Origin: Brevundimonas subvibrioides
Lineage (GTDB): Bacteria > Pseudomonadota > Alphaproteobacteria > Caulobacterales > Caulobacteraceae
Assembly: GCF_027271155.1 (NCBI RefSeq)
Contig: NZ_CP114542.1
Span: forward strand, 2,713,001-2,777,000
DNA length: 64,000 nucleotides
Reading direction: 5' to 3'
The position numbers and the translations under genes are program-made. Below, piece by piece: positions 1 to 64,000 of the stretch. Below the pieces are notes generated by a model. The model was not told where the DNA came from, ran no database searches, and was given only the letters and a program-made list of their open reading frames with translations. Position 1 is the first letter of the stretch; the number at the start of each line of letters is the position of its first letter.

Positions 1-848
1 CCATCGTGTTCGAGTTGCGGCTGCCGCGCACGCTGCTGGGAATTTTCGTGGGCGCGGCCCTCGGGCTGTCGGGGGCGGTGCTGCAGGGCTATACGCGCAA
101 CCCCCTGGCCGATCCGGGCGTGCTGGGCGTGTCCTCGATGGCGGCGCTGGGAGCCGTTCTGACCCTCTATTACGGCGTGACGGCGGTCGCGCCCTGGGCC
201 CTGCCGGTCGCGGCCATCAGCGGGGCGATGATCGGGGTCGGCGCGCTGATGCTGCTGTCGGGCTCGGCGTCCAGTCTGGTGACCTTCATCCTGGCGGGCG
301 CGATCCTGAACATCCTGTCCAGCGCTGGCGTGTCGCTGGCCCTGTCACTGGCTCCCAACCCCTGGGCGTTGAACGAGATCGTCGACTGGCTGATGGGATC
401 GCTGGCGGACTGCAGCTTCGAGGACGTGTGGACGGCGGCACCGCTGATCGGGCTCGGCTGTGCCCTGCTGCTGACCCTCGGGCGAGGGCTGGATGCCCTG
501 ACCCTGGGCGACGTCGGGGCGCGGTCCCTGGGCATTTCGATGAAGCGGATGCGCTGGATGCTGGCCCTGGGCGTCGGTCTGGCAGCGGGCGCGAGCGTGG
601 CGGTGACGGGGGTGATCGGCTTCGTCGGCCTGGTGACGCCGCACCTGCTGCGGCCCCTCGTCGGGGCGAGGCCCGGCGCACTGCTGGTACCAAGCCTGCT
701 CGGAGGCGCAGTGATCGTGTTGGCGGGCGACATCCTGGTGCGCATCACCCCGTCGGCGGGCGAGGTGAAGCTGGGCGTCGCCATGGCGGCCCTCGGCGCG
801 CCCTTCTTCCTGGTCCTGCTGCTGCGCCTGAGGCGCAAGATCGCATGA
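1..848 (+). CDS. FecCD-family ABC transporter permease, 5' end outside window
   Basis: Inner-membrane permease of the BtuC/FecD/HmuU type, which moves ferric siderophore, heme or cobalamin into the cytoplasm with an ATPase partner. The frame is open from the left edge; a GTG at base 6 is only an internal Val, because the family motif RLPRTLLGIFVGAALGLSG begins right there and normally lies some 60 residues into the protein. Other family marks are GAVLQGYTRNPLADPGVLG, several hydrophobic helices, and GFVGLVTPHLLRPLVG, the coupling region that contacts the ATPase. The stop overlaps the next start (ATGA), so the two are co-translated. The substrate cannot be told from the permease alone. Confidence 0.93.
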   Translation, partial: IVFELRLPRTLLGIFVGAALGLSGAVLQGYTRNPLADPGVLGVSSMAALGAVLTLYYGVTAVAPWALPVAAISGAMIGVGALMLLSGSASSLVTFILAGAILNILSSAGVSLALSLAPNPWALNEIVDWLMGSLADCSFEDVWTAAPLIGLGCALLLTLGRGLDALTLGDVGARSLGISMKRMRWMLALGVGLAAGASVAVTGVIGFVGLVTPHLLRPLVGARPGALLVPSLLGGAVIVLAGDILVRITPSAGEVKLGVAMAALGAPFFLVLLLRLRRKIA

Positions 849-1615
849 GCGTCCTGTCCTGCACTGCACTGGGCGTCGAGATCGGGCACAGGTCGATCCT
901 GTCGGACATCAGCCTTTCGATCGCGGCGGGCAAGGTTACGGCTGTCGTGGGGCCGAATGGAGCCGGCAAGTCCACCCTGCTCGCCTGTCTGGCGGGTTTG
1001 CGCCCGCCGACCTCCGGCCTCATCCGGCTGGACGAGGCCCCGCTGACCGGGCTGAAGGCGCGCGAGCGCGCGAGGCGACTGGCCTTTCTTCCCCAGACGC
1101 CAGAGATTGCCTGGCCTGTCGAGGCGCGGACACTGGTGGCGCTCGGCCGGACGCCCTTCATCGGGGCCCGGGGTCCGGCCCGGGAGGACAATGCGGCGGT
1201 CGACCAGGCCCTGATCGCCGCCAATGTCACGGCGTTCGGGCACCGGATCGTCGACACCCTGTCGGGCGGAGAACGGGCGCGGGTTCTGATCGCGCGGGCT
1301 CTGGCCGGAGAGCCCGAGTGGCTACTGGCCGACGAGCCACTGACCGGCCTCGACCCGGCGCACCAGCTGGATGTGGCGGCCCTGTTTCGTCGGCTGGCTG
1401 ACGAGGGAGTCGGCGTCGTCGTGACGCTGCACGACCTGTCGATGGCGCTGAGACTGTCGGATCGCATACTCGTCCTGGCCGACGGACATGTGCTGGCCGA
1501 CGACCCGCCCGCCACCGCCCTGTCGCCCGAGGTGCTGAAGCGCGCCTATGGTGTGGAAGCCAGCCTGACCCGGGGGCCGGGCGGCCCCCTGATCGATGTG
1601 ATCCGGCGGGCATAG
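845..1615 (+). CDS. ABC transporter ATP-binding protein (HmuV/BtuD/FecE type)
   Basis: Cytoplasmic ATPase, 256 aa, partner of the preceding FecCD permease. Walker A is GPNGAGKST (about residue 35), the signature is LSGGERARV, Walker B is WLLADEPLTGLD, and the switch His lies in VTLHDL. The segment PVEARTLVALGRTPF is the Q-loop-to-helical region usual in iron/B12 importers. The ATG at 845 overlaps the permease stop by four bases; the longer upstream extension in the same frame is permease sequence read out of frame and is not used. A 324-bp gap follows, so this is probably the last gene of its operon. Substrate (siderophore, heme or cobalamin) is undecided. Confidence 0.93.
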   Translation: MSVLSCTALGVEIGHRSILSDISLSIAAGKVTAVVGPNGAGKSTLLACLAGLRPPTSGLIRLDEAPLTGLKARERARRLAFLPQTPEIAWPVEARTLVALGRTPFIGARGPAREDNAAVDQALIAANVTAFGHRIVDTLSGGERARVLIARALAGEPEWLLADEPLTGLDPAHQLDVAALFRRLADEGVGVVVTLHDLSMALRLSDRILVLADGHVLADDPPATALSPEVLKRAYGVEASLTRGPGGPLIDVIRRA

Positions 1616-1851
1616 CCAGCTGCGACGGCACTGACCGTGCTCGCGAGGGGAGTGCGGGATCGCCACCCTGGTCGCCGGAGGTTTGATCGGTGGGTGGGTG
1701 AGGAGGATTGGCCGGCCAGGCCCGTGCTTCTGGCGGTCCGGATCACATGAGACCAGAAAGTCGCACCACATCCGGGCTCAGGCCGAAGCCCCTTGCCAAC
1801 AAACATTCGTCATACTATTCGATCCAGCAGGCACGGCGGTCGTTATTTCAA

Positions 1852-1869
1852 AATGACACCGGTATCATT
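1852..1869. promoter_or_regulatory. LacI-type palindromic operator before the TonB receptor
   Basis: AATGACACCGGTATCATT is an 18-bp palindrome with a central CG and one mismatched pair, the usual form of a LacI-family sugar-repressor site. It lies about 70 bp before the receptor start, in the 1616-1939 gap. I see nothing else clear in that gap: no tRNA, no convincing riboswitch, and only short frames without coding character. No LacI-family gene is in the window, so the repressor must be elsewhere. Confidence 0.6.
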
Positions 1870-1939
1870 GACTGCGTGATTTGGCCGAAGGGCCGGGTTC
1901 AGGCTCCATAGAGGGCCGAACGGGGGAGGTTTGAGGACT

Positions 1940-4900
1940 ATGAGAACAGCACATCTGCGTCATCTGCGGACCGCGGCTTCTGCCGGCGTTCTGATGTTCA
2001 CGCTCGCGGCCGCCAGCGGAGCCTGGGCTCAAACCGCCCCGACACCCGCATCGCAGGACGAGGCGGCCCAGGTCGACGAAGTGGTCGTCACCGGCATCCG
2101 TGGTGCGCTGCGAAGCGCCCTTGCGACCAAGCGCAACGCCAATGTCATGGTCGATGCGATCAATGCCGAGGACATTGCCGACTTTCCCGACGCCAACCTG
2201 GCCGAGTCGCTTCAGCGCCTGCCGGGCGTGTCCATCGACCGCGACAACGGCGAAGGCCGCACCATCACCGTCCGCGGCCTGGGCAGCGACTTCACCCGCG
2301 TCCGTCTGAACGGCGTCGAGGCGCTGTCGACGGCCGGTGCCTCCATCGCCGGCGATAGCCCGAACCGCAGCCGCGGCTTCGACTTCAACACCTTCGCCTC
2401 AGAGCTGTTCAACTCGCTGAAGGTCCAGAAGACCGCTTCGGCCGAAACGGAAGAAGGCTCGCTCGGGGCCACGGTCGATCTCCAGACCGGCCGGCCGCTT
2501 GACTATTCCGACCGCCGCTTCGCGTTCTCGGCCCAGGACGCCTATTACGAGAATGGCGAGACCAACAACCCGCGCTTCGCCGGGCTGGTTTCGGACCGCT
2601 GGCATTTCGACGGCATTGGCGAGGTCGGTATCCTGGCCTCGGCGGCCTTCAACCGGCGCGACCAGACGATCGACAGCTATCAGCGCCAGGCCGGTCAGTC
2701 CGACTACACGTATCGCGGCGCGACCTTCGCCGGCACACCCAATATCGCGGCCGGCACCCAGATCCTGACCCGCCAGGGCTTCGCCGCCCCGACCGGTACG
2801 CCCTGCAACAACGGCGTCATTCCCGGCGTCAACATCACCAACCTCTCGTACTGCGACGCGCTGCGCGGCTCGAACCCGACGGCCTATGCGCTGATCAACA
2901 GCCCGATCGGCTCGACCCTGCGCAACAACAATGCGACGGGAACCGCTGCGGGAACTACGATCGCGGCCGGGTCGCTGGTCCGTATTCCGGCCCTGCCGAC
3001 GCTGAACCAGCAGGACCTGCATCAGGAACGCACGGGCCTGACCTTCTCGGCGCAGTGGCGGCCCACCGATCGCACGACCATCAGCTTCGACGGCGTGTAT
3101 TCGCAACTGGACCAGATCTCGACCAACTACCAGATCGTGCCCGTCGGCCTGAACCGCAACAACACCCAGGGCAATGCCAACGCGGCGACCTATCAGCTGG
3201 CCAATGCGACGGCGGCCGGCACGGCCGCCCAGAGGCGCGCGCTGTATGCGACCTGCAACGCTCGCGCCGAGACGGCGATCCTGGCCGGTATCGATTGCGG
3301 TCAACAGATCTATGGCACGACCCCGGTCGCTGGAACGCTTTCGGGCTTCAGCTTCAACCCGAACAACCTGGAACCCTTCGACTATTACAACAGCCCCTCG
3401 TCGCGCGGTTACGTTGCCGATCCGCTAGGGTTGGGAATGCGCAATGCGCTGATCGGCCGGCCGGGCATCCGGCTGATCGATGCGGCGCTGAGCCCGACGG
3501 GTGCCAATGCCGACTATCTGGTGCTGAGCAACGTCGACATGCGGTCCGCCGCCGACGAGGCGCGCTACACGACCTTCTTCCAGCAAGGCACGGTGAATCT
3601 GCAGCACGAGTTCAGCGACACGCTCCGGATGCAGGCGATCTATGGCGAGAGCCGCTCGGTCAACAAGACGAAAGGCTCGCTGGTCGAATTCACCCGCCTG
3701 AACTCCGGATCGGGCGCGGCCGGCGACGGCTATTTCGTCTATGACGCGCGCGGCGGCGGCGACATGCCGTCGCTCGACTTCGGCTTCGACGTGGCCAATC
3801 CGGCCAACTGGGACGTGGTCAAGGGCTTCTCAGCGATCCGCTACTTCGAGCGGACGGTCGACAACCACTACGAAGGCGGCAACATCGACTTCGCCTGGGA
3901 CGCCAATCCGTATCTGACCCTCAAGACCGGGATCCAGCGCAAGCGCTACACCTTCTACACGACCGCCCTGCAGCGTGAATCGGCACGCGAGACGCTGAAT
4001 CCCAGCCTCATCGAGGCCGGGGCCACCATCGGTCAGGTCGGCGCAGTGCACACCTTCGGCCAGGGCCTCGACCTGCCGTCCGGGACGCCCACCAGCTTCT
4101 ATGCCCCGGACCTGGATGCCTTCCGCAACCTGTTCGACTTCGAATGCAACTGCGTCAACAAGTGGAACGACTGGCGCATCTCGACGAAGTTCAACTTCGC
4201 CCAGACCTTCGAGATCAAGGAAACGGACCTGAGCTATTTCATCCAGGCCGACTTCAACGTGCCTGTCTTCGGTCGCGACCTGCGCGGCAACGTCGGTCTG
4301 CGCCGCGCCCAGACGGGCGTCGATTCCAACGGCTTCACCAACCGGGGCCGGGCGATCAGCGCAGACAACGACTACAACAACACCCTGCCGTCGCTGAACC
4401 TCGCCTATGAGGTCGCCGACGACATGATCATCCGGCTGGGTGTAGCCAAGGTCATGTCCCGCCCGCTGCTGGGCAACCTGGCCCCCAGCGTCACGGCCTT
4501 CACCGTGCCGAATGGCCTCGGTGCCACAAGCGGCGGCGCCATCACGATCGGCAACCCGAAGCTGGCTCCGTTCACGGCCACCAACTACGACCTCAGCTTC
4601 GAATGGTATTTCGAGCAAGACGCGCTGTTCTCGGTCGCCATCTTCGACAAGGAAGTGGAATCCTTCCCGCAGACCCTGGTCGGTGACGGGACCCTGTCCT
4701 CGATCCTGGACGCGGCCGCCATCGCCGAACTGCGGGCCGAGTTCGAAGTCCTCGCCGCCGACACCACCCAGTCAGCCGCTGCGCGTCAGCAGGCCCAGAA
4801 CCAGGTCGACTACATCAACGCGGATCGCCCGTTCGGCATCCGTCAGTTCCGCGATGCTCCGGGTGGCTACATCCGCGGCGTGGAGGTCAACTATCAGCAG

Positions 4901-5383
4901 AACCTGACCTTCCTGCCCTGGTATTTCGAGAACCTGGGCGTCCAGGCCAACTACACCCACCTGGAATCGGAACTGAACTACATCCTGACGCCGGCGCCGC
5001 TGGTCACGGGCGTGGGACCGTTCACGGGTGCCTCGCCCGACGCGTTCAACTTCACGATCTTCTACGAAGTGCCCCGGTTCTCGGCGCGCGTCTCGACCGC
5101 CTACCGCGCGGACTATGTGACCCAGTATCCGATCGCCTCGGGCACCACCGATCCGGGCTTCTCGGACTCGCCGCTGGTCAACGACTTCCTGGGCAGCGAG
5201 AAGACGCTGAACGTGGATGCCTCGGTCACCTACAAGCTCAGCGATGTCGTCACCCTGACGGCCGAAGCCCTGAACCTGACCAACCAGACGACCAACCGCT
5301 GGGGCTACGCCGACGACCGCGTGACCACCAACTACGGGTCGACCGGCCGTCAGTTCTTCATCGGCGCCCGCGCCGTCTTCTAG
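1940..5383 (+). CDS. TonB-dependent receptor, Xanthomonas/Caulobacter carbohydrate type
   Basis: Outer-membrane TonB-gated channel of about 1147 aa. Signal peptide of some 30 residues ending GAWAQ, then VDEVVVTGIRGALRSAL, a TonB box and plug of the TIGR01782-like family, with NLAESLQRLPGVSIDR and TVRGLGSDFTRVRLNG. The rest is beta-barrel ending in FFIGARAVF with a terminal Phe for barrel assembly. A TTG at 1931 is possible, but GGGGGAGG at 1922-1929 sits too close to it and 10 bases from the ATG at 1940, so the ATG is preferred. The LacI-type operator upstream and the GH43 and pectate lyase genes downstream suggest uptake of plant cell-wall oligosaccharides; the ligand is inferred only. Confidence 0.93.
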   Translation: MRTAHLRHLRTAASAGVLMFTLAAASGAWAQTAPTPASQDEAAQVDEVVVTGIRGALRSALATKRNANVMVDAINAEDIADFPDANLAESLQRLPGVSIDRDNGEGRTITVRGLGSDFTRVRLNGVEALSTAGASIAGDSPNRSRGFDFNTFASELFNSLKVQKTASAETEEGSLGATVDLQTGRPLDYSDRRFAFSAQDAYYENGETNNPRFAGLVSDRWHFDGIGEVGILASAAFNRRDQTIDSYQRQAGQSDYTYRGATFAGTPNIAAGTQILTRQGFAAPTGTPCNNGVIPGVNITNLSYCDALRGSNPTAYALINSPIGSTLRNNNATGTAAGTTIAAGSLVRIPALPTLNQQDLHQERTGLTFSAQWRPTDRTTISFDGVYSQLDQISTNYQIVPVGLNRNNTQGNANAATYQLANATAAGTAAQRRALYATCNARAETAILAGIDCGQQIYGTTPVAGTLSGFSFNPNNLEPFDYYNSPSSRGYVADPLGLGMRNALIGRPGIRLIDAALSPTGANADYLVLSNVDMRSAADEARYTTFFQQGTVNLQHEFSDTLRMQAIYGESRSVNKTKGSLVEFTRLNSGSGAAGDGYFVYDARGGGDMPSLDFGFDVANPANWDVVKGFSAIRYFERTVDNHYEGGNIDFAWDANPYLTLKTGIQRKRYTFYTTALQRESARETLNPSLIEAGATIGQVGAVHTFGQGLDLPSGTPTSFYAPDLDAFRNLFDFECNCVNKWNDWRISTKFNFAQTFEIKETDLSYFIQADFNVPVFGRDLRGNVGLRRAQTGVDSNGFTNRGRAISADNDYNNTLPSLNLAYEVADDMIIRLGVAKVMSRPLLGNLAPSVTAFTVPNGLGATSGGAITIGNPKLAPFTATNYDLSFEWYFEQDALFSVAIFDKEVESFPQTLVGDGTLSSILDAAAIAELRAEFEVLAADTTQSAAARQQAQNQVDYINADRPFGIRQFRDAPGGYIRGVEVNYQQNLTFLPWYFENLGVQANYTHLESELNYILTPAPLVTGVGPFTGASPDAFNFTIFYEVPRFSARVSTAYRADYVTQYPIASGTTDPGFSDSPLVNDFLGSEKTLNVDASVTYKLSDVVTLTAEALNLTNQTTNRWGYADDRVTTNYGSTGRQFFIGARAVF

Positions 5384-5409
5384 AACCTTCCTCAACCAGG
5401 CCGATCATG

Positions 5410-5440
5410 GGAGCGCCGGTTTCGACCGGCGCTCCTTTTT
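5410..5440 (+). terminator. Rho-independent terminator of the TonB receptor
   Basis: Perfect 11-bp stem GGAGCGCCGGT / ACCGGCGCTCC with a TTCG tetraloop, followed by five T. It lies 27 bp after the receptor stop. A second, weaker GC hairpin with a TTTT run follows near 5463-5493, between the convergent receptor and GH43 genes. Confidence 0.93.
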
Positions 5441-5515
5441 CGTTTGGCGACACATACAGTTGGGGCGGACCCGTCGCGCGGACCCGCCCTTTTCGTCAAG
5501 CCACTCAATAACGGC

Positions 5516-7138
5516 CTATAGCGCGCGGTATCTGAAGTTCCTGAAGCGGGCCTCGCCCTGCCCTGCCGCATAGATGGCGGGCCGCAGCATCATGAAGCCG
5601 CCCCGGACGTTCTGATTATAGCCGGACACCTCCATGCCCCGATCGAACCGCCTCCAGGTCACGCCGTCGGCAGATGTGTCGAAATAGACATTCTGAAAGG
5701 CATTGGTCAGGCGGATATGCATCCGGGAGCCATAGCCATGCCCGGGCCGACCCCGCTCGATGCCGTACTGATGGGTGACGAACCTGGTCGGGTCGAAGCC
5801 CAGCCCGGCATAGAGCTGGCGGTCATAGAACAGGATCAGACCGGCGACCGTGGACGGGTCGATCTCGATCTCGCATTCCAGCACATAGCCCTGATCCCCC
5901 TGCACGAAGGTCAGGGGCGAACAGTCGCTGGGGGCCGTGCCCTTGGCCCGCATGTGCAGGACCCCGTCGGCCCGGGTCAGGCGGGATTTCTCGTCCGCCT
6001 GCGGATCGTAGAAACTCCACTGGATGCCGAACTTGTCGGTCGAGAAGTCGTCCGACAGCGCCATGCCGTGAGGTCCGGCCTGGCCCCCCGCCGGAATCGG
6101 CAGGGGCGTCGCCAGATCGCCGCCCCTGGCGCGAAACCAGCCATCCTCGGTCCATTCCACCGGATCCAGCAACGTCTGGCGCCCCAGGCTCCAGTAGGCG
6201 TTCTCGTAGCCGTGGTAGACCATGTACCAGTCGCCGGCCGGTCCCTCGACCAGGGTCGCATGACCTCGCGACCACCATTTCTCGGCCCCCGATACGGTGC
6301 GCACGATCGGATTGTGCGGGCAGTTCTCCCATGGGCCGTGGATCGACCGCGACCGGGCGGCGATCACCATATGGCCGGTCGGCGGACCCGCGGTACCGCC
6401 CACGGCCGTGATCATGTAGAAATACTCGCCCCGCTTCATCAGCTTGGGCCCCTCGGGCGCAAACCCCTCGACGATCCAGTCGTCGGGATAGCGCCAGGGG
6501 TCGTAGACGTGCTCCAGCTCTCCGTCCGTCGCCAGGCCGTCGTCGGTCAGCCTCACCCGGTCGCCCCCGCTCAGGAACAGGTAGCGCTTGCCGTCCTCGC
6601 CGACGATATGGCCCGGATCGATCCAGTTGGGCAGTTTCAGGTCGATCGGTTCGGACCAGGGTCCCTCGATCGCATCCGCCCAGATGACATAGCTGGACCG
6701 GTATTCGGGATAACGCGCCGGAATATAGACGTAGTAGCGGCCCCCGTGCTTGCACAGCTCCGGAGCCCAGACCGAGCCGATATTGGTCGTCAGGGCCGCC
6801 ACGACGGGCTGCCAGTTCACCAGATCGCGCGAATGCCAGATGTGGATGCCCGGCACGGATTCGAACGACGAAAAGGTCATATAGTAGTCGTCGCCGTCTT
6901 TCAGGATCGACGGATCGGGGTGATCGCCCGACATGATCGGGTTCAGATAGGTGCCGTCGCCCAGGTCGGCCTTTCTCTGGTTCTCGATGCCCCTTGCCCA
7001 GCGCATGTGCGCCCATTCACGGCCCAGCGGCGCGGCGTCTTCGTTGCTCTGGGCCAGAACCGAACGGCCCGGGAATGCGGTCAGGGCAACGCCGCCCAGA
7101 AGGCTCGACAGCGCCGCTCGGCGGTGGATGGATGGCAT
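5516..7138 (-). CDS. secreted GH43 glycoside hydrolase (arabinanase/xylosidase type)
   Basis: Exported enzyme of about 540 aa. GH43 members cleave arabinan, arabinoxylan or xylo-oligosaccharides with inversion. Residues 1-30 form a signal with a twin-Arg-like start (MPSIHRRAALSSLLGG). The five-bladed propeller carries the three expected acids: Asp in SGDHPDPSI (base), Asp in NWIDPGHI (pKa modulator) and Glu in VEGFAPEGPKL (acid). The last 180 residues look like a concanavalin-type beta-sandwich accessory domain. A TTG at 7159 would add 7 residues, but the ATG at 7138 has CGAGG at good spacing. It shares strand with the PL10 gene upstream, across a 252-bp gap with nothing recognisable. Exact substrate unknown; arabinan side chains of pectin fit the context. 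Confidence 0.9.
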   Translation of the reverse strand: MPSIHRRAALSSLLGGVALTAFPGRSVLAQSNEDAAPLGREWAHMRWARGIENQRKADLGDGTYLNPIMSGDHPDPSILKDGDDYYMTFSSFESVPGIHIWHSRDLVNWQPVVAALTTNIGSVWAPELCKHGGRYYVYIPARYPEYRSSYVIWADAIEGPWSEPIDLKLPNWIDPGHIVGEDGKRYLFLSGGDRVRLTDDGLATDGELEHVYDPWRYPDDWIVEGFAPEGPKLMKRGEYFYMITAVGGTAGPPTGHMVIAARSRSIHGPWENCPHNPIVRTVSGAEKWWSRGHATLVEGPAGDWYMVYHGYENAYWSLGRQTLLDPVEWTEDGWFRARGGDLATPLPIPAGGQAGPHGMALSDDFSTDKFGIQWSFYDPQADEKSRLTRADGVLHMRAKGTAPSDCSPLTFVQGDQGYVLECEIEIDPSTVAGLILFYDRQLYAGLGFDPTRFVTHQYGIERGRPGHGYGSRMHIRLTNAFQNVYFDTSADGVTWRRFDRGMEVSGYNQNVRGGFMMLRPAIYAAGQGEARFRNFRYRAL

Positions 7139-7390
7139 GGCGAACCTCGGTTGAGACAACAGATCAGCGGACGAAGAGCGCCAGAGCCCGGATCGTGCCG
7201 TCCGGGGTGTGGACCGGATCGACGACCCTGGCGCTTCCGGGCGCTTTCCGGTCGGATGGTTGCGTGTGTGATGGAAAAGCCGATGCGGGCAGGGTCGGCG
7301 CGTCGTTCGGCGAAGCGGCTTCGATCCGAGGCAAGGCGATCGCCGCGCAGCGCACCCCGAGGCTATGCGTGCGCCCCGACCTGAACGGCC

Positions 7391-8992
7391 TCATGCGGCG
7401 TCCGTCTCGCGCAGATATCCGATCAAGCGGCTCATGTTGTTGATGTACAGGCCCGTGGAAATGCCTGTCGGACCCGTCGGCTCGGTAAAGGGTGAAGTGT
7501 CCCAGTCATCGCCGACCTGGCCGCGATCGACGAAGCCGGGCGGCGGCTCAGCGGGACCGTCACCCCGGTAGGGATGGCTGGTCGTGCGAAGTTCCTGTGG
7601 CCAGTAACCCTCGTCGTTCAGCCTGGCGATCAGATCGGCGACAGCCTCGGCCCGCGCAGCGGCAGCCGTGACGTTCAGGTCCGAACCGCCCACCGCCTCG
7701 GTGATGACATAGGGGGGCATCAGGGACTCCCCTCGCCCGAGCAAGACCGAGCTTCGCGTCGCCTGTTCGGGCGTCAGGCCTTGCACCCGTTGATAGCGGG
7801 CGCGCAGTCGGGCGACGTCGATGTGCTTCTCCGGCCGAATGCCTGCGGTGTCGAAATCGGTCCAGTATTCCCCGTTCTGCGCGTTGGAGCCGCGCCGGTG
7901 GGTGGCGATCAGCCGACCCGTGCCCGGCTCGTAGTTGCGATAAAAATTGCGGCCGTCGGCGGTCCATTGATCGCGCGGAAGTTCGAGGCCGGCGATCCAG
8001 TCGATCGCCTCGCCGACCCGCGCCAGATATTTCGGCTCGCCGGTCAGTTCGTAATAGTCGAGCAGCTGATTGACCGCCGCCGCCGTGCCGTGAGGCGTGA
8101 TCGAGGCGGGCTCATAGGTCCGGGCCGGCGCCGGCTTCAGATCCGGCGTGTACTGCATCGCCCAACCGGGGGTCGGTTGCGGCTGCTGCAAGGCGATCAT
8201 CAGCTCCATCGCGCGCATCAGCGGCTCGCGAACGCGCTCCTGGCCCAGTTGCTGAAGCACCAGCAGCAGGAAGTCGATGTTCTCCTGGGCGACCTCGTCG
8301 TTCAGGGTGATGTGTCCGGTATAGTCGGGGCGTCCGTGATTGCTGAACTCGCCCGCCTTCGGGAAACGCTGTGGCCAGCCGCCGACCGGATACTGGCTGT
8401 CCAGAACAAAGCCGATGACCTTGTCGACGGCGGCCCGGAAACGAGGTTCCCCCTTCTCCAGATGCAGCCGGAGCAGGAATCGCCCGCACTCCACCGTCGC
8501 ATGGTCGTCGAAGGTCGCGTTGCCGTAGTAGTGCTGGAATTCCTCCAGCCGCCAGCCATTGCGGCCGATGGTTTCGTACCAGCGACGCAGCGACGCCTCG
8601 CCGTCGAAATCGATGATGTAGTTCCAGCCCCCGCTCGGATGCTGGCCTGCGATCAGGGCGTCGCCGGCGCGCACGGCCGCCTCGTAGTAAAGCGTCTCGC
8701 CCGTCGCGTGGTAGGCGTCGAGAAAGATCTGCCCCATCTCCGGCGTGCCCGGGGCCTGGGTCCAGATCATGCCGGGCCAGGCCTCCATCTCGCCCCAGCG
8801 ACGAGAGAAGTCCGCCAGATACGACCAGACGTAACCGCCACGGGTCGACACACGCTCGGTCATGAAGGTCGTGGCGCGGCGCATGGTGTCCATGACGGCC
8901 TCCCGCTCTGCGCGCGGCGACACCCACGCACCCACCGCGCCCGCAAGCGGTGCAACGGAAGCGCCGACAAGCCAGGTCCGTCGCGTCAACAT
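7391..8992 (-). CDS. PL10-type pectate lyase-like protein, Tat-type signal
   Basis: Exported protein of about 533 aa resembling pectic acid lyases (family PL10, Pfam PF09492 type), which cut polygalacturonate by beta-elimination. The start MLTRRTWLVGASVAPLAG looks like a Tat signal. The ATG at 8992 has GGAG 10 bases upstream, while an upstream ATG at 9052 has none, so the shorter form is used. The alpha/alpha toroid shows repeated GG-W-P strings (HPSGGWNYI, YPVGGWPQRFP) and YTGHITLNDEV, the counterpart of the YTxNDN segment of PL10 enzymes; here Asn-Asp-Glu stands where Asn-Asp-Asn/Asp is usual. It is divergent from the xylose operon, sharing the 8993-9172 promoter region. It is longer and more distant from typical PL10 than the second copy at 15765, so activity is less certain. 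Confidence 0.75.
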   Translation of the reverse strand: MLTRRTWLVGASVAPLAGAVGAWVSPRAEREAVMDTMRRATTFMTERVSTRGGYVWSYLADFSRRWGEMEAWPGMIWTQAPGTPEMGQIFLDAYHATGETLYYEAAVRAGDALIAGQHPSGGWNYIIDFDGEASLRRWYETIGRNGWRLEEFQHYYGNATFDDHATVECGRFLLRLHLEKGEPRFRAAVDKVIGFVLDSQYPVGGWPQRFPKAGEFSNHGRPDYTGHITLNDEVAQENIDFLLLVLQQLGQERVREPLMRAMELMIALQQPQPTPGWAMQYTPDLKPAPARTYEPASITPHGTAAAVNQLLDYYELTGEPKYLARVGEAIDWIAGLELPRDQWTADGRNFYRNYEPGTGRLIATHRRGSNAQNGEYWTDFDTAGIRPEKHIDVARLRARYQRVQGLTPEQATRSSVLLGRGESLMPPYVITEAVGGSDLNVTAAAARAEAVADLIARLNDEGYWPQELRTTSHPYRGDGPAEPPPGFVDRGQVGDDWDTSPFTEPTGPTGISTGLYINNMSRLIGYLRETDAA

Positions 8993-9064
8993 TCGACAAG
9001 TTCTCCGACTACAGGGAAGTCCGATCGTCGTCGGCGCTTCCGCATGGCTCATCGTTCACTGATG

Positions 9065-9076
9065 ATATAATAATAT
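9065..9076. promoter_or_regulatory. ATATNATNATAT motif, candidate sugar-acid regulator site (copy 1)
   Basis: ATATAATAATAT fits ATATNATNATAT, seen again before xylD at 17727. It lies between the divergent PL10 and xylX genes and contains a perfect TATAAT hexamer at 9066-9071, so it may be a -10 box, an operator, or both. The GntR/FadR gene at 16878 is the natural candidate regulator. Inference from two occurrences only. Confidence 0.45.
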
Positions 9077-9172
9077 TTTTGAATGGAATGCTAGGGAGAC
9101 CGGCATGACAGTCTGGACCAGAACCATCCATGTTATCGCTACCACATCGGTAGGATGTGGACGGAGACGCGC

Positions 9173-10303
9173 GTGAAGCTGATTGACGACATGCCGGCAG
9201 ACTGGCGTGAGGGGACCTTCCTCGGCCGCCTGCTGCTGGCCGAAGGTCCAACGCCCGTCCTGCTGCGCGGGGGCGCGGTGTTCGACATCTCGGCGACTGC
9301 ACCGACCACGGCACAGGCGATCGCCCGGGGTGAGCCCGCATCGTTGACCGGCACGACTCTTGGGTCCCTCGACGCCCTTGCCCTCCACGACGATTCCGCG
9401 CTGCCCCGCCTGCTGTCGCCGCTGGATCTGCAATGCGTGAAGGCCTCGGGCGTGACCTTCGCCGTCTCGGCGGTCGAGCGGGTGATCGAGGAACGCGCAC
9501 GCGGGAACCCTGGCGCGGCCCTGACGATCCGCGCCGCTCTTGCCGAACGCGTCGGCTCCGATCTGTCGGCGGTCAAGCCGGGCTCGTCCGAGGCCGAGGC
9601 CCTGAAGGCCGTCCTGATCGAGGAAGGGCTCTGGTCACAGTATCTCGAAGTCGCGATCGGCAAGGACGCGGAAATCTTCACCAAGGCCCCGGTGCTGGCC
9701 ACCGTGGGCTGGGGCGACCGGGTCGGGGTTCGCTCCGACAGCGCCTGGAACAATCCGGAGCCGGAAATCGTGCTGGTCTGCGATCCGACCGGCACGGTGA
9801 TCGGCGCGACGTTGGGCAATGATGTGAACCTGCGCGACATTGAGGGCCGGTCGGCCCTGCTGCTCGGCAAGGCCAAGGACAACAACGCCTCGGCGGCCGT
9901 CGGTCCCTTCATCCGGCTGTTCGACGAGACCTACGGAATCGAGGACGTGCGCAATGCCATCGTATCCCTGACGGTTACGGGCAAGGACGGGTTTGTCATG
10001 ACGGGTCAATCGTCGATGCGCCTGATCAGCCGCGATCCGCTCGATCTGGCGGCCCAGACCTGTTCGTCATCGCACCAGTATCCGGACGGCTTTGCCCTCT
10101 ATCTCGGCACCATGTTCGCGCCGATCGACGATCGCGACGCGCCGGGTCAGGGCTTCACCCACAAGACCGGCGACGAGGTCTGCGTGTCGTCGCCTGGGCT
10201 GGGCGTACTGCGAAATCGGGTCGCAGCGTGTGAGGATGCGCCACCGTGGACGTTCGGCATCTCTGCCCTGATGGCCAATCTCGCCGGGCGGGGCCTGCTG
10301 TGA
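9173..10303 (+). CDS. xylX: 2-keto-3-deoxy-D-xylonate dehydratase (FAH superfamily)
   Basis: Cytoplasmic lyase of about 376 aa that dehydrates 2-keto-3-deoxy-D-xylonate to alpha-ketoglutarate semialdehyde in the Weimberg pathway. The C-terminal half has the fumarylacetoacetate hydrolase fold with metal-site acids in EVAIGKDAEIFTK and NNPEPEIVLVCD, and the family strings GNDVNLRDIEGRSALLL and GKAKDNNAS. It closely resembles Caulobacter XylX from memory. The frame extends to an ATG at 9155, but that has no spaced ribosome site; GTG at 9173 has GGAG six bases upstream, so it is preferred. First gene of xylX-xylB-porter-xylA-xylC-epimerase-lyase, overlapping xylB by four bases (GTGA). Confidence 0.92.
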   Translation: MKLIDDMPADWREGTFLGRLLLAEGPTPVLLRGGAVFDISATAPTTAQAIARGEPASLTGTTLGSLDALALHDDSALPRLLSPLDLQCVKASGVTFAVSAVERVIEERARGNPGAALTIRAALAERVGSDLSAVKPGSSEAEALKAVLIEEGLWSQYLEVAIGKDAEIFTKAPVLATVGWGDRVGVRSDSAWNNPEPEIVLVCDPTGTVIGATLGNDVNLRDIEGRSALLLGKAKDNNASAAVGPFIRLFDETYGIEDVRNAIVSLTVTGKDGFVMTGQSSMRLISRDPLDLAAQTCSSSHQYPDGFALYLGTMFAPIDDRDAPGQGFTHKTGDEVCVSSPGLGVLRNRVAACEDAPPWTFGISALMANLAGRGLL

Positions 10304-11058
10304 GCGGAGCCCTCTATCCGTCGCTGAAAGGCCGCCTCGTGGTCGTAACCGGCGGCGGCAGCGGCATCGGGGCGGCGTTGACGGAAGGGTTCGCGCGGCA
10401 GGGCGCGCGGGTGGTGTTTCTCGACGTCGCCGAGGACGAGTCCCGGGCCCTCGCCGTCGCCCTGGCGGACTGCAGTCCTCCGCCACTGTTCCGGGTCTGC
10501 AATCTGCAGGAGCTGACGGTCCTCCAGACCACCCTCGCCGGGATCATCGCCGAACACGGCCCCATCGATGTGCTGGTCAACAACGCCGCCAACGACGACC
10601 GGCACACCCTGACGGAGGTCACCCCTGCCTATTGGGATGACCGCATCGGGGTGAACCTGCGCCACCTGTATTTCGCCGCCCAGGCCGTCGCGCCGGGCAT
10701 GCGCGAACGGGGTCGGGGCGTCATTCTGAACCTGGGGTCGATCAGCTGGCATCTGGGTTTGCCCGACCTGTCCATCTACGAGACCGCCAAGGCCGGAATC
10801 GAGGGCATGACACGAGCCCTCGCGCGCGAACTTGGCGTCGATGGCGTGCGGGTCGCCTGCATCGTCCCCGGCAATGTGAAAACACCCCGCCAGATGAAAT
10901 GGTACACACCCGAGGGCGAGGCCGAAATCGTCGCCGCACAATGCCTGAAGGGCCGGATCGAACCTTCGGACGTCGCGGCGCTCGCGATGTTCCTGGCCTC
11001 GGACGACGCCCGTTTCATCACGGGACATGAGTATTTTGTCGACGCCGGCTGGCGCTGA
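10300..11058 (+). CDS. xylB: D-xylose 1-dehydrogenase, SDR family
   Basis: Short-chain dehydrogenase of 252 aa that oxidises D-xylose to xylonolactone with NAD, the first Weimberg step. The Rossmann motif is VTGGGSGIG (about residue 15), catalytic Ser is in LGSISWHLG, and Tyr/Lys in YETAKAG. Strings such as NDDRHTLTEVTPAYWDDRI, VPGNVKT and KWYTPEGEAEIVAAQ match Caulobacter XylB closely. GTG at 10300 overlaps the xylX stop (GTGA), giving MSGALYPSLKG. Related enzymes also use L-arabinose, so that activity is possible, though the homology favours xylose. Confidence 0.93.
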   Translation: MSGALYPSLKGRLVVVTGGGSGIGAALTEGFARQGARVVFLDVAEDESRALAVALADCSPPPLFRVCNLQELTVLQTTLAGIIAEHGPIDVLVNNAANDDRHTLTEVTPAYWDDRIGVNLRHLYFAAQAVAPGMRERGRGVILNLGSISWHLGLPDLSIYETAKAGIEGMTRALARELGVDGVRVACIVPGNVKTPRQMKWYTPEGEAEIVAAQCLKGRIEPSDVAALAMFLASDDARFITGHEYFVDAGWR

Positions 11059-11102
11059 ACGAACAATCGGGCCGACAGAGCCCTGGAACGGAGGAAACGA
11101 GA

Positions 11103-12536
11103 ATGGCAGGACCGACAGGCGGATCAGGACCCGATATCGCGGGGGCCGATCAGGTCAATATGGCGTTCATCGCCCTGATCGTCGCGGTGGCGACCATCGG
11201 CGGCTTCATGTTCGGCTACGATTCCGGCGTGATCAACGGCACCCAGGACGGGCTGGAGAGCGCCTTCAACCTGTCGGCGCTGGGGACCGGCTTCAACGTC
11301 GGGGCCATCCTGCTGGGCTGCGCGTTCGGGGCCTTCGCGGCGGGGCGTCTGGCCGATCTGATCGGGCGCAAGACGGTCATGCTGATCGCCGCAGGCCTGT
11401 TCATCGTCAGCGCCTTCTGGGCCGGTGCCGCCGACAGTTCCGCCCACTTCATCATCGCCCGCTTCATCGGCGGTCTGGGCGTCGGGGCGGCCAGCGTCCT
11501 GACCCCGGCCTATATTTCCGAAGTCACGCCGGCCTCGATGCGAGGCCGACTGTCCAGCGTGCAGCAGATCATGATCATCACAGGCCTGACGGGTGCCTTC
11601 GTCGCCAACTACGCCCTGGCCGCTACCGCGGGAGGCTCGACAGCGGAGTTCTGGCTGGGCTTCCCCGCCTGGCGCTGGATGTTCTGGCTGCAGGTCGTGC
11701 CTGCTGCCGTCTATCTGGCCGCCCTGCTTCTGATCCCCGAGAGCCCGCGTTTCCTTGTGGTCAAAAATCGCGACGCCCAGGCCGAGGCGGTCCTGTCCAA
11801 ACTGTTCGGCCCGACCGCAGGAGCCCGCAAGGTCGCCGAGATCCGCGCCTCGCTGGCCACCGATCACAAGCCCAGCTTCCGCGACCTGCTGGACCCCGCC
11901 ACCCGCAAGGTCCGCCCCATCGTCTGGGCCGGGCTGATCCTGGCGGTGTTCCAGCAACTGGTCGGCATCAACATCGTCTTCTACTACGGGGCGACCCTGT
12001 GGCAGTCGGTGGGCTTTTCGGAGAACGATGCCCTGCTGATCAACATCGGCTCGGGCACCCTGTCGATCCTGGCCTGTCTGGCGGCCGTCGCCGTCATCGA
12101 CAGGATCGGCCGAAAGCCCCTGCTGCTGATCGGGTCGGCCGGGATGTTCGTGACTCTGGCCATCGTCGCATGGTGCTTCTCGCAGGCACAGACGATCGAC
12201 GGCGCGGTGCATCTGCCGGGCCAGGTCGGGCTGATCGCCCTGATCGCGGCCAATGCCTATGTCGTCTTCTTCAACCTGAGCTGGGGCCCGGTGATGTGGG
12301 TCATGCTGGGCGAGATGTTCCCCAACCAGATGCGCGGTTCGGCGCTGGCGGTGGCCGGGTTCGCCCAGTGGATCGCCAACTTCGCCATTTCGGTCAGCTT
12401 CCCGGCGATGGCGGCAGGACTGGGCCTGCCCGCGACCTACGGCTTCTATGCCGCCAGCGCCCTGGTGTCCTACTTCCTCGTCCAGGTCTGGGTTAAGGAG
12501 ACCCGGGGTCGCGAGCTGGAAGACATGACCGGCTGA
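11103..12536 (+). CDS. MFS sugar porter (XylE/galactose-proton symporter type)
   Basis: Inner-membrane proton-sugar symporter of 477 aa with 12 predicted helices. Sugar-porter signatures are GYDSGVINGT in helix 1, GRLADLIGRK in loop 2-3, PAYISEVTPASMRGRLSS before helix 5, IPESPRFL before the central loop, QQLVGINIVFYY in helix 7, DRIGRKPLLL in loop 8-9, and VKETRGRELEDM at the C-terminus. GGAGG lies 8 bases before the ATG. Set between xylB and xylA, so a pentose (xylose or arabinose) is the likely cargo. Confidence 0.93.
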   Translation: MAGPTGGSGPDIAGADQVNMAFIALIVAVATIGGFMFGYDSGVINGTQDGLESAFNLSALGTGFNVGAILLGCAFGAFAAGRLADLIGRKTVMLIAAGLFIVSAFWAGAADSSAHFIIARFIGGLGVGAASVLTPAYISEVTPASMRGRLSSVQQIMIITGLTGAFVANYALAATAGGSTAEFWLGFPAWRWMFWLQVVPAAVYLAALLLIPESPRFLVVKNRDAQAEAVLSKLFGPTAGARKVAEIRASLATDHKPSFRDLLDPATRKVRPIVWAGLILAVFQQLVGINIVFYYGATLWQSVGFSENDALLINIGSGTLSILACLAAVAVIDRIGRKPLLLIGSAGMFVTLAIVAWCFSQAQTIDGAVHLPGQVGLIALIAANAYVVFFNLSWGPVMWVMLGEMFPNQMRGSALAVAGFAQWIANFAISVSFPAMAAGLGLPATYGFYAASALVSYFLVQVWVKETRGRELEDMTG

Positions 12537-12598
12537 TCGAGCGACCCCCTCCCCGGCGACGCTCCCCCGTCGCCGGTCCCTTCTCCAAAGGATACGCC

Positions 12599-14041
12599 AT
12601 GACCGAGACCCTGAACCTCTGCCACCTGATCGACGGCGAGCGTGCGGAGGTGGCCCGGCCGGGCGAGAGCCACAATCCATCGAACACAAACGAGATCGTC
12701 GCCCGCACCCCCGATGGCGGTCAGGCCGAGGTCGACGCCGCCGTGGCCGCCGCCAGGGCTGCCTTCCCGGCCTGGTCGGAGGCCTCGCCCGAAGTCCGCT
12801 CCGATGTGCTGGACCGTGCGGGGGCCCTTGTCATGGAGCGACGCGAGCAGCTGGGGCGCCTGCTGTCTCGCGAGGAAGGCAAGACCCTGGCCGAAGGCAT
12901 CGGCGAGACCGTCCGCGCCGGGCGCATCCTGAAGTATTTCGCCGGCGAGGCCCTGCGTCGTCACGGCCAGAACCTGGACAGCGTCCGCCCGGGGGTCGAG
13001 ATCCAGACCTATCGTCAGGCGGTCGGCGTCTATGGCCTGATCACGCCCTGGAACTTTCCCATCGCCATCCCGGCCTGGAAGGCGGCACCCGCCCTGGCGT
13101 TCGGCAATACGGTGGTGATGAAACCGGCGGGACCGACGCCGGCGACGGCCTCGGCGCTCGCCGATATCCTCGTCGAGGCTGGCGTCCCGGCGGGCGTGTT
13201 CAACCTCGTGATCGGTCGCGGCGGCGTCGGCCAGGCCATCGTCGATCATCCCGACGTCGACGGCCTGTCTTTCACGGGGTCGCAGAGCGTGGGCGCGGGC
13301 GTGGCGCTCGGGGCCATCAAGCGTCAGGCACGGGTGCAGCTGGAGATGGGCGGCAAGAATCCGCTGATCGTGCTGGACGATGCCGATCTGGAACGCGCGG
13401 TCGCCATCGCGCTGGACGGATCGTTCTTCGCCACGGGTCAGCGCTGCACGGCCTCCAGCCGCCTGATCGTCACCGATGCCATCCACGACCGGTTCGTGGC
13501 TCTGCTGGCCGAGAGGGTCGCGGCCCTGCGGGTCGGCGACGCGCTGGACCCGGACACCCAGATGGGTCCGGCGGTGTCGGAGGCGCAGATGGAGACCAGC
13601 TACCGATACATCGACATTGCCCGCGCGGCGGGCGGCCGCATCGTCACCGGCGGCGAGCGGCTGAGCCTCCCCACCCCCGGCTGGTACGTCCAGCCGACCC
13701 TGATCGCCGACACCGATCCCACCATGCGGATCAACACCGAAGAGGTCTTCGGCCCCGTCGCCTCGACGATCCGGGTCAGGGACTACGAAGAGGCCCTCGC
13801 CGTCGCCAACGGCACCGAATTCGGCCTCTCGGCCGGCATCGTCACCACCAGCCTGAAGCACGCCCGCGACTTCCAGCGCCGTGCCCGCGCCGGCATGACC
13901 ATGGTCAATCTCGCCACCGCCGGGGTCGACTATCACGTGCCGTTCGGGGGCTCGAAAGCCTCCAGCTACGGCTCACGTGAACAGGGCTTCGCCGCCGTCG
14001 AGTTCTACACCCAGACCAAGACCAGCTACTCCTGGAGCTGA
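12599..14041 (+). CDS. xylA: alpha-ketoglutarate semialdehyde dehydrogenase
   Basis: NAD(P)-dependent aldehyde dehydrogenase of 480 aa that makes alpha-ketoglutarate, the last step of the Weimberg route. Key parts: cofactor strings TPWNFPIAIPAWKAAPAL and MKPAGPTPATA, FTGSQSVGAGV, general-base Glu in QLEMGGKNPLIV, and catalytic Cys in TGQRCTASSRLIV (about residue 281). AAAGGA lies 8 bases before the ATG. Position between the porter and the lactonase gene, and the xylX/xylB/xylD partners, support this substrate over succinate semialdehyde. Note that xylA here follows the Caulobacter naming, not xylose isomerase. Confidence 0.9.
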   Translation: MTETLNLCHLIDGERAEVARPGESHNPSNTNEIVARTPDGGQAEVDAAVAAARAAFPAWSEASPEVRSDVLDRAGALVMERREQLGRLLSREEGKTLAEGIGETVRAGRILKYFAGEALRRHGQNLDSVRPGVEIQTYRQAVGVYGLITPWNFPIAIPAWKAAPALAFGNTVVMKPAGPTPATASALADILVEAGVPAGVFNLVIGRGGVGQAIVDHPDVDGLSFTGSQSVGAGVALGAIKRQARVQLEMGGKNPLIVLDDADLERAVAIALDGSFFATGQRCTASSRLIVTDAIHDRFVALLAERVAALRVGDALDPDTQMGPAVSEAQMETSYRYIDIARAAGGRIVTGGERLSLPTPGWYVQPTLIADTDPTMRINTEEVFGPVASTIRVRDYEEALAVANGTEFGLSAGIVTTSLKHARDFQRRARAGMTMVNLATAGVDYHVPFGGSKASSYGSREQGFAAVEFYTQTKTSYSWS

Positions 14042-14044
14042 GAC

Positions 14045-14899
14045 ATGTCGGAGCCGGAACTGGTCTGGAACGTGGAGGCCGAGCTGGGCGAAGGCCCGGT
14101 CTGGGATGCTCCGCGCCGCGCCGTCTGGTTCGTCGACATCAAGGGTCGGAAACTTCATCGTTACAGCGTCGATGACGATGCAAAAGCATCCTGGGACACG
14201 CCCGAGCAGACGGGTTTCGCCCTGCCTGCCAAGGACGGCTCGCTGGTCTGTGGCGTGCGGGGCGGCCTGCACCGGTTCGATCCGGAGAGCGGTCAGTTCG
14301 ATCTCATTGTCCGGGTCGAGGAGGATCGTCCCCAAAACCGTCTGAACGACGGCTTCGTCGCCCCGGACGGATCGCTGTGGTTCGGGTCGATGGACGACAC
14401 CGAGGCGACGGTCTCGGGCGCCCTCTATCGCTTTCACGACGGCAAGGTCGAGCGCCACGACGACGGGTATCGCGTCACCAACGGTCCGGCGATGAGCCCC
14501 GACGGGCGCACCCTCTATCACCACGACACGACGACACGACGCATCTTCGCCTTCGACCATGTGGACGGCGTGCTGACCAACAAGCGGCTGTTCGCCGAGA
14601 CCACGGACGGGTTCGCGGACGGGCCCAGCGTCGATGCCGAGGGCGTGCTGCACGTCGGCCTGTTCAACGGCTGGGGCGTCGCGCGTTTTTCGCCGAGCGG
14701 CGAGCGAATCGGGACGATCCGGTTTCCGGTCCAGACGGTGACCAAGGCCGCCTTCGGGGGTGACGACCTGCGCGACCTGTATTGCACCACCGCCTGGCTG
14801 AACAACGTCGACAAGCGAACAGAGCAACCGGGTCTGGGTGGTCTGTTCCGCGTCCGGGTCGATACGCCGGGCCTGCCCCAGCATCGGGTGCGGCTGTGA
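14045..14899 (+). CDS. xylC: xylonolactonase, SMP-30/gluconolactonase family
   Basis: Metal-dependent lactonase of 284 aa that opens xylonolactone to xylonate. Six-bladed propeller of the SMP-30 family: metal-site Glu in ELGEGPVWD (about residue 16), Asn in NRLNDGF (about 101), Asn in VTNGPAMSPDG, and Asp in FADGPSVDAEG. YHHDTTTRRIFAFD is the usual strand after the third ligand. The ATG comes 3 bp after the xylA stop and the stop overlaps the next GTG, so it is tightly coupled in the operon. Confidence 0.9.
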   Translation: MSEPELVWNVEAELGEGPVWDAPRRAVWFVDIKGRKLHRYSVDDDAKASWDTPEQTGFALPAKDGSLVCGVRGGLHRFDPESGQFDLIVRVEEDRPQNRLNDGFVAPDGSLWFGSMDDTEATVSGALYRFHDGKVERHDDGYRVTNGPAMSPDGRTLYHHDTTTRRIFAFDHVDGVLTNKRLFAETTDGFADGPSVDAEGVLHVGLFNGWGVARFSPSGERIGTIRFPVQTVTKAAFGGDDLRDLYCTTAWLNNVDKRTEQPGLGGLFRVRVDTPGLPQHRVRL

Positions 14900-15768
14900 T
14901 CACGCTGGAGCGGGGCGACTGGGCGCTGTCGGTCCGGCCCGAGATCGGGGCTGCGATCACGCGACTGACCTGGCGCGGCCAGGACATCCTTCGGCCCGCG
15001 CCGGAGGGTGCAGCAGGGCCGCTGGAGACGGGAAGCTTTCCCTTGGTTCCCTATGCCAACCGGATCGATCGCGGCGCGTTCGTCTTCGAGCGTCGCGACG
15101 TCACCCTGCCCCCAACGCCCGGTTTCAAGCCCCATGCCCTGCACGGTGTCGGCTGGCTGAAGCCGTGGAGCGTGCAGGGAAGCGGCACCGATTTCGTCGA
15201 CCTGGCCCTGTCGGCAGGGGCGAGCCCCGACTGGCCCTGGGCCTGGACCGCCTCCCACAGCTTTCGCCTCGATGCGGACGGACTGGAGATGAGCCTTGCG
15301 ATCACCAACGCGGATCGGGACCCGATGCCTGCGGGTCTGGGCCTGCATCCCTATTTCGTCGTGGGACCCGGAACCGTGCTGACCGCACCCGCCGCACGCG
15401 TCTGGGCGAACGGCACCGACGGGATTCCCGAAGCGCTGATCCCGGCCGCCAGGGTCATGGACTGGTCCGGGGGCGCGACCGTGACCGTGGCTCCCTTCGT
15501 GGACAACGCCTATGCCGACTGGAGCGGGCAAGCCCGGCTGGTTCACCGCGATCACCAGGTGCGCGTGACCGCCTCCGTCAATGCCCACTGGCTGCAGATC
15601 TATGCGCCGAATGACTCCGGCTTCGTCTGCATCGAGCCGGTCACCCATCGCCCGAACGCCCACAACGCCCCCGCCGATGAGGACACCGGCCTCAAGGTCC
15701 TGACGTCGGGCCAGACCCTGTCCATGTCGATGCGGATCGACGCCGCCCCAATCGGAGACCGCTCATGA
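14896..15768 (+). CDS. aldose 1-epimerase family protein
   Basis: Mutarotase-like protein of 290 aa; the family interconverts alpha and beta anomers of aldoses. Family marks: FPLVPYANRIDRGAF near residue 50, ALHGVGWLKPW with the catalytic His region (about 84), GLGLHPYF with the second His, and CIEPVTHRPNAHN with the C-terminal Glu base. GTG at 14896 overlaps the xylC stop (GTGA); the frame runs further upstream but only through xylC. Its place among Weimberg genes suggests it supplies the anomer used by the porter or XylB. It ends in an ATGA overlap with the pectate lyase gene. Confidence 0.88.
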   Translation: MITLERGDWALSVRPEIGAAITRLTWRGQDILRPAPEGAAGPLETGSFPLVPYANRIDRGAFVFERRDVTLPPTPGFKPHALHGVGWLKPWSVQGSGTDFVDLALSAGASPDWPWAWTASHSFRLDADGLEMSLAITNADRDPMPAGLGLHPYFVVGPGTVLTAPAARVWANGTDGIPEALIPAARVMDWSGGATVTVAPFVDNAYADWSGQARLVHRDHQVRVTASVNAHWLQIYAPNDSGFVCIEPVTHRPNAHNAPADEDTGLKVLTSGQTLSMSMRIDAAPIGDRS

Positions 15769-16826
15769 TCGCCCGCTGCTGGATGCTGGTCGTGATCGCC
15801 CTGACCGCCGCCCTGGCCTCGCCCGTCCTGGCCCAGACGGCCGTGTGGAACGGCGAGATCGTGGAACGGGACCCCGCCTGGTATGCAACGGCCGAGGCGC
15901 GGGCCATCGCCGACAGCGTCGTCGCCCACCAGTCGCCGGAAGGCGGCTGGCCCAAGAACACCTCGCTGGCCGTGCCGCCCGACGTCGTGCCCGTGGACGA
16001 GCGTTCGAAGAACACATTCGACAACGACGGCACCACCCTGCCGATGGCCTTCCTGGCACGGGTGATCGCGGCCGGACAGCGCCCGGCCGATCGCGCGGCA
16101 TTCGACCGGGGTCTGGATTACACCCTGGCGGCCCAGTCTCCGAGCGGCGGCTGGCCCCAGTTCTATCCGCTGCGGCCGGGCTACTACACGCACATCACCT
16201 ACAATGACGACGCCATGGTGAGGATCATGGTCCTGCTGGATGAGATCGCGGACGGATCCGGTCCCTATGGGTTCGTCGATGCCGACCGTCGCGCGCGGGC
16301 GGGCGCAGCCGTGGCCAGGGGCGTCCAGACGATCCTGGCCACCCAGGTCCGCCAGAACGGCGTCCTGACCGTCTGGTGCGCACAGCATGACGAAAACACG
16401 CTCGAACCCGCCTGGGCCCGCGCGTTTGAACCGCCGTCCCTGTCGGGCAGCGAGAGCGTCGGCATCACGCGCTTCCTGATGTCGATCCCGGACCCCTCGC
16501 CCGCCGTCATCGCCGCGGTGGAGGGGGCCATCGGCTGGTTCAGGGCCAGCGCCATCCACGGTATACGCCTGCAACCCGTCACCGCCCCCGACGGTGAACC
16601 GGACCTGCAAGTGGTCGCAGATCCGCAGGCTCCGCCGCTCTGGGCGCGGTTCTACGACCTTGAGACGAACCGTCCGATCTTCCTCGGCCGCGACAGCGTG
16701 GTGCATTACGAACTCTCGCAGATCGAACGCGAGCGCCGCATGGGCTACCGCTACTACGGCGACCGGCCGGCCGCCCTGCTGCGCGACGACTATCCAGCGT
16801 GGCGACGCCGCATCGGCCTGTCCTGA
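15765..16826 (+). CDS. secreted pectate lyase, family PL10
   Basis: Exported lyase of 353 aa that cleaves polygalacturonate. A Sec signal ends at about residue 24 (LASPVLAQT). PL10 strings are EGGWPKNTSL, NTFDNDGTTLPMAFLA, SGGWPQFYP, YTHITYNDDAM, HDENTLEPAWARAFEPPS and LSGSESVGITRFLM, in order and at full family length; YYGDRPAALL is the C-terminal motif. ATG overlaps the epimerase stop by four bases, so an exported lyase is translated from the same message as cytoplasmic pentose enzymes. That links pectin breakdown with pentose catabolism. Confidence 0.93.
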   Translation: MIARCWMLVVIALTAALASPVLAQTAVWNGEIVERDPAWYATAEARAIADSVVAHQSPEGGWPKNTSLAVPPDVVPVDERSKNTFDNDGTTLPMAFLARVIAAGQRPADRAAFDRGLDYTLAAQSPSGGWPQFYPLRPGYYTHITYNDDAMVRIMVLLDEIADGSGPYGFVDADRRARAGAAVARGVQTILATQVRQNGVLTVWCAQHDENTLEPAWARAFEPPSLSGSESVGITRFLMSIPDPSPAVIAAVEGAIGWFRASAIHGIRLQPVTAPDGEPDLQVVADPQAPPLWARFYDLETNRPIFLGRDSVVHYELSQIERERRMGYRYYGDRPAALLRDDYPAWRRRIGLS

Positions 16827-16877
16827 TCCTGCTCGACCCGCAACAGGCCGCTCGCGGACGGTTGCCCCGGTATGCCT

Positions 16878-17633
16878 TCAGCCGGCGTCCTTCTCCGCCT
16901 CGACGCGCCTGTAGCCTGCGTCGATGACGGCGAGCATGGCGGTGGCGGCGGCCGACGCGTCCCCGGACTCGATATGGTCCACGATCCGTTCGTGCAGATC
17001 GACGGTCTCGCGATGCAGGACGGAGCTTCTGGTCGGCGGGCTGAGGGTGAAGGCCTCGAGCAGGGCTGTCTCGATGACGCTGGCCAGGGACCGCATCAGC
17101 GGATTGCCGGACGCCGCAGCGATCCGCAGATGCAGGTTCAGATCCGCCTGGGCGAACCCGTGTTCCGACTGCTGCTCGCGTCGCATGGCCTCCACAGCCG
17201 CCCGCATTCCGGCCAGGTCGTCCACGCCGCGATGCCGGGCCGCCAGAGCCGCCGCGGCCGGTTCCAGCGCGCGCCGGACCTCCGCCAGATGTCGACGGAA
17301 CCGGGCGTCCATGCCGTTCGCCACCTGCCAGGCCAGAACTTCGCTGTCGAACAGGTTCCACCGCAGGGGATCGGTGACCTTGGTCCCGACCCGGGTCTTC
17401 ACGACCAGAAACCCTTTGGCCGAAAGCGTCTTGAGCGCTTCCCGCAGGGCGGTTCTCGACACCCCGAAACGGTTCAACAGATCGGCTTCGCCGGGCAACT
17501 TGTCTCCCGGCGCGATGCGGCCGGCCAGGATATCCTGGCCCAGCGAGCGAACGATCTGATCGTGGCTCGATACCGTCTTGCCCGGACCGCGCGCGCTGGC
17601 CGACTGGCTGGTGAGAGGAAGGGCGGCCGTCAT
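16878..17633 (-). CDS. GntR-family regulator, FadR subfamily (FCD domain)
   Basis: DNA-binding repressor/activator of 251 aa. Winged helix at residues 25-95: IVRSLGQDILAGRIAPGDKLPGEADLLNRFGVSRTALREALKTL in outline, with the GVSRTALREA recognition helix. The C-terminal all-helical FCD domain (100-240) carries the Asp/His metal-and-ligand set usual for sugar-acid sensors (DLNLHLRIA, LHERIVDHI). It is convergent with the xyl operon and divergent from xylD, with the ATATGATGATAT motif between them. Likely regulates the Weimberg genes in response to a sugar acid; the ligand is unknown. Confidence 0.92.
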   Translation of the reverse strand: MTAALPLTSQSASARGPGKTVSSHDQIVRSLGQDILAGRIAPGDKLPGEADLLNRFGVSRTALREALKTLSAKGFLVVKTRVGTKVTDPLRWNLFDSEVLAWQVANGMDARFRRHLAEVRRALEPAAAALAARHRGVDDLAGMRAAVEAMRREQQSEHGFAQADLNLHLRIAAASGNPLMRSLASVIETALLEAFTLSPPTRSSVLHRETVDLHERIVDHIESGDASAAATAMLAVIDAGYRRVEAEKDAG

Positions 17634-17726
17634 GGATTCCGCTTTATACGGTCCCCCCGCGTCCGCAAAGCGGACCGCGCCGGGTGACCCCGGCCCAAAA
17701 AGTCTGGCGACCGGTCAAGATCATTT

Positions 17727-17738
17727 ATATGATGATAT
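17727..17738. promoter_or_regulatory. ATATNATNATAT motif (copy 2) in the regulator/xylD promoter
   Basis: ATATGATGATAT, part of the imperfect dyad TTATATGATGATATTA, lies between the divergent FadR-type gene and xylD. It matches the motif before xylX at 9065. Such placement is typical of an autoregulated GntR operator; not proven. Confidence 0.5.
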
Positions 17739-17786
17739 TATTTGCGGGCCCACCGTTCGATATCGAAAGCGGGGATGCTCCGGCGG

Positions 17787-19592
17787 ATGCGCACGATGAT
17801 CTCTCCACCCCGACGACCGCTTCGCTCCCGCGCCTGGTTCGACAATCCCGACAACCCCGACATGACGGCGCTCTATCTCGAGCGCTATCTGAACTACGGC
17901 CTGACGCTGGACGAACTGCGCTCGGGCAAGCCGATCATCGGCATCGCCCAGACGGGGTCGGACCTCGCGCCCTGCAACCGCCATCACATCGAACTGGCCA
18001 GGCGGGTTCGCGAAGGCATCCGCGAGGCGGGCGGTATCGCCATGGAGTTTCCGGTCCACCCGATCCAGGAAACCGGCAAGCGGCCGACGGCAGGCCTCGA
18101 CCGCAACCTCGCCTACATGGGTCTGGTCGAGTTGCTGTACGGCTATCCGCTGGATGGCGTGGTCCTGACCATCGGCTGCGACAAGACCACGCCCGCCTGC
18201 CTGATGGCCGCGGCGACCGTCGACATTCCCGCCATCGCCCTGTCGGTCGGACCTATGCTGAACGGCTGGCTGAAAGGCGAGCGGATCGGTTCGGGCACCA
18301 TCATCTGGAAGGCTCGCGAGATGATGGCGGCCGGAGAGCTGGACTATGAAGGCTTCATCGACCTGGTCGCCACCTCGGCCCCCTCGGTCGGTTACTGCAA
18401 CACCATGGGCACGGCCTCGACCATGAACAGCCTGGCCGAAGCCCTGGGCATGTCCCTGCCCGGCTCGGCCGCCATCCCGGCCCCCTACCGCGAGCGGCCC
18501 CAGGTCGCCTATCTGACCGGCAAGCGCATCGTCGAGATGGTGCACGAGGACCTGAAGCCCTCCGACATCCTGACCGCCGACGCCTTCCACAACGCCATCG
18601 TGGTCAACTCGGCCATCGGCGGATCGACCAATGCGCCGGTCCATATCACCGCCCTGGCCAGGCATTCCGGCGTCGACCTGCCGATCGGGGACTGGCAGAC
18701 CCACGGCCACGCGGTGCCTCTTCTGGTCAACCTCCAGCCCGCCGGCAAATACCTGGGTGAGGACTTCCATCAGGCCGGGGGCGTGCCCGCCGTCATCGCC
18801 CAGCTGATGAGCCAAGGCCTGATCCGCGAGGAGGCCATGACGGTCAACGGCCGGACGATCGGCGACAACTGCAGGGGTGCCGATATCCTGCTGCCCGACG
18901 TCATCCGCACGATGGACGATCCGCTGGTCGAGGACGCCGGCTTCCTGGTCCTGACCGGCAACCTGTTCGACAGCGCCATCATGAAGACCAGCGTCATCGC
19001 CGCCGAGTTCCGCGAGCGCTACCTGTCCAACCCCGCTGACCCGAACGCCTTTGAAGGCCCCGCCGTCGTCTTCGACGGACCCGAGGATTACCACCACCGC
19101 ATCGACGATCCGGCGACCGGCATCTCAGAGCGCAGCATCCTGTTCATGCGCGGGGCCGGGCCGATCGGCTATCCGGGGGCGGCCGAGGTGGTGAACATGC
19201 GCCCGCCCGCGCACCTGATCCGGGAAGGCGTCCACGCCCTGGCCTGTATCGGCGACGGACGGCAGTCCGGGACGTCAGGCTCGCCGTCGATCCTCAATGC
19301 GTCTCCCGAGGCGGCGGCGGGTGGAAATCTGGCGCTCCTGCGGACCGGCGATCCCGTTCGGGTCGATCTGAACACCTGCCGTGTCGATGTCCTGATCCCT
19401 GACGCAGAACTGGCGGAACGACGCATGGCGCTCGAAGCGGAGGGTGGCTTCCAGGTGCCCCCCTCCCAGACCCCCTGGCAGGAGATGCAGCGCGCCACAG
19501 TCGGACAGTTGAGCACCGGAGCCGTGCTGGAGCCCGCACTCAAATACCACCGCATCATCGACCGCTTCGGCAATCCCCGCGACAACCACTGA
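17787..19592 (+). CDS. xylD: D-xylonate dehydratase, IlvD/EDD family
   Basis: Cytoplasmic Fe-S dehydratase of about 601 aa converting xylonate to 2-keto-3-deoxyxylonate. Three cysteines expected for the [2Fe-2S] cluster are visible: [23 protein letters not shown] and [12 protein letters not shown]. Family C-terminal strings are [17 protein letters not shown] and [20 protein letters not shown], which bind substrate. ATGs at 17775, 17787 and 17796 and a TTG at 17742 are possible; 17787 ([20 protein letters not shown]) best matches the Caulobacter N-terminus as I recall it. Separated from the other Weimberg genes and divergent from the FadR-type regulator, with a shared motif in the gap. Confidence 0.9.
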
Positions 19593-19676
19593 TCGACCGT
19601 TCGCGAACCGTCCACGAAGACGCGATCGCCCGTTCCATATGCCGCTTGACTCTCCCGGCCCGTCGGGTGGCATATA

Positions 19677-19691
19677 GAACAAATGAAGAAC
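19677..19691. promoter_or_regulatory. LexA (SOS) box overlapping the imuA start
   Basis: GAACAAATGAAGAAC is a perfect GAAC-N7-GAAC direct repeat, the alphaproteobacterial LexA site. It covers the imuA ATG at 19683. TTGACT at 19646 and GCATAT at 19670 (18-bp spacing) could form the promoter, which would put transcription start within a few bases of the ATG. No ribosome site precedes the ATG, so a leaderless message is plausible. Confidence 0.85.
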
Positions 19692-20471
19692 ATTGAGGAC
19701 AAGGAGCGACGACTGGTCGCCCTGAGAGCGGGGCTGGCCAGGCTGGACCGGTCGCGGCCCGGCCGTGCCCGCGCGGGGCTTTCATCGGGCGATCAGGGCC
19801 TGCTGGACAGGCTGGACCCCCGCGCCGTTCACGACCTTTATGCCGGTACACCCGCCGATGCCGTGGCGCTGAACGCCTTCGGGCTGGGGCTGGCCGTCAG
19901 GGCGGCGGGCGGGCGACCGATCGTCTGGGCCATCCACCGCCTGGTGGAGACCGAGACCGGCACACCGCATGGACCGGGCCTGCATGAAATGGGGGTTCGG
20001 CCAAAGGATGTGCTTCTGGTCCGCGCCAGTGACATCCAGACCCTGCTGGCCGTGGGCGAGGAGGCCTTGCGCAGCCCGGCGGTCGGGGCGGTGCTTCTGA
20101 GCGCCTGGGGCGAGGCCAGGGCCATGACCCTGACCGCCAGCCGGCGTCTGTCACTGGCCGCGCAGGCGGGAACCGCGACCCTGTTCCTGGCGCGGGCCGG
20201 CGCGGTCCCGGCCCCCAGCGCGGCCCTGACACGGTGGTCCGTGGGCGCGGCCCCCTCCACTCCCCTCGAAGCCGGAGCGCCGGGCCGACCGTCTTTTTCC
20301 GCGACCCTGCTGCGTCACCGCGGTGGGGTCGAACCCCGCACGTGGATCATGGAGTGGGACCGTGAACGCCGGGCCTTCCTCGAACGGTCGCCGGTATCTG
20401 GCACTGTGGTTCCCCTGGCTGCCGAGCGAACGCCTGCAACGTGGAGAACAGGCGAAAGCCGCGTCGCCTGA
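19683..20471 (+). CDS. imuA: SOS mutagenesis accessory protein ImuA
   Basis: RecA/SulA-like accessory protein of 262 aa of the inducible translesion mutasome. It lacks a full Walker set. Recognisable parts are DAVALNAFGLGLAVRAAGGRPIVW in outline, HGPGLHEMGV (about residue 98), VRPKDVLLVRASD, and LTASRRLSLAAQAGTATLFL, as in ImuA proteins. First gene of imuA-imuB-dnaE2; imuB begins 110 bp inside its 3' end. A LexA box lies across the start codon, so DNA damage should induce it. Confidence 0.92.
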   Translation: MKNIEDKERRLVALRAGLARLDRSRPGRARAGLSSGDQGLLDRLDPRAVHDLYAGTPADAVALNAFGLGLAVRAAGGRPIVWAIHRLVETETGTPHGPGLHEMGVRPKDVLLVRASDIQTLLAVGEEALRSPAVGAVLLSAWGEARAMTLTASRRLSLAAQAGTATLFLARAGAVPAPSAALTRWSVGAAPSTPLEAGAPGRPSFSATLLRHRGGVEPRTWIMEWDRERRAFLERSPVSGTVVPLAAERTPATWRTGESRVA

Positions 20472-21927
20472 CGCCGCCGATCTCCGACCGGTCGTCATGG
20501 TCGAGAAGGTCAAGGGCGCGCTGCGGCTGACGGCGATCGATCCGGCCGCGTCCCGGCTGGGCCTGTCCCCCGGCATGACCCTGGCCGATGCGCGGGCACG
20601 GACACCCGAGCTGCGTACCGTCGCCGACGACCCGGATGCCGATGCCACCCTGTTGCGGCGGGTGCTGAAGGACTTCGGGCGGTTCACCCCCCTGATCGCC
20701 CTGGACCCGCCCCACGGCCTGATGCTGGACGTAACCGGCTGCGCCCATCTGTTCGGCGATGAGGCCGGATTGATCCGCTCGGTCCGGCGACGCACCACAG
20801 GGGTCGGACTGAGCCTTCGCTGGGCCATGGCCGACACGCCCCAGTCGGCCCGGGCCCTGGCGCGGTTCGGCCACGGCGGCCTGTTCGCCGGACAGGAGGC
20901 CCGCGCCGCCGTCCGTCGCCTGTCGGTCGCCGCGCTGGAACTGGGCGGGTCCGACGAACGCGCCCTGCGCCGCGCGGGACTGAAACGTCTGTCCGATCTG
21001 GACGACCGCCCCCGCGCGCCGATGGCCGCCCGGTTCGGGACCGACTTTCCCGCCCGTCTGGCGAGGGTGCTGGGCGACGAGGATGTGCGCATAACACCGC
21101 ATCGCCCGGTCCCCGCCTGCGTCGTCGATCGCATCCTGGTCGAGCCCATCGTGACCCAGGACGATGTGGAGCGGGTGTTCCAGGACCTGGTGGCCGACGC
21201 CGTCGACCAGCTGGACCAGAGGGGCCATGGCGGTCGCGCCTTCGAGGTCTTCTTCTACCGCCTGGATGGCCATGTCCGCCGCGTCTCGATCCGCACCGGC
21301 CAGCCGAGCCGCGATCCCGCAGCCCTGCAGCGCCTGTTCAGGGAACGTCTGGGGGCGCTGGCCCATCCGCTGGATCCGGGTTTCGGCTTCGACCAGATTC
21401 GTCTGGCGGTGCCCTGGACCGAACCCGTCGCCCCGACACAGGACAGCATGGAGGGCGAGCGGCCCGGCACCGAACAGGTCGGACACCTGATCGACCGGCT
21501 GGCGGCGCGGCTGGGCCCCGGGTCCGTGCTGTGCTTCCAGCCCTTCGGCTCGCACATGCCCGAACGGGCGTCGCGCCTGCTCCCCTCCGGGATGGCCGGA
21601 CCCGAAGCCGAATGGCCAGAGCCCGACCCCGACGATCCGCCGTTGCGCCCCTTGCAGATGTTCGACCCGCCCCAGCCGGTCGAGACCCTGGCCGAGGTGC
21701 CCGACGGCTCGCCCCTGCGCTTTCGCTGGCGGCGGGTGCTGCACCAGGTCGTCCGGTCAGAGGGCCCCGAGCGCATCGCCGGCGAATGGTGGCGCGCCCC
21801 CGACCAGCGCACCCGCGACTACTACCGGGTCGAGGACAGCGAGGGCCGTCGCTTCTGGCTGTTCCGCCAGGGTCTGTACGGCCAGACGCCGGAACCCCGC
21901 TGGTTCATCCACGGCCTGTTCGCGTGA
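20362..21927 (+). CDS. imuB: ImuB, Y-family polymerase-like mutasome adaptor
   Basis: Protein of about 521 aa related to DinB/UmuC polymerases but without the catalytic acidic triad; ImuB bridges DnaE2 and the beta clamp. YLALWFPWLPSERL opens the palm where active polymerases have an Asp-containing motif (FxxVDxxxF), and DPPHGLMLDVTGCAHLFG replaces the catalytic SIDE region with DVTG, a known ImuB trait. The frame extends to 20323, but GTG at 20362 has GGAG 7 bases upstream and is preferred. Overlaps imuA by 110 bp and dnaE2 by four (GTGA). Confidence 0.92.
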   Translation: MNAGPSSNGRRYLALWFPWLPSERLQRGEQAKAASPDAADLRPVVMVEKVKGALRLTAIDPAASRLGLSPGMTLADARARTPELRTVADDPDADATLLRRVLKDFGRFTPLIALDPPHGLMLDVTGCAHLFGDEAGLIRSVRRRTTGVGLSLRWAMADTPQSARALARFGHGGLFAGQEARAAVRRLSVAALELGGSDERALRRAGLKRLSDLDDRPRAPMAARFGTDFPARLARVLGDEDVRITPHRPVPACVVDRILVEPIVTQDDVERVFQDLVADAVDQLDQRGHGGRAFEVFFYRLDGHVRRVSIRTGQPSRDPAALQRLFRERLGALAHPLDPGFGFDQIRLAVPWTEPVAPTQDSMEGERPGTEQVGHLIDRLAARLGPGSVLCFQPFGSHMPERASRLLPSGMAGPEAEWPEPDPDDPPLRPLQMFDPPQPVETLAEVPDGSPLRFRWRRVLHQVVRSEGPERIAGEWWRAPDQRTRDYYRVEDSEGRRFWLFRQGLYGQTPEPRWFIHGLFA

Positions 21928-24900
21928 GCAGTCCCGATCCCCCCGGCGACTATGCCGAACTGGCGACGGCCAGCAATTTCTCGTTCCTGAGGGGAGCGTC
22001 GCATCCCAAGGAGCTGGTGGCGACGGCGATCCTGCGCGGCCATTCCGGCCTGGGCCTGGCGGATCGCAACACCGTGGCCGGGGTCGTCCGGGCCTGGAGC
22101 GCCCTGAAGGCCCTGCGCGAGGACGGACTGTCGCCACCCGACGTGATGCGCGACGGATCGGGCCCCGGCGAGGTCACCTATGTCGAGGACCCTGCCAACG
22201 ACCCGGCCCTGTCGGAAGAGGTCCGGCGACGCGCCGCCCGCTTCAGGCTGGCGACCGGTGCGCGCCTGGTCTTCAACGACGGGACGCCCGACATCGTCGC
22301 CTATCCCGGGTCCCGCGCCGGATGGGGACGGCTGACCCGCCTGCTGACCCTGGGCAATCGTCGGGCCATCAAGGGGCAGTGCGAGATTGGCCTGCGGGAC
22401 CTGCTGGCCGCCCCGGAAGACCTGCTGCTGATCGTCATGCCGGACCGGCGGCTGGATCGGCTGGCGTCCGTTCTGGATCAGGTCGGGGCGGCAGCCCCCG
22501 GATCGACCTGGCTGGGAGCCGTCATGGGGCGGGGCGGCGACGACCGCCGTCGTCTGGCTCGCCTGAAGGCCCTGGCCGAAAGGGCCAGCCTTCCCCTGCT
22601 GGCCGTCAACGACGTGCTGTATCACGACGCGGAACAGCGCGACCTGCAGGACGTCGTCACCTGCATCCGCGAAGGCATGACCATCGAGACGGCCGGGCGT
22701 CTGCTGAACGCCAATGCCGAGCGGCACCTGAAATCACCGACGGAGATGACGCGTCTGTTTCGTGATGCGCCCGAGGCCGTGGCCCAGACCCAGGCGTTTC
22801 TGGCGCGCGTCGGGTTCGACCTGGAACAGCTGCGCTATCAATACCCCGAGGAACCCATCCCTCCCGGCTGGGAGGCCCAGGCCTGGCTGGAGGACCTGAC
22901 CTGGAAACATGCGGACCGTCGCTATCCCGACGGTGTGCCCGGGAAGGTCCGCGATCTGCTGGTCAAGGAACTGGTCTTCATCAGGAAGGCCGCCTTCGCT
23001 CCCTATTTTTTGACCATCTACGACATCGTACGGGTGGCACGGGACAAGGGCATCCTGTGCCAGGGCCGTGGTTCGGCGGCCAACTCGGCGGTCTGTTACG
23101 TGCTGGGCATCACCTCTGTGAACCCGATGGAATCCGACCTTCTGTTCGAGCGCTTTCTGTCAGAGGACCGGGGCGAGCCGCCCGACATCGATGTGGATTT
23201 CGAGCACGAGCGGCGCGAGGAGATCATTCAGCACATCTACGACCGCTATGGCCGTCACCGCGCGGGGATCGCCGCCACCGTCATCCGCTATCGACCCAAG
23301 AGCGCCATCCGCGAGGTCGGAAAGGTCCTGGGCCTGACCGAGGACGTGACCGCCCGCCTGGCCGGCAGCCAGTGGGGCAGCTGGGGCTCGGAGATGAGCG
23401 AACGCCACGTCGAACAGGCGGGGCTGGACGCCGCCAACCCCATGATCCGGCGCGCGGTCGCCATGGCCATGCGGCTGCTGAACCACCCGCGCCACCTGTC
23501 CCAGCACGTCGGCGGCTTCATCCTGACCCAGGACCGGCTGGACGAGATGGTGCCGATCGGCAACGCGGCCATGCCCGACCGCACCTTCATCGAATGGGAC
23601 AAGGACGACATCGACGAGCTTCGCCTGATGAAGGTCGATGTGCTGGCGTTGGGCATGCTGACCTGCATCCGGAAGGCCTTCGACCTGATGCGCGAACACA
23701 GCGGGGTGGATCACGACCTGGCGTCGGTCCCGCAGGACGATCCGGCGGTCTACGACATGCTCTGCCGGGGCGATTCCATCGGTGTTTTTCAGGTGGAGAG
23801 CCGGGCCCAGATCAACATGCTGCCCCGCCTGAAGCCGCGCAGGCTCTATGATCTGGTCATCCAGGTCGCCATCGTCCGGCCCGGCCCGATCCAGGGCGAC
23901 ATGGTCCACCCCTATCTGCGGCGTCGCAACGGGCTGGAGGAGCCGGACTATTCCCGGCCGGGGCCGGACTATCCTGCGGACGAGCTGAAGGTCGTGCTGC
24001 AAAAGACCCTGGGTGTGCCGCTGTTCCAGGAACAGGCCATGAAGGTCGCCATGGTCGCGGCCGAGTTCACCGACAAGGAGGCCAACGGCCTGCGCAAGGC
24101 CATGGGCACCTTCCGGGGCGACGGCACCCTGCACACCTATGAGCACCGGATGGTCGGCCGCATGATCGAACGGGGCTACGACCCCGCCTTCGCCCGGCGC
24201 TGCTTCGATCAGATCAAGGGGTTCGGATCCTATGGATTTCCCGAAAGCCACGCCGCGTCCTTCGCCCTGCTGGTCTACATCTCGTCCTGGATCAAGCACC
24301 ACCACCCGGCTGCCTTCGCCTGCGCCCTGCTGAACAGCCAGCCGATGGGCTTCTACGCCCCCGCCCAGATCGTGCGTGACGCGCAGGAGCACGGCGTCGA
24401 GACGCGGCCGATCGACGTCTCGTACAGCCTTTGGGACAACAGCCTGGAAGGACCGGCCGGTCGTCCGGCCCTGCGGCTGGGATTTCGCCAGATCGACGGC
24501 TTTCGAGAGGACTGGGCGACGGCCCTGGTCGCGGCGCGCGATCCGGCCATCACCGATCTGGAGACCCTGGCGCGGCGCGGGGGCCTGCCGGGTGCCGCGA
24601 TCCGCAAGCTGGCCGACGCCGACGCCTTCCGGTCCATGGGCCTGGACCGGCGCGAGGCGCTGTGGGCGGCGCGGCGACTGCCCGACGACGACGCCCTGCC
24701 CCTGTTCGCAGCGGCCGAGGCGCGCGAGCGCGGGGCCCGCGAGCTGGGGGTCGAGCCTGACGCGCAGCTGCCGTCGATGCGACTGGGCGAGCATGTCGCG
24801 GCCGACTACCAGACCTTCCGCCTGTCGCTGAAGGCCCACCCCATGGCCATCCTGCGTCCCGTCTTCGCGGCCGGGCGGGTGGTGACCTGTGCCGACACCC

Positions 24901-25304
24901 TGGCCCGGCGCGGCGGATCGACGGTGCGGGTCGCGGGCGTCGTTCTGGTGCGCCAGCGCCCCGGCAAGGGCAACGCCATCTTCGTCACCCTGGAGGACGA
25001 GACCGGCATCGCCAACGTCGTCCTGTGGGCCCGGATGTTCGAACAGTTCCGCCGCGAGGTCATGGGGGCCCGCCTGATGGAGGTCGAGGGTGTGCTGGAG
25101 AAAAGCCCGGAGGGCGTGGTCCACGTCGTGGCGCGGCGTGTCATCGACCGGTCCGCCGAACTGGCCCGCCTGTCCGAGGATCACGAGGTGGACATCCAGC
25201 TGTCGCGCGCCGACGAGATCGTCCGCCCCCAGCCCCAGCGCCACCCGACCGGCCGTCACCCGCGCGATGTCCGCGTCCTGCCCAACTCCAGGGACTTTTA
25301 CTGA
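21924..25304 (+). CDS. dnaE2: error-prone DNA polymerase III alpha, DnaE2
   Basis: C-family polymerase of 1126 aa for SOS translesion synthesis. The PHP domain opens with YAELATASNFSFLRGASHPKEL, a DnaE2 hallmark. Polymerase motifs: GRGSAANSAVCYVLGIT, the catalytic pair in PPDIDVDFEHERREE, the third Asp region in IEWDKDDIDELRLMKVDVLALGML (shown in outline), and GFPESHAASFALLVY. A C-terminal OB fold includes VAGVVLVRQRPGKGNAIFVT and EDETGIANVVLW. GTG at 21924 overlaps the imuB stop. The gene completes the imuA-imuB-dnaE2 operon. Confidence 0.95.
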   Translation: MSSPDPPGDYAELATASNFSFLRGASHPKELVATAILRGHSGLGLADRNTVAGVVRAWSALKALREDGLSPPDVMRDGSGPGEVTYVEDPANDPALSEEVRRRAARFRLATGARLVFNDGTPDIVAYPGSRAGWGRLTRLLTLGNRRAIKGQCEIGLRDLLAAPEDLLLIVMPDRRLDRLASVLDQVGAAAPGSTWLGAVMGRGGDDRRRLARLKALAERASLPLLAVNDVLYHDAEQRDLQDVVTCIREGMTIETAGRLLNANAERHLKSPTEMTRLFRDAPEAVAQTQAFLARVGFDLEQLRYQYPEEPIPPGWEAQAWLEDLTWKHADRRYPDGVPGKVRDLLVKELVFIRKAAFAPYFLTIYDIVRVARDKGILCQGRGSAANSAVCYVLGITSVNPMESDLLFERFLSEDRGEPPDIDVDFEHERREEIIQHIYDRYGRHRAGIAATVIRYRPKSAIREVGKVLGLTEDVTARLAGSQWGSWGSEMSERHVEQAGLDAANPMIRRAVAMAMRLLNHPRHLSQHVGGFILTQDRLDEMVPIGNAAMPDRTFIEWDKDDIDELRLMKVDVLALGMLTCIRKAFDLMREHSGVDHDLASVPQDDPAVYDMLCRGDSIGVFQVESRAQINMLPRLKPRRLYDLVIQVAIVRPGPIQGDMVHPYLRRRNGLEEPDYSRPGPDYPADELKVVLQKTLGVPLFQEQAMKVAMVAAEFTDKEANGLRKAMGTFRGDGTLHTYEHRMVGRMIERGYDPAFARRCFDQIKGFGSYGFPESHAASFALLVYISSWIKHHHPAAFACALLNSQPMGFYAPAQIVRDAQEHGVETRPIDVSYSLWDNSLEGPAGRPALRLGFRQIDGFREDWATALVAARDPAITDLETLARRGGLPGAAIRKLADADAFRSMGLDRREALWAARRLPDDDALPLFAAAEARERGARELGVEPDAQLPSMRLGEHVAADYQTFRLSLKAHPMAILRPVFAAGRVVTCADTLARRGGSTVRVAGVVLVRQRPGKGNAIFVTLEDETGIANVVLWARMFEQFRREVMGARLMEVEGVLEKSPEGVVHVVARRVIDRSAELARLSEDHEVDIQLSRADEIVRPQPQRHPTGRHPRDVRVLPNSRDFY

Positions 25305-25342
25305 GCAGTCGCCCTCAAGCGCGCGAATCGATATCGTGAAGC

Positions 25343-26872
25343 ATGATCTTGCCTGAGCTCACGCCCCTCGCCGCCCTTCGCCTGAACCAGGACGACGACG
25401 TCGCCGTCTGCGTCCGCGCGCTGGAGGCCGGCGAGACCGTACTGGACAGCATCGTCGCCAACGAGACGATCCCGGCCGGACACAAGGTAGCCCTGCGCGA
25501 CATGGCCCCCGGAACACCGGTCCGGAAATATGGTCAGGTCATCGGCGCGACGACGGCGGCCGTGCGGACCGGCGACTGGGTCCACGTCCACAATCTCGGC
25601 ATGGGCGAGGTCACGATGCGCGTCGGGGCCCATGACGCGAATCCCGCGACTGTCACGGCCCCGGTGAATCGCACCTTCGAGGGATATCTCCGCGCGGACG
25701 GCCGGATCGGCACCCGCAACTATCTGGCCGTCGTCACCTCGGTGAACTGTTCGGCCATGGTGGCCCGCAGGATCGCGCGCGAGGTCGAGTCGCGGCTGGG
25801 CGACGGCTTTCCCAACATCGACGGCGTCGTGGCCGTGACCCATGGCTCGGGCTGCGCAATGGAGTCCTCCGGAGAGGCGATGGACGTCCTGCGCCGCACC
25901 CTGGCAGGCTATGCGCAACACCCCAATGTCGCGGGCGTGCTGATGCTGGGTCTGGGGTGCGAGACCAACCAGCTGTCCGGCCTGACCGAGGCGGAAGGCC
26001 TGGCATCCGGCGACACCCTGTCGGCGATGACCATCCAGGGCGAGGGCGGGACATCCGCTACCATCGCGGCCGGTATCGAGCGCCTGATGGCGATGGCGGA
26101 GGCGGCCAATAGCCTGACCCGAACGCCTCAACCGCTGTCCGGTCTGGTCGTCGGCCTGCAGTGCGGAGGCTCGGACGGCTATTCCGGCGTGACGGCCAAT
26201 CCGGCCCTGGGTCACGCCGTCGACCTGCTGGTCGCACAGGGCGGCACCGCGATCCTGAGCGAGACGCCCGAAATCTATGGCGCGGAACATCTGCTGACGC
26301 GCCGCGCGGCGGATGCCTCCGTGACCGAGCGGCTGATGGGGCGCATCGGCTGGTGGGAACGCCACGTCGCTGCGACCGGCGGGTCGATGGACAACAACCC
26401 CTCGGCCGGGAACAAGGCCGGCGGGCTGACGACCATTCTGGAGAAATCTCTGGGAGCCGTAGCCAAGGCGGGGTCGTCGCCGTTGAACGCCGTCTACGGC
26501 TATGCCGAGCCGGTGACCGCGCCCGGCCTCGTCTTCATGGACACCCCCGGATACGACCCCGTCTCGGCCACGGGCCAGATCGCGGGCGGGGCCAATCTGA
26601 TCTGTTTCACGACGGGGCGAGGGTCGGTGTTCGGCGCCAAGCCCGCACCCAGCCTGAAGCTGGCGACCAATACGGCCATGTACCGGCGGATGGCCGACGA
26701 CATGGATCTGGACTGCGGAGAGATCCTGTCGGCGGGGGTTTCGATTCCCGAGATGGGCGAGCGCATCCTGGACTTGATGATCCGCACGGCCTCGGGCGCG
26801 CCGTCCCGGAGCGAGGCCCTGGGCTTCGGCGAGGACGAGATTCAGCCGTGGCGGATCGGCGCGATCATGTGA
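25343..26872 (+). CDS. uxaA: altronate dehydratase, UxaA family (full length)
   Basis: Dehydratase of 509 aa converting D-altronate to 2-keto-3-deoxygluconate in galacturonate use. An N-terminal SAF domain (1-95; HNLGMG, GDWVHVHN) is followed by the long catalytic domain with Cys/His strings VNCSAMVARRIA, VTHGSGCAMES, LGLGCETNQLSGL, GLQCGGSDGYSGVTANP, DNNPSAGNKAGGLT and FTTGRGSVFG. Galactarate dehydratases share this fold, so specificity is not fixed. It lies only 38 bp after dnaE2 on the same strand, an unusual partner; uxaB/uxaC are not in the window. Galacturonate released by the two PL10 lyases would be its logical source. Confidence 0.85.
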   Translation: MILPELTPLAALRLNQDDDVAVCVRALEAGETVLDSIVANETIPAGHKVALRDMAPGTPVRKYGQVIGATTAAVRTGDWVHVHNLGMGEVTMRVGAHDANPATVTAPVNRTFEGYLRADGRIGTRNYLAVVTSVNCSAMVARRIAREVESRLGDGFPNIDGVVAVTHGSGCAMESSGEAMDVLRRTLAGYAQHPNVAGVLMLGLGCETNQLSGLTEAEGLASGDTLSAMTIQGEGGTSATIAAGIERLMAMAEAANSLTRTPQPLSGLVVGLQCGGSDGYSGVTANPALGHAVDLLVAQGGTAILSETPEIYGAEHLLTRRAADASVTERLMGRIGWWERHVAATGGSMDNNPSAGNKAGGLTTILEKSLGAVAKAGSSPLNAVYGYAEPVTAPGLVFMDTPGYDPVSATGQIAGGANLICFTTGRGSVFGAKPAPSLKLATNTAMYRRMADDMDLDCGEILSAGVSIPEMGERILDLMIRTASGAPSRSEALGFGEDEIQPWRIGAIM

Positions 26873-26953
26873 TGGCGAGAATGCGGCTTGCCCCGTCCCG
26901 CTCCCTGCTCCTAGTCTGGGATCGATCCGGGTCGCGCGGATGACGGGAGTGGC

Positions 26954-27622
26954 ATGATCTTGAACCCGCTTTTCGCGCTCGTACTGGCGGGTTTCCTCAA
27001 CGTCCCCCAGGCCGCGCAGACGCCGCCGATCTTCCATCCCGGCGCGCCGGGCGCGGCGTCACGGACGATCACGGCGGCGCAGGCGGTGGAACTCAGCCGG
27101 ACCAGCTTCACCACAGGCGACGTCCAGTTCCTGCAGCATATGCTGGTCCACCACGCCCAGGCGGTGGAGATGGTAGAGCTGCTGCAGGCACAGGGGTCCA
27201 GCCTGCAGATCAAGCGGCTGGGCCAGCGCATCGCCCTGAGCCAGCAGGCCGAGATGGAGCTGATGCGCAACTGGCTGACCGATCGCGGGCAGCCGCTGGC
27301 CATGGCCGACATGCATGCCGGACATATGGCAGGCATGAACCACGCCATGCCGATGACGGCCGCGGGCGATACTGCGCTAATGCCCGGCATGCTGACGCCC
27401 AATCAGATGCAGGCGCTGGCCGCCGCCCGGGGCCAGGCTTTCGACCGCCTGTTCCTGCAAGGGATGATCCAGCACCACCAGGGCGCGCTCGACATGGTCG
27501 ACAGCCTGATGGCCCAGCCGGATGCGGCCCAGGATCCCATGCTGTCCGACTTCACCAACTCGGTCGTCGCGGATCAGTCTGCCGAAATCCTGCGCATGCA
27601 GTCCATTCTGTCTGAACTCTGA
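26954..27622 (+). CDS. exported DUF305 protein
   Basis: Secreted helical protein of 222 aa. The hydrophobic N-terminus (about 21 residues, to PQAAQ) is a Sec signal. Two DUF305 (ferritin-like) repeats each carry paired histidines: QHMLVHHAQAVEM near residue 59 and QGMIQHHQGALDM near 173, between which lies a Met/His-rich stretch (MADMHAGHMAGMNHAMPM) that could bind copper or another soft metal. DUF305 proteins are frequent in metal-resistance loci. It is followed after 25 bp by an LVIVD-repeat protein, probably co-transcribed. Function is not established. Confidence 0.85.
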   Translation: MILNPLFALVLAGFLNVPQAAQTPPIFHPGAPGAASRTITAAQAVELSRTSFTTGDVQFLQHMLVHHAQAVEMVELLQAQGSSLQIKRLGQRIALSQQAEMELMRNWLTDRGQPLAMADMHAGHMAGMNHAMPMTAAGDTALMPGMLTPNQMQALAAARGQAFDRLFLQGMIQHHQGALDMVDSLMAQPDAAQDPMLSDFTNSVVADQSAEILRMQSILSEL

Positions 27623-27647
27623 ACCCCGATACTCGAAGGAAACGGCC

Positions 27648-29705
27648 ATGACCCTGCGTAGACCCCTGCTTTCCTCCGCCGCCGCCCTGGCCCTGTTCGT
27701 GAGCGCGGCACCGGCCCTGGCCCAGATCCAGACCCTGGTGCCCGATGCCCGCACGACCCTGTCGCCAGGTCTGCGCGACGCCGGTGAAGCGGCCTCGGGC
27801 CTCGAGCTGGAACACGCCGTCGCCCCGCCGCCGGGCTTCTTCGATCCCGAGGCTCTGTTCGCCCCGAGCCCGCGTCCGGCAGCCGGAACGACGCCCGCCC
27901 CGGCCGGCGACGGCCCGCCCGCCCGGCCGCGCTTCAGCCCGCTGGCCCTGTCAAACAGCGACATGGCGATGTCGAACGGTCGTCTATTTGTCGGCAACTT
28001 CAACGGCTTCAACGCCTATGACGTAACCGGCGAAGGCGAGCCCAAACTGATCCTGTCGGTCGTCTGCCCCGGCGGTCAGGGCGACCTGTCGATCCACGGC
28101 AATCTGCTGTTCATGTCGGTCGAACAGAACCGCGCCCGTCTGGACTGCGGCACCTCGGATGCCGTGGGCGAGGTCAACGCCGAGCGCTTCCGCGGCATCC
28201 GCATCTTCGACATCAGCGACATCTCCAACCCGCGCCAGATCGCGGCGGTCCAGACGTGCCGGGGTTCGCACACCCACACCCTGGTGCCGGATCCCCGCGA
28301 CCGGAACGTGCTCTATATCTACAACTCGGGTACCGCAGACGTGCGACCGACCGCAGAACTGTCGTCCTGCAGCGGCGGCGCACCAAGCACCAATGCTGAC
28401 ACGGCCCTGTTTTCCATCGACGTCATCAAGGTGCCGCTGGATCATCCGGAAGACGCCACGATCGTGAACCGGCCCCGCATCTTCGCCGACCGCACCACCG
28501 GGGCGATCGCCGGCCTGTGGGGTGGCGGCGCGTCGGGCGTCGCCAGCCAGCGCACTGCCCAGACCGACCAGTGCCACGACATCACCGTCTATCCGGCCAT
28601 CAACCGCGCGGCCGGGGCCTGCAGCGGCAACGGTCTCCTGCTGGACATTTCCGATCCCGAGAACCCGACGCGGATCTCCGAGATGTTCGATCCGGACATG
28701 GCCTACTGGCACTCGGCGACCTTCAGCAACGCCGGCGACAAGGTCGTCTTCACAGACGAATGGGGCGGTGGCATCGGCGCGCGCTGCACGGCGGACTCGC
28801 CCGCCAACTGGGGTGCTGACCTGGTCGCGACTATTGAGGACGACAAACTGAAGGGCCAGACCTTCCACAAGCTCCCTGCACCGCAGGGTGCGACCGAGAA
28901 TTGCGTCGCCCATAACGGCTCCCTGATTCCGGTGCCCGGTCGCGACCTGATGGTCCAGGCCTGGTACCAAGGGGGCATCTCCATCATGGACTTCACCGAC
29001 CCGATGAAGCCCATCGAGATCGCCTTTTTCGACCGGGGTCCGATCGAGGCGGAGCGGCTGGTGGTCGGCGGTGACTGGTCGGCCTACTGGATGAACGGCC
29101 GCATCTACGCCAGCGAGATCGCGCGCGGTCTGGACGTGCTGAAACTTGTGCCCGGCGAGTATCTGTCGGCGGCCGAGATCGCTGCGGCCGAGGCCGTCAG
29201 CGACGACGTCATCAACCCGCAGACCCAGGAAAAGGTCGCGTGGGCCGACAGTCCCGACGTCGCCACCGCCTACCTCGACCAGCTCGCGCGCGTTCCGGCC
29301 GCAGCGCCCGTGACCATCGACAGTTCGATCAAGGACCTGCTGGCCAACCCGCAGGGACGGGCCATCCTGGACAAACACATTCCTCCCCTGTCTTCGGCTC
29401 CGTTCCTGCCACAGATCGAGGCGATGACACTGGCCCAGATCGCACCGCTTTCCGACGGCCGCATCACACCCGAGATCATGGCATCGATCGAGGCCGACCT
29501 GAGCGCCGCATCGGCAAACGACACAGCGGCCCTCCTCGTCCAGGCCAGAGCGGCCGTGGATCAGTGGCGCGCTGGTGCGCGGGCGAACCGCCAGGCCGCC
29601 ACGGCCCTGGCCACGAGGCTTACGGCGGCGGCAGAAACGGAAGCAGGTGCCAGCAAGGCGCGGCTGCTGGCGCTGGCCGGCATCTTCCAGCGGCGCGCGG
29701 GTTGA
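27648..29705 (+). CDS. exported LVIVD-repeat (beta-propeller) protein
   Basis: Secreted protein of 685 aa. Signal peptide to about residue 26 (APALAQIQ), then a Pro-rich linker and a propeller of LVIVD-like repeats such as GRLFVGNFNGFNAYDVTGEG, RGIRIFDISDISNPRQI, NGLLLDISDPENPTRIS and GGISIMDFTDPMKPIEI (each shown in part). Histidines in GSHTHTLVPD and AHNGSLIP could be structural or metal-binding. The last 170 residues are helical and Ala-rich. ATG at 27648 has AAGGA at 8-base spacing. DUF305 plus LVIVD pairing recurs in proteobacteria by my recollection, but no role is known to me. Confidence 0.8.
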   Translation: MTLRRPLLSSAAALALFVSAAPALAQIQTLVPDARTTLSPGLRDAGEAASGLELEHAVAPPPGFFDPEALFAPSPRPAAGTTPAPAGDGPPARPRFSPLALSNSDMAMSNGRLFVGNFNGFNAYDVTGEGEPKLILSVVCPGGQGDLSIHGNLLFMSVEQNRARLDCGTSDAVGEVNAERFRGIRIFDISDISNPRQIAAVQTCRGSHTHTLVPDPRDRNVLYIYNSGTADVRPTAELSSCSGGAPSTNADTALFSIDVIKVPLDHPEDATIVNRPRIFADRTTGAIAGLWGGGASGVASQRTAQTDQCHDITVYPAINRAAGACSGNGLLLDISDPENPTRISEMFDPDMAYWHSATFSNAGDKVVFTDEWGGGIGARCTADSPANWGADLVATIEDDKLKGQTFHKLPAPQGATENCVAHNGSLIPVPGRDLMVQAWYQGGISIMDFTDPMKPIEIAFFDRGPIEAERLVVGGDWSAYWMNGRIYASEIARGLDVLKLVPGEYLSAAEIAAAEAVSDDVINPQTQEKVAWADSPDVATAYLDQLARVPAAAPVTIDSSIKDLLANPQGRAILDKHIPPLSSAPFLPQIEAMTLAQIAPLSDGRITPEIMASIEADLSAASANDTAALLVQARAAVDQWRAGARANRQAATALATRLTAAAETEAGASKARLLALAGIFQRRAG

Positions 29706-29710
29706 GCCGA

Positions 29711-29744
29711 CCCGTCCCGCGACCGGCATCGGTCGCGGGACGGG
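29711..29744. terminator. strong hairpin between convergent genes
   Basis: A perfect 15-bp stem (CCCGTCCCGCGACCG and its complement) with a GCAT loop lies between the LVIVD gene and the convergent ligase gene. No T-run follows on either strand, so it may stop transcription from both sides only weakly, or act as an mRNA 3' stabiliser. Confidence 0.65.
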
Positions 29745-29745
29745 G

Positions 29746-30906
29746 TCAGTCGCGGATCAGGTGCGGAACGAAGCGCGAGCGGTTGCTGGTGATCCGGCCC
29801 GCATCTTCGCGCAGACCGATACCGGCCGGTTGATGACCCACGACCCAGCTGCCGACAATGACATGACGGCCATCGAATACAGGCGCTTCATGCACGGCCT
29901 GCAGGATCGCCCGGCCGCTATAGCCGCCGTCCAGACCACTCTCGGTGCGGCCCGCCTCGACGATGTCGATGTTGGCCCCCTCGCGGGAGAACAGCGGCTT
30001 TCGGACATGCGCCGCTGACAGGGCCGATGCCTTCGCATCGTCCTCGAAATACGACTCCAGCAGGTTGGGATGGCCGCCATGCCGCTCCCACAGCAGGGGC
30101 AGGATGCCCTTGTTGGAGAGGATCGATTTCCAGGCGGGTTCCAGCACGGTGACCTCCGCCGTCGGCAGGGGCTCGGCATAGTCGTCGCGCAGCATCTGTT
30201 CCCAGGGATAGAGCTTGAACATCGCCTGGATCAGCCAGTTCTGCTCGTCCACGAACCGACCGTCGGCATTCAGCCCGATGTCGCCGATGGCCACGAACTT
30301 CGGGTCCAGCCCGGCCTGTCTGGCCAGGTCCTCGAGGAAGCGTACGGTCTGGCGATCCTCCACGAAGTCCGGGTCGGATGCGAAATGCACGAATCCGCCC
30401 ATCGGGAAGATGGCCCGGAACCGGGCGATCAACGCCTCGTGCAGGCTGTTGAACTGATCCGAGGCAGCCGGGATCGAGCCGTCCGCGATCCGCTCCTCCA
30501 GCCACAGCCACTGGAACACCGCGCTCTCATAGACCGAGGTCGGCGTGTCGGCGTTGTACTCGTACAGCCTGGCTGGTCCGCGTCCGTCGTAGGCGAAGTC
30601 AAACCGGCCATAGAGCGACGGGTCGCCCCGCTTCCAGCTGTCGGCGACGTAATCGCGTAGCTTTTCCGGAATCTCCAGCAGCTCCATCAGCCGCTCGGAC
30701 TTCACCGTCTCGTCGACGAGATCCAGGCACATCTGATGCAGTTCGGCGGTCGGAGCCTCCAGCCCGTCCTCGATCTCGACCAGCGAGAATTCATACGCTG
30801 TCGCGTCGTCCCAGTAGGGCTCGCCCGAGTCGTGGTGCCAGGTGAACCCCAGCCCTTCGGCCCGGGTCTGCCAGTCGGGACGTTCGGGAAGCGTGATGCG
30901 TTTCAT
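29746..30906 (-). CDS. yjfC: YjfC-type ATP-grasp ligase (glutathionylspermidine synthase fold)
   Basis: ATP-grasp amide ligase of 386 aa, C-terminal synthetase domain of glutathionylspermidine synthase (PF03738) without the amidase half. Visible parts: WHHDSGEPYWDDATAYEF near residue 23, SLYGRFDFAYDG, YEYNADTPTSVYESAVFQW, ATP-grasp metal and nucleotide residues in FKLYPWE, LEPAWKSILSNKGILPLLWE, and VRKPLFSREGANI, where Lys/Arg contact ATP. Homologues YgiC/YjfC are thought to ligate an amine to a peptide; the true substrate is unknown. ATG at 30906; 12 bp separate it from pspA upstream on the same strand. Part of the yjf-type cluster. Confidence 0.88.
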   Translation of the reverse strand: MKRITLPERPDWQTRAEGLGFTWHHDSGEPYWDDATAYEFSLVEIEDGLEAPTAELHQMCLDLVDETVKSERLMELLEIPEKLRDYVADSWKRGDPSLYGRFDFAYDGRGPARLYEYNADTPTSVYESAVFQWLWLEERIADGSIPAASDQFNSLHEALIARFRAIFPMGGFVHFASDPDFVEDRQTVRFLEDLARQAGLDPKFVAIGDIGLNADGRFVDEQNWLIQAMFKLYPWEQMLRDDYAEPLPTAEVTVLEPAWKSILSNKGILPLLWERHGGHPNLLESYFEDDAKASALSAAHVRKPLFSREGANIDIVEAGRTESGLDGGYSGRAILQAVHEAPVFDGRHVIVGSWVVGHQPAGIGLREDAGRITSNRSRFVPHLIRD

Positions 30907-30918
30907 GGTGTCGGGCGG

Positions 30919-31662
30919 TCAGCCCGGCTCCTTCTCGCCCGGCGTCGACTGCCCGATGCGCGGCGTGACGACCGTCACCTCGGCCTGGGTCAGACGGGCC
31001 AGCACGTCATCCGCCGACGAATGGCCCGGCAGGATTCCCGCCTCCTTCAGCTTGGCGTCGAGGTCGGCACCCGTGCGCTTGTCCTCGAACTCCTGACCGA
31101 CGCGAAGGCGTTCTTCCTGCACCGCCTGGCGCTGCTTGATGCGCTGGAGGCTGTCGGCGGCCGAACCGATGCGGGACTGGGCACCGGCAGATTGCAGCGC
31201 GACGGAGGTCTGGGCCCGCTGGACGCTCTCGTTGACCTTCACGATGTCGATCTCGCGACGCAGGGTCTCGATCTTCTGGTCGGTCGAGGCGATGGCAGTG
31301 CGCAGGCGCGCCTCGGCCTGTTTCATGTTCTCGATCACCGGCTCGCGCGTGGCGATCTCCGATTCCAGCTCGGCGATACGTCCGGCGACTTCGCGGGCCA
31401 GATCGGTCTTGCCCTGGCCCAGGGCGGCGCGGGTCGAGCTTTCGTATTTGACGATCTGGTCGCGGAACGAGGCCATTTCGCTTTCCGCCATGCGGCGGCG
31501 CGCGACCAGACCGGCGAGGTCATCGCGGGCCTTGCCCTGGGAGGTATCGGCGTCGCGGATCTCCTGGTCGAGGATCTTCAGGGCGTTCTGGTCGACGACG
31601 GACTGGGCCGCATCATGGGCGGTGCCGCGGAACAGGGCGGAGAGTTTGGTGAGCATGGACAT
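30919..31662 (-). CDS. yjfJ: PspA/IM30 family protein (YjfJ)
   Basis: Membrane-associated ESCRT-III-like coiled-coil protein of 247 aa. Nearly all of residues 10-215 are heptad-rich helix: LKILDQEIRDADTSQGKARDD, EMASFRDQIVKYESS, EMESEIATREPVIENMK-type segments and KIETLRREIDIVKVNESVQ. PspA paralogues polymerise on damaged inner membrane. Between the yjfI gene (15 bp upstream) and yjfC (12 bp downstream), so the three share one message. This is the YjfJ type seen with ATP-grasp ligases, not the pspABC operon type. Confidence 0.9.
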   Translation of the reverse strand: MSMLTKLSALFRGTAHDAAQSVVDQNALKILDQEIRDADTSQGKARDDLAGLVARRRMAESEMASFRDQIVKYESSTRAALGQGKTDLAREVAGRIAELESEIATREPVIENMKQAEARLRTAIASTDQKIETLRREIDIVKVNESVQRAQTSVALQSAGAQSRIGSAADSLQRIKQRQAVQEERLRVGQEFEDKRTGADLDAKLKEAGILPGHSSADDVLARLTQAEVTVVTPRIGQSTPGEKEPG

Positions 31663-31677
31663 GTCGGTGTTTCCGGT

Positions 31678-32355
31678 TCAGGCGGCTTGGCCAAAGGTTT
31701 CGCGCAGGGCCGTCGCGTCGATGGCGTTCTCGGCCAAGGTGCGCAGCTCGATCAGGATCGTCTGCAGCGTGGTCTTTGAGGCCAGCTCGCCCATCAGCTC
31801 ATAGACGTCCTGATCGCCAACCGTGGTGATGGCGAAGTTGGACAGGGGCACGACGCGCTGGGCCTTCAGCAGGAATTCGTTGAAGCGGGCGGTGTCCGAC
31901 TGTTCCGAGACCGGCCACAGCAGGACCGAGACCACGATCTGCGAGCCCCCGACGCTGAGATAGATCGGCAAATCCCCGTATTCGTGCATGGTGACCAGCA
32001 GGACGGGATCAGCCCCCTCCAGCACCCGGGCGGTCAGCTCGCCCTCGCGCACCAGGGCTGAGTCTTCCAGCGCCGCCTTGATGGTCGGCACGGTCCAGGC
32101 GGTTTCGATGACGGCGTCCATATGAGGCTCGGCTCCGGTTGTTGGTCTTGAGGTGGGGCGTTGGCGGCGCGGTGCAAGCGCAGGTCCGCGTGTGGAATCT
32201 GTAATGATGGCGTGCACTGCGGCGCGGACATCGTCGCGGCACCCTTGGGGAACCCAGAACTCCAGCTTCACCATGCCCGCGTCGCGCCGCGCCTGTCGCC
32301 AGGCGCGAATGCGGTCGGTGCCCGGACTGGCAGAAATGGTCTCAGGAGTCGCCAT
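31678..32355 (-). CDS. yjfI: YjfI-like DUF2170 protein with N-terminal extension
   Basis: Protein of 225 aa if started at 32355. Residues 79-225 (from MDAVIETAWTV) are the DUF2170 domain found in YjfI: LTARVLEGADPVLLVTMHEY, YLSVGGSQIVVSVLLWPV, and FNEFLLKAQRVVPLSNFAI. Residues 1-55 are an added basic segment, DRIRAWRQARRDAGMVKLEF, WVPQGCRDDVRAAVHAII, reminiscent of small ribbon-helix-helix DNA-binding proteins; a Pro/Arg linker joins it. The 32355 ATG has no ribosome site and sits against a palindrome, while an internal ATG at 32121 has GGAG 11 bases upstream, so both a long and a short product are possible. No function is established for DUF2170. Confidence 0.8.
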   Translation of the reverse strand: MATPETISASPGTDRIRAWRQARRDAGMVKLEFWVPQGCRDDVRAAVHAIITDSTRGPALAPRRQRPTSRPTTGAEPHMDAVIETAWTVPTIKAALEDSALVREGELTARVLEGADPVLLVTMHEYGDLPIYLSVGGSQIVVSVLLWPVSEQSDTARFNEFLLKAQRVVPLSNFAITTVGDQDVYELMGELASKTTLQTILIELRTLAENAIDATALRETFGQAA

Positions 32356-32357
32356 GT

Positions 32358-32379
32358 TTCATGTAACGCGTAACATGAA
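32358..32379. promoter_or_regulatory. 22-bp palindromic operator between divergent yjf genes
   Basis: Left arm TTCATGTAACG and right arm CGTAACATGAA form a 22-bp dyad, symmetric except for one pair. It begins 3 bp before the yjfI start codon and lies 86 bp before yjfK, so it could control both halves of the cluster. Its repressor is unknown; the N-terminal extension of the adjacent DUF2170 protein is a candidate. Confidence 0.65.
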
Positions 32380-32464
32380 CGCTTGACGTTCTGCAAGCGA
32401 GGTGCGAATTCCGGTTATGGCCCCAGCCTTCCTGACCGATGGGATCTCGCGTAAAGACACGCCC

Positions 32465-33127
32465 ATGTTCAAGCGTCTCTTCGGCGGACAGCCTGCTGCG
32501 GAACCCGCCAATCGATTGGCGGTCGTTCGCAACATGACCGTGGGACGGACCGTGTCGCTGGATCCGCTGGCCTGGCGTCGGCTGCAGCCCGAGACGGTCT
32601 TCAACCTGGACACCGACGCGCTGGAGATCACTGCCCAGGGCACGATCGCCCTGGATAGCGGCCAGCATGTCCACCGCTTCTACACCGACGACCACGTCAT
32701 GCTTCAGGCCATGAGCGACGACGCCACGGGGGCCGAGGCCTATGATTTCAGCCTGTTCATTCCCTGGACCAGCGCCTATCCCCCCGGTCCGCGCGAGCGC
32801 CGGAAATGGACCGACCGGCTGAGCGAGCCCGTGTTCGACGGCACAGCCGAGGACCTTCCCTCCTACCCCCGCTTCTGGTTCTCCGAGAGCGACGCCCGCC
32901 AGCCGCCCGTGACCCTGTGGGAGACGATCTGGGACAGCCGCACGGCGACCGTCCCCTATGCCCGCATCTTCCAGACCTGCATGCTGTATGCGCGGGACCT
33001 GGCTGGCGGGCGCGAGTTGATGCTGGCGCTGGAGATGGAACCGGAAAAGGCTCCCGGAAAATCCGCGGACATCAGCCACGAGATCATGATCGGCATCCCC
33101 CTCGAGATGGCCGAATTCACCGCCTAG
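32465..33127 (+). CDS. yjfK: DUF2491 family protein (YjfK)
   Basis: Cytoplasmic protein of about 220 aa, no signal or membrane segment. Family-like strings: RTVSLDPLAWRRLQPETVF, GTIALDSGQHVHRFYTDDHVMLQ (shown in part), YDFSLFIPW, RFWFSESDARQPPVTLWE, and YARIFQTCMLYARDL. The ATG at 32465 begins MFKRLFGG; the frame opens 21 codons earlier at a GTG, but that region lacks coding character and lies beside the operator. First gene of the rightward half yjfK-yjfL-yjfM. Function unknown. Confidence 0.85.
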   Translation: MFKRLFGGQPAAEPANRLAVVRNMTVGRTVSLDPLAWRRLQPETVFNLDTDALEITAQGTIALDSGQHVHRFYTDDHVMLQAMSDDATGAEAYDFSLFIPWTSAYPPGPRERRKWTDRLSEPVFDGTAEDLPSYPRFWFSESDARQPPVTLWETIWDSRTATVPYARIFQTCMLYARDLAGGRELMLALEMEPEKAPGKSADISHEIMIGIPLEMAEFTA

Positions 33128-33139
33128 GAAACCCATACA

Positions 33140-33553
33140 ATGTTCGACTGGTTCGCCTTCCAGACCGGGGCCACGGCCTTCATCATCGCTTTCGTGGCGG
33201 CGATCGCCTTCTTCTCGGCCTTCAAATTCATCTACCAGATCGTCACGCCCTATCATGAGCGCGACCTGATCCGGCAGGGCAATACGGCGGCCGCCGTCGG
33301 CCTGGGTGGTGCCCTGGTCGGCTATGTCCTGCCCCTGGCCTCGGCCCTGTCGCACACGGTCAGCCTGCCGGAGTTCGCGGCCTGGGCCCTGCTGGCCGGC
33401 GTGATCCAGATCCTTTCCTTCCTGGTGGTCAGCCGCGTGCTCTACAAGGCCCTGGCCAGCCGGATCGAGGCCGGAGAAATGGCCGCGGGTGTCTATCTGG
33501 CCTCTATTTCCATCTGCGTCGGCTTGCTGAACGCCGCCTGCATGACGACCTGA
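33140..33553 (+). CDS. yjfL: DUF350 inner-membrane protein (YjfL)
   Basis: Integral membrane protein of 137 aa with four predicted helices, at about residues 10-30, 50-70, 80-100 and 112-132. DUF350 strings are YHERDLIRQGNTAAAVGLGGALVGY in outline and LYKALASRIEAGEMAAGVYLAS. It follows yjfK by 12 bp and precedes yjfM by 8 bp. E. coli YjfL belongs to the same set with YjfC and YjfJ. Role unknown; membrane anchoring of the system is plausible. Confidence 0.9.
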   Translation: MFDWFAFQTGATAFIIAFVAAIAFFSAFKFIYQIVTPYHERDLIRQGNTAAAVGLGGALVGYVLPLASALSHTVSLPEFAAWALLAGVIQILSFLVVSRVLYKALASRIEAGEMAAGVYLASISICVGLLNAACMTT

Positions 33554-33561
33554 GTGCGACC

Positions 33562-34176
33562 ATGACCGACGCCCGAACCCCCGCCGAGACCACCACCATG
33601 CGCCGACTGAAGCGGTCGCGCACCCTGCAGGTCACCAGCCTGATGGCCACAGCCAGCTTCTCGCTCGCCGCCTGTGGCGCACCCCAGGTCGCCGCCCCGC
33701 CGCCCGAACCGACCCTGGCCTATACCTCGCTGGACGAGTGCAAGGCCGCCAACGACATCTCAGATACCGAATGCGACGCGGGATATGCCAATGCCGCCAA
33801 ACAGGCCGAGCAGACCGCGCCCCGTTATGCCACCCGCGAGGAGTGCGAAGGTCAGTGGGGCCCGGAACAGTGCCGCCAGAACGGCTCGGGCGGATCGTTC
33901 TTCACGCCCCTGCTGACCGGCTTCGTCATCGGCCAGATGCTGAACGGCGGTGGTTATCGCGGTGGCGGAGCGCTGTATCGCGACCGCGAGGGCAATTATC
34001 AGAACGGCTATGGCGGCGGCTATCTCGGCCGCGACTACCGCACCGGCCGCCAGATCGCCAATGGCCGCGACTATGGCACCGACGTGGCCCGCCAGGCCCC
34101 GACACGCGTCCAGAGCCGCACGACGGTCGTCTCGCGCGGCGGCTTCGGCGGAGGCGGGCGCGGCTTCGGGGGCTGA
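33562..34176 (+). CDS. yjfM: DUF1190 lipoprotein (YjfM/YgiB type)
   Basis: Probable lipoprotein of 204 aa. A signal with lipobox SLAAC lies near residue 38; starting at the internal ATG at 33598 would place it at a more usual 26. DUF1190 marks are the repeated Cys segments YTSLDECKAANDISDTECD and YATREECEGQWGPEQCRQN, followed by FFTPLLTGFVIGQML. The C-terminal third is Gly/Tyr/Arg-rich (GGGYRGGGALYRDREG, GGFGGGGRGFGG) and likely disordered. Last gene of the yjfKLM half; ugd follows after 92 bp. Confidence 0.85.
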   Translation: MTDARTPAETTTMRRLKRSRTLQVTSLMATASFSLAACGAPQVAAPPPEPTLAYTSLDECKAANDISDTECDAGYANAAKQAEQTAPRYATREECEGQWGPEQCRQNGSGGSFFTPLLTGFVIGQMLNGGGYRGGGALYRDREGNYQNGYGGGYLGRDYRTGRQIANGRDYGTDVARQAPTRVQSRTTVVSRGGFGGGGRGFGG

Positions 34177-34268
34177 CCCCGGAGGAAGCGCTCGCCCGCA
34201 TTGACACAATGCGCGGCCCTGCAGCATGACGAAGCGCTCCTCGCCGGGCGGAACGGGACGAATCGACA

Positions 34269-35582
34269 ATGCGCGTGACCATGATCGGCACCGGCTATGT
34301 GGGCCTGGTGTCGGGAGCCTGCTTCGCCGACTTCGGCCATACGGTCGTCTGCGTCGACAAGGATCCATCCAAGATCGAGCGGCTGAACGCCGGCGAGATT
34401 CCGATCTTCGAGCCCGGCCTGGACCAGCTGGTCGCCGACAACGTCAAGGCCGGGCGGCTGTCGTTCACCGTCGACGGGTCCGAGGCCATCCGTGATGCCG
34501 AGATCGTCTTCATCGCCGTGGGCACCCCCACCCGGCGCGGCGACGGCCATGCCGACCTGTCCTATGTCTATGCGGCCGCCGAGGAGATCGCGGGGCTGGT
34601 CCAGGACTTCACCGTCGTGGTGACCAAATCCACTGTCCCCGTCGGCACCGGCGACGAGGTCGAGGCCATCATGCGCCGCGCCAATCCGGCCGCCCAATTC
34701 GCCGTCGTCTCCAACCCCGAGTTCCTGCGCGAGGGCGCCGCGATCGAGGATTTCAAACGCCCGGACCGCGTCGTCATCGGGGTCGAGGACGAACGCGCCC
34801 GCGCCTTCATGGCCGAGCTGTATCGCCCGCTCAGCCTGAACGAATTCCCGGTCGTCTACACCTCGCGCCGGACGTCCGAACTGATCAAATATGCCGGCAA
34901 CGGCTTTCTGGCGATGAAGATCACCTTCATCAACGAGATCGCCGACCTGTGCGAAAAGGTCGGCGCCGACGTCCAGCAGGTCGCCAAAGGGATCGGGCTG
35001 GACGGCCGGATCGGCTCCAAATTCCTGAACCCCGGCCCAGGCTACGGCGGGTCGTGCTTTCCCAAGGACACCATCGCCCTGGTCCGCACGGCCCAGCAGT
35101 ACGGCGCGCCGATCCGCCTGATCGAGACCACGGTGGAGGTCAACGATGCGAGGAAGCTCGCCATGGCCGAAAAGATCCGCACCGCCATGGCCGGTCCCGG
35201 CGGCGACATCGCGGGCAAGACCGTCGGGGTGCTCGGCCTGACGTTCAAGCCGAACACCGACGACATGCGCGACAGCCCCAGCCTGGCCATCATCCCCGCG
35301 CTGCAGGCCATGGGTGCCACGGTCAGGGCCTTCGACCCCGAGGGCATGAAGGAGGCCCGCCACCTGCTGGCCGGCACCACCTTCGTCAACGGCGCCTATG
35401 AGGCCGCCGACGGGGCCGACGCCCTGGTCATCCTGACCGAATGGGACCAGTTCCGCGCCCTCGACCTCAGCCGCATCGCCGGAACGATGACGAGGCCCCT
35501 GCTGATCGACCTGCGCAACGTCTACCGCGCGCACGAGGTGACGGCCGACGGCATGGAATATGTGGGGATCGGCAAGCCGTAG
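34269..35582 (+). CDS. ugd: UDP-glucose 6-dehydrogenase
   Basis: NAD-dependent enzyme of 437 aa making UDP-glucuronate for envelope or capsule polysaccharide. N-terminal Rossmann motif GTGYVGLVSGACFADFGH (residues 6-23), FIAVGTPTRRGDGHADL, KSTVPVGTGD, SNPEFLREGAAIEDF, the Lys of IKYAGNGFLAMKITFINE, and catalytic Cys in PGYGGSCFPKDT (about 262). C-terminal GLTFKPNTDDMRDSPS is complete. No polysaccharide genes adjoin it in the window. Confidence 0.95.
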   Translation: MRVTMIGTGYVGLVSGACFADFGHTVVCVDKDPSKIERLNAGEIPIFEPGLDQLVADNVKAGRLSFTVDGSEAIRDAEIVFIAVGTPTRRGDGHADLSYVYAAAEEIAGLVQDFTVVVTKSTVPVGTGDEVEAIMRRANPAAQFAVVSNPEFLREGAAIEDFKRPDRVVIGVEDERARAFMAELYRPLSLNEFPVVYTSRRTSELIKYAGNGFLAMKITFINEIADLCEKVGADVQQVAKGIGLDGRIGSKFLNPGPGYGGSCFPKDTIALVRTAQQYGAPIRLIETTVEVNDARKLAMAEKIRTAMAGPGGDIAGKTVGVLGLTFKPNTDDMRDSPSLAIIPALQAMGATVRAFDPEGMKEARHLLAGTTFVNGAYEAADGADALVILTEWDQFRALDLSRIAGTMTRPLLIDLRNVYRAHEVTADGMEYVGIGKP

Positions 35583-35615
35583 GCCTTTCGGCCCTGCCGG
35601 CATGGGCCCGGGACC

Positions 35616-36486
35616 CTAGCGGTCGATCACGACCACATCGGCCTTGTGATCCGGCGCGGCAGTGTCGGCCGCTGGCAGATCGAGAAAGCGCCAGACGTGG
35701 TCATACAGGCCGTCGCGGGTCAGTGTGCTGTGGTTCGAACCGACCATCCGCACCATCCGCTTGGGCGATCGTGCAAGATCGAACAGTGTCTGTCCCTGGG
35801 CGAATGGAATGACGGAGTCGTGGTCTCCGTGAACGATGAGGACGGGCATTCCGACCTGATCGATGATGTCTCGTGAGCGATACTGGTCCAGCATCAGCCA
35901 TCGCACCGGAAGCCACGGCCACGCCTTGGCGGCGATGTCGGCCGTCGAGGTGTAGGGGGCCTCGAGAATGAGCGCCCTGGCCGGACGCTCGATCGCGAGC
36001 CGGGTTGCGACCCCCGTGCCAAGCGAGAAGCCGTGGATGATGATGTGATCAGCCGGCGTGCGTCGAACCAGCCAGTCATAGGCGGCTCTGGCGTCGGTAT
36101 GCAGGCCTGCCTCGCTGGGCCTGCCAGTCGACCCGTCATGGCCGCGATAGCCGATGGCGAGAAAGCCCACCCCCTCCTCAGCGATCCGACTGGAACGACA
36201 GCCCACCGCCCTGACCGCCGAAGAACAGAAGTGTCGGACGGCCCGGCTGGGGCGGCAGATACCATGCGACCAGCGTCTCCTGATCCGGAGTGTTGATCTG
36301 CACGACCTCGATCGGCGGCCCGTTTGCGTCTGGCGTCCGATTCCCGTGGACGATGGGATAAAGCATCTCCCTCTGGGTGAAGAAGACGACGCCGAGGACG
36401 AGGACATAGGCGACCAACACCACGCCGAGCAGGATTCCCCCGGCGCGCAGCCACCACGCGAGGATCGTCGGACGTTTGCGCCTCAC
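35616..36486 (-). pseudogene. alpha/beta hydrolase, frameshifted
   Basis: Membrane-anchored serine hydrolase of the BEM46/FrsA-like type, broken by one frameshift. The GTG at 36486 overlaps the pntB stop (GTGA). The first frame gives a transmembrane helix, TREMLYPIVHGNR, LVAWYLPPQPGRPTLLFF and GGLSFQSDR, then stops at 36178. The other frame resumes at RIAEEGVGFLAIGYRGH and holds the rest: nucleophile Ser in HGFSLGTGVA, Asp in VHGDHDSVIPF, His in SNHSTLT. Loss of one unit of a tandem ATCGC near 36180 would explain it. It may be a real mutation or a sequencing error; all catalytic residues survive. Confidence 0.75.
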
Positions 36487-37898
36487 AGCGCCTTCACGAT
36501 CCCCTCGACCATCTTCTTGGCGTCGGCGAAAAGCATCATGGTGTTGTCGCGGAAGAACAGCTCGTTCTCGACCCCGGCATAGCCCGCCGCCATGCCGCGC
36601 TTGATGAACAGGACGGTGCCGGCCTTCTCCACGTCCAGGATCGGCATGCCGTAGATGGCGCTGGTCGGGTCGGTCTTGGCGGCCGGGTTGGTCACGTCAT
36701 TGGCCCCGATGACGAAGGCGACGTCGGCGGTGGCGAACTCGGCGTTGATATCTTCCAGCTCGAACACCTCGTCATAGGGCACATTGGCCTCGGCCAGCAG
36801 GACGTTCATGTGGCCGGGCATGCGACCGGCGACGGGGTGGATGGCGTATTTCACCTCGACCCCCTCTTCCTTCAGCTTGTCGGCCATCTCCCGCAGGGCA
36901 TGCTGCGCCTGGGCGACCGCCATGCCGTAGCCGGGGACGATGATGACCTTCGACGCGTTCTTCATGATGAAGGCGGCGTCGTCGGCCGAGCCCTGCTTGA
37001 CCGGACGGGTCTCGACACGGGCCTCTCCCGCCGGACCGGAGTCGCCGCCGAAGCCGCCCAGAATGACGCTGATGAAGCTGCGGTTCATCGCCTTGCACAT
37101 GATGTAGCTGAGGATCGCGCCCGACGACCCGACCAGGGCCCCGGTGATGATCAGGGCGATGTTCTCCAGCGTGAAGCCCAGCGCCGCGGCCGCCCAGCCG
37201 GAGTAGGAGTTCAGCATCGACACCACCACCGGCATGTCGGCCCCGCCGATGGGGATGATCAGGGTCGCGCCCAGGACCAGCGACAGGGCGAAGATGCCCC
37301 AGAAGGCCCAGACCGCCGTGCCGCCCGATCCGATCAGCAGGCCGATCAGCAGCACCAGCGCCAGGGCCAGGCCGATGTTGATCAGGTGCCGCGCCGGCAG
37401 GATGATCGGTGCGCCGCTCATGTTTCCGTTCAGCTTGGCGAAGGCGATGACCGAGCCGGTGAAGGTGATGGCCCCGATGGCGACGCCCAGCGCCAGTTCG
37501 ACGATCGACTGCACCTTGATGCCGCCCATGCCATCCGAAATCCCGAAGGCCTCCGGCGCATAGACCGCCCCGACCGCGACCAGACAGGCCGACATCCCGA
37601 CCAGCGAGTGGAAGGCCGCGACCAGCTGGGGCATGTCGGTCATCTTGACCTTCGAGGCGATGAAGGCCCCGCCCCCGCCGCCGACGATCACACCGGCCGC
37701 CAGCAGAGCCAGGGTCACCGGATCCAGCGCGCCCGTCGTGCCCAGCGTCAGCAGCGTCACGCCCACGGCGATGGCCATGCCGATCATGCCGAAGGTATTG
37801 CCCTGACGGCTCGTCTCCGGGCTCGACAGCCCTCGCAGGGACAGGATGAACAGGACGCCCGCCGCCAGATAGGCCAGGGCCGCGATCGATGCGTTCAT
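36483..37898 (-). CDS. pntB: NAD(P) transhydrogenase subunit beta
   Basis: Inner-membrane proton-translocating subunit with NADP-binding domain III, 471 aa. About nine helices in residues 1-270, including GMIGMAIAVGVTLLTLG, GGGGGAFIASKVKMTDMPQL and SYSGWAAAALGFTLEN. Domain III carries IIVPGYGMAVAQAQHALREM, HPVAGRMPGHMNVLLAEANVPYD (partly shown), DVAFVIGANDVTNPAA and MPILDVEKAGTVLFIKRGM. Distal gene of the pnt operon; a hydrolase pseudogene overlaps its stop. Confidence 0.95.
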   Translation of the reverse strand: MNASIAALAYLAAGVLFILSLRGLSSPETSRQGNTFGMIGMAIAVGVTLLTLGTTGALDPVTLALLAAGVIVGGGGGAFIASKVKMTDMPQLVAAFHSLVGMSACLVAVGAVYAPEAFGISDGMGGIKVQSIVELALGVAIGAITFTGSVIAFAKLNGNMSGAPIILPARHLINIGLALALVLLIGLLIGSGGTAVWAFWGIFALSLVLGATLIIPIGGADMPVVVSMLNSYSGWAAAALGFTLENIALIITGALVGSSGAILSYIMCKAMNRSFISVILGGFGGDSGPAGEARVETRPVKQGSADDAAFIMKNASKVIIVPGYGMAVAQAQHALREMADKLKEEGVEVKYAIHPVAGRMPGHMNVLLAEANVPYDEVFELEDINAEFATADVAFVIGANDVTNPAAKTDPTSAIYGMPILDVEKAGTVLFIKRGMAAGYAGVENELFFRDNTMMLFADAKKMVEGIVKAL

Positions 37899-37908
37899 TC
37901 CATTCCCC

Positions 37909-38214
37909 TCAAATTCTTTCCGTCACGCCCTGCGCCGTCCGCGCCAGCCGCCACAGGGCGGCGGCGATGAACAACGGGCCCAGAAGCACCATCGCCCAGT
38001 CCCACGACATCATCGGCCGGTCCTGCACCACGATCCGGGTCAGGATGCCCGAGAACAGCATGACCACGCCGCAGTCGCGCCAACGCAGCTTCTGGATCGC
38101 ATTCTTCTCGCCCAGCCAACTCCACAGCCACATGGCCAGCCCGACGCCCGTGGCGATCCACGACGCCGTCCAGGCGATGGAGCCGGGGGACAGGTTGAAC
38201 GCGTCGTGGATCAC
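37909..38214 (-). CDS. small membrane protein inside the pnt operon
   Basis: Unrecognised protein of 101 aa with about three hydrophobic segments: SIAWTASWIATGVGLAMWLW, CGVVMLFSGILTRIV, and WAMVLLGPLFIAAALWRLA. GTG at 38214 overlaps the pntAB stop (GTGA), and pntB starts 10 bp after its stop, so it is translated with the transhydrogenase. It is not a known PntA/PntB part. A role in assembly or modulation is only a guess from position. Confidence 0.75.
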   Translation of the reverse strand: MIHDAFNLSPGSIAWTASWIATGVGLAMWLWSWLGEKNAIQKLRWRDCGVVMLFSGILTRIVVQDRPMMSWDWAMVLLGPLFIAAALWRLARTAQGVTERI

Positions 38215-38555
38215 TGCGCGGCCTTGGACTCGACCTTGGCCGGCCGTTCCTTCTTCTTGTACATGGCCAGCATCCGCCGCGTGACCATGAAGCCGCCGAA
38301 GATGTTGACGCTGGCCAGGGTCACGGCCACGACGCCCGCCCCCTTGGCGATCCAGGCGTTCGGCCCGGCGACATTGCCCGACACGGCCGCCGCAGCGATC
38401 AGGCCACCGACGATGATGACGCTGGAAATCGCATTGGTCACGGCCATCAGCGGCGTGTGCAGCGCCGGCGTCACCGACCAGACGACATAGTAGCCGACGA
38501 AGATCGCCAGCACGAAGATGGCCAGGCGAAAGACGGTGGGATCGACGTGTTCCAT
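38211..38555 (-). CDS. pntAB: NAD(P) transhydrogenase subunit alpha, membrane part (PntAB)
   Basis: Small membrane subunit of 114 aa, domain II part of the split alpha chain. Helices: FRLAIFVLAIFVGYYVVWSV, TPLMAVTNAISSVIIVGGLI, VVAVTLASVNIFGGFMVTRR; the string HTPLMAVTNAIS is diagnostic. A TTG one codon upstream is possible; the ATG at 38555 overlaps the stop of the small gene before it by one base (TGATG). Ends MYKKKERPAKVESKAAQ. Confidence 0.93.
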   Translation of the reverse strand: MEHVDPTVFRLAIFVLAIFVGYYVVWSVTPALHTPLMAVTNAISSVIIVGGLIAAAAVSGNVAGPNAWIAKGAGVVAVTLASVNIFGGFMVTRRMLAMYKKKERPAKVESKAAQ

Positions 38556-38809
38556 CAAGCAGCTCCTCGTTCCGGTCTAGCGAAGCGTCGATCAAGGGAT
38601 GCGAGCATCAGCAAGGCAGCACCGAAGCCGATGCCAATGATGAGCCCCGGCAGCGCCCCCAACGAGGTGCTCCAGAGCATTGGCCCGGAGACCGTCTCAC
38701 CGGACAGCTTCGCGAATTCGAAGGTCTGGACGTAACCTGAGATCGCAAAGAAAGGCCCTGCCGCAATCGAGCACCAGCCGATGACTGTTAGGGTCCAGCG
38801 AAGGATCAT
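38555..38809 (-). CDS. small membrane protein between pntAA and pntAB
   Basis: Unrecognised 84-aa protein with two hydrophobic segments, LTVIGWCSIAAGPFFAIS and TSLGALPGLIIGIGFGAALL, and a basic C-terminus. Its ATG overlaps the pntAA stop by four bases (ATGA) and its stop abuts pntAB, so it is an integral part of the operon. Its sequence offers no family clue. Confidence 0.75.
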   Translation of the reverse strand: MILRWTLTVIGWCSIAAGPFFAISGYVQTFEFAKLSGETVSGPMLWSTSLGALPGLIIGIGFGAALLMLASLDRRFARPERGAA

Positions 38810-39954
38810 CCCCGCACCCCTTCGTGCACCACCGCCCCGCCGTGCGTGACCACCGACGCCTTGAGGATCTCATCCTCCAGATCGAGCGTCAGCGCGCCGT
38901 CCCTGATCAGCAGACCCGTGAACGCCACCAGGTTCTTGGCATAGAGCGCCGAGGCGTCCGACGGGATGCGTCCCGGCAGGTTGGTGTAGCCGACGATCGA
39001 GACCCCGTTCGCGGTCGTCACGACCTCGCCGGGCTTCGATCCCGCGACATTGCCGCCCGCCTCGACCGCCAGGTCGATCAGCACGCTGCCCAGCTTCATC
39101 GAGGCCACCTGTTCCGCACTCACCAGCACCGGCGCGGCGCGGCCGGGGATCAGGGCCGTGGTGATGACGATGTCCTGCTTCTTGATGTGTTCGCCGGTCA
39201 GGGCCGCCTGTTTGGCCTGGTATTCAGGCGACATCGGCTTGGCATAGCCGCCGGCGGTCTGGGCGTTCCTGAACTCCTCGTCCTCGACCGCAAGGAATTT
39301 GGCCCCCAGCGATTCGACCTGTTCCTTGGTCGCGGGCCGGACGTCCGTGGCGGTCACCACCGCGCCCAGCCGCCTTGCCGTGGCGATGGCCTGAAGCCCC
39401 GCGACGCCCACGCCCATGACGAAGACCTTGGCCGGGGCGACCGTGCCCGCCGCCGTCATCATCATCGGAAAGCCCTTGCCGTAGGCATAGGCCCCCTCGA
39501 TCACGGCCCGGTATCCGGCCAGGTTGGCCTGGGACGACAGGGCGTCCATGACCTGGGCCCGGGTGATCCGGGGCACGAACTCCATGGCGAAGGCAGTGAC
39601 ATTGGCCCCGGCCATGGCCGCGACCGTGTCCTTTTCGCGATACGCGTCCAGCATGGCCACGACCACCGCGCCCGGCTTCATGGCGCTGACTTCCTGCGCC
39701 GTCGGTCCGCGCACCTTGAGGACCAGGTCGGCCCCTTCCAGCACGGCGCGGGTGTCCGGCTTCACCGAGGCTCCGGCATCGGTGTATTCGCTGTCGGGAA
39801 TGGCGGCCCCCAGGCCGGTGCCGGCCTCGACCGTCACCGTGGCGCCCAGGCCGATCAGTTTCTTGACGGTTTCCGGAGTGACGGCGCAGCGCGTCTCGCC
39901 CTCACGGCGTTCCCGGGTCACGGCGATGGCAACGGCCAAGCGAATCTCCCCCAT
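38806..39954 (-). CDS. pntAA: NAD(P) transhydrogenase subunit alpha, soluble part (PntAA)
   Basis: NAD-binding domain I, 382 aa, related to alanine dehydrogenase. Strings: VTRERREGETRCAVTPETVK, GLGAAIPDSEYTDAGA, EFVPRITRAQVMDALSSQAN, GYRAVIEGA, the Rossmann motif VMGVGVAGLQAIATARRLGAVVTATD (outline), and ITTALIPGRAAPVLVS. First gene of pntAA-orf84-pntAB-orf101-pntB. The complex uses proton motive force to make NADPH. Confidence 0.95.
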   Translation of the reverse strand: MGEIRLAVAIAVTRERREGETRCAVTPETVKKLIGLGATVTVEAGTGLGAAIPDSEYTDAGASVKPDTRAVLEGADLVLKVRGPTAQEVSAMKPGAVVVAMLDAYREKDTVAAMAGANVTAFAMEFVPRITRAQVMDALSSQANLAGYRAVIEGAYAYGKGFPMMMTAAGTVAPAKVFVMGVGVAGLQAIATARRLGAVVTATDVRPATKEQVESLGAKFLAVEDEEFRNAQTAGGYAKPMSPEYQAKQAALTGEHIKKQDIVITTALIPGRAAPVLVSAEQVASMKLGSVLIDLAVEAGGNVAGSKPGEVVTTANGVSIVGYTNLPGRIPSDASALYAKNLVAFTGLLIRDGALTLDLEDEILKASVVTHGGAVVHEGVRG

Positions 39955-40010
39955 CCGAAGCGGATCGATCGACGTTAGGCGTTGGAAGGCGACGGCGTCA
40001 AAGGTGAACC

Positions 40011-40050
40011 GCTCTCAAGGCGCGAGATGCCACGCGTCGAGCGTTGGCGA
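40011..40050 (+). repeat. dispersed 40-bp GC-rich repeat, copy 1
   Basis: Begins GCTCTCAAGGCGCGAGATGC and ends CGAGCGTTGGCGA. It is a tandem partner of the copy at 40059 (period 48 bp) in the gap between pntAA and the oxidase subunit. A third relative lies at 50532 on the other strand. Confidence 0.6.
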
Positions 40051-40058
40051 ACATTCCG

Positions 40059-40098
40059 GCGCTCAAGGCGCGAGCGACCGCGTCGCGAGCGTTAGCGC
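40059..40098 (+). repeat. dispersed 40-bp GC-rich repeat, copy 2
   Basis: Begins GCGCTCAAGGCGCGAGCGAC and ends GAGCGTTAGCGC. GCGCT and AGCGC at its ends are complementary, so it may fold. About 32 of 40 bases match the reverse-strand copy at 50532. Confidence 0.6.
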
Positions 40099-40104
40099 CT
40101 CGAA

Positions 40105-40380
40105 TTAGTGACCTGCCTTCTTCCCGCCTTTCAGGAAGAAGAAGCCGGCCGCGCCGACGACGGCCGCCGAGATCAGGCCGCCGACGATGCTGCCGCCCGG
40201 CTGGAAGGCCAGGGTCAGGAACAGCAGGACGCAGGCCACGATCAGCGAGCCCCACTTGGCGAGGTCCTGGAACAGGGCCCAGGTCGAGGCCTGTTCCTCG
40301 ATCGTCATCGTGCCATGCACATAGGCCTCCGCATCATGATCGGCGGCGTCGTGCAGGGTGTCGTGATGATGGTCGGCCAT
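40105..40380 (-). CDS. aa3-type cytochrome c oxidase subunit IV
   Basis: Small inner-membrane subunit of 91 aa of the bacterial aa3 oxidase (PF07835 type). A His/Asp-rich start is followed by VHGTMTIEEQASTWALFQDL, the family signature, then two helices, SLIVACVLLFLTLAFQP and IVGGLISAAVVGAAGFFFL, and a Lys-rich end. The main oxidase genes are not in the window. Upstream of pntAA's start in the opposite sense of reading, both genes run leftward. Confidence 0.88.
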   Translation of the reverse strand: MADHHHDTLHDAADHDAEAYVHGTMTIEEQASTWALFQDLAKWGSLIVACVLLFLTLAFQPGGSIVGGLISAAVVGAAGFFFLKGGKKAGH

Positions 40381-40448
40381 GAGAGGGGTCCGGTGGTGAA
40401 AGCGTTGTGGCGGGTCTTATAGCGACAGGGGCGTCAGGCTCAAGGCTT

Positions 40449-40715
40449 TCAGCCTGCCTTGGCGTGGGCCAGCATATACTCTCGCAACACACGGTTGACG
40501 GCCGTCTGGTATTTCGGCTCCACGCTCTTGAACCAGGCGACCACGTCGGCGTCGAGGCGAATCGTCACGGCCTGCTTCTCGGGGCGATAGAACAGACCGC
40601 GCTTGGCCCCCGACCAATCGCGCACCGGCGGAATATCGCTGTAATCGATGTCTTCGTCGCGCATGTTCGCCAGAGCTTCCAGCTCAGCGGAAATGTCCCT
40701 CGTCGCCTCTTTCAT
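40449..40715 (-). CDS. brnA: BrnA-family antitoxin
   Basis: Antitoxin of 88 aa that neutralises BrnT and represses the operon. DIDYSDIPPVRDWSGAKRG is the usual linker; RPEKQAVTIRLDADVVAWFK is the ribbon-helix-helix DNA-binding strand and helix; YQTAVNRVLREYMLAHA the C-terminal helix. It starts inside the toxin gene (32-bp overlap), toxin first as in Brucella brnTA. Confidence 0.9.
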   Translation of the reverse strand: MKEATRDISAELEALANMRDEDIDYSDIPPVRDWSGAKRGLFYRPEKQAVTIRLDADVVAWFKSVEPKYQTAVNRVLREYMLAHAKAG

Positions 40716-40983
40716 AGGCTCTTATCTCCAGTCTGTCGGCCCGACGGGCCGAGATGATCCGGACGTAGAGTTCGCCATCTTCGTCCAGCCAGGTGTGGGC
40801 TACGAAGAGAATGGTCGCCACGCCTACCCTACCAACAGTCCTCCAGCGCTCTTCTCCGGCGACGGTACGATCGAACACTGTCACGGATCGAGGATCGTCG
40901 AAGACCCTCATGGCGACGTCGAAAGCGACACCGTGTTTGGCGAAATTTGCCTTGGCCTTTTCCGGATCCCAGTCGAACTTCAT
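40684..40983 (-). CDS. brnT: BrnT-family toxin (RelE-fold ribonuclease)
   Basis: Toxin of 99 aa predicted to cut RNA. Hallmarks: FDWDPEKAKANFAKHGVAFD, VFDDPRSVTVFDRT, GEERWRTVGRVG, LFVAHTWLDEDGELYVRIIS and ARRADRLEIRAYE, with the His, Arg and C-terminal Arg/Glu residues of the active site present. ATG at 40983. Its promoter lies in the 38-bp gap after pepF and holds a palindrome. Chromosomal stand-alone TA pair with no sign of a flanking mobile element. Confidence 0.92.
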   Translation of the reverse strand: MKFDWDPEKAKANFAKHGVAFDVAMRVFDDPRSVTVFDRTVAGEERWRTVGRVGVATILFVAHTWLDEDGELYVRIISARRADRLEIRAYERGDEGHFR

Positions 40984-40999
40984 CCAAAGCTCGCCGTAC

Positions 41000-41022
41000 T
41001 TACAATTTTGTATTTACAATTT
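41000..41022. promoter_or_regulatory. brnTA operator/promoter region with repeated TTACAATTT
   Basis: TTACAATTT occurs at 41000 and 41014, and the dyad TTGTATTTACAA (41008-41019) sits between. The stretch is AT-rich within a GC-rich area. On the minus strand TTGAAA and TAAGTA at 17-bp spacing could be the promoter. BrnA autorepression at inverted repeats is known for the family. Confidence 0.6.
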
Positions 41023-42830
41023 CAAGCCAACGCCTCGAACTGATCAACCAGCCGTTCCAGTCTCTGTGTCCCGATGGCCCAGAAGGCCGGGTCGCGCGGG
41101 TTCAGCCCGAACGGCTCCAGGGCCTCGACATAGGTTCTGGTTCCGCCTGCGGCCAGCAGCTCGCGATACAGTGGCGCGAACCCGTCCGGGTCCTTTCGCC
41201 GCGTCTCCATCAGCGCCGCGACCAGCAGGTCGCCGAAGGCATAGGCATAGACGTAGAAGGGCGAGTGGACGAAGTGGCTGACATAGCTCCACCACGTCTC
41301 ATAGCCGGGGTTCAGCGTCACGGCCGGGCCCAGCGACGCGCCCATCTCCTCGAGGAACAGCTCACCGAGCCGGTCGGCCGGGACCTCTCCCTTCGCCCGC
41401 TCGTCGTGGAACCGGGTCTCGAATCGATGGAAGGCGATCTGGCGCACCACGGTGTTCAGGCCGTCCTCGATCCGCCCGGCCAGCAGGCCCCGCTGCTCGG
41501 CCCTGGGGGCGGTCGCCAGCAGCCGGTCGAACGTCAGACCCTCGGCGAAGATCGAGGCGGTCTCCGCAAGGGTCAATGGCGTGTCGGCCAGAAGGGTCCC
41601 CTTCCCGGCCGCCAGGGTCTGGTGCACGCCATGGCCCAGCTCATGCGCCAGGGTCAGGACGTCGCGTCGCTCGCCCATCCAGTTCAGGAAGACATAGGGG
41701 TGACGATCGGCCGTCACCGGGTGGGCATAGGCCCCCGACTGCTTGCCGGCCCGCGCGCGCGCGTCGATCCACGGCTGATCGAAGAACCGCCCGGCGCGGT
41801 CGGCGAACTCGGACCCGAGATCGCCGAAGCTTTCCAGCACCAGTTCGCGGCCCTGCTGCCAGTCGAACCCGCGCGGGGCCGTGGTCTCCAGCGGCGCATT
41901 GCGGTCCCACTGGTCCAGCGTCGTCTTGCCCAGCGCCTTCGCCTTCAGCGCATAGTAGCGGTGCGACAGTTTCGGATAGGCGGCGGCGACTGCATCGGCC
42001 ATGGCGTCCACCGCCTCGCCGTCGACCTCATTGGCCAGGTGACGGCTGTCGGCGGGACGTTTGAAACCGCGCCAGCGGTCCTCCATCGCCTTTTCGGCCG
42101 CAACGGTGTTGAGCGTGAGCGCAAGTGTCGAGGCCCGTGCCACCAGGGCGGCGTTCAGCCCCTCGGCCGCAGAGCGACGCCTGGCCTCCTTCGGATCGGA
42201 CAGCTGGTTGAGCGCTTCCGACAGCGTCAGACTCTCCTTGCCGCTCTCGACCCGCAGCGCCGCCAGTGTCTCGTCGAACAGACGGGGCCACTGGGCCGCG
42301 ATCGGCATCCGTTCGGCGATGAAGGTCTCCAGCTCGCCCGACAGCTCATGCGGCTTCATGGCCCGCACGCGCCGCAGCCAGGGCCGCCACTTCGCCGCGC
42401 CGGCATCGGCGGCCAACGCCGCCTCGATCTCGGCCTCCTCCAGCTGATTGATCTCCAGCGTCAGCCAGACGGTCGGGGTGGCGATGGTGGTGATTTTCTC
42501 GCGCAGGTCCGCCTCGAACCCCTGCGCCCCGGCATCGTCGCGCGCGGTCGAAGCGGCGAGGAAGGCATAGGCTCCAAGCGCGCCCAGCCTTTCTGAAGCC
42601 TGTTCATAGAGGGTGATCGCCCGGTTCAGGGTCGCCCCCAGCGCCTCCGGATCGCCGCGATTTTCGACGAACCGCCCTTGCAGCGCATTCATCTCGGCCA
42701 CGCCCTGTCGAGCGGTCTCCAGATCGGCCGCGATCTTCGCATCGGTTCGCGAGCCATACAGGTCGGACAGGTCCCACAGCGGGGGCTCGGCGGGATCGGA
42801 ATGGGGCGGGGCTTTGAAGGGCGCGTTCAT
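41022..42830 (-). CDS. pepF: oligoendopeptidase F, M3 family
   Basis: Cytoplasmic zinc peptidase of 602 aa that cleaves short peptides. The zinc site is LTLAHELGHGVHQTL (HExxH, about residue 378) with the third ligand Glu in LAETASIFAEGLTFD. C-terminal substrate loops: NPGYETWWSYVSHFVHSPFYVYAYAFG (outline). A start at 42866 is open but ATG at 42830 (MNAPFKAPPHSD) fits family length. Its stop is close to the brnT promoter. Confidence 0.93.
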   Translation of the reverse strand: MNAPFKAPPHSDPAEPPLWDLSDLYGSRTDAKIAADLETARQGVAEMNALQGRFVENRGDPEALGATLNRAITLYEQASERLGALGAYAFLAASTARDDAGAQGFEADLREKITTIATPTVWLTLEINQLEEAEIEAALAADAGAAKWRPWLRRVRAMKPHELSGELETFIAERMPIAAQWPRLFDETLAALRVESGKESLTLSEALNQLSDPKEARRRSAAEGLNAALVARASTLALTLNTVAAEKAMEDRWRGFKRPADSRHLANEVDGEAVDAMADAVAAAYPKLSHRYYALKAKALGKTTLDQWDRNAPLETTAPRGFDWQQGRELVLESFGDLGSEFADRAGRFFDQPWIDARARAGKQSGAYAHPVTADRHPYVFLNWMGERRDVLTLAHELGHGVHQTLAAGKGTLLADTPLTLAETASIFAEGLTFDRLLATAPRAEQRGLLAGRIEDGLNTVVRQIAFHRFETRFHDERAKGEVPADRLGELFLEEMGASLGPAVTLNPGYETWWSYVSHFVHSPFYVYAYAFGDLLVAALMETRRKDPDGFAPLYRELLAAGGTRTYVEALEPFGLNPRDPAFWAIGTQRLERLVDQFEALA

Positions 42831-42935
42831 GCCTCTCGTTGTGGGGTCACGGGCGGCGCGGCGCAACGGCCGAAAGCCGCCAGACGAACGGCATGGATCG
42901 TCGCACGCTGGGCCATACCCTCAGGAGTTCGCCCC

Positions 42936-43421
42936 ATGACCTATCGAATCGAAGCCCTGCCCATCGCGCCGTTCGCGCCCTTTTTCACCATGACGGATGC
43001 CGAGCTGGCCGCCGTCGGCGCGCGGCGCTGGGTCGCCGACGCACCCGGCCGGGCCCCCTGCCGCGTCAGCTTGCGCGACGCCGAGGCCGGGGAACGGCTG
43101 GTTCTGGTCCATCACGTCCATATGACTGATCCGTCCTCGCCCTATCGCGCGTCCGGCCCCATCTTCGTTCGTGAGGCCGCCGTCGAGGCCGAGCCCGTCG
43201 AGGGGCCCGCGCCCGAGATGCTGCGCAAACGCCCGTTGTCGCTGCGCATCTACGATCGCCGGAACATGATGCTGGAAGGTCTCGTCATCGACGGCACCGA
43301 GCTGGATGCCCGTCTCGAGGAATGGTTTGGCCATCCGGCGACCGAACAGGTCCATATCCATTTCGCGCCCCGCGGCTGCTACCTCGCCCGGGCCGTTCGT
43401 CAGGAACCATCGCTTCCCTAA
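42936..43421 (+). CDS. DUF1203 domain protein
   Basis: Cytoplasmic protein of 161 aa of unknown function. Family strings are ARRWVADAPGRAPCRVSLRD, AGERLVLVHHVH, SPYRASGPIFVRE, LSLRIYD and VHIHFAPRGCYLARAVRQ. ATG at 42936 has AGGAG at 9-base spacing; the open frame upstream is ignored. Downstream gene follows after 49 bp. Confidence 0.88.
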   Translation: MTYRIEALPIAPFAPFFTMTDAELAAVGARRWVADAPGRAPCRVSLRDAEAGERLVLVHHVHMTDPSSPYRASGPIFVREAAVEAEPVEGPAPEMLRKRPLSLRIYDRRNMMLEGLVIDGTELDARLEEWFGHPATEQVHIHFAPRGCYLARAVRQEPSLP

Positions 43422-43470
43422 AGGCGGGGTCTGGGTCAGATACGCTGCCGGGACGGGCAAGGGGCAGACC

Positions 43471-45261
43471 ATGATGACAGAGACCACGGATCAACACGGC
43501 GCGGGCCGCGACACGCTGGGCCAGACCGGAGACCGCCGGACCATCGGGCTGGCGCGACTGGTCATCGGGCTGGTCCAGGGCGTATTGCTCTACGGGCTGT
43601 TCCAGTCGACCGAGGGCGGCCCGCCTACCTGGCCCGCGACCGAGCCGGCCGTATTCGGTCCATTGTTGATCGTGTCCCTCTACCTGCCGCTGGTCCTGCT
43701 CGCCGGCGTGGGTCGGCTGAGGCTGCTGACCCTCGGGATCTGGGCCGCCGTCACCACCGTCATCCTGGCGCTGCTGGCCCTGCACGACATTTCCCGCCAG
43801 ACCGCCGGCCTGGGCACGCCGCTGACCTTCGGCCTCATGGCCTTCGGGGCAACGGCCCTGTTCATCGCTCACCATCTGATTGTCCCGGCCGACCGCGAGC
43901 GACGTCTGTTCGCCACCTATGCCGCCTATTTCGACGTCGCCTGGATGGCCGGGGTCCAGCTGGCCCTGTCGGTCGCCTTCGCGGGAGCCTTCTGGTTGCT
44001 GCTGTTCCTCGGGGCGGCTTTGTTCAACATCATCGGCCTGAGTTTCCTCGGCGATCTTCTGAAAGAGGCCTGGTTCTCGCTGCCGCTGACGAGCCTCGCC
44101 TTCGCCACGGCCGTCCAGCTGACGGATGTCCGTGACGGCCTGATCCGGGGCGTGCGCACCGTCGCCCTGATGCTTCTGTCCTGGCTCCTGCTGGTCCTGA
44201 CCGTGCTGGTCGGAGGATTCATGGCTGCCCTGCCCTTCACCGGGTTGGACGGCCTCTGGGAAACCGGCAGCGCCACGGCCCTGGTCCTGGCCGCTGCCGG
44301 TGCCCTGATCATCCTGATCAACGCCGCCTATCAGGATGGTCGTGCGGACAACCTGCCGCCGTCCGTGCTCCGGATCGCCGTGCGCGTCGCCTCGGTCCTG
44401 CTGACGCCGCTGGTCCTGATCGCCTTCTGGGGCCTGTCCTTGCGTATCGGTCAGCACGGCCTGACGCCCGACCGGATCATCGCCGTGGCCTGCGCCCTGG
44501 TCGGTCTGGCCTATGCGGGAGGTTACGGCTTCGCGGCGCTCAGGACCTTCTGGTCGAAGGGCGACTGGATGCAGCCGCTGGAACGCACCAACATCGCCAC
44601 CGCCGTGCTTCAGGTGGCCATCATACTGGCCCTGTTCAGTCCGCTGGCGGACCCCGCCCGGCTGTCGGTCGCCGATCAGGTCGCACGGCTGCAGGCGGGC
44701 AAGGTCACGCCACAGGCTTTCGACTACGCGTTTCTTGCCTTCAACAGCGGTCGTGTGGGCACCGCGGCACTGGACCGGCTGATCGCCTCCCCGGACCCCG
44801 AGGTCGCCAAGCGTGCCCGGGCGGCCAAGGACGGTCTGTTCTCCGACGACCCGGCGACCGAGACGTTCGTCCCAGCCATCGAGACCCTGCCCGGTGAGGC
44901 CGCTCTGCCCGACGCCTTCCTGGCGACGCCGGCGTTGGACGACCCCAGGCGCGCCTGTACCCTCCCCGGCCTTTGTCTCGCCACCCAGCGCGATATGAAC
45001 GGACAGCCGCCGCTGGAAATCCTGCTCGTGCAGGTGGACCGCATCACGCTGTTCGCGCGCGAGGACGGCGATGCCTTCGTGCCTGTCGGCGACTACCCGA
45101 TCCCGACCTGCGCCGGGTCGCCACCCGGCGATGCCCGGCAGCTGCTGCGGGACGGCGACCTGGTCCCGGTCGCGCCGGGCGGCTGGAAGGATCTGGCGGT
45201 CGAGGGACGCGGGTCATCGACCCTGTCGACCAACGCCTTCCCAATCCCGCCGCCCTGTTAA
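43471..45261 (+). CDS. DUF4153 multi-pass membrane protein
   Basis: Inner-membrane protein of 596 aa with about ten helices in residues 25-410, for example LLIVSLYLPLVLLAGVG, WAAVTTVILALLALHDI, VALMLLSWLLLVLTVLVGG and ALVLAAAGALIILINAAYQD. DUF4153 features include FWGLSLRIGQHGLTPDRI and ERTNIATAVLQVAI. The last 200 residues are soluble. Function unknown. ATG at 43471 follows AAGGGG. Confidence 0.85.
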   Translation: MMTETTDQHGAGRDTLGQTGDRRTIGLARLVIGLVQGVLLYGLFQSTEGGPPTWPATEPAVFGPLLIVSLYLPLVLLAGVGRLRLLTLGIWAAVTTVILALLALHDISRQTAGLGTPLTFGLMAFGATALFIAHHLIVPADRERRLFATYAAYFDVAWMAGVQLALSVAFAGAFWLLLFLGAALFNIIGLSFLGDLLKEAWFSLPLTSLAFATAVQLTDVRDGLIRGVRTVALMLLSWLLLVLTVLVGGFMAALPFTGLDGLWETGSATALVLAAAGALIILINAAYQDGRADNLPPSVLRIAVRVASVLLTPLVLIAFWGLSLRIGQHGLTPDRIIAVACALVGLAYAGGYGFAALRTFWSKGDWMQPLERTNIATAVLQVAIILALFSPLADPARLSVADQVARLQAGKVTPQAFDYAFLAFNSGRVGTAALDRLIASPDPEVAKRARAAKDGLFSDDPATETFVPAIETLPGEAALPDAFLATPALDDPRRACTLPGLCLATQRDMNGQPPLEILLVQVDRITLFAREDGDAFVPVGDYPIPTCAGSPPGDARQLLRDGDLVPVAPGGWKDLAVEGRGSSTLSTNAFPIPPPC

Positions 45262-45378
45262 CCGCCCGCACACCACGCCCTCTCACCCGATCTTCACCGC
45301 GCAGGACCTAAATCCGTGCCGAAACGAGCCAGTCGCGCCTGCCTGTGCGACGGCCGATCCGGTTGATGAGGGTGCCCA

Positions 45379-46827
45379 ATGGCCAAGACCGTTCTGGTGG
45401 TCGATGACGATCCGACCCAGCGCCGCCTGGTTCAGGCTGTGCTGGACCGCGAAGGCTATGTCGTCGTGCACGCCGAATCGGGCGGCGAGGCCATCGACCG
45501 CCTGACAAAGGGCGGTGGGGCCGACGTCGTCCTGCTGGACCTGGTCATGCCGGGTATGAGTGGCATGGAGGCCCTGGCAGAGATCCGCACCGCCGGCGTG
45601 ACGGCGCCCGTCATCGTCCTGACCGCCAATGGCGGGATCGAGACCGTGGTCAAGGCCATGCAGGCCGGGGCCCAGGACTTCTTCATCAAGCCAGCCAGTC
45701 CGGAACGCATTCTGGTCGGCATCAGGAACGCGCTTCAGCTGACCCAGCTGACCGCAGAGGTCGGTCGGCTGAAGAAACACGTCGCCGGCCGCGTCACCTT
45801 CGCCGATCTGGTCGGCGACAGCCGTCCGATGCAGATCGTCAAGCAGCTCGGCGCGCGCGCCGCCAGATCGTCCATCCCCGTGCTCATCACAGGCGAAAGC
45901 GGCGTGGGTAAAGAGGTCATCGCCCGCGCCCTGCACGGTGCCTCCGAACGCTCTGGCAAGCCGTTCGTGGCCGTCAACTGTGGTGCCCTGCCCGCCAACC
46001 TGGTCGAGTCGATCCTGTTCGGCCACGAGAAGGGCGCGTTTACCGGGGCCTCGGAAAAACACCTCGGAAAGTTCATGGAGGCCAACGGCGGCACCCTGTT
46101 CCTGGACGAGATCGGCGAACTGCCGCTGGATATGCAGGTGAAACTGCTGCGCGCGCTGCAGGAAGGCGAGATCGACCCGGTCGGCTCCAAGCGATCGGTC
46201 AAGGTCGACGTCAGGATCGTCTCGGCCACCAACCGCGACCTGTCGACGGCCGTAGCCGGGGGCCACTTTCGCGAGGACCTCTTCTATCGCCTGAACGTCT
46301 TCCCCATCGAGGCCCCGGCCCTGCGCGAACGCCGCGAGGATATCCCCGCGCTGATCGATCACTTCATCGGGCGTTTCAACGTCGAGGAAGGCAAGCGGAT
46401 CGCCGGTGCCGCCCCCGAGACCCTGGCCCTGCTGACCGCCTTCGACTGGCCCGGCAATGTGCGCCAGCTGGAGAACACCATCTATCGCGCCATCGTCCTG
46501 GCCGATGCGCCATTCCTGCAGCCGCATGACTTCCCGGCCATCTCGGGGATCGCGATGCCGCTGGAACCGCAGTCCCGGCCCTCGGCCGCGATCGCCGAGA
46601 GCTATGCCGACCTGTCGCCCCTGCCCGAACAGCCCATCCGGATCCTCGATGAACGGGGACACCTGCGCACGCTGGAAGACATCGAGCGCGACCTGATCCA
46701 GCACGCCATAGAGGTTTATGCAGGCCATATGTCCGAGATCGCGCGCCGTTTGGGCATCGGTCGCTCGACGCTGTATAGAAAGGTCCGCGAGCAGGGACTG
46801 GAAGGCTCGCTGAAGGAAGCCTCCTGA
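45379..46827 (+). CDS. tacA: NtrC-type sigma54 response regulator, TacA-like
   Basis: Activator of 482 aa. Receiver domain (1-120) with acidic pocket [10 protein letters not shown], phospho-acceptor Asp in [10 protein letters not shown], and Lys in [12 protein letters not shown]+ domain (140-375): Walker [10 protein letters not shown], the sigma54-contact loop GAFTGA, Walker [13 protein letters not shown], and arginine finger RNVR-like NVRQLENT. C-terminal Fis-type helix-turn-helix [16 protein letters not shown]. The start [17 protein letters not shown] and the overall sequence resemble Caulobacter TacA, which drives stalk-pole genes; orthology is likely but untested. No kinase adjoins it. 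Confidence 0.75.
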
Positions 46828-47005
46828 ACGCACTGTGGCCTAAGGGCCGCACCGTGCAACCCGGACGTGTCGCCGACATGATCGGCCTCATTGACGCCGC
46901 GACGGATACCGATAGCAGGGTCGTGTAACAACGACCGCCGGACAGGGCTGCCTCGCGCTGGTCTTGAAACGTCGGGCCTTTCCTTCGTTCTGTCCGGACC
47001 GTTCC

Positions 47006-49810
47006 ATGACCATCGCTGCCGCCCTGCTATATGCGCTTGCCTCGGGCACCCTTCAGACGATGCCGGTGCAGACCGCGCCGCCCCGGACCGCGCCGGTGCC
47101 CGCGACCCGGGACGAACAGGACGCTCAACCCACGGGCGCGCCGGCCTCCAGCGCGGACGGGGACGTCGTGGACGACGTCCTCGTGTCGGGCACCAAACCA
47201 CGCGGCAGCGTCCGCGGCGATATCGAACCTGACATTACCCTGACCTCCGAACAGCTGGCGGCTTATGGCGCGACGAACGTCGCCGAGCTGTTGGCGGCGG
47301 TCGAACCGTTGACCCGCAGCGGGCGCGGGCGTGGCGACGGCGGTCCCGTCGTCCTGCTGAACGGGCGCCGCACCTCGGGTTTCCAGGAAATCCGGGGCAT
47401 CCCGTTCGAGGCGATCGAGCGGTTCGAGATCCTGCCGGAAGAGGTCGCCCTGACCTACGGGTTTGCCGCCGACCAGCGGGTGGTCAACATCATTCTGAAG
47501 GCCGACTTCCGTCAGGGCTCGCTGCAGGGGCGCGTCAACGGACCGTCGCAAGGGGGGCGCACGACGACGGGTGCCCAGATCAGTGCCTTCCAGGTCAATG
47601 TCCGCGACCGCTGGAATTTCGAGCTGGAGCAGACCCACAACACCGCCTTGTGGGAAGACGAGCGCGACATCACCCGCTCGCCGGGCTCCCAACCGTTCGA
47701 CCTGATCGGCAATGTTGGAGGTATCCGCTTCCCCACCCTGGTACAGCCGAACCCGCAACCTCCGTACGAAATCGATCCAGCCCTTTCGATGCTGGCCGGA
47801 ACGCCTGTCACCTATGCCGCAAACCCCGGCGTATCCAACCCGACGCTGGCACAGTTCGCGGCCGGCGCGAACGCGCCTCGTACAGGCGACCTCGGTGCCT
47901 ATCGCACCCTGCTGCCGCGCGGCGACGCCACCCGTCTGACCACATCCTGGGCCCGCGACCTGAACGAGACCATCAAGGGCACGGTCAGCCTGACCCTGAA
48001 CGACACTGCCAGCTTCAGCTATCTGGGCCTGCCGGGCGTGACGCTGCAGGCTCCCGCAGGGCGGAACGGGTCGCCGTTCTCGCGTGAGGTGAACGTCTAT
48101 CGCTACATCGCCGACCCGGGTGCGGTGACCCGCGATAACGAGACCCTGACCGGCAATCTGGGTCTGCTGCTGGACGGATACGTCGGCGACTATCGCTGGA
48201 CCCTGTCCGGTGCCTATGACCGGGTCGAGACCGACACCACGACCGGCAGCGGCCTCGACACCAGGGCAGCACAGGCCGCTGTAACCGCGGGAACGCTGAA
48301 CCCCTTCGGGGCCCTGGCCGCCTCCAGCTTCACCCGCCGGGTGGACACCGCCAACGCCGTTGCCAGCGGCGGCAACCTTGAGGCCGTCCTCACCGGCGAC
48401 CTGTTCGACGCTCCGGCGGGCGGCGTGAACGCGACCATCAAGCTGGGCGGCGACACCCGCACCCTCGATGCCGAAAGCTCGCGGTATAACGACGCCACCG
48501 GGACCAATGTCTTCAGCAGCCGCTCGATCGGCCGCGACCGCGCCTATGGCACTGTCAACTTCACCCTGCCGGTCTCGGACCCCAGCCGCGAGATTCTGGG
48601 CTTTCTCGGTGACCTGTCAGTGAACTTCAACGCCGGTTACGATCATGCCTCGGACTTCGGCGGTCTGACGACCCTGGGCGCAGGGTTCAATTGGGTGCCG
48701 GCCGACCCGTTCAGCGTCATCGTCAGCTATACGGACGAGGAGGGCGCGCCGACGATCCAGCAGCTGAACGACCCGGTCATCACCACGCCCAATTCTCCCG
48801 TGTTCGACTACCGCACCAACAAGTCGGTGCTGATCAACCGGATCGACGGCGGAAATGCCGGGTTGAGCGCCGACAATCGCCACGTCTGGAAGGTCGGCCT
48901 GAACTTCAAGCCCTGGTCGACCCAGGATTTCAGCGTCAGCACCAACTACACCAACACTGTGATCGAGAACGCCATCAGTGCCTTCCCGACGATCACGGCC
49001 GATCTGGAAGCCGCCCTGCCGTCGCGCTTTACGCGGGTCGCCGGAGAGCTGGTTTCGATCGATGCCCGCCCGCTGAACTATGCAGAAACGCGCCGCGAGG
49101 AACTGCGCACCGGCTTCAACTTCTCGCGCGCCTTTGGAACGCCGACATCTCCGGCAGCTGGCGCGCCGGGTGCTGGCGGCTTTGCGGGCCTGGGCGGCGG
49201 TCGGCCCGGTGGTGCGGGTGGCCCGCCTCCGGGTGTCGGCGGCGGTCAGGGGCGTCCCGGCGGCGGCCCCATGATGATGTTCGGCGGCGGCGGCGGACGC
49301 GGCGGCTTCGGCGGCGGGCAACCGGGTCAGGGTCGCTTCAACGTCTCGATCTATCACACCTACCGTTTCGCCGATCAGATCGTGATCGCCGACAGCCTGC
49401 CGGTGCTCGACCTTCTGGACGGGGCCGCGACCGGATCGCGCGGCGGCACGCCTCGCAACGAGCTGCAAATCCAGGGCGGGGTGTTCAGGAACGGCCTGGG
49501 TGCCTTCGTCAACGCCAACTGGCTGCAGGGCACAGAGGTCGACGGAGGGCTCGGAGGATCGGATCTGACGTTCAGCTCGCAGACGACCGTGAACCTGAAC
49601 GTCTTCGCCGACCTGTCGTCGCGCCCGACCTGGGTGGCGAGATTCCCCTGGCTGAAGGGTGCGCGCATCAATCTGGGTGTCCAGAACCTGTTCGACAGTC
49701 GCCAGGACGTGCGGTCCTCGACCGGCGACGTCGCGCTGAACTACCAGCCCGACTACCTGGACCCGCAGGGCCGGATCATCAGCCTGACGTTCCGCAAGAT
49801 CCTGTACTGA
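47006..49810 (+). CDS. TonB-dependent receptor-like outer-membrane protein with Gly-rich insert
   Basis: Outer-membrane protein of about 934 aa. Signal MTIAAALLYALASG, a Pro/Thr-rich linker, TonB-box-like DVVDDVLVSGTKPRG, then a plug with LLNGRRTSGFQEIRGIPFEAI and FEILPEEVALTYGFAADQRVVNIILK (parts). Barrel strands follow. Around residues 712-776 (49140-49335) is a glycine-rich stretch (PGGAGGPPPGVGGGQGRPGG, MMMFGGGGGRGGFGGG) interrupting the barrel. It ends QGRIISLTFRKILY. Internal ATG at 47006 is used because upstream codons lack signal character. The ligand is unknown; this type differs from the sugar receptor at 1940. Confidence 0.85.
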   Translation: MTIAAALLYALASGTLQTMPVQTAPPRTAPVPATRDEQDAQPTGAPASSADGDVVDDVLVSGTKPRGSVRGDIEPDITLTSEQLAAYGATNVAELLAAVEPLTRSGRGRGDGGPVVLLNGRRTSGFQEIRGIPFEAIERFEILPEEVALTYGFAADQRVVNIILKADFRQGSLQGRVNGPSQGGRTTTGAQISAFQVNVRDRWNFELEQTHNTALWEDERDITRSPGSQPFDLIGNVGGIRFPTLVQPNPQPPYEIDPALSMLAGTPVTYAANPGVSNPTLAQFAAGANAPRTGDLGAYRTLLPRGDATRLTTSWARDLNETIKGTVSLTLNDTASFSYLGLPGVTLQAPAGRNGSPFSREVNVYRYIADPGAVTRDNETLTGNLGLLLDGYVGDYRWTLSGAYDRVETDTTTGSGLDTRAAQAAVTAGTLNPFGALAASSFTRRVDTANAVASGGNLEAVLTGDLFDAPAGGVNATIKLGGDTRTLDAESSRYNDATGTNVFSSRSIGRDRAYGTVNFTLPVSDPSREILGFLGDLSVNFNAGYDHASDFGGLTTLGAGFNWVPADPFSVIVSYTDEEGAPTIQQLNDPVITTPNSPVFDYRTNKSVLINRIDGGNAGLSADNRHVWKVGLNFKPWSTQDFSVSTNYTNTVIENAISAFPTITADLEAALPSRFTRVAGELVSIDARPLNYAETRREELRTGFNFSRAFGTPTSPAAGAPGAGGFAGLGGGRPGGAGGPPPGVGGGQGRPGGGPMMMFGGGGGRGGFGGGQPGQGRFNVSIYHTYRFADQIVIADSLPVLDLLDGAATGSRGGTPRNELQIQGGVFRNGLGAFVNANWLQGTEVDGGLGGSDLTFSSQTTVNLNVFADLSSRPTWVARFPWLKGARINLGVQNLFDSRQDVRSSTGDVALNYQPDYLDPQGRIISLTFRKILY

Positions 49811-50242
49811 TCAGTCGGTCTGGGGCGGCTTGCGCTGCCCCCACCGGCGCTTCGGCACCTCGCCGTTCGCCTTCAGGGTGATCTCCTTCAGCTTGCGGCC
49901 CTGCATGGCCGACAGGGCCTGGCCCGGTGCACCCTTTTCCGGATCACCGAAGGCGCGGCCATAGGTCTTGATGCGGTCCGTGACGCCCTCGATGAACTCG
50001 CCCTCCCAGTCGGACAGGGCGATCCCCGCCTTGTCGGCGGCGCGTTTGGCGCGCTTGAGGGCATTCAGGGCCTTGCGACGCGCAGCCTCCTGCTCGGCCT
50101 CGAAGGGGCTCGGCGCGGGCTTGTCCTTCTTTTGAAACCCGGATCCGGTCTTGAACCCGGTCGAGCGCTTCAGGGACCCGCCCCCCGTGTTCCGGGGCTG
50201 GGCCTTCGGACCGCCCGGGAGGGGCGTCCGCTTCAGGTTCAG
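49811..50242 (-). CDS. conserved-looking basic protein, apparent CTG start
   Basis: A frame of about 143 codons with clear coding character but no ATG, GTG or TTG before residue 113: it reads NLKRTPLPGGPKAQPRNT, then KSTGFKTGSGFQKKDKPAP-like text, EAEQEAARRKALNALKRAKR, ALSDWEGEFIEGVTDRIKTY, and ends GEVPKRRWGQRKPPQTD. CTG at 50242 overlaps the gapR stop as CTGA, just like the ATGA/GTGA overlaps elsewhere here, so a coupled CTG start is the best guess; CTG at 50236 is an alternative. The product would be basic and helical. I recognise no family. Confidence 0.6.
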   Translation of the reverse strand: MNLKRTPLPGGPKAQPRNTGGGSLKRSTGFKTGSGFQKKDKPAPSPFEAEQEAARRKALNALKRAKRAADKAGIALSDWEGEFIEGVTDRIKTYGRAFGDPEKGAPGQALSAMQGRKLKEITLKANGEVPKRRWGQRKPPQTD

Positions 50243-50514
50243 ATCTCGCCGAGCGCCGACAGATACAGGTCCAGGATCGCGTCCTCTTCCTGTCGCTTGG
50301 CCTTGTCCTGCTTGCGGATGCGGATGACCTTGCGCAGGATCTTGACGTCATAGCCTTCGCCCTTGGCTTCGGCGAAGACCTCCTTCTGGTCGGCCATGAT
50401 CGCAGCCTTGTCCTCTTCCAGGCGCTCGATCCGCTCGATGATGGTGCGCAGCCGACCCTGGGCGGCCGAGTTCAGAACGTCGGGCGAAGCATCGAACGAG
50501 GCGTCGTCGGCCAT
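50239..50514 (-). CDS. gapR: GapR, DUF2312 nucleoid-associated protein
   Basis: Coiled-coil DNA-binding protein of 91 aa. In Caulobacter GapR binds overtwisted DNA ahead of replication forks and helps topoisomerases. AAQGRLRTIIERIERLEEDK, VFAEAKGEGYDVKILRKVIR and KQDKAKRQEEDAILDLYLSA match the family almost to the residue, ending ALGEI. ATG at 50514 (MADDASFD) has AAGGA at 9-base spacing; a longer frame to 50601 runs through a dispersed repeat and is not used. The stop overlaps the CTG of the next frame. Confidence 0.93.
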   Translation of the reverse strand: MADDASFDASPDVLNSAAQGRLRTIIERIERLEEDKAAIMADQKEVFAEAKGEGYDVKILRKVIRIRKQDKAKRQEEDAILDLYLSALGEI

Positions 50515-50531
50515 AGGTAAAGGTCCTTCGG

Positions 50532-50571
50532 GCGCTATCGCTCGGTGCGCGGCACCTCGCTGCTTGAGCGC
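50532..50571 (-). repeat. dispersed 40-bp GC-rich repeat, copy 3 (reverse strand)
   Basis: On the minus strand begins GCGCTCAAGCAGCGAGGTGC and ends GAGCGATAGCGC, about 32/40 identical to the copy at 40059. It sits 17 bp before the gapR start. Confidence 0.55.
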
Positions 50572-50631
50572 GTTGTGAAAACGAGCGGCGACGCTAACCA
50601 TGTCCCGGCCATAGGCTCAACGCCGGACACG

Positions 50632-50660
50632 AAAAAGGCCGCGGACAAGGTCCGCGGCCT
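50632..50660 (-). terminator. Rho-independent terminator of rpmJ
   Basis: Perfect 11-bp stem AGGCCGCGGAC / GTCCGCGGCCT with a 3-base loop; on the minus strand it is followed by a run of five T. It lies about 57 bp after the rpmJ stop and before gapR. Confidence 0.93.
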
Positions 50661-50717
50661 GTGGATAGACCATCCGACGCTCAGGCAGCGCGAGACCGCG
50701 CCGCGCGCGCCAGGACG

Positions 50718-50843
50718 TCAGCCCTGCTTCGCCTTGAAGCGCGGGTCGGTTTTGTTGATCACGAAGACGACGCCCTTGCGGCGCACGACCTTGCAGTCGC
50801 GGTGGCGGGTCTTGAGCGACTTGAGCGAGCTGCGGACCTTCAT
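50718..50843 (-). CDS. rpmJ: 50S ribosomal protein L36
   Basis: Ribosomal protein of 41 aa, too short for many ORF callers. [40 protein letters not shown] is the C-minus form of L36, which keeps only one of the four zinc-binding cysteines. AGGA precedes the ATG by about 10 bases, and a strong terminator follows. Confidence 0.95.
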
Positions 50844-50949
50844 GGTCGGACGTCCTAAAGCGAAGCGAAAACAGAAAAGCCGCAAGGGAGCCCCAGCGGC
50901 GGAGGCGTGCGTATAGCCATGGCCCCTGCCTGCGTCAAGCCGGACAGGC

Positions 50950-51228
50950 CTATTGCCTGTTCTGCTCGCCACCCGAAAGCACGGCGGCTTCGTCGGGCGA
51001 CACGGCCGCGCCGACATCGGCGGCCGAGGCCCCCTCCATCGCTTCCGGCGTCGGCGTCACGCCGCCGTCCCTGGGCAGTTCGGTCGGGCCGCCGACGGAC
51101 GGGGCCGTGGTGGACCGGATCTCCTGCTGCGGTTCGGCGGCAGCCGTCTTTTCCCCGGCGGCAGGCTGGCAGGCCGCAAGGGCGAAGGCGGTGATGGCGG
51201 TGACGGAAGCGACGGTCAGGATGCGCAT
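50950..51228 (-). CDS. small lipoprotein
   Basis: Probable lipoprotein of 92 aa: a signal [20 protein letters not shown] with lipobox LAAC and cleavage before Cys20, then a Pro/Ala/Glu-rich, low-complexity body ([20 protein letters not shown]). No family recognised. Located between rpmJ and scpB, all leftward. Confidence 0.7.
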
Positions 51229-51308
51229 GGTCGGTCTCCTCGAATGGATCGGCGTTCGATGGCAAACGACCTGTCCCCGCGAAGGGTTGCGTTCCCGCCC
51301 TGCAGCCG

Positions 51309-51965
51309 TCAGTCGCCGACGAAATCCTGGGCGAACTCGGGCGCGTCGCCATCCTCGATGGGATCCTCATCGTCCGGTCCGGCGCGCGAGGGATCCGGCA
51401 CCTCGAACCCGGTGGGCAGCGACAGGTCCAGCAATCCTGCCGCCTTCATCTCCGCCGCGCCCGGCAGGTCGTACAGGCTCGCCAGTCCGAAATGCTCCAG
51501 GAACCGGTCTGCCGTCGCATAGGTGACCGGCCGGCCCGGCGTCCGCCTGCGTCCCCGCAAGCGCACGAACCCCATCTCCAGCAGCAGGTCCAGAGTGCCG
51601 CGCGAGATCGACACCCCTCTCACGCTCTCGATCTCGGCCCGGGTGACCGGCTGATGGTAGGCGATGATGGCCAGGGTCTCGAGCGCAGCCTTGGACAGGC
51701 GGCGCGGCTCCTCGCGCTCTTCCGTCATCAGGAAGGACAGGTCGGCCGCCGTCCGGAAGACCCAGCGGTCCGCGACACAGGCCAGTTCGACGCCCCGGCC
51801 CTCGTAACGTGCCCTCAGCGCCGAAATAGCCCGACCGGCGTCGGCCCCCTCCGGCAGGCGGCGCGCAATGTCGGCAGCGGACAGCGGACCGGCGGCGGCG
51901 AACAGCAGCGCCTCGACGCGTCGCTCGATCTCGGCCTCGTCGGGGGTAAAGGTCAGGTCGGTCAC
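51309..51965 (-). CDS. scpB: segregation and condensation protein B
   Basis: Kleisin-associated winged-helix subunit of the SMC-ScpAB condensin, 218 aa. IERRVEALLFAAAGPLSAADIARRLPEG is the first wing (outline), RWVFRTAADLSFLM, LSKAALETLAIIAYHQPVTRAEIESVRGV (outline) the second, and GRRRTPGRPVTYATADRFLEHFGLASL the C-terminal signature. GTG at 51965 overlaps the scpA stop (GTGA). A much longer open frame upstream is scpA read out of frame. Confidence 0.93.
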   Translation of the reverse strand: MTDLTFTPDEAEIERRVEALLFAAAGPLSAADIARRLPEGADAGRAISALRARYEGRGVELACVADRWVFRTAADLSFLMTEEREEPRRLSKAALETLAIIAYHQPVTRAEIESVRGVSISRGTLDLLLEMGFVRLRGRRRTPGRPVTYATADRFLEHFGLASLYDLPGAAEMKAAGLLDLSLPTGFEVPDPSRAGPDDEDPIEDGDAPEFAQDFVGD

Positions 51966-52780
51966 GGCGTCAGCTCCAGACCGTGGCCGAGCCCTCGCCG
52001 CTTCAGCCACACCTCGTCGAAAGCCTTCTCCTGACGGACTTCCATGGCCCCTTCCTTGACCAGCTCCAGGCCGGCGGAGAGGGTGGAGGCCATCAGGGAA
52101 GCCTGGGAGGGACCCACTCCGTCGCGGACGGGGGCCACCCACTCCAGCGAGGTCCAGTCGGACAGCTGCGGCAGGATGTGACGCAACCAGTCGCGCGCCT
52201 CCTCCAGTGGATAGGCCTCGACCCTCTGGCCGGGATTGTAGTGCCGGGCCTGTTCCCGGCGGCGCTGCCCCACATAGGCGGCCATCAGCTCATACAGGCT
52301 GGCATCGATCCGGTCGGACGGCACGATCACCGTCGCCTGGGGATCGCCCCGCATGAAGAAATCGCGCTTCAGCTGCGGCCGGGCCTGCAGGGCCTCCGAT
52401 GCCTTGCGCATCGCCTCCAGCTTCTGCAGCCGGAAGGCCAGGGCGGCCGCCATCTCCTCGGCGGGCGGTTCGTCGCCCTTGCCCTGGTCGGTGCGGGGCA
52501 GCAGCAGACGGGATTTCAGATAGGCCAGCCAGGACGCCATCACCAGATAGTCCGCCGCCAGCGAGAAATTCCGCCGCCGCGCCTCGTGGACGAAGGCCAG
52601 ATACTGTTCGGCCAGCCGGGTGATCGACAGCTTCAGCAGGTCGACCTTCTGGTTCCGCGCAAGGGCCAGCAGGACGTGCAGCGGCCCTTCATAGCCGTCC
52701 AGATCGACCACGAAGGCGTCACGGTCATCGACCTCGGCCACCGCCGTGAAATCCAGATTGGGCTGGAAGGTCTCAGACAT
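51962..52780 (-). CDS. scpA: segregation and condensation protein A
   Basis: Kleisin subunit of the SMC complex, 272 aa. VVDLDGYEGPLHVLLALARNQKVDLLKLSI is the N-terminal signature (outline), followed by YLVMASWLAYLKSRLLLP and LRHILPQLSDWTSLEWV. Overlaps scpB by four bases; nagZ lies 42 bp upstream on the same strand, an arrangement usual in Caulobacterales. Confidence 0.94.
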   Translation of the reverse strand: MSETFQPNLDFTAVAEVDDRDAFVVDLDGYEGPLHVLLALARNQKVDLLKLSITRLAEQYLAFVHEARRRNFSLAADYLVMASWLAYLKSRLLLPRTDQGKGDEPPAEEMAAALAFRLQKLEAMRKASEALQARPQLKRDFFMRGDPQATVIVPSDRIDASLYELMAAYVGQRRREQARHYNPGQRVEAYPLEEARDWLRHILPQLSDWTSLEWVAPVRDGVGPSQASLMASTLSAGLELVKEGAMEVRQEKAFDEVWLKRRGLGHGLELTP

Positions 52781-52822
52781 CCCGGTGGAGCCTGACGCGC
52801 AGTCGTGTTGCTTGATGCGGAT

Positions 52823-53869
52823 TCATGCCTGGGCCTCGCCGACGTCCGGACCCTTCGCCGCGGTCAACCGCCCGGCCAGCATGGCATCGAACCGGCCGCG
52901 CGCCTCGGACACGTCCAGCGGCTCGGGCGTATGGACGATCCGGGCCAGGGCCGCCGCCGCGCGCCGGGCCGCCCCGCCCTTCAGACGACCGACCCCCTCG
53001 GCCACCTCACGCATCTGGGCCAAGTCCCCGTTCCAGTGGATGACCAGATCGCACCCGGCCTTCAGGGACTTTTCCGCCCGCTCCGTCAGGGTGCCGGACA
53101 GGGCATTCATCACCAGATCGTCGGATAGCAGCAGGCCACCGAAGCCCAGACGATCGCGGATCATCCGGATGGCTTTCCTCGACTGGGTCGCCGGACGCTT
53201 CCGGTCGATGGCGGTGAAGACGATGTGGGCGGTCATGCCGATCGGCATGTCGGACATGGCCTTGAACGGGGCGAAGTCCCAGGCATCCAGCGCCTCCAGC
53301 CCGGCGTTGACCGTGGGCAGCTCCTTGTGGCTGTCGGCGAAGGCGCGGCCGTGGCCGGGCATATGCTTGATGACGGGCAAGACGCCGCCCGCCAGAAGCC
53401 CTTCGGCCACAGCGCGGCCCAGCTGGGTCACCGTGGCCGGATCCTGCGCATAGGCGCGGTCGCCGATGATGTCGTGAGCCCCCGCCGTCGGCACGTCCAG
53501 AACAGGCGCGCAATTGATGTTGATACCGACCGCCTTCAGGTCATGGGCCATAAGCCGCCCGCCCAGCCGGGCCAGTTCGCGGGCCGTCAGGGGATCGTTG
53601 GTGGCCTTCAGATAGGCGTCACCCGGCGGATATTTCGGCCAGTGGGGTGGACCCAGCCGCTGGACACGCCCGCCCTCCTGATCGACCAGAACCGGCGCGT
53701 CCCAGCCGACGCTGTGGCGCAGGGCCTCTGTCAGTCGCAACACCTGTTCGGGGCTGTCCACATTGCGCCGGAACAGGATGAAGCCCCACGGCCGGGCGTC
53801 GGCGAAGAAGGCGCGTTCTTCCCCGGTCAGCACCAGCCCGGAACAGCCATAGATGGCGGCGGTGGTCAC
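52823..53869 (-). CDS. nagZ: beta-N-acetylhexosaminidase NagZ (GH3)
   Basis: Cytoplasmic GH3 enzyme of 348 aa that frees GlcNAc from muropeptides in cell-wall recycling. VDQEGGRVQRLGPPHWPKYP, the His general-acid loop VIKHMPGHGRAFADSHKELP and nucleophile Asp in LLLSDDLVMNAL are all present. GTG at 53869 starts 5 bp after the SPOR protein stop; an upstream ATG would run through that gene. Confidence 0.94.
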   Translation of the reverse strand: MTTAAIYGCSGLVLTGEERAFFADARPWGFILFRRNVDSPEQVLRLTEALRHSVGWDAPVLVDQEGGRVQRLGPPHWPKYPPGDAYLKATNDPLTARELARLGGRLMAHDLKAVGININCAPVLDVPTAGAHDIIGDRAYAQDPATVTQLGRAVAEGLLAGGVLPVIKHMPGHGRAFADSHKELPTVNAGLEALDAWDFAPFKAMSDMPIGMTAHIVFTAIDRKRPATQSRKAIRMIRDRLGFGGLLLSDDLVMNALSGTLTERAEKSLKAGCDLVIHWNGDLAQMREVAEGVGRLKGGAARRAAAALARIVHTPEPLDVSEARGRFDAMLAGRLTAAKGPDVGEAQA

Positions 53870-53873
53870 CGCC

Positions 53874-54623
53874 CTATCGCACCAGGCAGTCGCCGCCGCC
53901 GGCCTTGATCGCCGAGCAGAAGCTGCGGGCATCCTCGGCGCTCAGGCCAGTGAAGGTGGTGCGATAGACGGTCGAGCCGTTGGACGCTGTCACCTCCTGC
54001 ACCCGCTTGGTGGCGTTCCGCGCAAACTGCGGGAAGCGCGCGGCCATGGCGGCGTATTCGCGGTCGGCGATGACAGTCGAGGAAAACGCACCGATCTGCA
54101 CGGCGGCCGATCCGCCCGCGCCGTTGGCGGCGGCGGGCGGGGTCGTCGTGGTCGCCGGGGCAGGGCGGGTCGGAGCGGAGGTGGTGGCCGGGCGCGTCAC
54201 AGGCGGGGTCACGGGCCCGGCCACCTCGATCGGGCGCGGCAGAGGACGGGGCCGGGGCGTTTCGGGCGGAGGCGTGAAGGCGGGTGGGGTGGTCACGTCC
54301 TCGGCCTGGTCGTACAGGCCGACGCCCGCTTCCGGGTCGATGGGCTGGGCGTCCTCGGTCGGGGCGACGCGGATCTGGGCCACCGGCGTGCCGATCGCCG
54401 GCGGGGCATCGTTCGAGGACCGCAGGCCCGAGCGATAGAACAGCACGACCGCGATGATCAGGACCAGCAGAACCCCGGCACTGACGATCAGGGTGACGGG
54501 AGGAGCCTTGGCCGGCGGGCCGCGGCGCGCATCGAAGCCACCCCGGTTGAACGGCAGGTCGTCGTCGGTGGGAGGCGTATAGGCACCGCGTTCCCGGGGG
54601 CGGTAATCGTCGTCGTGGGACAT
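53874..54623 (-). CDS. SPOR-domain membrane protein
   Basis: Bitopic protein of 249 aa. Acidic/basic cytoplasmic tail (MSHDDDYRPRERGAYTPP), one membrane helix VTLIVSAGVLLVLIIAVVLF near residue 40, a long Pro/Thr-rich periplasmic linker, and a C-terminal SPOR domain (AVQIGAFSSTVIADREYAAM to FCSAIKAGGGDCLVR) that binds denuded septal peptidoglycan. Together with NagZ it marks a cell-wall gene pair. Confidence 0.88.
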   Translation of the reverse strand: MSHDDDYRPRERGAYTPPTDDDLPFNRGGFDARRGPPAKAPPVTLIVSAGVLLVLIIAVVLFYRSGLRSSNDAPPAIGTPVAQIRVAPTEDAQPIDPEAGVGLYDQAEDVTTPPAFTPPPETPRPRPLPRPIEVAGPVTPPVTRPATTSAPTRPAPATTTTPPAAANGAGGSAAVQIGAFSSTVIADREYAAMAARFPQFARNATKRVQEVTASNGSTVYRTTFTGLSAEDARSFCSAIKAGGGDCLVR

Positions 54624-54702
54624 GGGGTTCCGTCTCCATCGGACCGGGCGCGAATCGTTGCGGCGGCTGCCCAGTCTAGCCCGTCCCGACCCCGTCGTAG
54701 AA

Positions 54703-55896
54703 TCAGAGATCGAGGCCAATGTCGAGGTTGAACAGCCTGGAATGTTCCTCGATCGCATAGCGGTCCGTCATGCCCGCAATATAGTCGCAAACAGCGCGGG
54801 CGCGGCGAGCCTCCGTGCCTTCGGCAGAGAAGGCCCATTCGGTCGGCAGAACCTCCGGCTCGGCCATGAACAGGGTGAACATCTCCGCCAGGATGCGCCG
54901 GGCCTGGCTGCGGGTCCGGTTGACGCGATAGTGGCGATACATCCGCTCATACAGGAACCGGCGGAGCACCCCCAGGTCGGCCAGCATGCCGGGCGAGAAC
55001 TGCACCAGGGCACGCGGTGCGGTCCGAACATCCTGAACCGAGCCGATGCGGTGTTCGGCCAGCAGGCGGGTGGTCTCGGCCAGCACGTCATCGACCATCA
55101 CGCCAATCATGCGCCGCACGGCCTCCAGCCGGATCATGCGCTCATCGACATCGGGCCAGTCGCGGCGGGTATCGTGCAGCACCGGCCCGATCAGCGGCAC
55201 GTCGGCCAGATCGGCCAGCGTGAACAGGCCGGCCTGAACCCCGTCGTCCACATCGTGGTTGTTGTAGGCGATGTCATCGGCGATGGCAGCGCACTGGGCC
55301 TCCAGCGAGGCAAAGCCGTCCAGCGACAGGTCCCAGCCCCGGCCATAGTCGGCGATCGCCTTCCACGCCGGATCGTCCAGCCGGTGCGAGACGGGGCCGT
55401 TGTGCTTGATGACGCCTTCCAGCGTCTCCCAAGTCAGGTTCAGCCCGCGCCAGGCCGGATAGCGGACCTCCAGGTCGGTGACGACGCGGAAGGTCTGGAC
55501 GTTATGATCGAACCCGCCCCAGGCCACCATCCGGGCCTGCAGCTCGTCCTCGCCCGCATGGCCGAACGGTGGATGCCCCAGATCATGGGCCAGGGCGATG
55601 GTCTCGGCCAGGTCCTGATCCAGCCCGAGCGCATGGGCCAGGGACCGGGCGATCTGGCTGACCTCCAGGCTGTGGGTCAGGCGGGTCCGGTAATGGTCGC
55701 CCTCGTGCGCCACGAAGACCTGGGTTTTTTCCTTCAGCCGACGGAAAGCGGTGCAGTGGATGATCCGGTCGCGGTCGCGGGCGAAGGCACTACGCGTCCG
55801 GCTGGGGGTCTCGGGGATCAGCCGCCCGCGCGAAGTCTCGGGCGTCTCGGCATAGGGGCTTCGCAGGCGATTATGGCTCACGGTGTCAGGCTTCAT
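54703..55896 (-). CDS. dgt: dGTPase-like HD-domain triphosphohydrolase
   Basis: Cytoplasmic dNTP triphosphohydrolase of 397 aa. Features: [20 protein letters not shown], the first metal His in [19 protein letters not shown], the HD pair in [16 protein letters not shown], and the distal Asp in [18 protein letters not shown]. Length and strings fit the type 2 dGTPase-like family. Divergent from the erpA-like gene with a 47-bp gap. Confidence 0.92.
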
Positions 55897-55943
55897 CCGT
55901 CCGGCCTTTGCGAACCGGCCTTTGCGGTCTCATATAGGGCACC

Positions 55944-56321
55944 ATGACCAGCGTCCAATCCGAGGCACCAACCTTCACCCTGTCGACGCGTGCGCCCGAG
56001 GGCATCGTGCTGGCCGATAGCGCGGCCAGACGTCTGGCCAGACTGGCCGAGGTCGAGGGCCACCCCGTCCTGCTCCGTGTCGCGGTCGAGGGCGGCGGCT
56101 GTTCGGGCTTCCAGTACCGGCTCGATCTGGTGGAAACGGCCGAGGCCGACGACATCCGCATCGAGACGGCGGGTCAGGCGGCCCTGATCGATCCGGTCTC
56201 GGTGCCGTTTCTCAAGGGTTCGGAGATCGCCTGGGTCGACGAGCTGGCCGGTGCCCAGTTCGTGATCCGCAATCCGAACGCGGCCACCAGCTGCGGCTGC
56301 GGGGTCAGCTTCTCGATCTAG
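55944..56321 (+). CDS. erpA: iron-sulfur cluster insertion protein (ErpA/IscA family)
   Basis: A-type Fe-S carrier of 125 aa. It has the three ligands of the family: Cys in EGGGCSGFQYRLDL (about residue 54) and two in ATSCGCGVSFSI at the C-terminus. LADSAARRLARLAEVEGHP and FLKGSEIAWVDELAGAQFVI complete the fold. ErpA versus IscA assignment is by general likeness only. Confidence 0.85.
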   Translation: MTSVQSEAPTFTLSTRAPEGIVLADSAARRLARLAEVEGHPVLLRVAVEGGGCSGFQYRLDLVETAEADDIRIETAGQAALIDPVSVPFLKGSEIAWVDELAGAQFVIRNPNAATSCGCGVSFSI

Positions 56322-56333
56322 CCACGATCGGCC

Positions 56334-56633
56334 CTAGATCGGCATCCGCATGATTTCCTGATAGGCCTGGATCACCTGGTCGCGGACGGCGATGACGGTT
56401 TCCAGAGAGGCCTCGGCGCTCGAGACGGCCGTAACCATGTCGATCATCGATCCCTGACCCTGAACCGCCTGGGTCATCTGCGTCTCGGCGGCCCGGGTCT
56501 GGTTGGTCATGTCGCCCATGACCCCCTGCAGCATCTGCGAGAAGTCGGGGCCGCCCGTGACGGTAGCCCCGGCACCGGTTTCACCGGCACCCTGGGTGGC
56601 CGCATAGGCCCGTGCCGCCATCAAGGGGTTCAT
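56334..56633 (-). CDS. fliE: flagellar hook-basal body protein FliE
   Basis: Basal-body adaptor of 99 aa joining MS ring and rod. A Gly/Ala-rich N-terminus, DFSQMLQGVMGDMTNQTRAA, and the conserved C-terminal helix TAVSSAEASLETVIAVRDQV followed by IQAYQEIMRMPI. Last gene of flgB-flgC-fliE, 13 bp after flgC. Confidence 0.93.
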   Translation of the reverse strand: MNPLMAARAYAATQGAGETGAGATVTGGPDFSQMLQGVMGDMTNQTRAAETQMTQAVQGQGSMIDMVTAVSSAEASLETVIAVRDQVIQAYQEIMRMPI

Positions 56634-56646
56634 CGTTCAGCCTCGC

Positions 56647-57081
56647 CTAGCGTTTCAGGATATCGAGGGTGCGGCTTGCCATCGTCCGCGCGGTCTCGAT
56701 CACGTTCAGATTGGCTTCGTAGGCCCGCTGGGCCTCGCGCATGTCCATGCCCTCGATCAGGGTGTCGACATTGGGACGCAGCACATAGCCGTCGGCATCG
56801 GCGGCGGGATGCGACGGATCGTATTCGCGGCGGAAGTCGCTTTGGTCCGGGCGGACCTCGGCCAGGGAGACTCCGGTCGCGCCGTCGATCTGGCGCGCCT
56901 CGAATACGGGGATCTGGCGGCGATAGGGCTGGCCGCCTGCCGTGCGAGCGGTCGATTCGGCGTTGGCGATATTCTCGGCGATGATCCGCATGCGCGACTG
57001 CTGCGCCGTGAGGGCGGAGGCCGCGACGGCCATGGCGCTGTTGCGGGGCGCGCCGTTTCGGCCATTGACGGGATCGCTCAT
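56647..57081 (-). CDS. flgC: flagellar basal-body rod protein FlgC
   Basis: Proximal rod protein of 144 aa. Typical N-terminus ALTAQQSRMRIIAENIANAE, YRRQIPVFEAR, and C-terminus GMDMREAQRAYEANLNVIET, ARTMASRTLDILKR. ATG overlaps the flgB stop (ATGA). Confidence 0.95.
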   Translation of the reverse strand: MSDPVNGRNGAPRNSAMAVAASALTAQQSRMRIIAENIANAESTARTAGGQPYRRQIPVFEARQIDGATGVSLAEVRPDQSDFRREYDPSHPAADADGYVLRPNVDTLIEGMDMREAQRAYEANLNVIETARTMASRTLDILKR

Positions 57082-57482
57082 CTACCGGGCACCTTGGCGG
57101 CGAGGCGCAGCATCGACATCGACTTCTGGTACAGGCCGATGGCGGCGTCATAGGCCATCCGGCTCTCGGCCATCTTGAGCATCTGCTCCTCGACCACGAC
57201 CGAGTTGCCATCCAGCGTCGTTTCCGAATCAGGAGACGCCGAAGAGGTGAACCGGGCGACCGGGGTTCCGCTCGTCAGGTGGGCGGCATTGGTCCGCGAC
57301 ATGGTCAGACCACCCCCGTTCCGCAGCGCCGCCGCGAAATCGGTCGGGGTCTTCAGGTCCTTGGCCACATAGCCGGGGGTGTCGGCGTTGGCGACGTTCT
57401 GGGCCACGACCCGCTGGCGCTCGTCCAGCCAGGACAGACGGCCCTTGATCTGGCCCAGCAGAGGTATGTCGGCGACGCCCAT
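57078..57482 (-). CDS. flgB: flagellar basal-body rod protein FlgB
   Basis: Proximal rod protein of 134 aa: RLSWLDERQRVVAQNVANAD, TPGYVAKDLKTPTDF, NSVVVEEQMLKMAESRMAYD and AAIGLYQKSMSMLRLA. First gene of the leftward flagellar operon, divergent from fliO across a 120-bp gap with a CtrA-like site. Confidence 0.95.
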   Translation of the reverse strand: MGVADIPLLGQIKGRLSWLDERQRVVAQNVANADTPGYVAKDLKTPTDFAAALRNGGGLTMSRTNAAHLTSGTPVARFTSSASPDSETTLDGNSVVVEEQMLKMAESRMAYDAAIGLYQKSMSMLRLAAKVPGR

Positions 57483-57528
57483 CGGGATCGTCCTCGTGGT
57501 CGATAGGCAATAAATGCCGTCTGTGTGG

Positions 57529-57543
57529 TTAACGGGGGGTTAT
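57529..57543. promoter_or_regulatory. CtrA-like site in the flgB/fliO gap
   Basis: TTAA-N7-TTAT on the plus strand; on the minus strand ATAA-N7-TTAAC, one mismatch from the CtrA consensus TTAA-N7-TTAAC. A second TTAA pair, spaced by 9, occurs at 57556-57572. Early flagellar operons of Caulobacter are CtrA-activated, so the site fits, but it is read by eye only. Confidence 0.6.
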
Positions 57544-57602
57544 CTAAACGCGGCGTTAACCCTGATCGTTAAGTCTCGGAGAGGTTTCCGGGGCCGCACA
57601 GC

Positions 57603-57878
57603 ATGAACTTCCTCGATCTCGCGCGCGCCATCTTTGGCCTCGCCTTCACTCTCGGCCTGATCGGCCTGGCCGCCTGGGCGGCCCGTCGCTATGCGCCCCA
57701 GATCATGGCCAGGCTGAGCGCCGAGCGGGGCGAGCGACGGATGACCGTGGTCGAGACCCTGGTTCTGGATCCGGCGCGGCGGCTGGTTCTGGTCAAGGTC
57801 GACGATGAGGAACGGCTGATCCTGCTGGGCGAAGGCCGCGAGTTGATCGAGCCGCGGGGTCCCGGAGTCGCATCATGA
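57603..57878 (+). CDS. fliO: flagellar biosynthetic protein FliO
   Basis: Small membrane protein of 91 aa that helps assemble FliP. One helix, LARAIFGLAFTLGLIGLAAW, then a basic cytoplasmic part: RRMTVVETLVLDPARRLVLV and KVDDEERLILLGEG, as in FliO. Stop overlaps the fliP start (ATGA). Confidence 0.88.
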   Translation: MNFLDLARAIFGLAFTLGLIGLAAWAARRYAPQIMARLSAERGERRMTVVETLVLDPARRLVLVKVDDEERLILLGEGRELIEPRGPGVAS

Positions 57879-58699
57879 AACTCAAGGACATCTTCACGGT
57901 TCCTACTCGGGCAGAGCTGAAAAACGCGCTCAAGCTTTCCCTGCTGACGACCCTGATCTGCCTGGCCTGGCCCATCGCCGCCTTCGCACAGGATGCCGCA
58001 GCGGCCGCACAGTCCGGCGCGGCGATCAACCTGGACCTCGGCACCGGTGCCGGGCTGACCGAACGGGTCGTGCAGCTGGTCGGCCTGATGACCGTCCTGT
58101 CGCTGGCCCCGTCGATCGTCATCATGACCACCAGCTTCGTGCGAATCATCGTCGTCCTGTCGTTGCTGCGGACCGCGCTGGGCATGCAGCAGTCGCCGCC
58201 GAACGCGGTTCTGGTGTCGCTGGCCCTTTTCCTGAGCGCCATCGTCATGGCCCCGACCTGGCAGGACGCCTATGATTCGGGCATCCGGCCGCTGATGGAT
58301 CAGCAGATGGAACTGCCCCAGGCGTTCGATCTGGCATCGGAACCTGTGAAGACTTTCATGCTGGCCCAGGTGGACCAGGGAGACCTGGCGCTGTTCACCC
58401 GATTGAGCCGGATCGAGGTCCCGACCCAGGCCGCCGACCTGCCCCTGCGGGTGGTCACCCCCGCCTTCATGATCTCGGAGCTGAAGAAGGCCTTCGAGAT
58501 CGGATTTCTCCTTTTTGTTCCGTTCCTTGTGATCGATCTGGTGGTCGCCAGCGTGCTGATGTCCATGGGCATGATGATGCTGCCGCCGGTGGTGATCTCC
58601 CTGCCGTTCAAGCTGATCTTCTTCGTGCTTGTGGACGGGTGGAGACTCGTCGCCGGAAGCCTTGTGGAAAGCTTCAGACAGGCCTCCGGGGCGGGGTGA
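57875..58699 (+). CDS. fliP: flagellar biosynthetic protein FliP
   Basis: Export-gate protein of 274 aa. N-terminal signal-like segment to AAFAQDA, as usual in FliP, then LSLAPSIVIMTTSFVRIIVV, LSLLRTALGMQQSPPNAVLV, LRVVTPAFMISELKKAFEIG and MSMGMMMLPPVVISLPFKLI. Coupled with fliO; a short hairpin near 58775 may end the message before the HU gene. Confidence 0.95.
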   Translation: MKLKDIFTVPTRAELKNALKLSLLTTLICLAWPIAAFAQDAAAAAQSGAAINLDLGTGAGLTERVVQLVGLMTVLSLAPSIVIMTTSFVRIIVVLSLLRTALGMQQSPPNAVLVSLALFLSAIVMAPTWQDAYDSGIRPLMDQQMELPQAFDLASEPVKTFMLAQVDQGDLALFTRLSRIEVPTQAADLPLRVVTPAFMISELKKAFEIGFLLFVPFLVIDLVVASVLMSMGMMMLPPVVISLPFKLIFFVLVDGWRLVAGSLVESFRQASGAG

Positions 58700-58774
58700 A
58701 TCCCCACCCTCAAAGGCTTTCCGCTCCGATGGCGCTTGCAAAGTCGCCCAAAAGGCGTGTTGATCCCCCCGTCA

Positions 58775-58793
58775 TCGCTCGGGAATCGAGCGA
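58775..58793 (+). terminator. small hairpin between fliP and the HU gene
   Basis: TCGCTCG-GGAAT-CGAGCGA forms a 7-bp stem followed by GCTTTTC. It may be a weak terminator for fliP or a 5' leader structure of the HU mRNA. Confidence 0.4.
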
Positions 58794-58814
58794 GCTTTTC
58801 GGGAAACGACCCTT

Positions 58815-59093
58815 ATGACCACCCAAGCTGAACTCATCGCCGCCGTCGCCAAGGACGCAGGTGTCTCGCAGGCCGACGCCGGCCGCGTGCTGGAAGCCAT
58901 CGTCAAGAACATCCATTCGTCGCTGATCGGCGGCGGCGACGTTCGCATCTCCAACCTGGGTGTGTTCGACACCGCTGCCCGCGCCGCCCGCGAAGGCCGC
59001 AACCCGGCCACCGGCGCGACCATCAAGATCGCCGCCTCCAAGGCCGTGCGTTTCCGCGTGTCGAAGCCGCTCAAGGATGCGGTCAACAAGTAA
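58815..59093 (+). CDS. HU family DNA-binding protein
   Basis: Histone-like protein of 92 aa. TQAELIAAVAKDAGVSQADA, VRISNLGVFDTAARAAREGR, and NPATGATIKIAASKAVRFR cover the dimer core and the DNA-gripping arm with its Asn-Pro tip. It ends KPLKDAVNK as in HU. Strong GC hairpins follow. Confidence 0.95.
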   Translation: MTTQAELIAAVAKDAGVSQADAGRVLEAIVKNIHSSLIGGGDVRISNLGVFDTAARAAREGRNPATGATIKIAASKAVRFRVSKPLKDAVNK

Positions 59094-59101
59094 GGTTTGA
59101 T

Positions 59102-59229
59102 CCTCCCCCATTTGGGGGAGGTGGCATGGCGCGGCTTCGCGCCATGACGGAGGGGGCCAACCGCAAATCCGGTGTCCGGGGCAAATCCCCTTCACCGCCT
59201 CGCGGTCCCCCCTCCCCCTACGGGGGAGG
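59102..59229. repeat. cluster of three GC hairpins, REP-like element
   Basis: Three perfect hairpins: CCTCCCCCA-TT-TGGGGGAGG (59102-59121), CATGGCGCG-GCTT-CGCGCCATG (59125-59146), and CCTCCCCC-TAC-GGGGGAGG (59211-59229). The outer two resemble each other and frame a 128-bp unit between the convergent HU and TPR genes, touching the TPR stop. It looks like the short intergenic repeats common in alphaproteobacterial genomes and may end transcription from both sides. Confidence 0.7.
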
Positions 59230-62085
59230 ATTTTTCCCGCCCGTTCTTTCTTTGAGCTGTGCCTTCATCTGGGTGACCCAGCCGGTAAAGGTGTCGGCCG
59301 AAGCCGTCAGCCCCGCGAAGTCCTGGGCGCTCGCGGCACCTTCCATTCCATTCAGACCGTCCAGCGCGATCCGCAGCGCCGCGCCCGATCGGGCCTTGGC
59401 CTCGAACGGCCCATAGTTGCGCGACAGGCGGGCCAGAGAGGCCTCGTCACGCGTCAGGGAATAGCCCACGCCTGCCCGGATCACGCGGCTCTCCTCGTCC
59501 GGGGTCAGGGCCGTGGCCGTGTCCTTGAACCGTTCACCGAGGCGGGCTTCGTAAAGAGCGGCGGCCCCCGCCCAGTTTTCCTGCTTCCAGAAGATATCGG
59601 CCCGCACGTCCATGGCCGCCGGGCTCTGGTCGTCGCCCAGGGTCTCAATCGCGTGGTCGTAGCGTCCCAGATCCATCAGGGCGCGCGCCTCCAGCGCCCG
59701 CCGCTCGGCATTGAGTGCGGTCGGCAAAAGCGTCGTGCGCGAGCCCCAGATGGCCTGCAACGCCTTCTCGGGCTGACGGTCCATCAGATAGACGGTGGCC
59801 AGGTTGGTGGCGACCTGGGCCTTGGCCACGCCCTCCAGCCGCTCATCGACCTGATGCTTCAGAAGCTCTGCCGCCTGGTCCAGAAGGTCAACATCGATCA
59901 GGCGTCTCGCCAGACGTCGCACCATCTCGTCGCCGTCGGCTCCAACCGGCGTCAGGTCGCGGAAGTCATAGAACAGCGCCAGGGCCTGAACCGGTTGCAG
60001 GCCATCGGCCGCCCCGTCGAGGAACATGGCCCGGAAGGCATTCTGCAAGTCGGACTGCAGCTCAACCGCACCCGGCAGGTTGCCCAGCCGCCTGCCTGCG
60101 CCGCGCAGTGTGTCCAGCGCCTCGCGGTAACGTCCCTGGGACAGGTAGAGGCTACCCAGGGTACGGATGACCGCCAGTTCGGTTGCGTCGCCCCGCCAAC
60201 GCCACTTCAGCTGTTCCAGCTGGGCTGCCGCATCGACCGGCGTCATCGTGCCCTTGGCCAGTTCGATCTTGATGACACCCAGCTTGGCCGGGGTCGCGAT
60301 CCCGTCCAGCGGCGCGCGGCCGATGGCGCGATAGACGGCCAGCGCACGATCGGTCTGACCGTCCAGTTCGAACAGCCGCGCCTGGACCAGCCTGGCTGTC
60401 AGCTGGTCGGCGGCGGGGGCGTTCTGGGAGAAACTGTAATCCAGAAGCGCGCGTGCGGCGGCAAGATCGCCGGTCTCGAGCGCCGCCATCGCATGGGCGG
60501 CTCCGAACCGGGCACGCCACACGGCCGGGAACTGGTCGATCACCGCGGCCCCGGCGGCGAAGGCCGTGCGCGCGGCGGCCCAGTCGCCCTGTTCGGAGGC
60601 CAGATACCCCTGCCAGACCCGGGTCGCGGGATCACCGGCCAGGGACCCGGAGGAAAAATCGATGATCGCCTCTTCCACCCGACCGATGGACGCGCGGGCC
60701 GCGCCGCGCAGGCCGCGCACCTCCGGCTCGCCCTGCATGGCCGGAGTCCGGGCGATCAGGGCATTGACCACGCCGATGGCCTCAAAACCCAGGCCGTTCC
60801 CGACCAGGAACCGCGTCAGGGCCATCCGCGCCTCGATCGGGGCGCGCGGATTATCGGCGGAGGCGATGGTTTCCTGAGCTGCCGCATCCTGCAGCTTGCG
60901 ATAACGGATAGCGAAGCCTTCTGGACCTGCATCGCCCCAGTCGGCCAGAATCAGGGACGGGAACGGGGCCTTGGCGGGTCCGGGTTCCTCGGCGGGCGCT
61001 GCGGGGTCCAGCACGTTGGAGGGCGGCGACAGCAACAGGCCGCCGGGTCGGGTCAGGGTGACCAGATCGCCCTCCGCCCGGATCGACAGGTCGTCGGTGG
61101 GTGTCTCGATCGCGAGCCCTTGGGCGGTGGGCAACAGGGTGGCGTCGACGCTGGATCGGCGGTCGCCGAAGCCCTTGCCCGGGGCCAGGGCCGTAACGGC
61201 CGCGAACCGGTCGCCGACCATCGGATCGGTCAGCCAGATGGCCTTGGTCGTCCCGGCCATGCGGGCGACGATCGAGGCATCGGTCGTGTCGTCGCGGGTC
61301 ACGTCCACGCCGGTCGCTGCACCCGGCGCGCCGCCGATGGTGACGCTCCAGCCGGTTCCCGCGCCGACCGCCGTGACGGCCTGGTCCTCGGGGACCGAGA
61401 TCCGCATGGCGGTATAGTCCGGCCCGACCGCCCAGCGCGCCTCGCGGCCGGTGCCCAGATCGGTGGCCTGGCGCAGATCCATGCGCGCGGCTGTGTCGAA
61501 CACGATCCAGACCGCCGCACCCCTCCGGAAGACCGCAGCGCCAACGGGGGCAGCCCAGTCGAACTTCAGTGTGACCTGCTGGTCGGTTTTGGTCGCCGTC
61601 ACGGGGACCGCGCCACCGGCGGGAACAGGACTGACCTCGGTCGCGACGGCGGCTGTCGAACCGGCCGGATACAGATTCAGCCAGACCGCCCCGTCGGCCG
61701 AGCCGGACCGTGCGTCCGCCCCCTCGGCCAGGGTGACGACGAGCTCGGTGGCGTCGAGGGCAGAGCGGGTCTCGACCTTCTCGACCCCGGGTGGGGGGTC
61801 GACCTTCAGACGGCTGACGTCCGGGGCGGCAGTGGAGCCGATGCGGACGATGACGCTCTGTCCCTCGCGGCGCACCCGCGCGCGCGAACCGACGATCCCG
61901 GCGAACTCCACCCGGGTGAAACCCTGATTGGCTCCGATGCGGATCGTGACAGGGTCCAGCGCCGCGCTGGCCTCCTGGGCGATCGCGGGCAGCGCACCTG
62001 CGATCGGGGCGAACGCAATCGTCCCGGCCGCGCCGAGCGCTACCGTGGTTCGTCCGATTGCGGTCCTGCTGCGGGCTCCGGCCAT
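59218..62085 (-). CDS. large exported TPR protein
   Basis: Exported protein of about 955 aa. Signal region with GRTTVALGAAGTIAFAPIAG and a cleavage site near AIAQEA. Residues 45-350 are beta-rich and contain AMIN-like strings such as GFTRVEFAGIVGSRARVRRE and VKVETRSALDATELVVTL-type repeats; residues 400-900 are helical tetratricopeptide-like repeats (AELAVIRTLGSLYLSQGRYREALDTLRGAG in outline; VATNLATVYLMDRQPEKALQ). A GTG at 62097 is an alternative start. A TTAAC half-site lies about 35 bp upstream. Placement beside flagellar genes suggests a cell-envelope role; not identified. Confidence 0.8.
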   Translation of the reverse strand: MAGARSRTAIGRTTVALGAAGTIAFAPIAGALPAIAQEASAALDPVTIRIGANQGFTRVEFAGIVGSRARVRREGQSVIVRIGSTAAPDVSRLKVDPPPGVEKVETRSALDATELVVTLAEGADARSGSADGAVWLNLYPAGSTAAVATEVSPVPAGGAVPVTATKTDQQVTLKFDWAAPVGAAVFRRGAAVWIVFDTAARMDLRQATDLGTGREARWAVGPDYTAMRISVPEDQAVTAVGAGTGWSVTIGGAPGAATGVDVTRDDTTDASIVARMAGTTKAIWLTDPMVGDRFAAVTALAPGKGFGDRRSSVDATLLPTAQGLAIETPTDDLSIRAEGDLVTLTRPGGLLLSPPSNVLDPAAPAEEPGPAKAPFPSLILADWGDAGPEGFAIRYRKLQDAAAQETIASADNPRAPIEARMALTRFLVGNGLGFEAIGVVNALIARTPAMQGEPEVRGLRGAARASIGRVEEAIIDFSSGSLAGDPATRVWQGYLASEQGDWAAARTAFAAGAAVIDQFPAVWRARFGAAHAMAALETGDLAAARALLDYSFSQNAPAADQLTARLVQARLFELDGQTDRALAVYRAIGRAPLDGIATPAKLGVIKIELAKGTMTPVDAAAQLEQLKWRWRGDATELAVIRTLGSLYLSQGRYREALDTLRGAGRRLGNLPGAVELQSDLQNAFRAMFLDGAADGLQPVQALALFYDFRDLTPVGADGDEMVRRLARRLIDVDLLDQAAELLKHQVDERLEGVAKAQVATNLATVYLMDRQPEKALQAIWGSRTTLLPTALNAERRALEARALMDLGRYDHAIETLGDDQSPAAMDVRADIFWKQENWAGAAALYEARLGERFKDTATALTPDEESRVIRAGVGYSLTRDEASLARLSRNYGPFEAKARSGAALRIALDGLNGMEGAASAQDFAGLTASADTFTGWVTQMKAQLKERTGGKNPPP

Positions 62086-62196
62086 ACGCGCGCACACTCG
62101 CGCGAGCGCCCTTTCGACGCGGTTAACGGGGTGTGACTGATCGCGTGTTGATGCGTTGCGACATATGGCCGACCTGATGTGGGTCAGGAGTCCAGA

Positions 62197-62613
62197 ATGT
62201 CCCCCTTAACCGCCCCCGAATATCCAACCCTGTCCACGCTCTCCACGGGCCTGCGCTGTCGCTGTCCGCGCTGTGGCAAGGGGCCGCTGCTGCAGGGATA
62301 CCTGACCATCCGACCCGCCTGTCCGGCCTGTGGTCTGGACTATAGCTTTGCCGAGCCCGCCGACGGCCCGGCCTTCTTTGCCATGTCCGCGATCGGCGTC
62401 ATCGGCATGGTGGCATTCATGGCGTTCGAGTTCACCGTCCACCCGCCGATCTGGGTGCATTTCGCCTTTACCTTTCCCCTGATTGCCGCGGCCTGCCTGC
62501 TGGTGCTGCGGCCTTTCAAGGGCTGGCTGGTGTCAGAGCAGTACGTCCACAAGGCCGCGCCGCCCGAGTGGGAAAGCATCGGTGGCCACGGCGAGGGGTC
62601 GAAGTGGAAATGA
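62197..62613 (+). CDS. DUF983 membrane protein
   Basis: Protein of 138 aa with a zinc-ribbon-like start, GLRCRCPRCGKGPLLQGYL and CPACGLDYSF (four Cys in CxxC pairs), and two helices (AMSAIGVIGMVAFMAFEF; FAFTFPLIAAACLLVLRP). DUF983 proteins occur beside cytochrome oxidase or regulators; function unknown. ATG at 62197 has AGGAG at 7-base spacing. Confidence 0.9.
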   Translation: MSPLTAPEYPTLSTLSTGLRCRCPRCGKGPLLQGYLTIRPACPACGLDYSFAEPADGPAFFAMSAIGVIGMVAFMAFEFTVHPPIWVHFAFTFPLIAAACLLVLRPFKGWLVSEQYVHKAAPPEWESIGGHGEGSKWK

Positions 62614-62618
62614 AGGTG

Positions 62619-62695
62619 TGGCGGCCCCGGAGGGACTCCAACCCCCGACCTCGGCTTTAGGAAAGCCTTGCTCTATGCAGCTGAGCTACGGAGCC
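62619..62695 (-). tRNA. tRNA-Arg (anticodon CCT)
   Basis: A 77-nt cloverleaf on the minus strand. Acceptor arms GGCTCCG / CGGGGCC pair with one G-T; the D arm reads AGCTCAGCTGCATAGAGC-like; the anticodon loop TTCCTAA has CCT at 62661-62659; the T arm contains GGTTGGAGTCC. Discriminator G and CCA are encoded. Confidence 0.95.
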
Positions 62696-62917
62696 GTTGG
62701 CCGCGTCCTAGCGGGTCGCGCCGCAAGGGGAAAGATGGGCCCGGGATTTCGACGCCAGCGGACGGCCGTTTGCCCCTGTTGACCGAATCTTTTTTGTGGT
62801 TAATAGGCATTAAGATACAATATCTTGGGGTGAACAAACCCCGAATCGAACGTGGTCGCCGATTCGGTCCTGATTCGTTTCCGCCCTGTTCCGCACTCGC
62901 CTTGCTGGGCGTTAAGC

Positions 62918-63217
62918 TCAACGTCGGAGGATGAGAATGAGAGTGCTGTTCGCCTGAACGTTGTAGTCGGCAAGGGTGCGATTATCCTCCAACTCCCGAC
63001 CGGCGAAAATGATTCTCTGCCGGTCGCCGGGCACGCCTTTCTGATCCTGGACCTTGGTCTTGACGTTCTCGATAGTGTCACTGGGTTCGACCTGCAGAAC
63101 AATGACGCTGCGATCAGGCATCCTCAGAAACACCTCCATGGCGAATGCAGGGGACACGAAGGCCGTCATCACAGATATTGAGATGGCCAGGGCCCAGGCT
63201 TTCAGGGGTCGCATCAT
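62918..63217 (-). CDS. exported ubiquitin-like protein
   Basis: Protein of 99 aa. Residues 1-26 are a Sec signal ([20 protein letters not shown] then VSPAFA), and cleavage after AFA would leave a mature chain starting MEVFLRM. That 73-residue chain aligns without gaps to eukaryotic ubiquitin: [11 protein letters not shown], then [19 protein letters not shown] and STL are at the same positions, about 43 of 73 identical by eye. Of the seven ubiquitin lysines only K27 and K29 remain; K48 is Arg and K63 is Ala. Ile44 is kept. The chain ends at Arg72-Arg73 and lacks the Gly-Gly tail. ATG at 63217 has GGAG at 7-base spacing. The region is about 55% GC, below its neighbours. No E1/E2/E3-like or protease gene adjoins it. 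Confidence 0.92.
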
Positions 63218-63243
63218 GAACAATCTCCATGTGTCAAAGCGGC

Positions 63244-63274
63244 AGGATAGTGTGGGGCCTGTTCGCCCTGTCAA
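63244..63274 (-). promoter_or_regulatory. candidate promoter of the ubiquitin-like gene
   Basis: On the minus strand TTGACA (63274-63269) and TATCCT (63249-63244) are spaced by 19, or ACTATC by 17. Start of transcription would fall about 20 bases before the ATG at 63217. By-eye match only. Confidence 0.4.
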
Positions 63275-63389
63275 TCATGCCCGGGGCCGCCGCAAAAGTA
63301 TGCCGCCCGGGACCCGGTTGGAGCTCCCGCTGCATGGCCGAGCAGAATCTTCGAATTGACGCTCACTACGGCTGTTGAAAGAGCATCCA

Positions 63390-63830
63390 ATGACCCTCGA
63401 CGCCCTGTTCAACATCGCAAATCTGGTTGCCCTGGCCGGATGGATCATCCTCGCGTTCGCTCCGTTGCGACGAGGTGCGATCGTCGCGGCGGCACGCTGC
63501 ATCGTGGTCGCCCTGGCCGTCGCCTACACCATTCTTCTGGTCCAGGCGGTCGCGGGCGGCGGGCTGGGTGGCGATCTGACCACCCTGTCGGGCCTGACCG
63601 AAGGGTTCAGCCAGCCGCGCGCCGTGCTGGTCGGCTGGGTCCACTATCTGGCCTTCGATCTGTGGGTGGGATCCTGGGCGATCGAGGACGCGGGCAAGCG
63701 GGGCGTGCCGCACTGGGCCATGCTGCCGGTCCTGTTCCTGACGCTGATGGCGGGGCCGATCGGCCTGCTGACCTATCTGGTCGTCCGCGCTCGTCCTGGA
63801 CGTCAACAGCCGCCCGCGTTGACGACTTAG
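63390..63830 (+). CDS. ABA4-like (DUF4281) membrane protein
   Basis: Inner-membrane protein of 146 aa with four helices: LFNIANLVALAGWIILAF, AARCIVVALAVAYTILLV, VHYLAFDLWVGSWAI and MLPVLFLTLMAGPIGLLTYL. The string GWVHYLAFDLWVG and FNIANLVALAGW mark the family, whose plant member ABA4 acts in neoxanthin formation; bacterial roles are unclear. The ATG at 63390 is preferred over a TTG at 63375. Divergent from the ubiquitin-like gene. Confidence 0.85.
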   Translation: MTLDALFNIANLVALAGWIILAFAPLRRGAIVAAARCIVVALAVAYTILLVQAVAGGGLGGDLTTLSGLTEGFSQPRAVLVGWVHYLAFDLWVGSWAIEDAGKRGVPHWAMLPVLFLTLMAGPIGLLTYLVVRARPGRQQPPALTT

Positions 63831-63845
63831 TTTTGATATGAAACG

Positions 63846-63865
63846 GTCTCTCGTCCACGAGAGAC
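63846..63865. other. 8-bp inverted repeat before the SDR gene
   Basis: GTCTCTCG-TCCA-CGAGAGAC is a perfect hairpin ending 4 bases before the ATG at 63870. No T-run follows. It could be a regulator operator or a leader hairpin affecting translation. Confidence 0.45.
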
Positions 63866-63869
63866 TGCC

Positions 63870-64000
63870 ATGCCCCTGAAGCCATCCTGTCTGATCGTCG
63901 GTGCCGGAGACGGCGTAGGCTCCGCCATCGCCCGCGCCTTTGCCCGCGAGGGTCTGGCCGTGTGCATCACCCGGCGGCCGCGCAACCTGGCTCAGCTGGA
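63870..64000 (+). CDS. SDR-family oxidoreductase, 3' end outside window
   Basis: First 43 residues of a short-chain dehydrogenase: SCLIVGAGDGVGSAIARAFA is the TGxxxGxG-type cofactor motif with Gly-Ala-Gly-Asp-Gly-Val-Gly, followed by REGLAVCITRRP, where the Arg pair suggests NADP. The gene is cut by the window edge. Confidence 0.85.
   Translation, partial: MPLKPSCLIVGAGDGVGSAIARAFAREGLAVCITRRPRNLAQL

Follow-up and report, generated by a model that had tools for sequence, protein, structure and literature searches.

A predicted exported ubiquitin without an anchor in Brevundimonas subvibrioides, and its scattered relatives

Secreted bacterial ubiquitin is already known: it is in print for Bacteroides fragilis, whose BfUbb is the sole characterized example in the literature surveyed (PMC5705921 and PMC3352274). 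These reports describe a protein that inhibits some strains of its own species, whose producers seem to need no immunity protein and for which glycosylation has been suggested (PMC5705921). They also describe a recombinant product that inhibited ubiquitination in vitro, was found in covalent complex with human E1 when conditions were nonreducing, and ends in Cys (PMC3352274). Bacterial ThiS/MoaD-type proteins, by contrast, act in the synthesis of thiamine and molybdopterin and retain both terminal glycines (PMC3352274), and an amoeba parasite has secreted ubiquitin hydrolases (PMC4378268). Here, we describe a ubiquitin gene of Brevundimonas subvibrioides, located in a 64,000-nucleotide stretch of DNA (the window), with the following features.

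62918..63217, minus strand (stop 62918-62920): predicted exported ubiquitin gene, 99 aa (ORF, Pfam, alignment)
63140..63217, minus strand: putative signal peptide, residues 1-26 (read from the sequence; leader DNA homologous to that of genome G034)
62921..63139, minus strand: mature ubiquitin domain, 73 residues corresponding to ubiquitin positions 1-73 (Pfam, PDB, alignment, model)
63225..63228, minus strand: GGAG, Shine-Dalgarno-like, 7 bases 5' of the ATG (sequence)

The initial annotation had placed this frame correctly in coordinates, strand and phase, and its estimate by eye of about 59% identity to ubiquitin over positions 1-73 came out at 43/73 (58.9%) in a gap-free pairwise alignment with the human protein. 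Its call of a true ubiquitin homologue is confirmed by the profile match to PF00240 (E 4.6e-23, 81.2 bits against a cut-off of 25.4) and by PDB ubiquitins aligning with residues 26/27-98, E-values that exclude chance likeness. The AlphaFold2 model (mean pLDDT 96.3) lies 0.5 Å from 1UBQ and has the beta-grasp ubiquitin fold. Residues 1-26 read as the export leader that had been proposed, with a basic start, a hydrophobic core and A-F-A ahead of the probable cut, SPAFA preceding Met, and the start codon is supported by the GGAG seven bases before it. A scan for promoter-like and terminator-like matches returned 0 and 0. The gene is single-copy in its genome (one contig, 2,973,988 bases), and its protein forms a one-member cluster at 90%.

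K48 and K63 are lost, as first noted (K48R, K63A), within a wider loss of five of the seven ubiquitin lysine positions (also K6R, K11S and K33Q); K27 and K29 are the only ones left, and K34 is new. In what we take to be the Ile44 patch of ubiquitin (L8, I44, H68 and V70), I44 is retained and the others are changed (L8P, H68I, V70I). The N-terminal hairpin (residues 1-16) is identical to human ubiquitin at 4/16 positions and residues 17-27 at 11/11, and R42 and R72 are retained. Given the three patch substitutions and the hairpin, the sequence suggests that the usual docking face of ubiquitin is eroded in this protein. The chain ends ahead of the diglycine, its last residue being position 73 in a terminal RR, and the mature protein has neither Gly75-Gly76 nor a cysteine nor an anchor. 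Conjugation by the usual E1-E2 route requires Gly75-Gly76, and a chain that ends at position 73 therefore cannot be conjugated in the classical way.

The lower GC content first reported also holds, at 56.0% for the ORF and 55.0% for its mature part against 67.2% for the whole window, with the dip spanning roughly 62500-63500. The surroundings of the gene are as follows.

62619..62695, minus strand: tRNA-Arg(CCT), left neighbor (tRNA at L108 9120-9196)
63375..63830, plus strand: ABA4-like (PF14108) membrane protein, right neighbor, likely ATG at 63390 (ORF, Pfam)
62926..63377, no strand: about 452 bp absent at the collinear site of the sister genome G152 (alignment; edges uncertain by several bases)

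In G152 (SDR 98% identical), the DNA aligning to window positions 62615-62923 and 63378-65201 is contiguous except for 2 bases. The 452 bp difference contains nearly the whole ubiquitin gene and its upstream region; its left edge falls within the last codons, the final Arg and the stop aligning to DNA that the sister also has. At the same site in G062, the gap between the flanks is 21 bases. The SDR gene beyond the ABA4-like gene occurs at 19 loci in 18 of the 131 genus genomes (own included), and among the 15 loci aligned (all but the window's own locus and three from two distant genomes) none carries ubiquitin at this site. Fourteen of those 15 genomes are without any ubiquitin, and the fifteenth, G034, has one elsewhere: it lies about 1.7-2 kb away in the same neighborhood, has a leader homologous to the window's, and sits in the place that the ABA4-like block seems to take in G173 and G041. 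In most other aligned loci the ABA4-like gene fails to align at this site. A gain in the window genome is the simplest reading of the 452 bp difference; because of the G034 gene and its homologous leader, it may alternatively reflect one older insertion with reshuffling and losses. At L125 and L127, which belong to two genus genomes, compared with window positions 62619-65523, the spacer/ABA4-like block and the SDR/isomerase pair are apparently in swapped order, implying that the tRNA-Arg neighborhood has been reshuffled within the genus.

The hint of transfer in the initial annotation fits both the low GC and the patchy presence. Searched across the genus, the insert DNA gave, besides its own genome (G000), two short partial matches, one of 171 bases (67%) to the ubiquitin of G023 itself and one of 28 bases in G054. 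We rejected an integron-like or terminal-repeat element, no convincing matching ends being found around the 452 bp; by eye only, GCTCAACGTC near 62916 and GCTCACTACGGC near 63357 may form a short direct repeat. Contamination, raised at the outset as an explanation, was likewise rejected as unlikely, since the gene sits among collinear Brevundimonas neighbors inside the single 2.97 Mb contig.

Ubiquitin was found in 6/131 Brevundimonas genomes, own included. Four of these (G001, G023, G055 and G068) encode an anchored type, in which a leader is followed by ubiquitin and then IPTL-CTERM; TIGR04174 scored above cut-off in both of the anchored proteins tested, and PF18203 stands directly behind ubiquitin in all four. 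XrtH (TIGR04177), presumably the exosortase serving IPTL-CTERM, is present in 15/131 genus genomes (14 over cut-off), and in 5/6 ubiquitin genomes versus 10/125 others (Fisher p 5.7e-5, a value that ignores kinship and so overstates the true strength). The exception among the six is the window genome, in which TIGR04177 had no match; IPTL-CTERM matched neither the window protein (P0001) at E up to 10 nor anything in its whole genome at E up to 0.01, and IPTL-CTERM proteins were not detected in G152, G012 or G014 either. The PF09721 model appears insensitive here, since it found an exosortase in 0/14 genomes and TIGR04177 found XrtH in five of the same 14. One further Brevundimonas locus, L102 (G039:C1:2650339-2650626), matched XrtH in part and under the cut-off, is interrupted by three stops and looks decayed.

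The anchorless type in the genus comprises the window gene and that of G034, a highly diverged ubiquitin (62.3 bits, 28% identical to the window protein) that ends in PRG. Their leader DNAs align with a local score of 53, the best of 500 shuffles being 31. Scores against the four anchored leaders are 18-24 for the window (each reached by at least 38/500 shuffles) and 18-28 for G034 (each reached by at least 16/500), and the anchored leaders match one another in the three pairs tested. The G034 genome has XrtH and 23 IPTL-CTERM matches, yet its ubiquitin is anchorless, so the absence of an anchor does not simply follow from the absence of XrtH. Judged by its leader DNA, which is common to one other Brevundimonas, the window gene represents a separate anchorless type. 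Against a single anchorless type, a tree of 99 short ubiquitin rows (with 68 of its 94 inner branches open and the bootstrap unsettled) sets G034 on its own very long branch, away from the window. In that tree the window forms a group (98/95) with P0115, a metagenomic protein that is exported and anchorless, and a 68-row part (98/86) contains the anchored Brevundimonas proteins and human ubiquitin without the window; most forks are open, and the tree does not resolve the donor of the window gene.

These comparisons bear on whether the window gene derives by truncation from the anchored IPTL-CTERM type, its tail cut off and its protein leaking owing to the loss of XrtH. Such an origin would suit the IPTL tail and XrtH of four of the five other ubiquitin-bearing Brevundimonas, both lacking in the window genome, the end of the ubiquitin frame, which falls on an edge of the 452 bp difference, and the low identity and separate tree placement of the window and G034 proteins. 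We nevertheless consider it very unlikely, on the leader that matches G034's (53 vs 31) and not the four anchored ones, on G034 being anchorless despite its XrtH and IPTL-CTERM complement, on the place of the anchored proteins in the 68-row part, and on three frames of the 217 bases downstream, in which no IPTL-like remnant was found. Somewhat less improbable, though still rather unlikely, is that the gene has arrived recently or is drifting and has no selected function, as a ubiquitin cassette with a working leader in front and on its way out. The one-member cluster, the sister genome without the gene, a GC content still at 56% and a leader common to just 1/5 other ubiquitin genes of the genus are what such a gene would show. 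Yet the gene has an intact frame, Shine-Dalgarno, leader and fold; among the 14 positions that we take to form the ubiquitin core, the substitutions at 5 (3, 5, 30, 43 and 61) are all to other aliphatics and the remaining 9 are unchanged; and its build is kept in P0115 and in the G034 gene.

What the initial annotation missed is that the window gene is no isolated oddity, for 304 related loci came up when GTDB genomes were scanned once with an exported-ubiquitin alignment. We analyzed the best 80 of the 304, picked by conserved ubiquitin words and ranked by query likeness, a sample thus biased to conserved members. All 80 match PF00240, and 78/80 have extra sequence behind ubiquitin. Autotransporter (16), SLH (8), IPTL-CTERM (6), dockerin (5) and T9SS tail (2) domains together cover at most 37/80 of these loci, leaving more than half with none of the five, among the 25 of 52 families listed. 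Of the 79 loci that could be parsed, 74 have a hydrophobic stretch within 45 residues ahead of ubiquitin (exceptions L055, L060, L070, L071 and L085) and 77 continue more than 3 residues beyond ubiquitin position 76 (exceptions L048 and L076); L067, a pattern miss, shows by eye both a leader and an extended C-terminal part, bringing the totals to 75/80 and 78/80. Identity to human ubiquitin has a median of 90% (69-99%) among the 79 parsed relatives, which keep K48 in 65, K63 in 75, I44 in 73 and GG at 75-76 in 6. Record titles name cultured strains for 22/80, and several source titles of scan loci name rumen samples. Outside the 80, P0112 scored above the LPXTG cut-off; P0085 fell below that for NPXTG. 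Even sampling gave ubiquitin in 6/385 Alphaproteobacteria (own included, one below cut-off) and in 2/398 across the phylum (own included). Within any single clade exported ubiquitins are rare, yet they are spread across many phyla.

Searches of mobile elements found no match in phages and matches in 2/72,556 plasmid records, at 46.5% and 44.3% identity. The 421 kb plasmid pRUMAL01 of Ruminococcus albus 7 (L169, NC_014824.1, 3004-3744), typed as mobilizable, carries an exported-type ubiquitin annotated as 'ubiquitin family protein'; its neighbors encode a dockerin protein and small hypothetical proteins. Eight IMG/VR contigs, putatively viral (L161-L168), encode a ubiquitin related to the query alignment. 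Four records with such a ubiquitin have archaeal titles, L028, L043, L066 and L071 (Methanotrichaceae, Methanothrix, Methanosarcinales and a Euryarchaeota MAG); that of L071 is internal, with no leader directly ahead. The two largest groups of recurrent neighbors, in 28 and 14 of the 80 loci, look by position like antisense frames of the ubiquitin gene itself. Third comes a family resembling lipoproteins or membrane proteins, at six Clostridia loci (L008, L012, L020, L030, L064 and L080). Its members contain an NPxxNxCxF-like stretch and are encoded upstream of the exported ubiquitin gene, at a distance of 0.5-3.3 kb; the one tested had no Pfam match.

We propose, with a probability of roughly 0.45, that the window protein most likely acts, once released, as a binding protein that is not conjugated, and may be a competition factor of the BfUbb kind. 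The protein would be cut by signal peptidase, and its mature part would stay in the periplasm or be released, release beyond the periplasm being assumed; it would then act outside the cytoplasm by noncovalent docking of the ubiquitin fold on a protein target. By analogy with BfUbb, the most likely target would be an envelope protein of competing related bacteria, which we favor because the patchy presence and the lack of a co-arrived neighbor gene fit that analogy. Competition against related bacteria, taken as a claim of its own, is plausible by this analogy at somewhat less than even odds. Against it stand the lack of cysteine in the mature protein, whereas BfUbb ends in one, the identity of 49% to BfUbb, below the 59% to human ubiquitin, and the one-member cluster. 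The C-terminal Cys of BfUbb reportedly matters for target binding (Nat Microbiol 2024). Some other function of the window protein is quite unlikely.

The main rival to competition is a eukaryote-directed mimic or decoy, in which the exported ubiquitin would bind ubiquitin-binding proteins of protists or hosts or block ubiquitin enzymes; we judge it unlikely, if less so than the other alternatives. The close identity of the relatives to human ubiquitin and their frequent retention of K48, K63 and I44 speak for it, although the 80 loci, being chosen by conserved ubiquitin words, lean to conserved members. Consistent with it are also the rumen, a protist-rich place, in the source titles, and the effects of BfUbb on ubiquitination in vitro and on human E1 (PMC3352274). 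For the window protein itself, R42, I44 and R72 are kept, but L8, H68, V70, K48 and K63 are changed and the hairpin agrees at 4/16. Docking to eukaryotic ubiquitin-binding domains is the weaker part of the proposal for this gene: Ile44 is retained, but the rest of the patch and the hairpin suggest an eroded face. Action on eukaryotes suits the conserved relatives better than the window gene. As a whole, the initial interpretation is partly supported.

More broadly, and tentatively enough that we would not expect it to hold in full, ubiquitin may function outside the cell as a head domain, in bacteria and also in some archaea. It would stand directly after the signal peptide, on the lineage's own anchor (autotransporter barrel, exosortase/IPTL-CTERM, S-layer, dockerin, T9SS and sortase-like tails), about 90% identical to the eukaryotic protein, and be displayed as a mimic or contact ligand toward protists or rival bacteria; the window gene would be a released head whose surface has already diverged. 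As far as the literature surveyed tells, three findings are new: the spread of ubiquitin as first domain of predicted secreted, partly anchored proteins, the co-occurrence of exported ubiquitin and XrtH among Brevundimonas genomes, and a distinct anchorless type that includes the window gene. Among the matches listed, which cover subscription journals thinly and the IPTL-CTERM/exosortase work itself not at all, no anchored bacterial ubiquitin appeared. A single curiosity becomes a family with a comparative design (anchored versus released, conserved versus eroded docking face, with and without XrtH), and one genus holds two separate types, XrtH-associated and anchorless. The role of extracellular ubiquitin for the bacterium thereby becomes testable in culturable bacteria.

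Compared with known systems, the window protein has the ubiquitin-like fold in common with bacterial ThiS/MoaD beta-grasp proteins (PMC3352274), but is ubiquitin by sequence, has a predicted export leader and lacks the diglycine. BfUbb (structure 8hm2; PMC3352274, PMC5705921) has a known activity, whereas the window protein is known from sequence and model; the two come from different phyla, differ in the C-terminal cysteine, and are no closer to each other than the window protein is to human ubiquitin. Both would nevertheless consist of a signal peptide and a single ubiquitin domain with no anchor, both lack the terminal glycine, and both are patchy in presence (BfUbb among strains, the window gene among species), with no immunity gene evident for either. 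The IPTL-CTERM exported ubiquitins of other Brevundimonas belong to the same genus and likewise have the leader directly before ubiquitin, but the window protein differs in having no tail, no XrtH in its genome, a different leader and another place in the tree. Leader plus ubiquitin only, as in the window protein, is the build of the anchorless exported proteins P0050, P0068, P0072, P0081, P0115 and P0118, the last from Sphingomonas canadensis and named 'ubiquitin family protein' by NCBI. P0050, P0072, P0081 and P0118 keep LRLRGG, while P0068 ends in RGD, P0115 in RRG, G034 in PRG and the window protein in RR.
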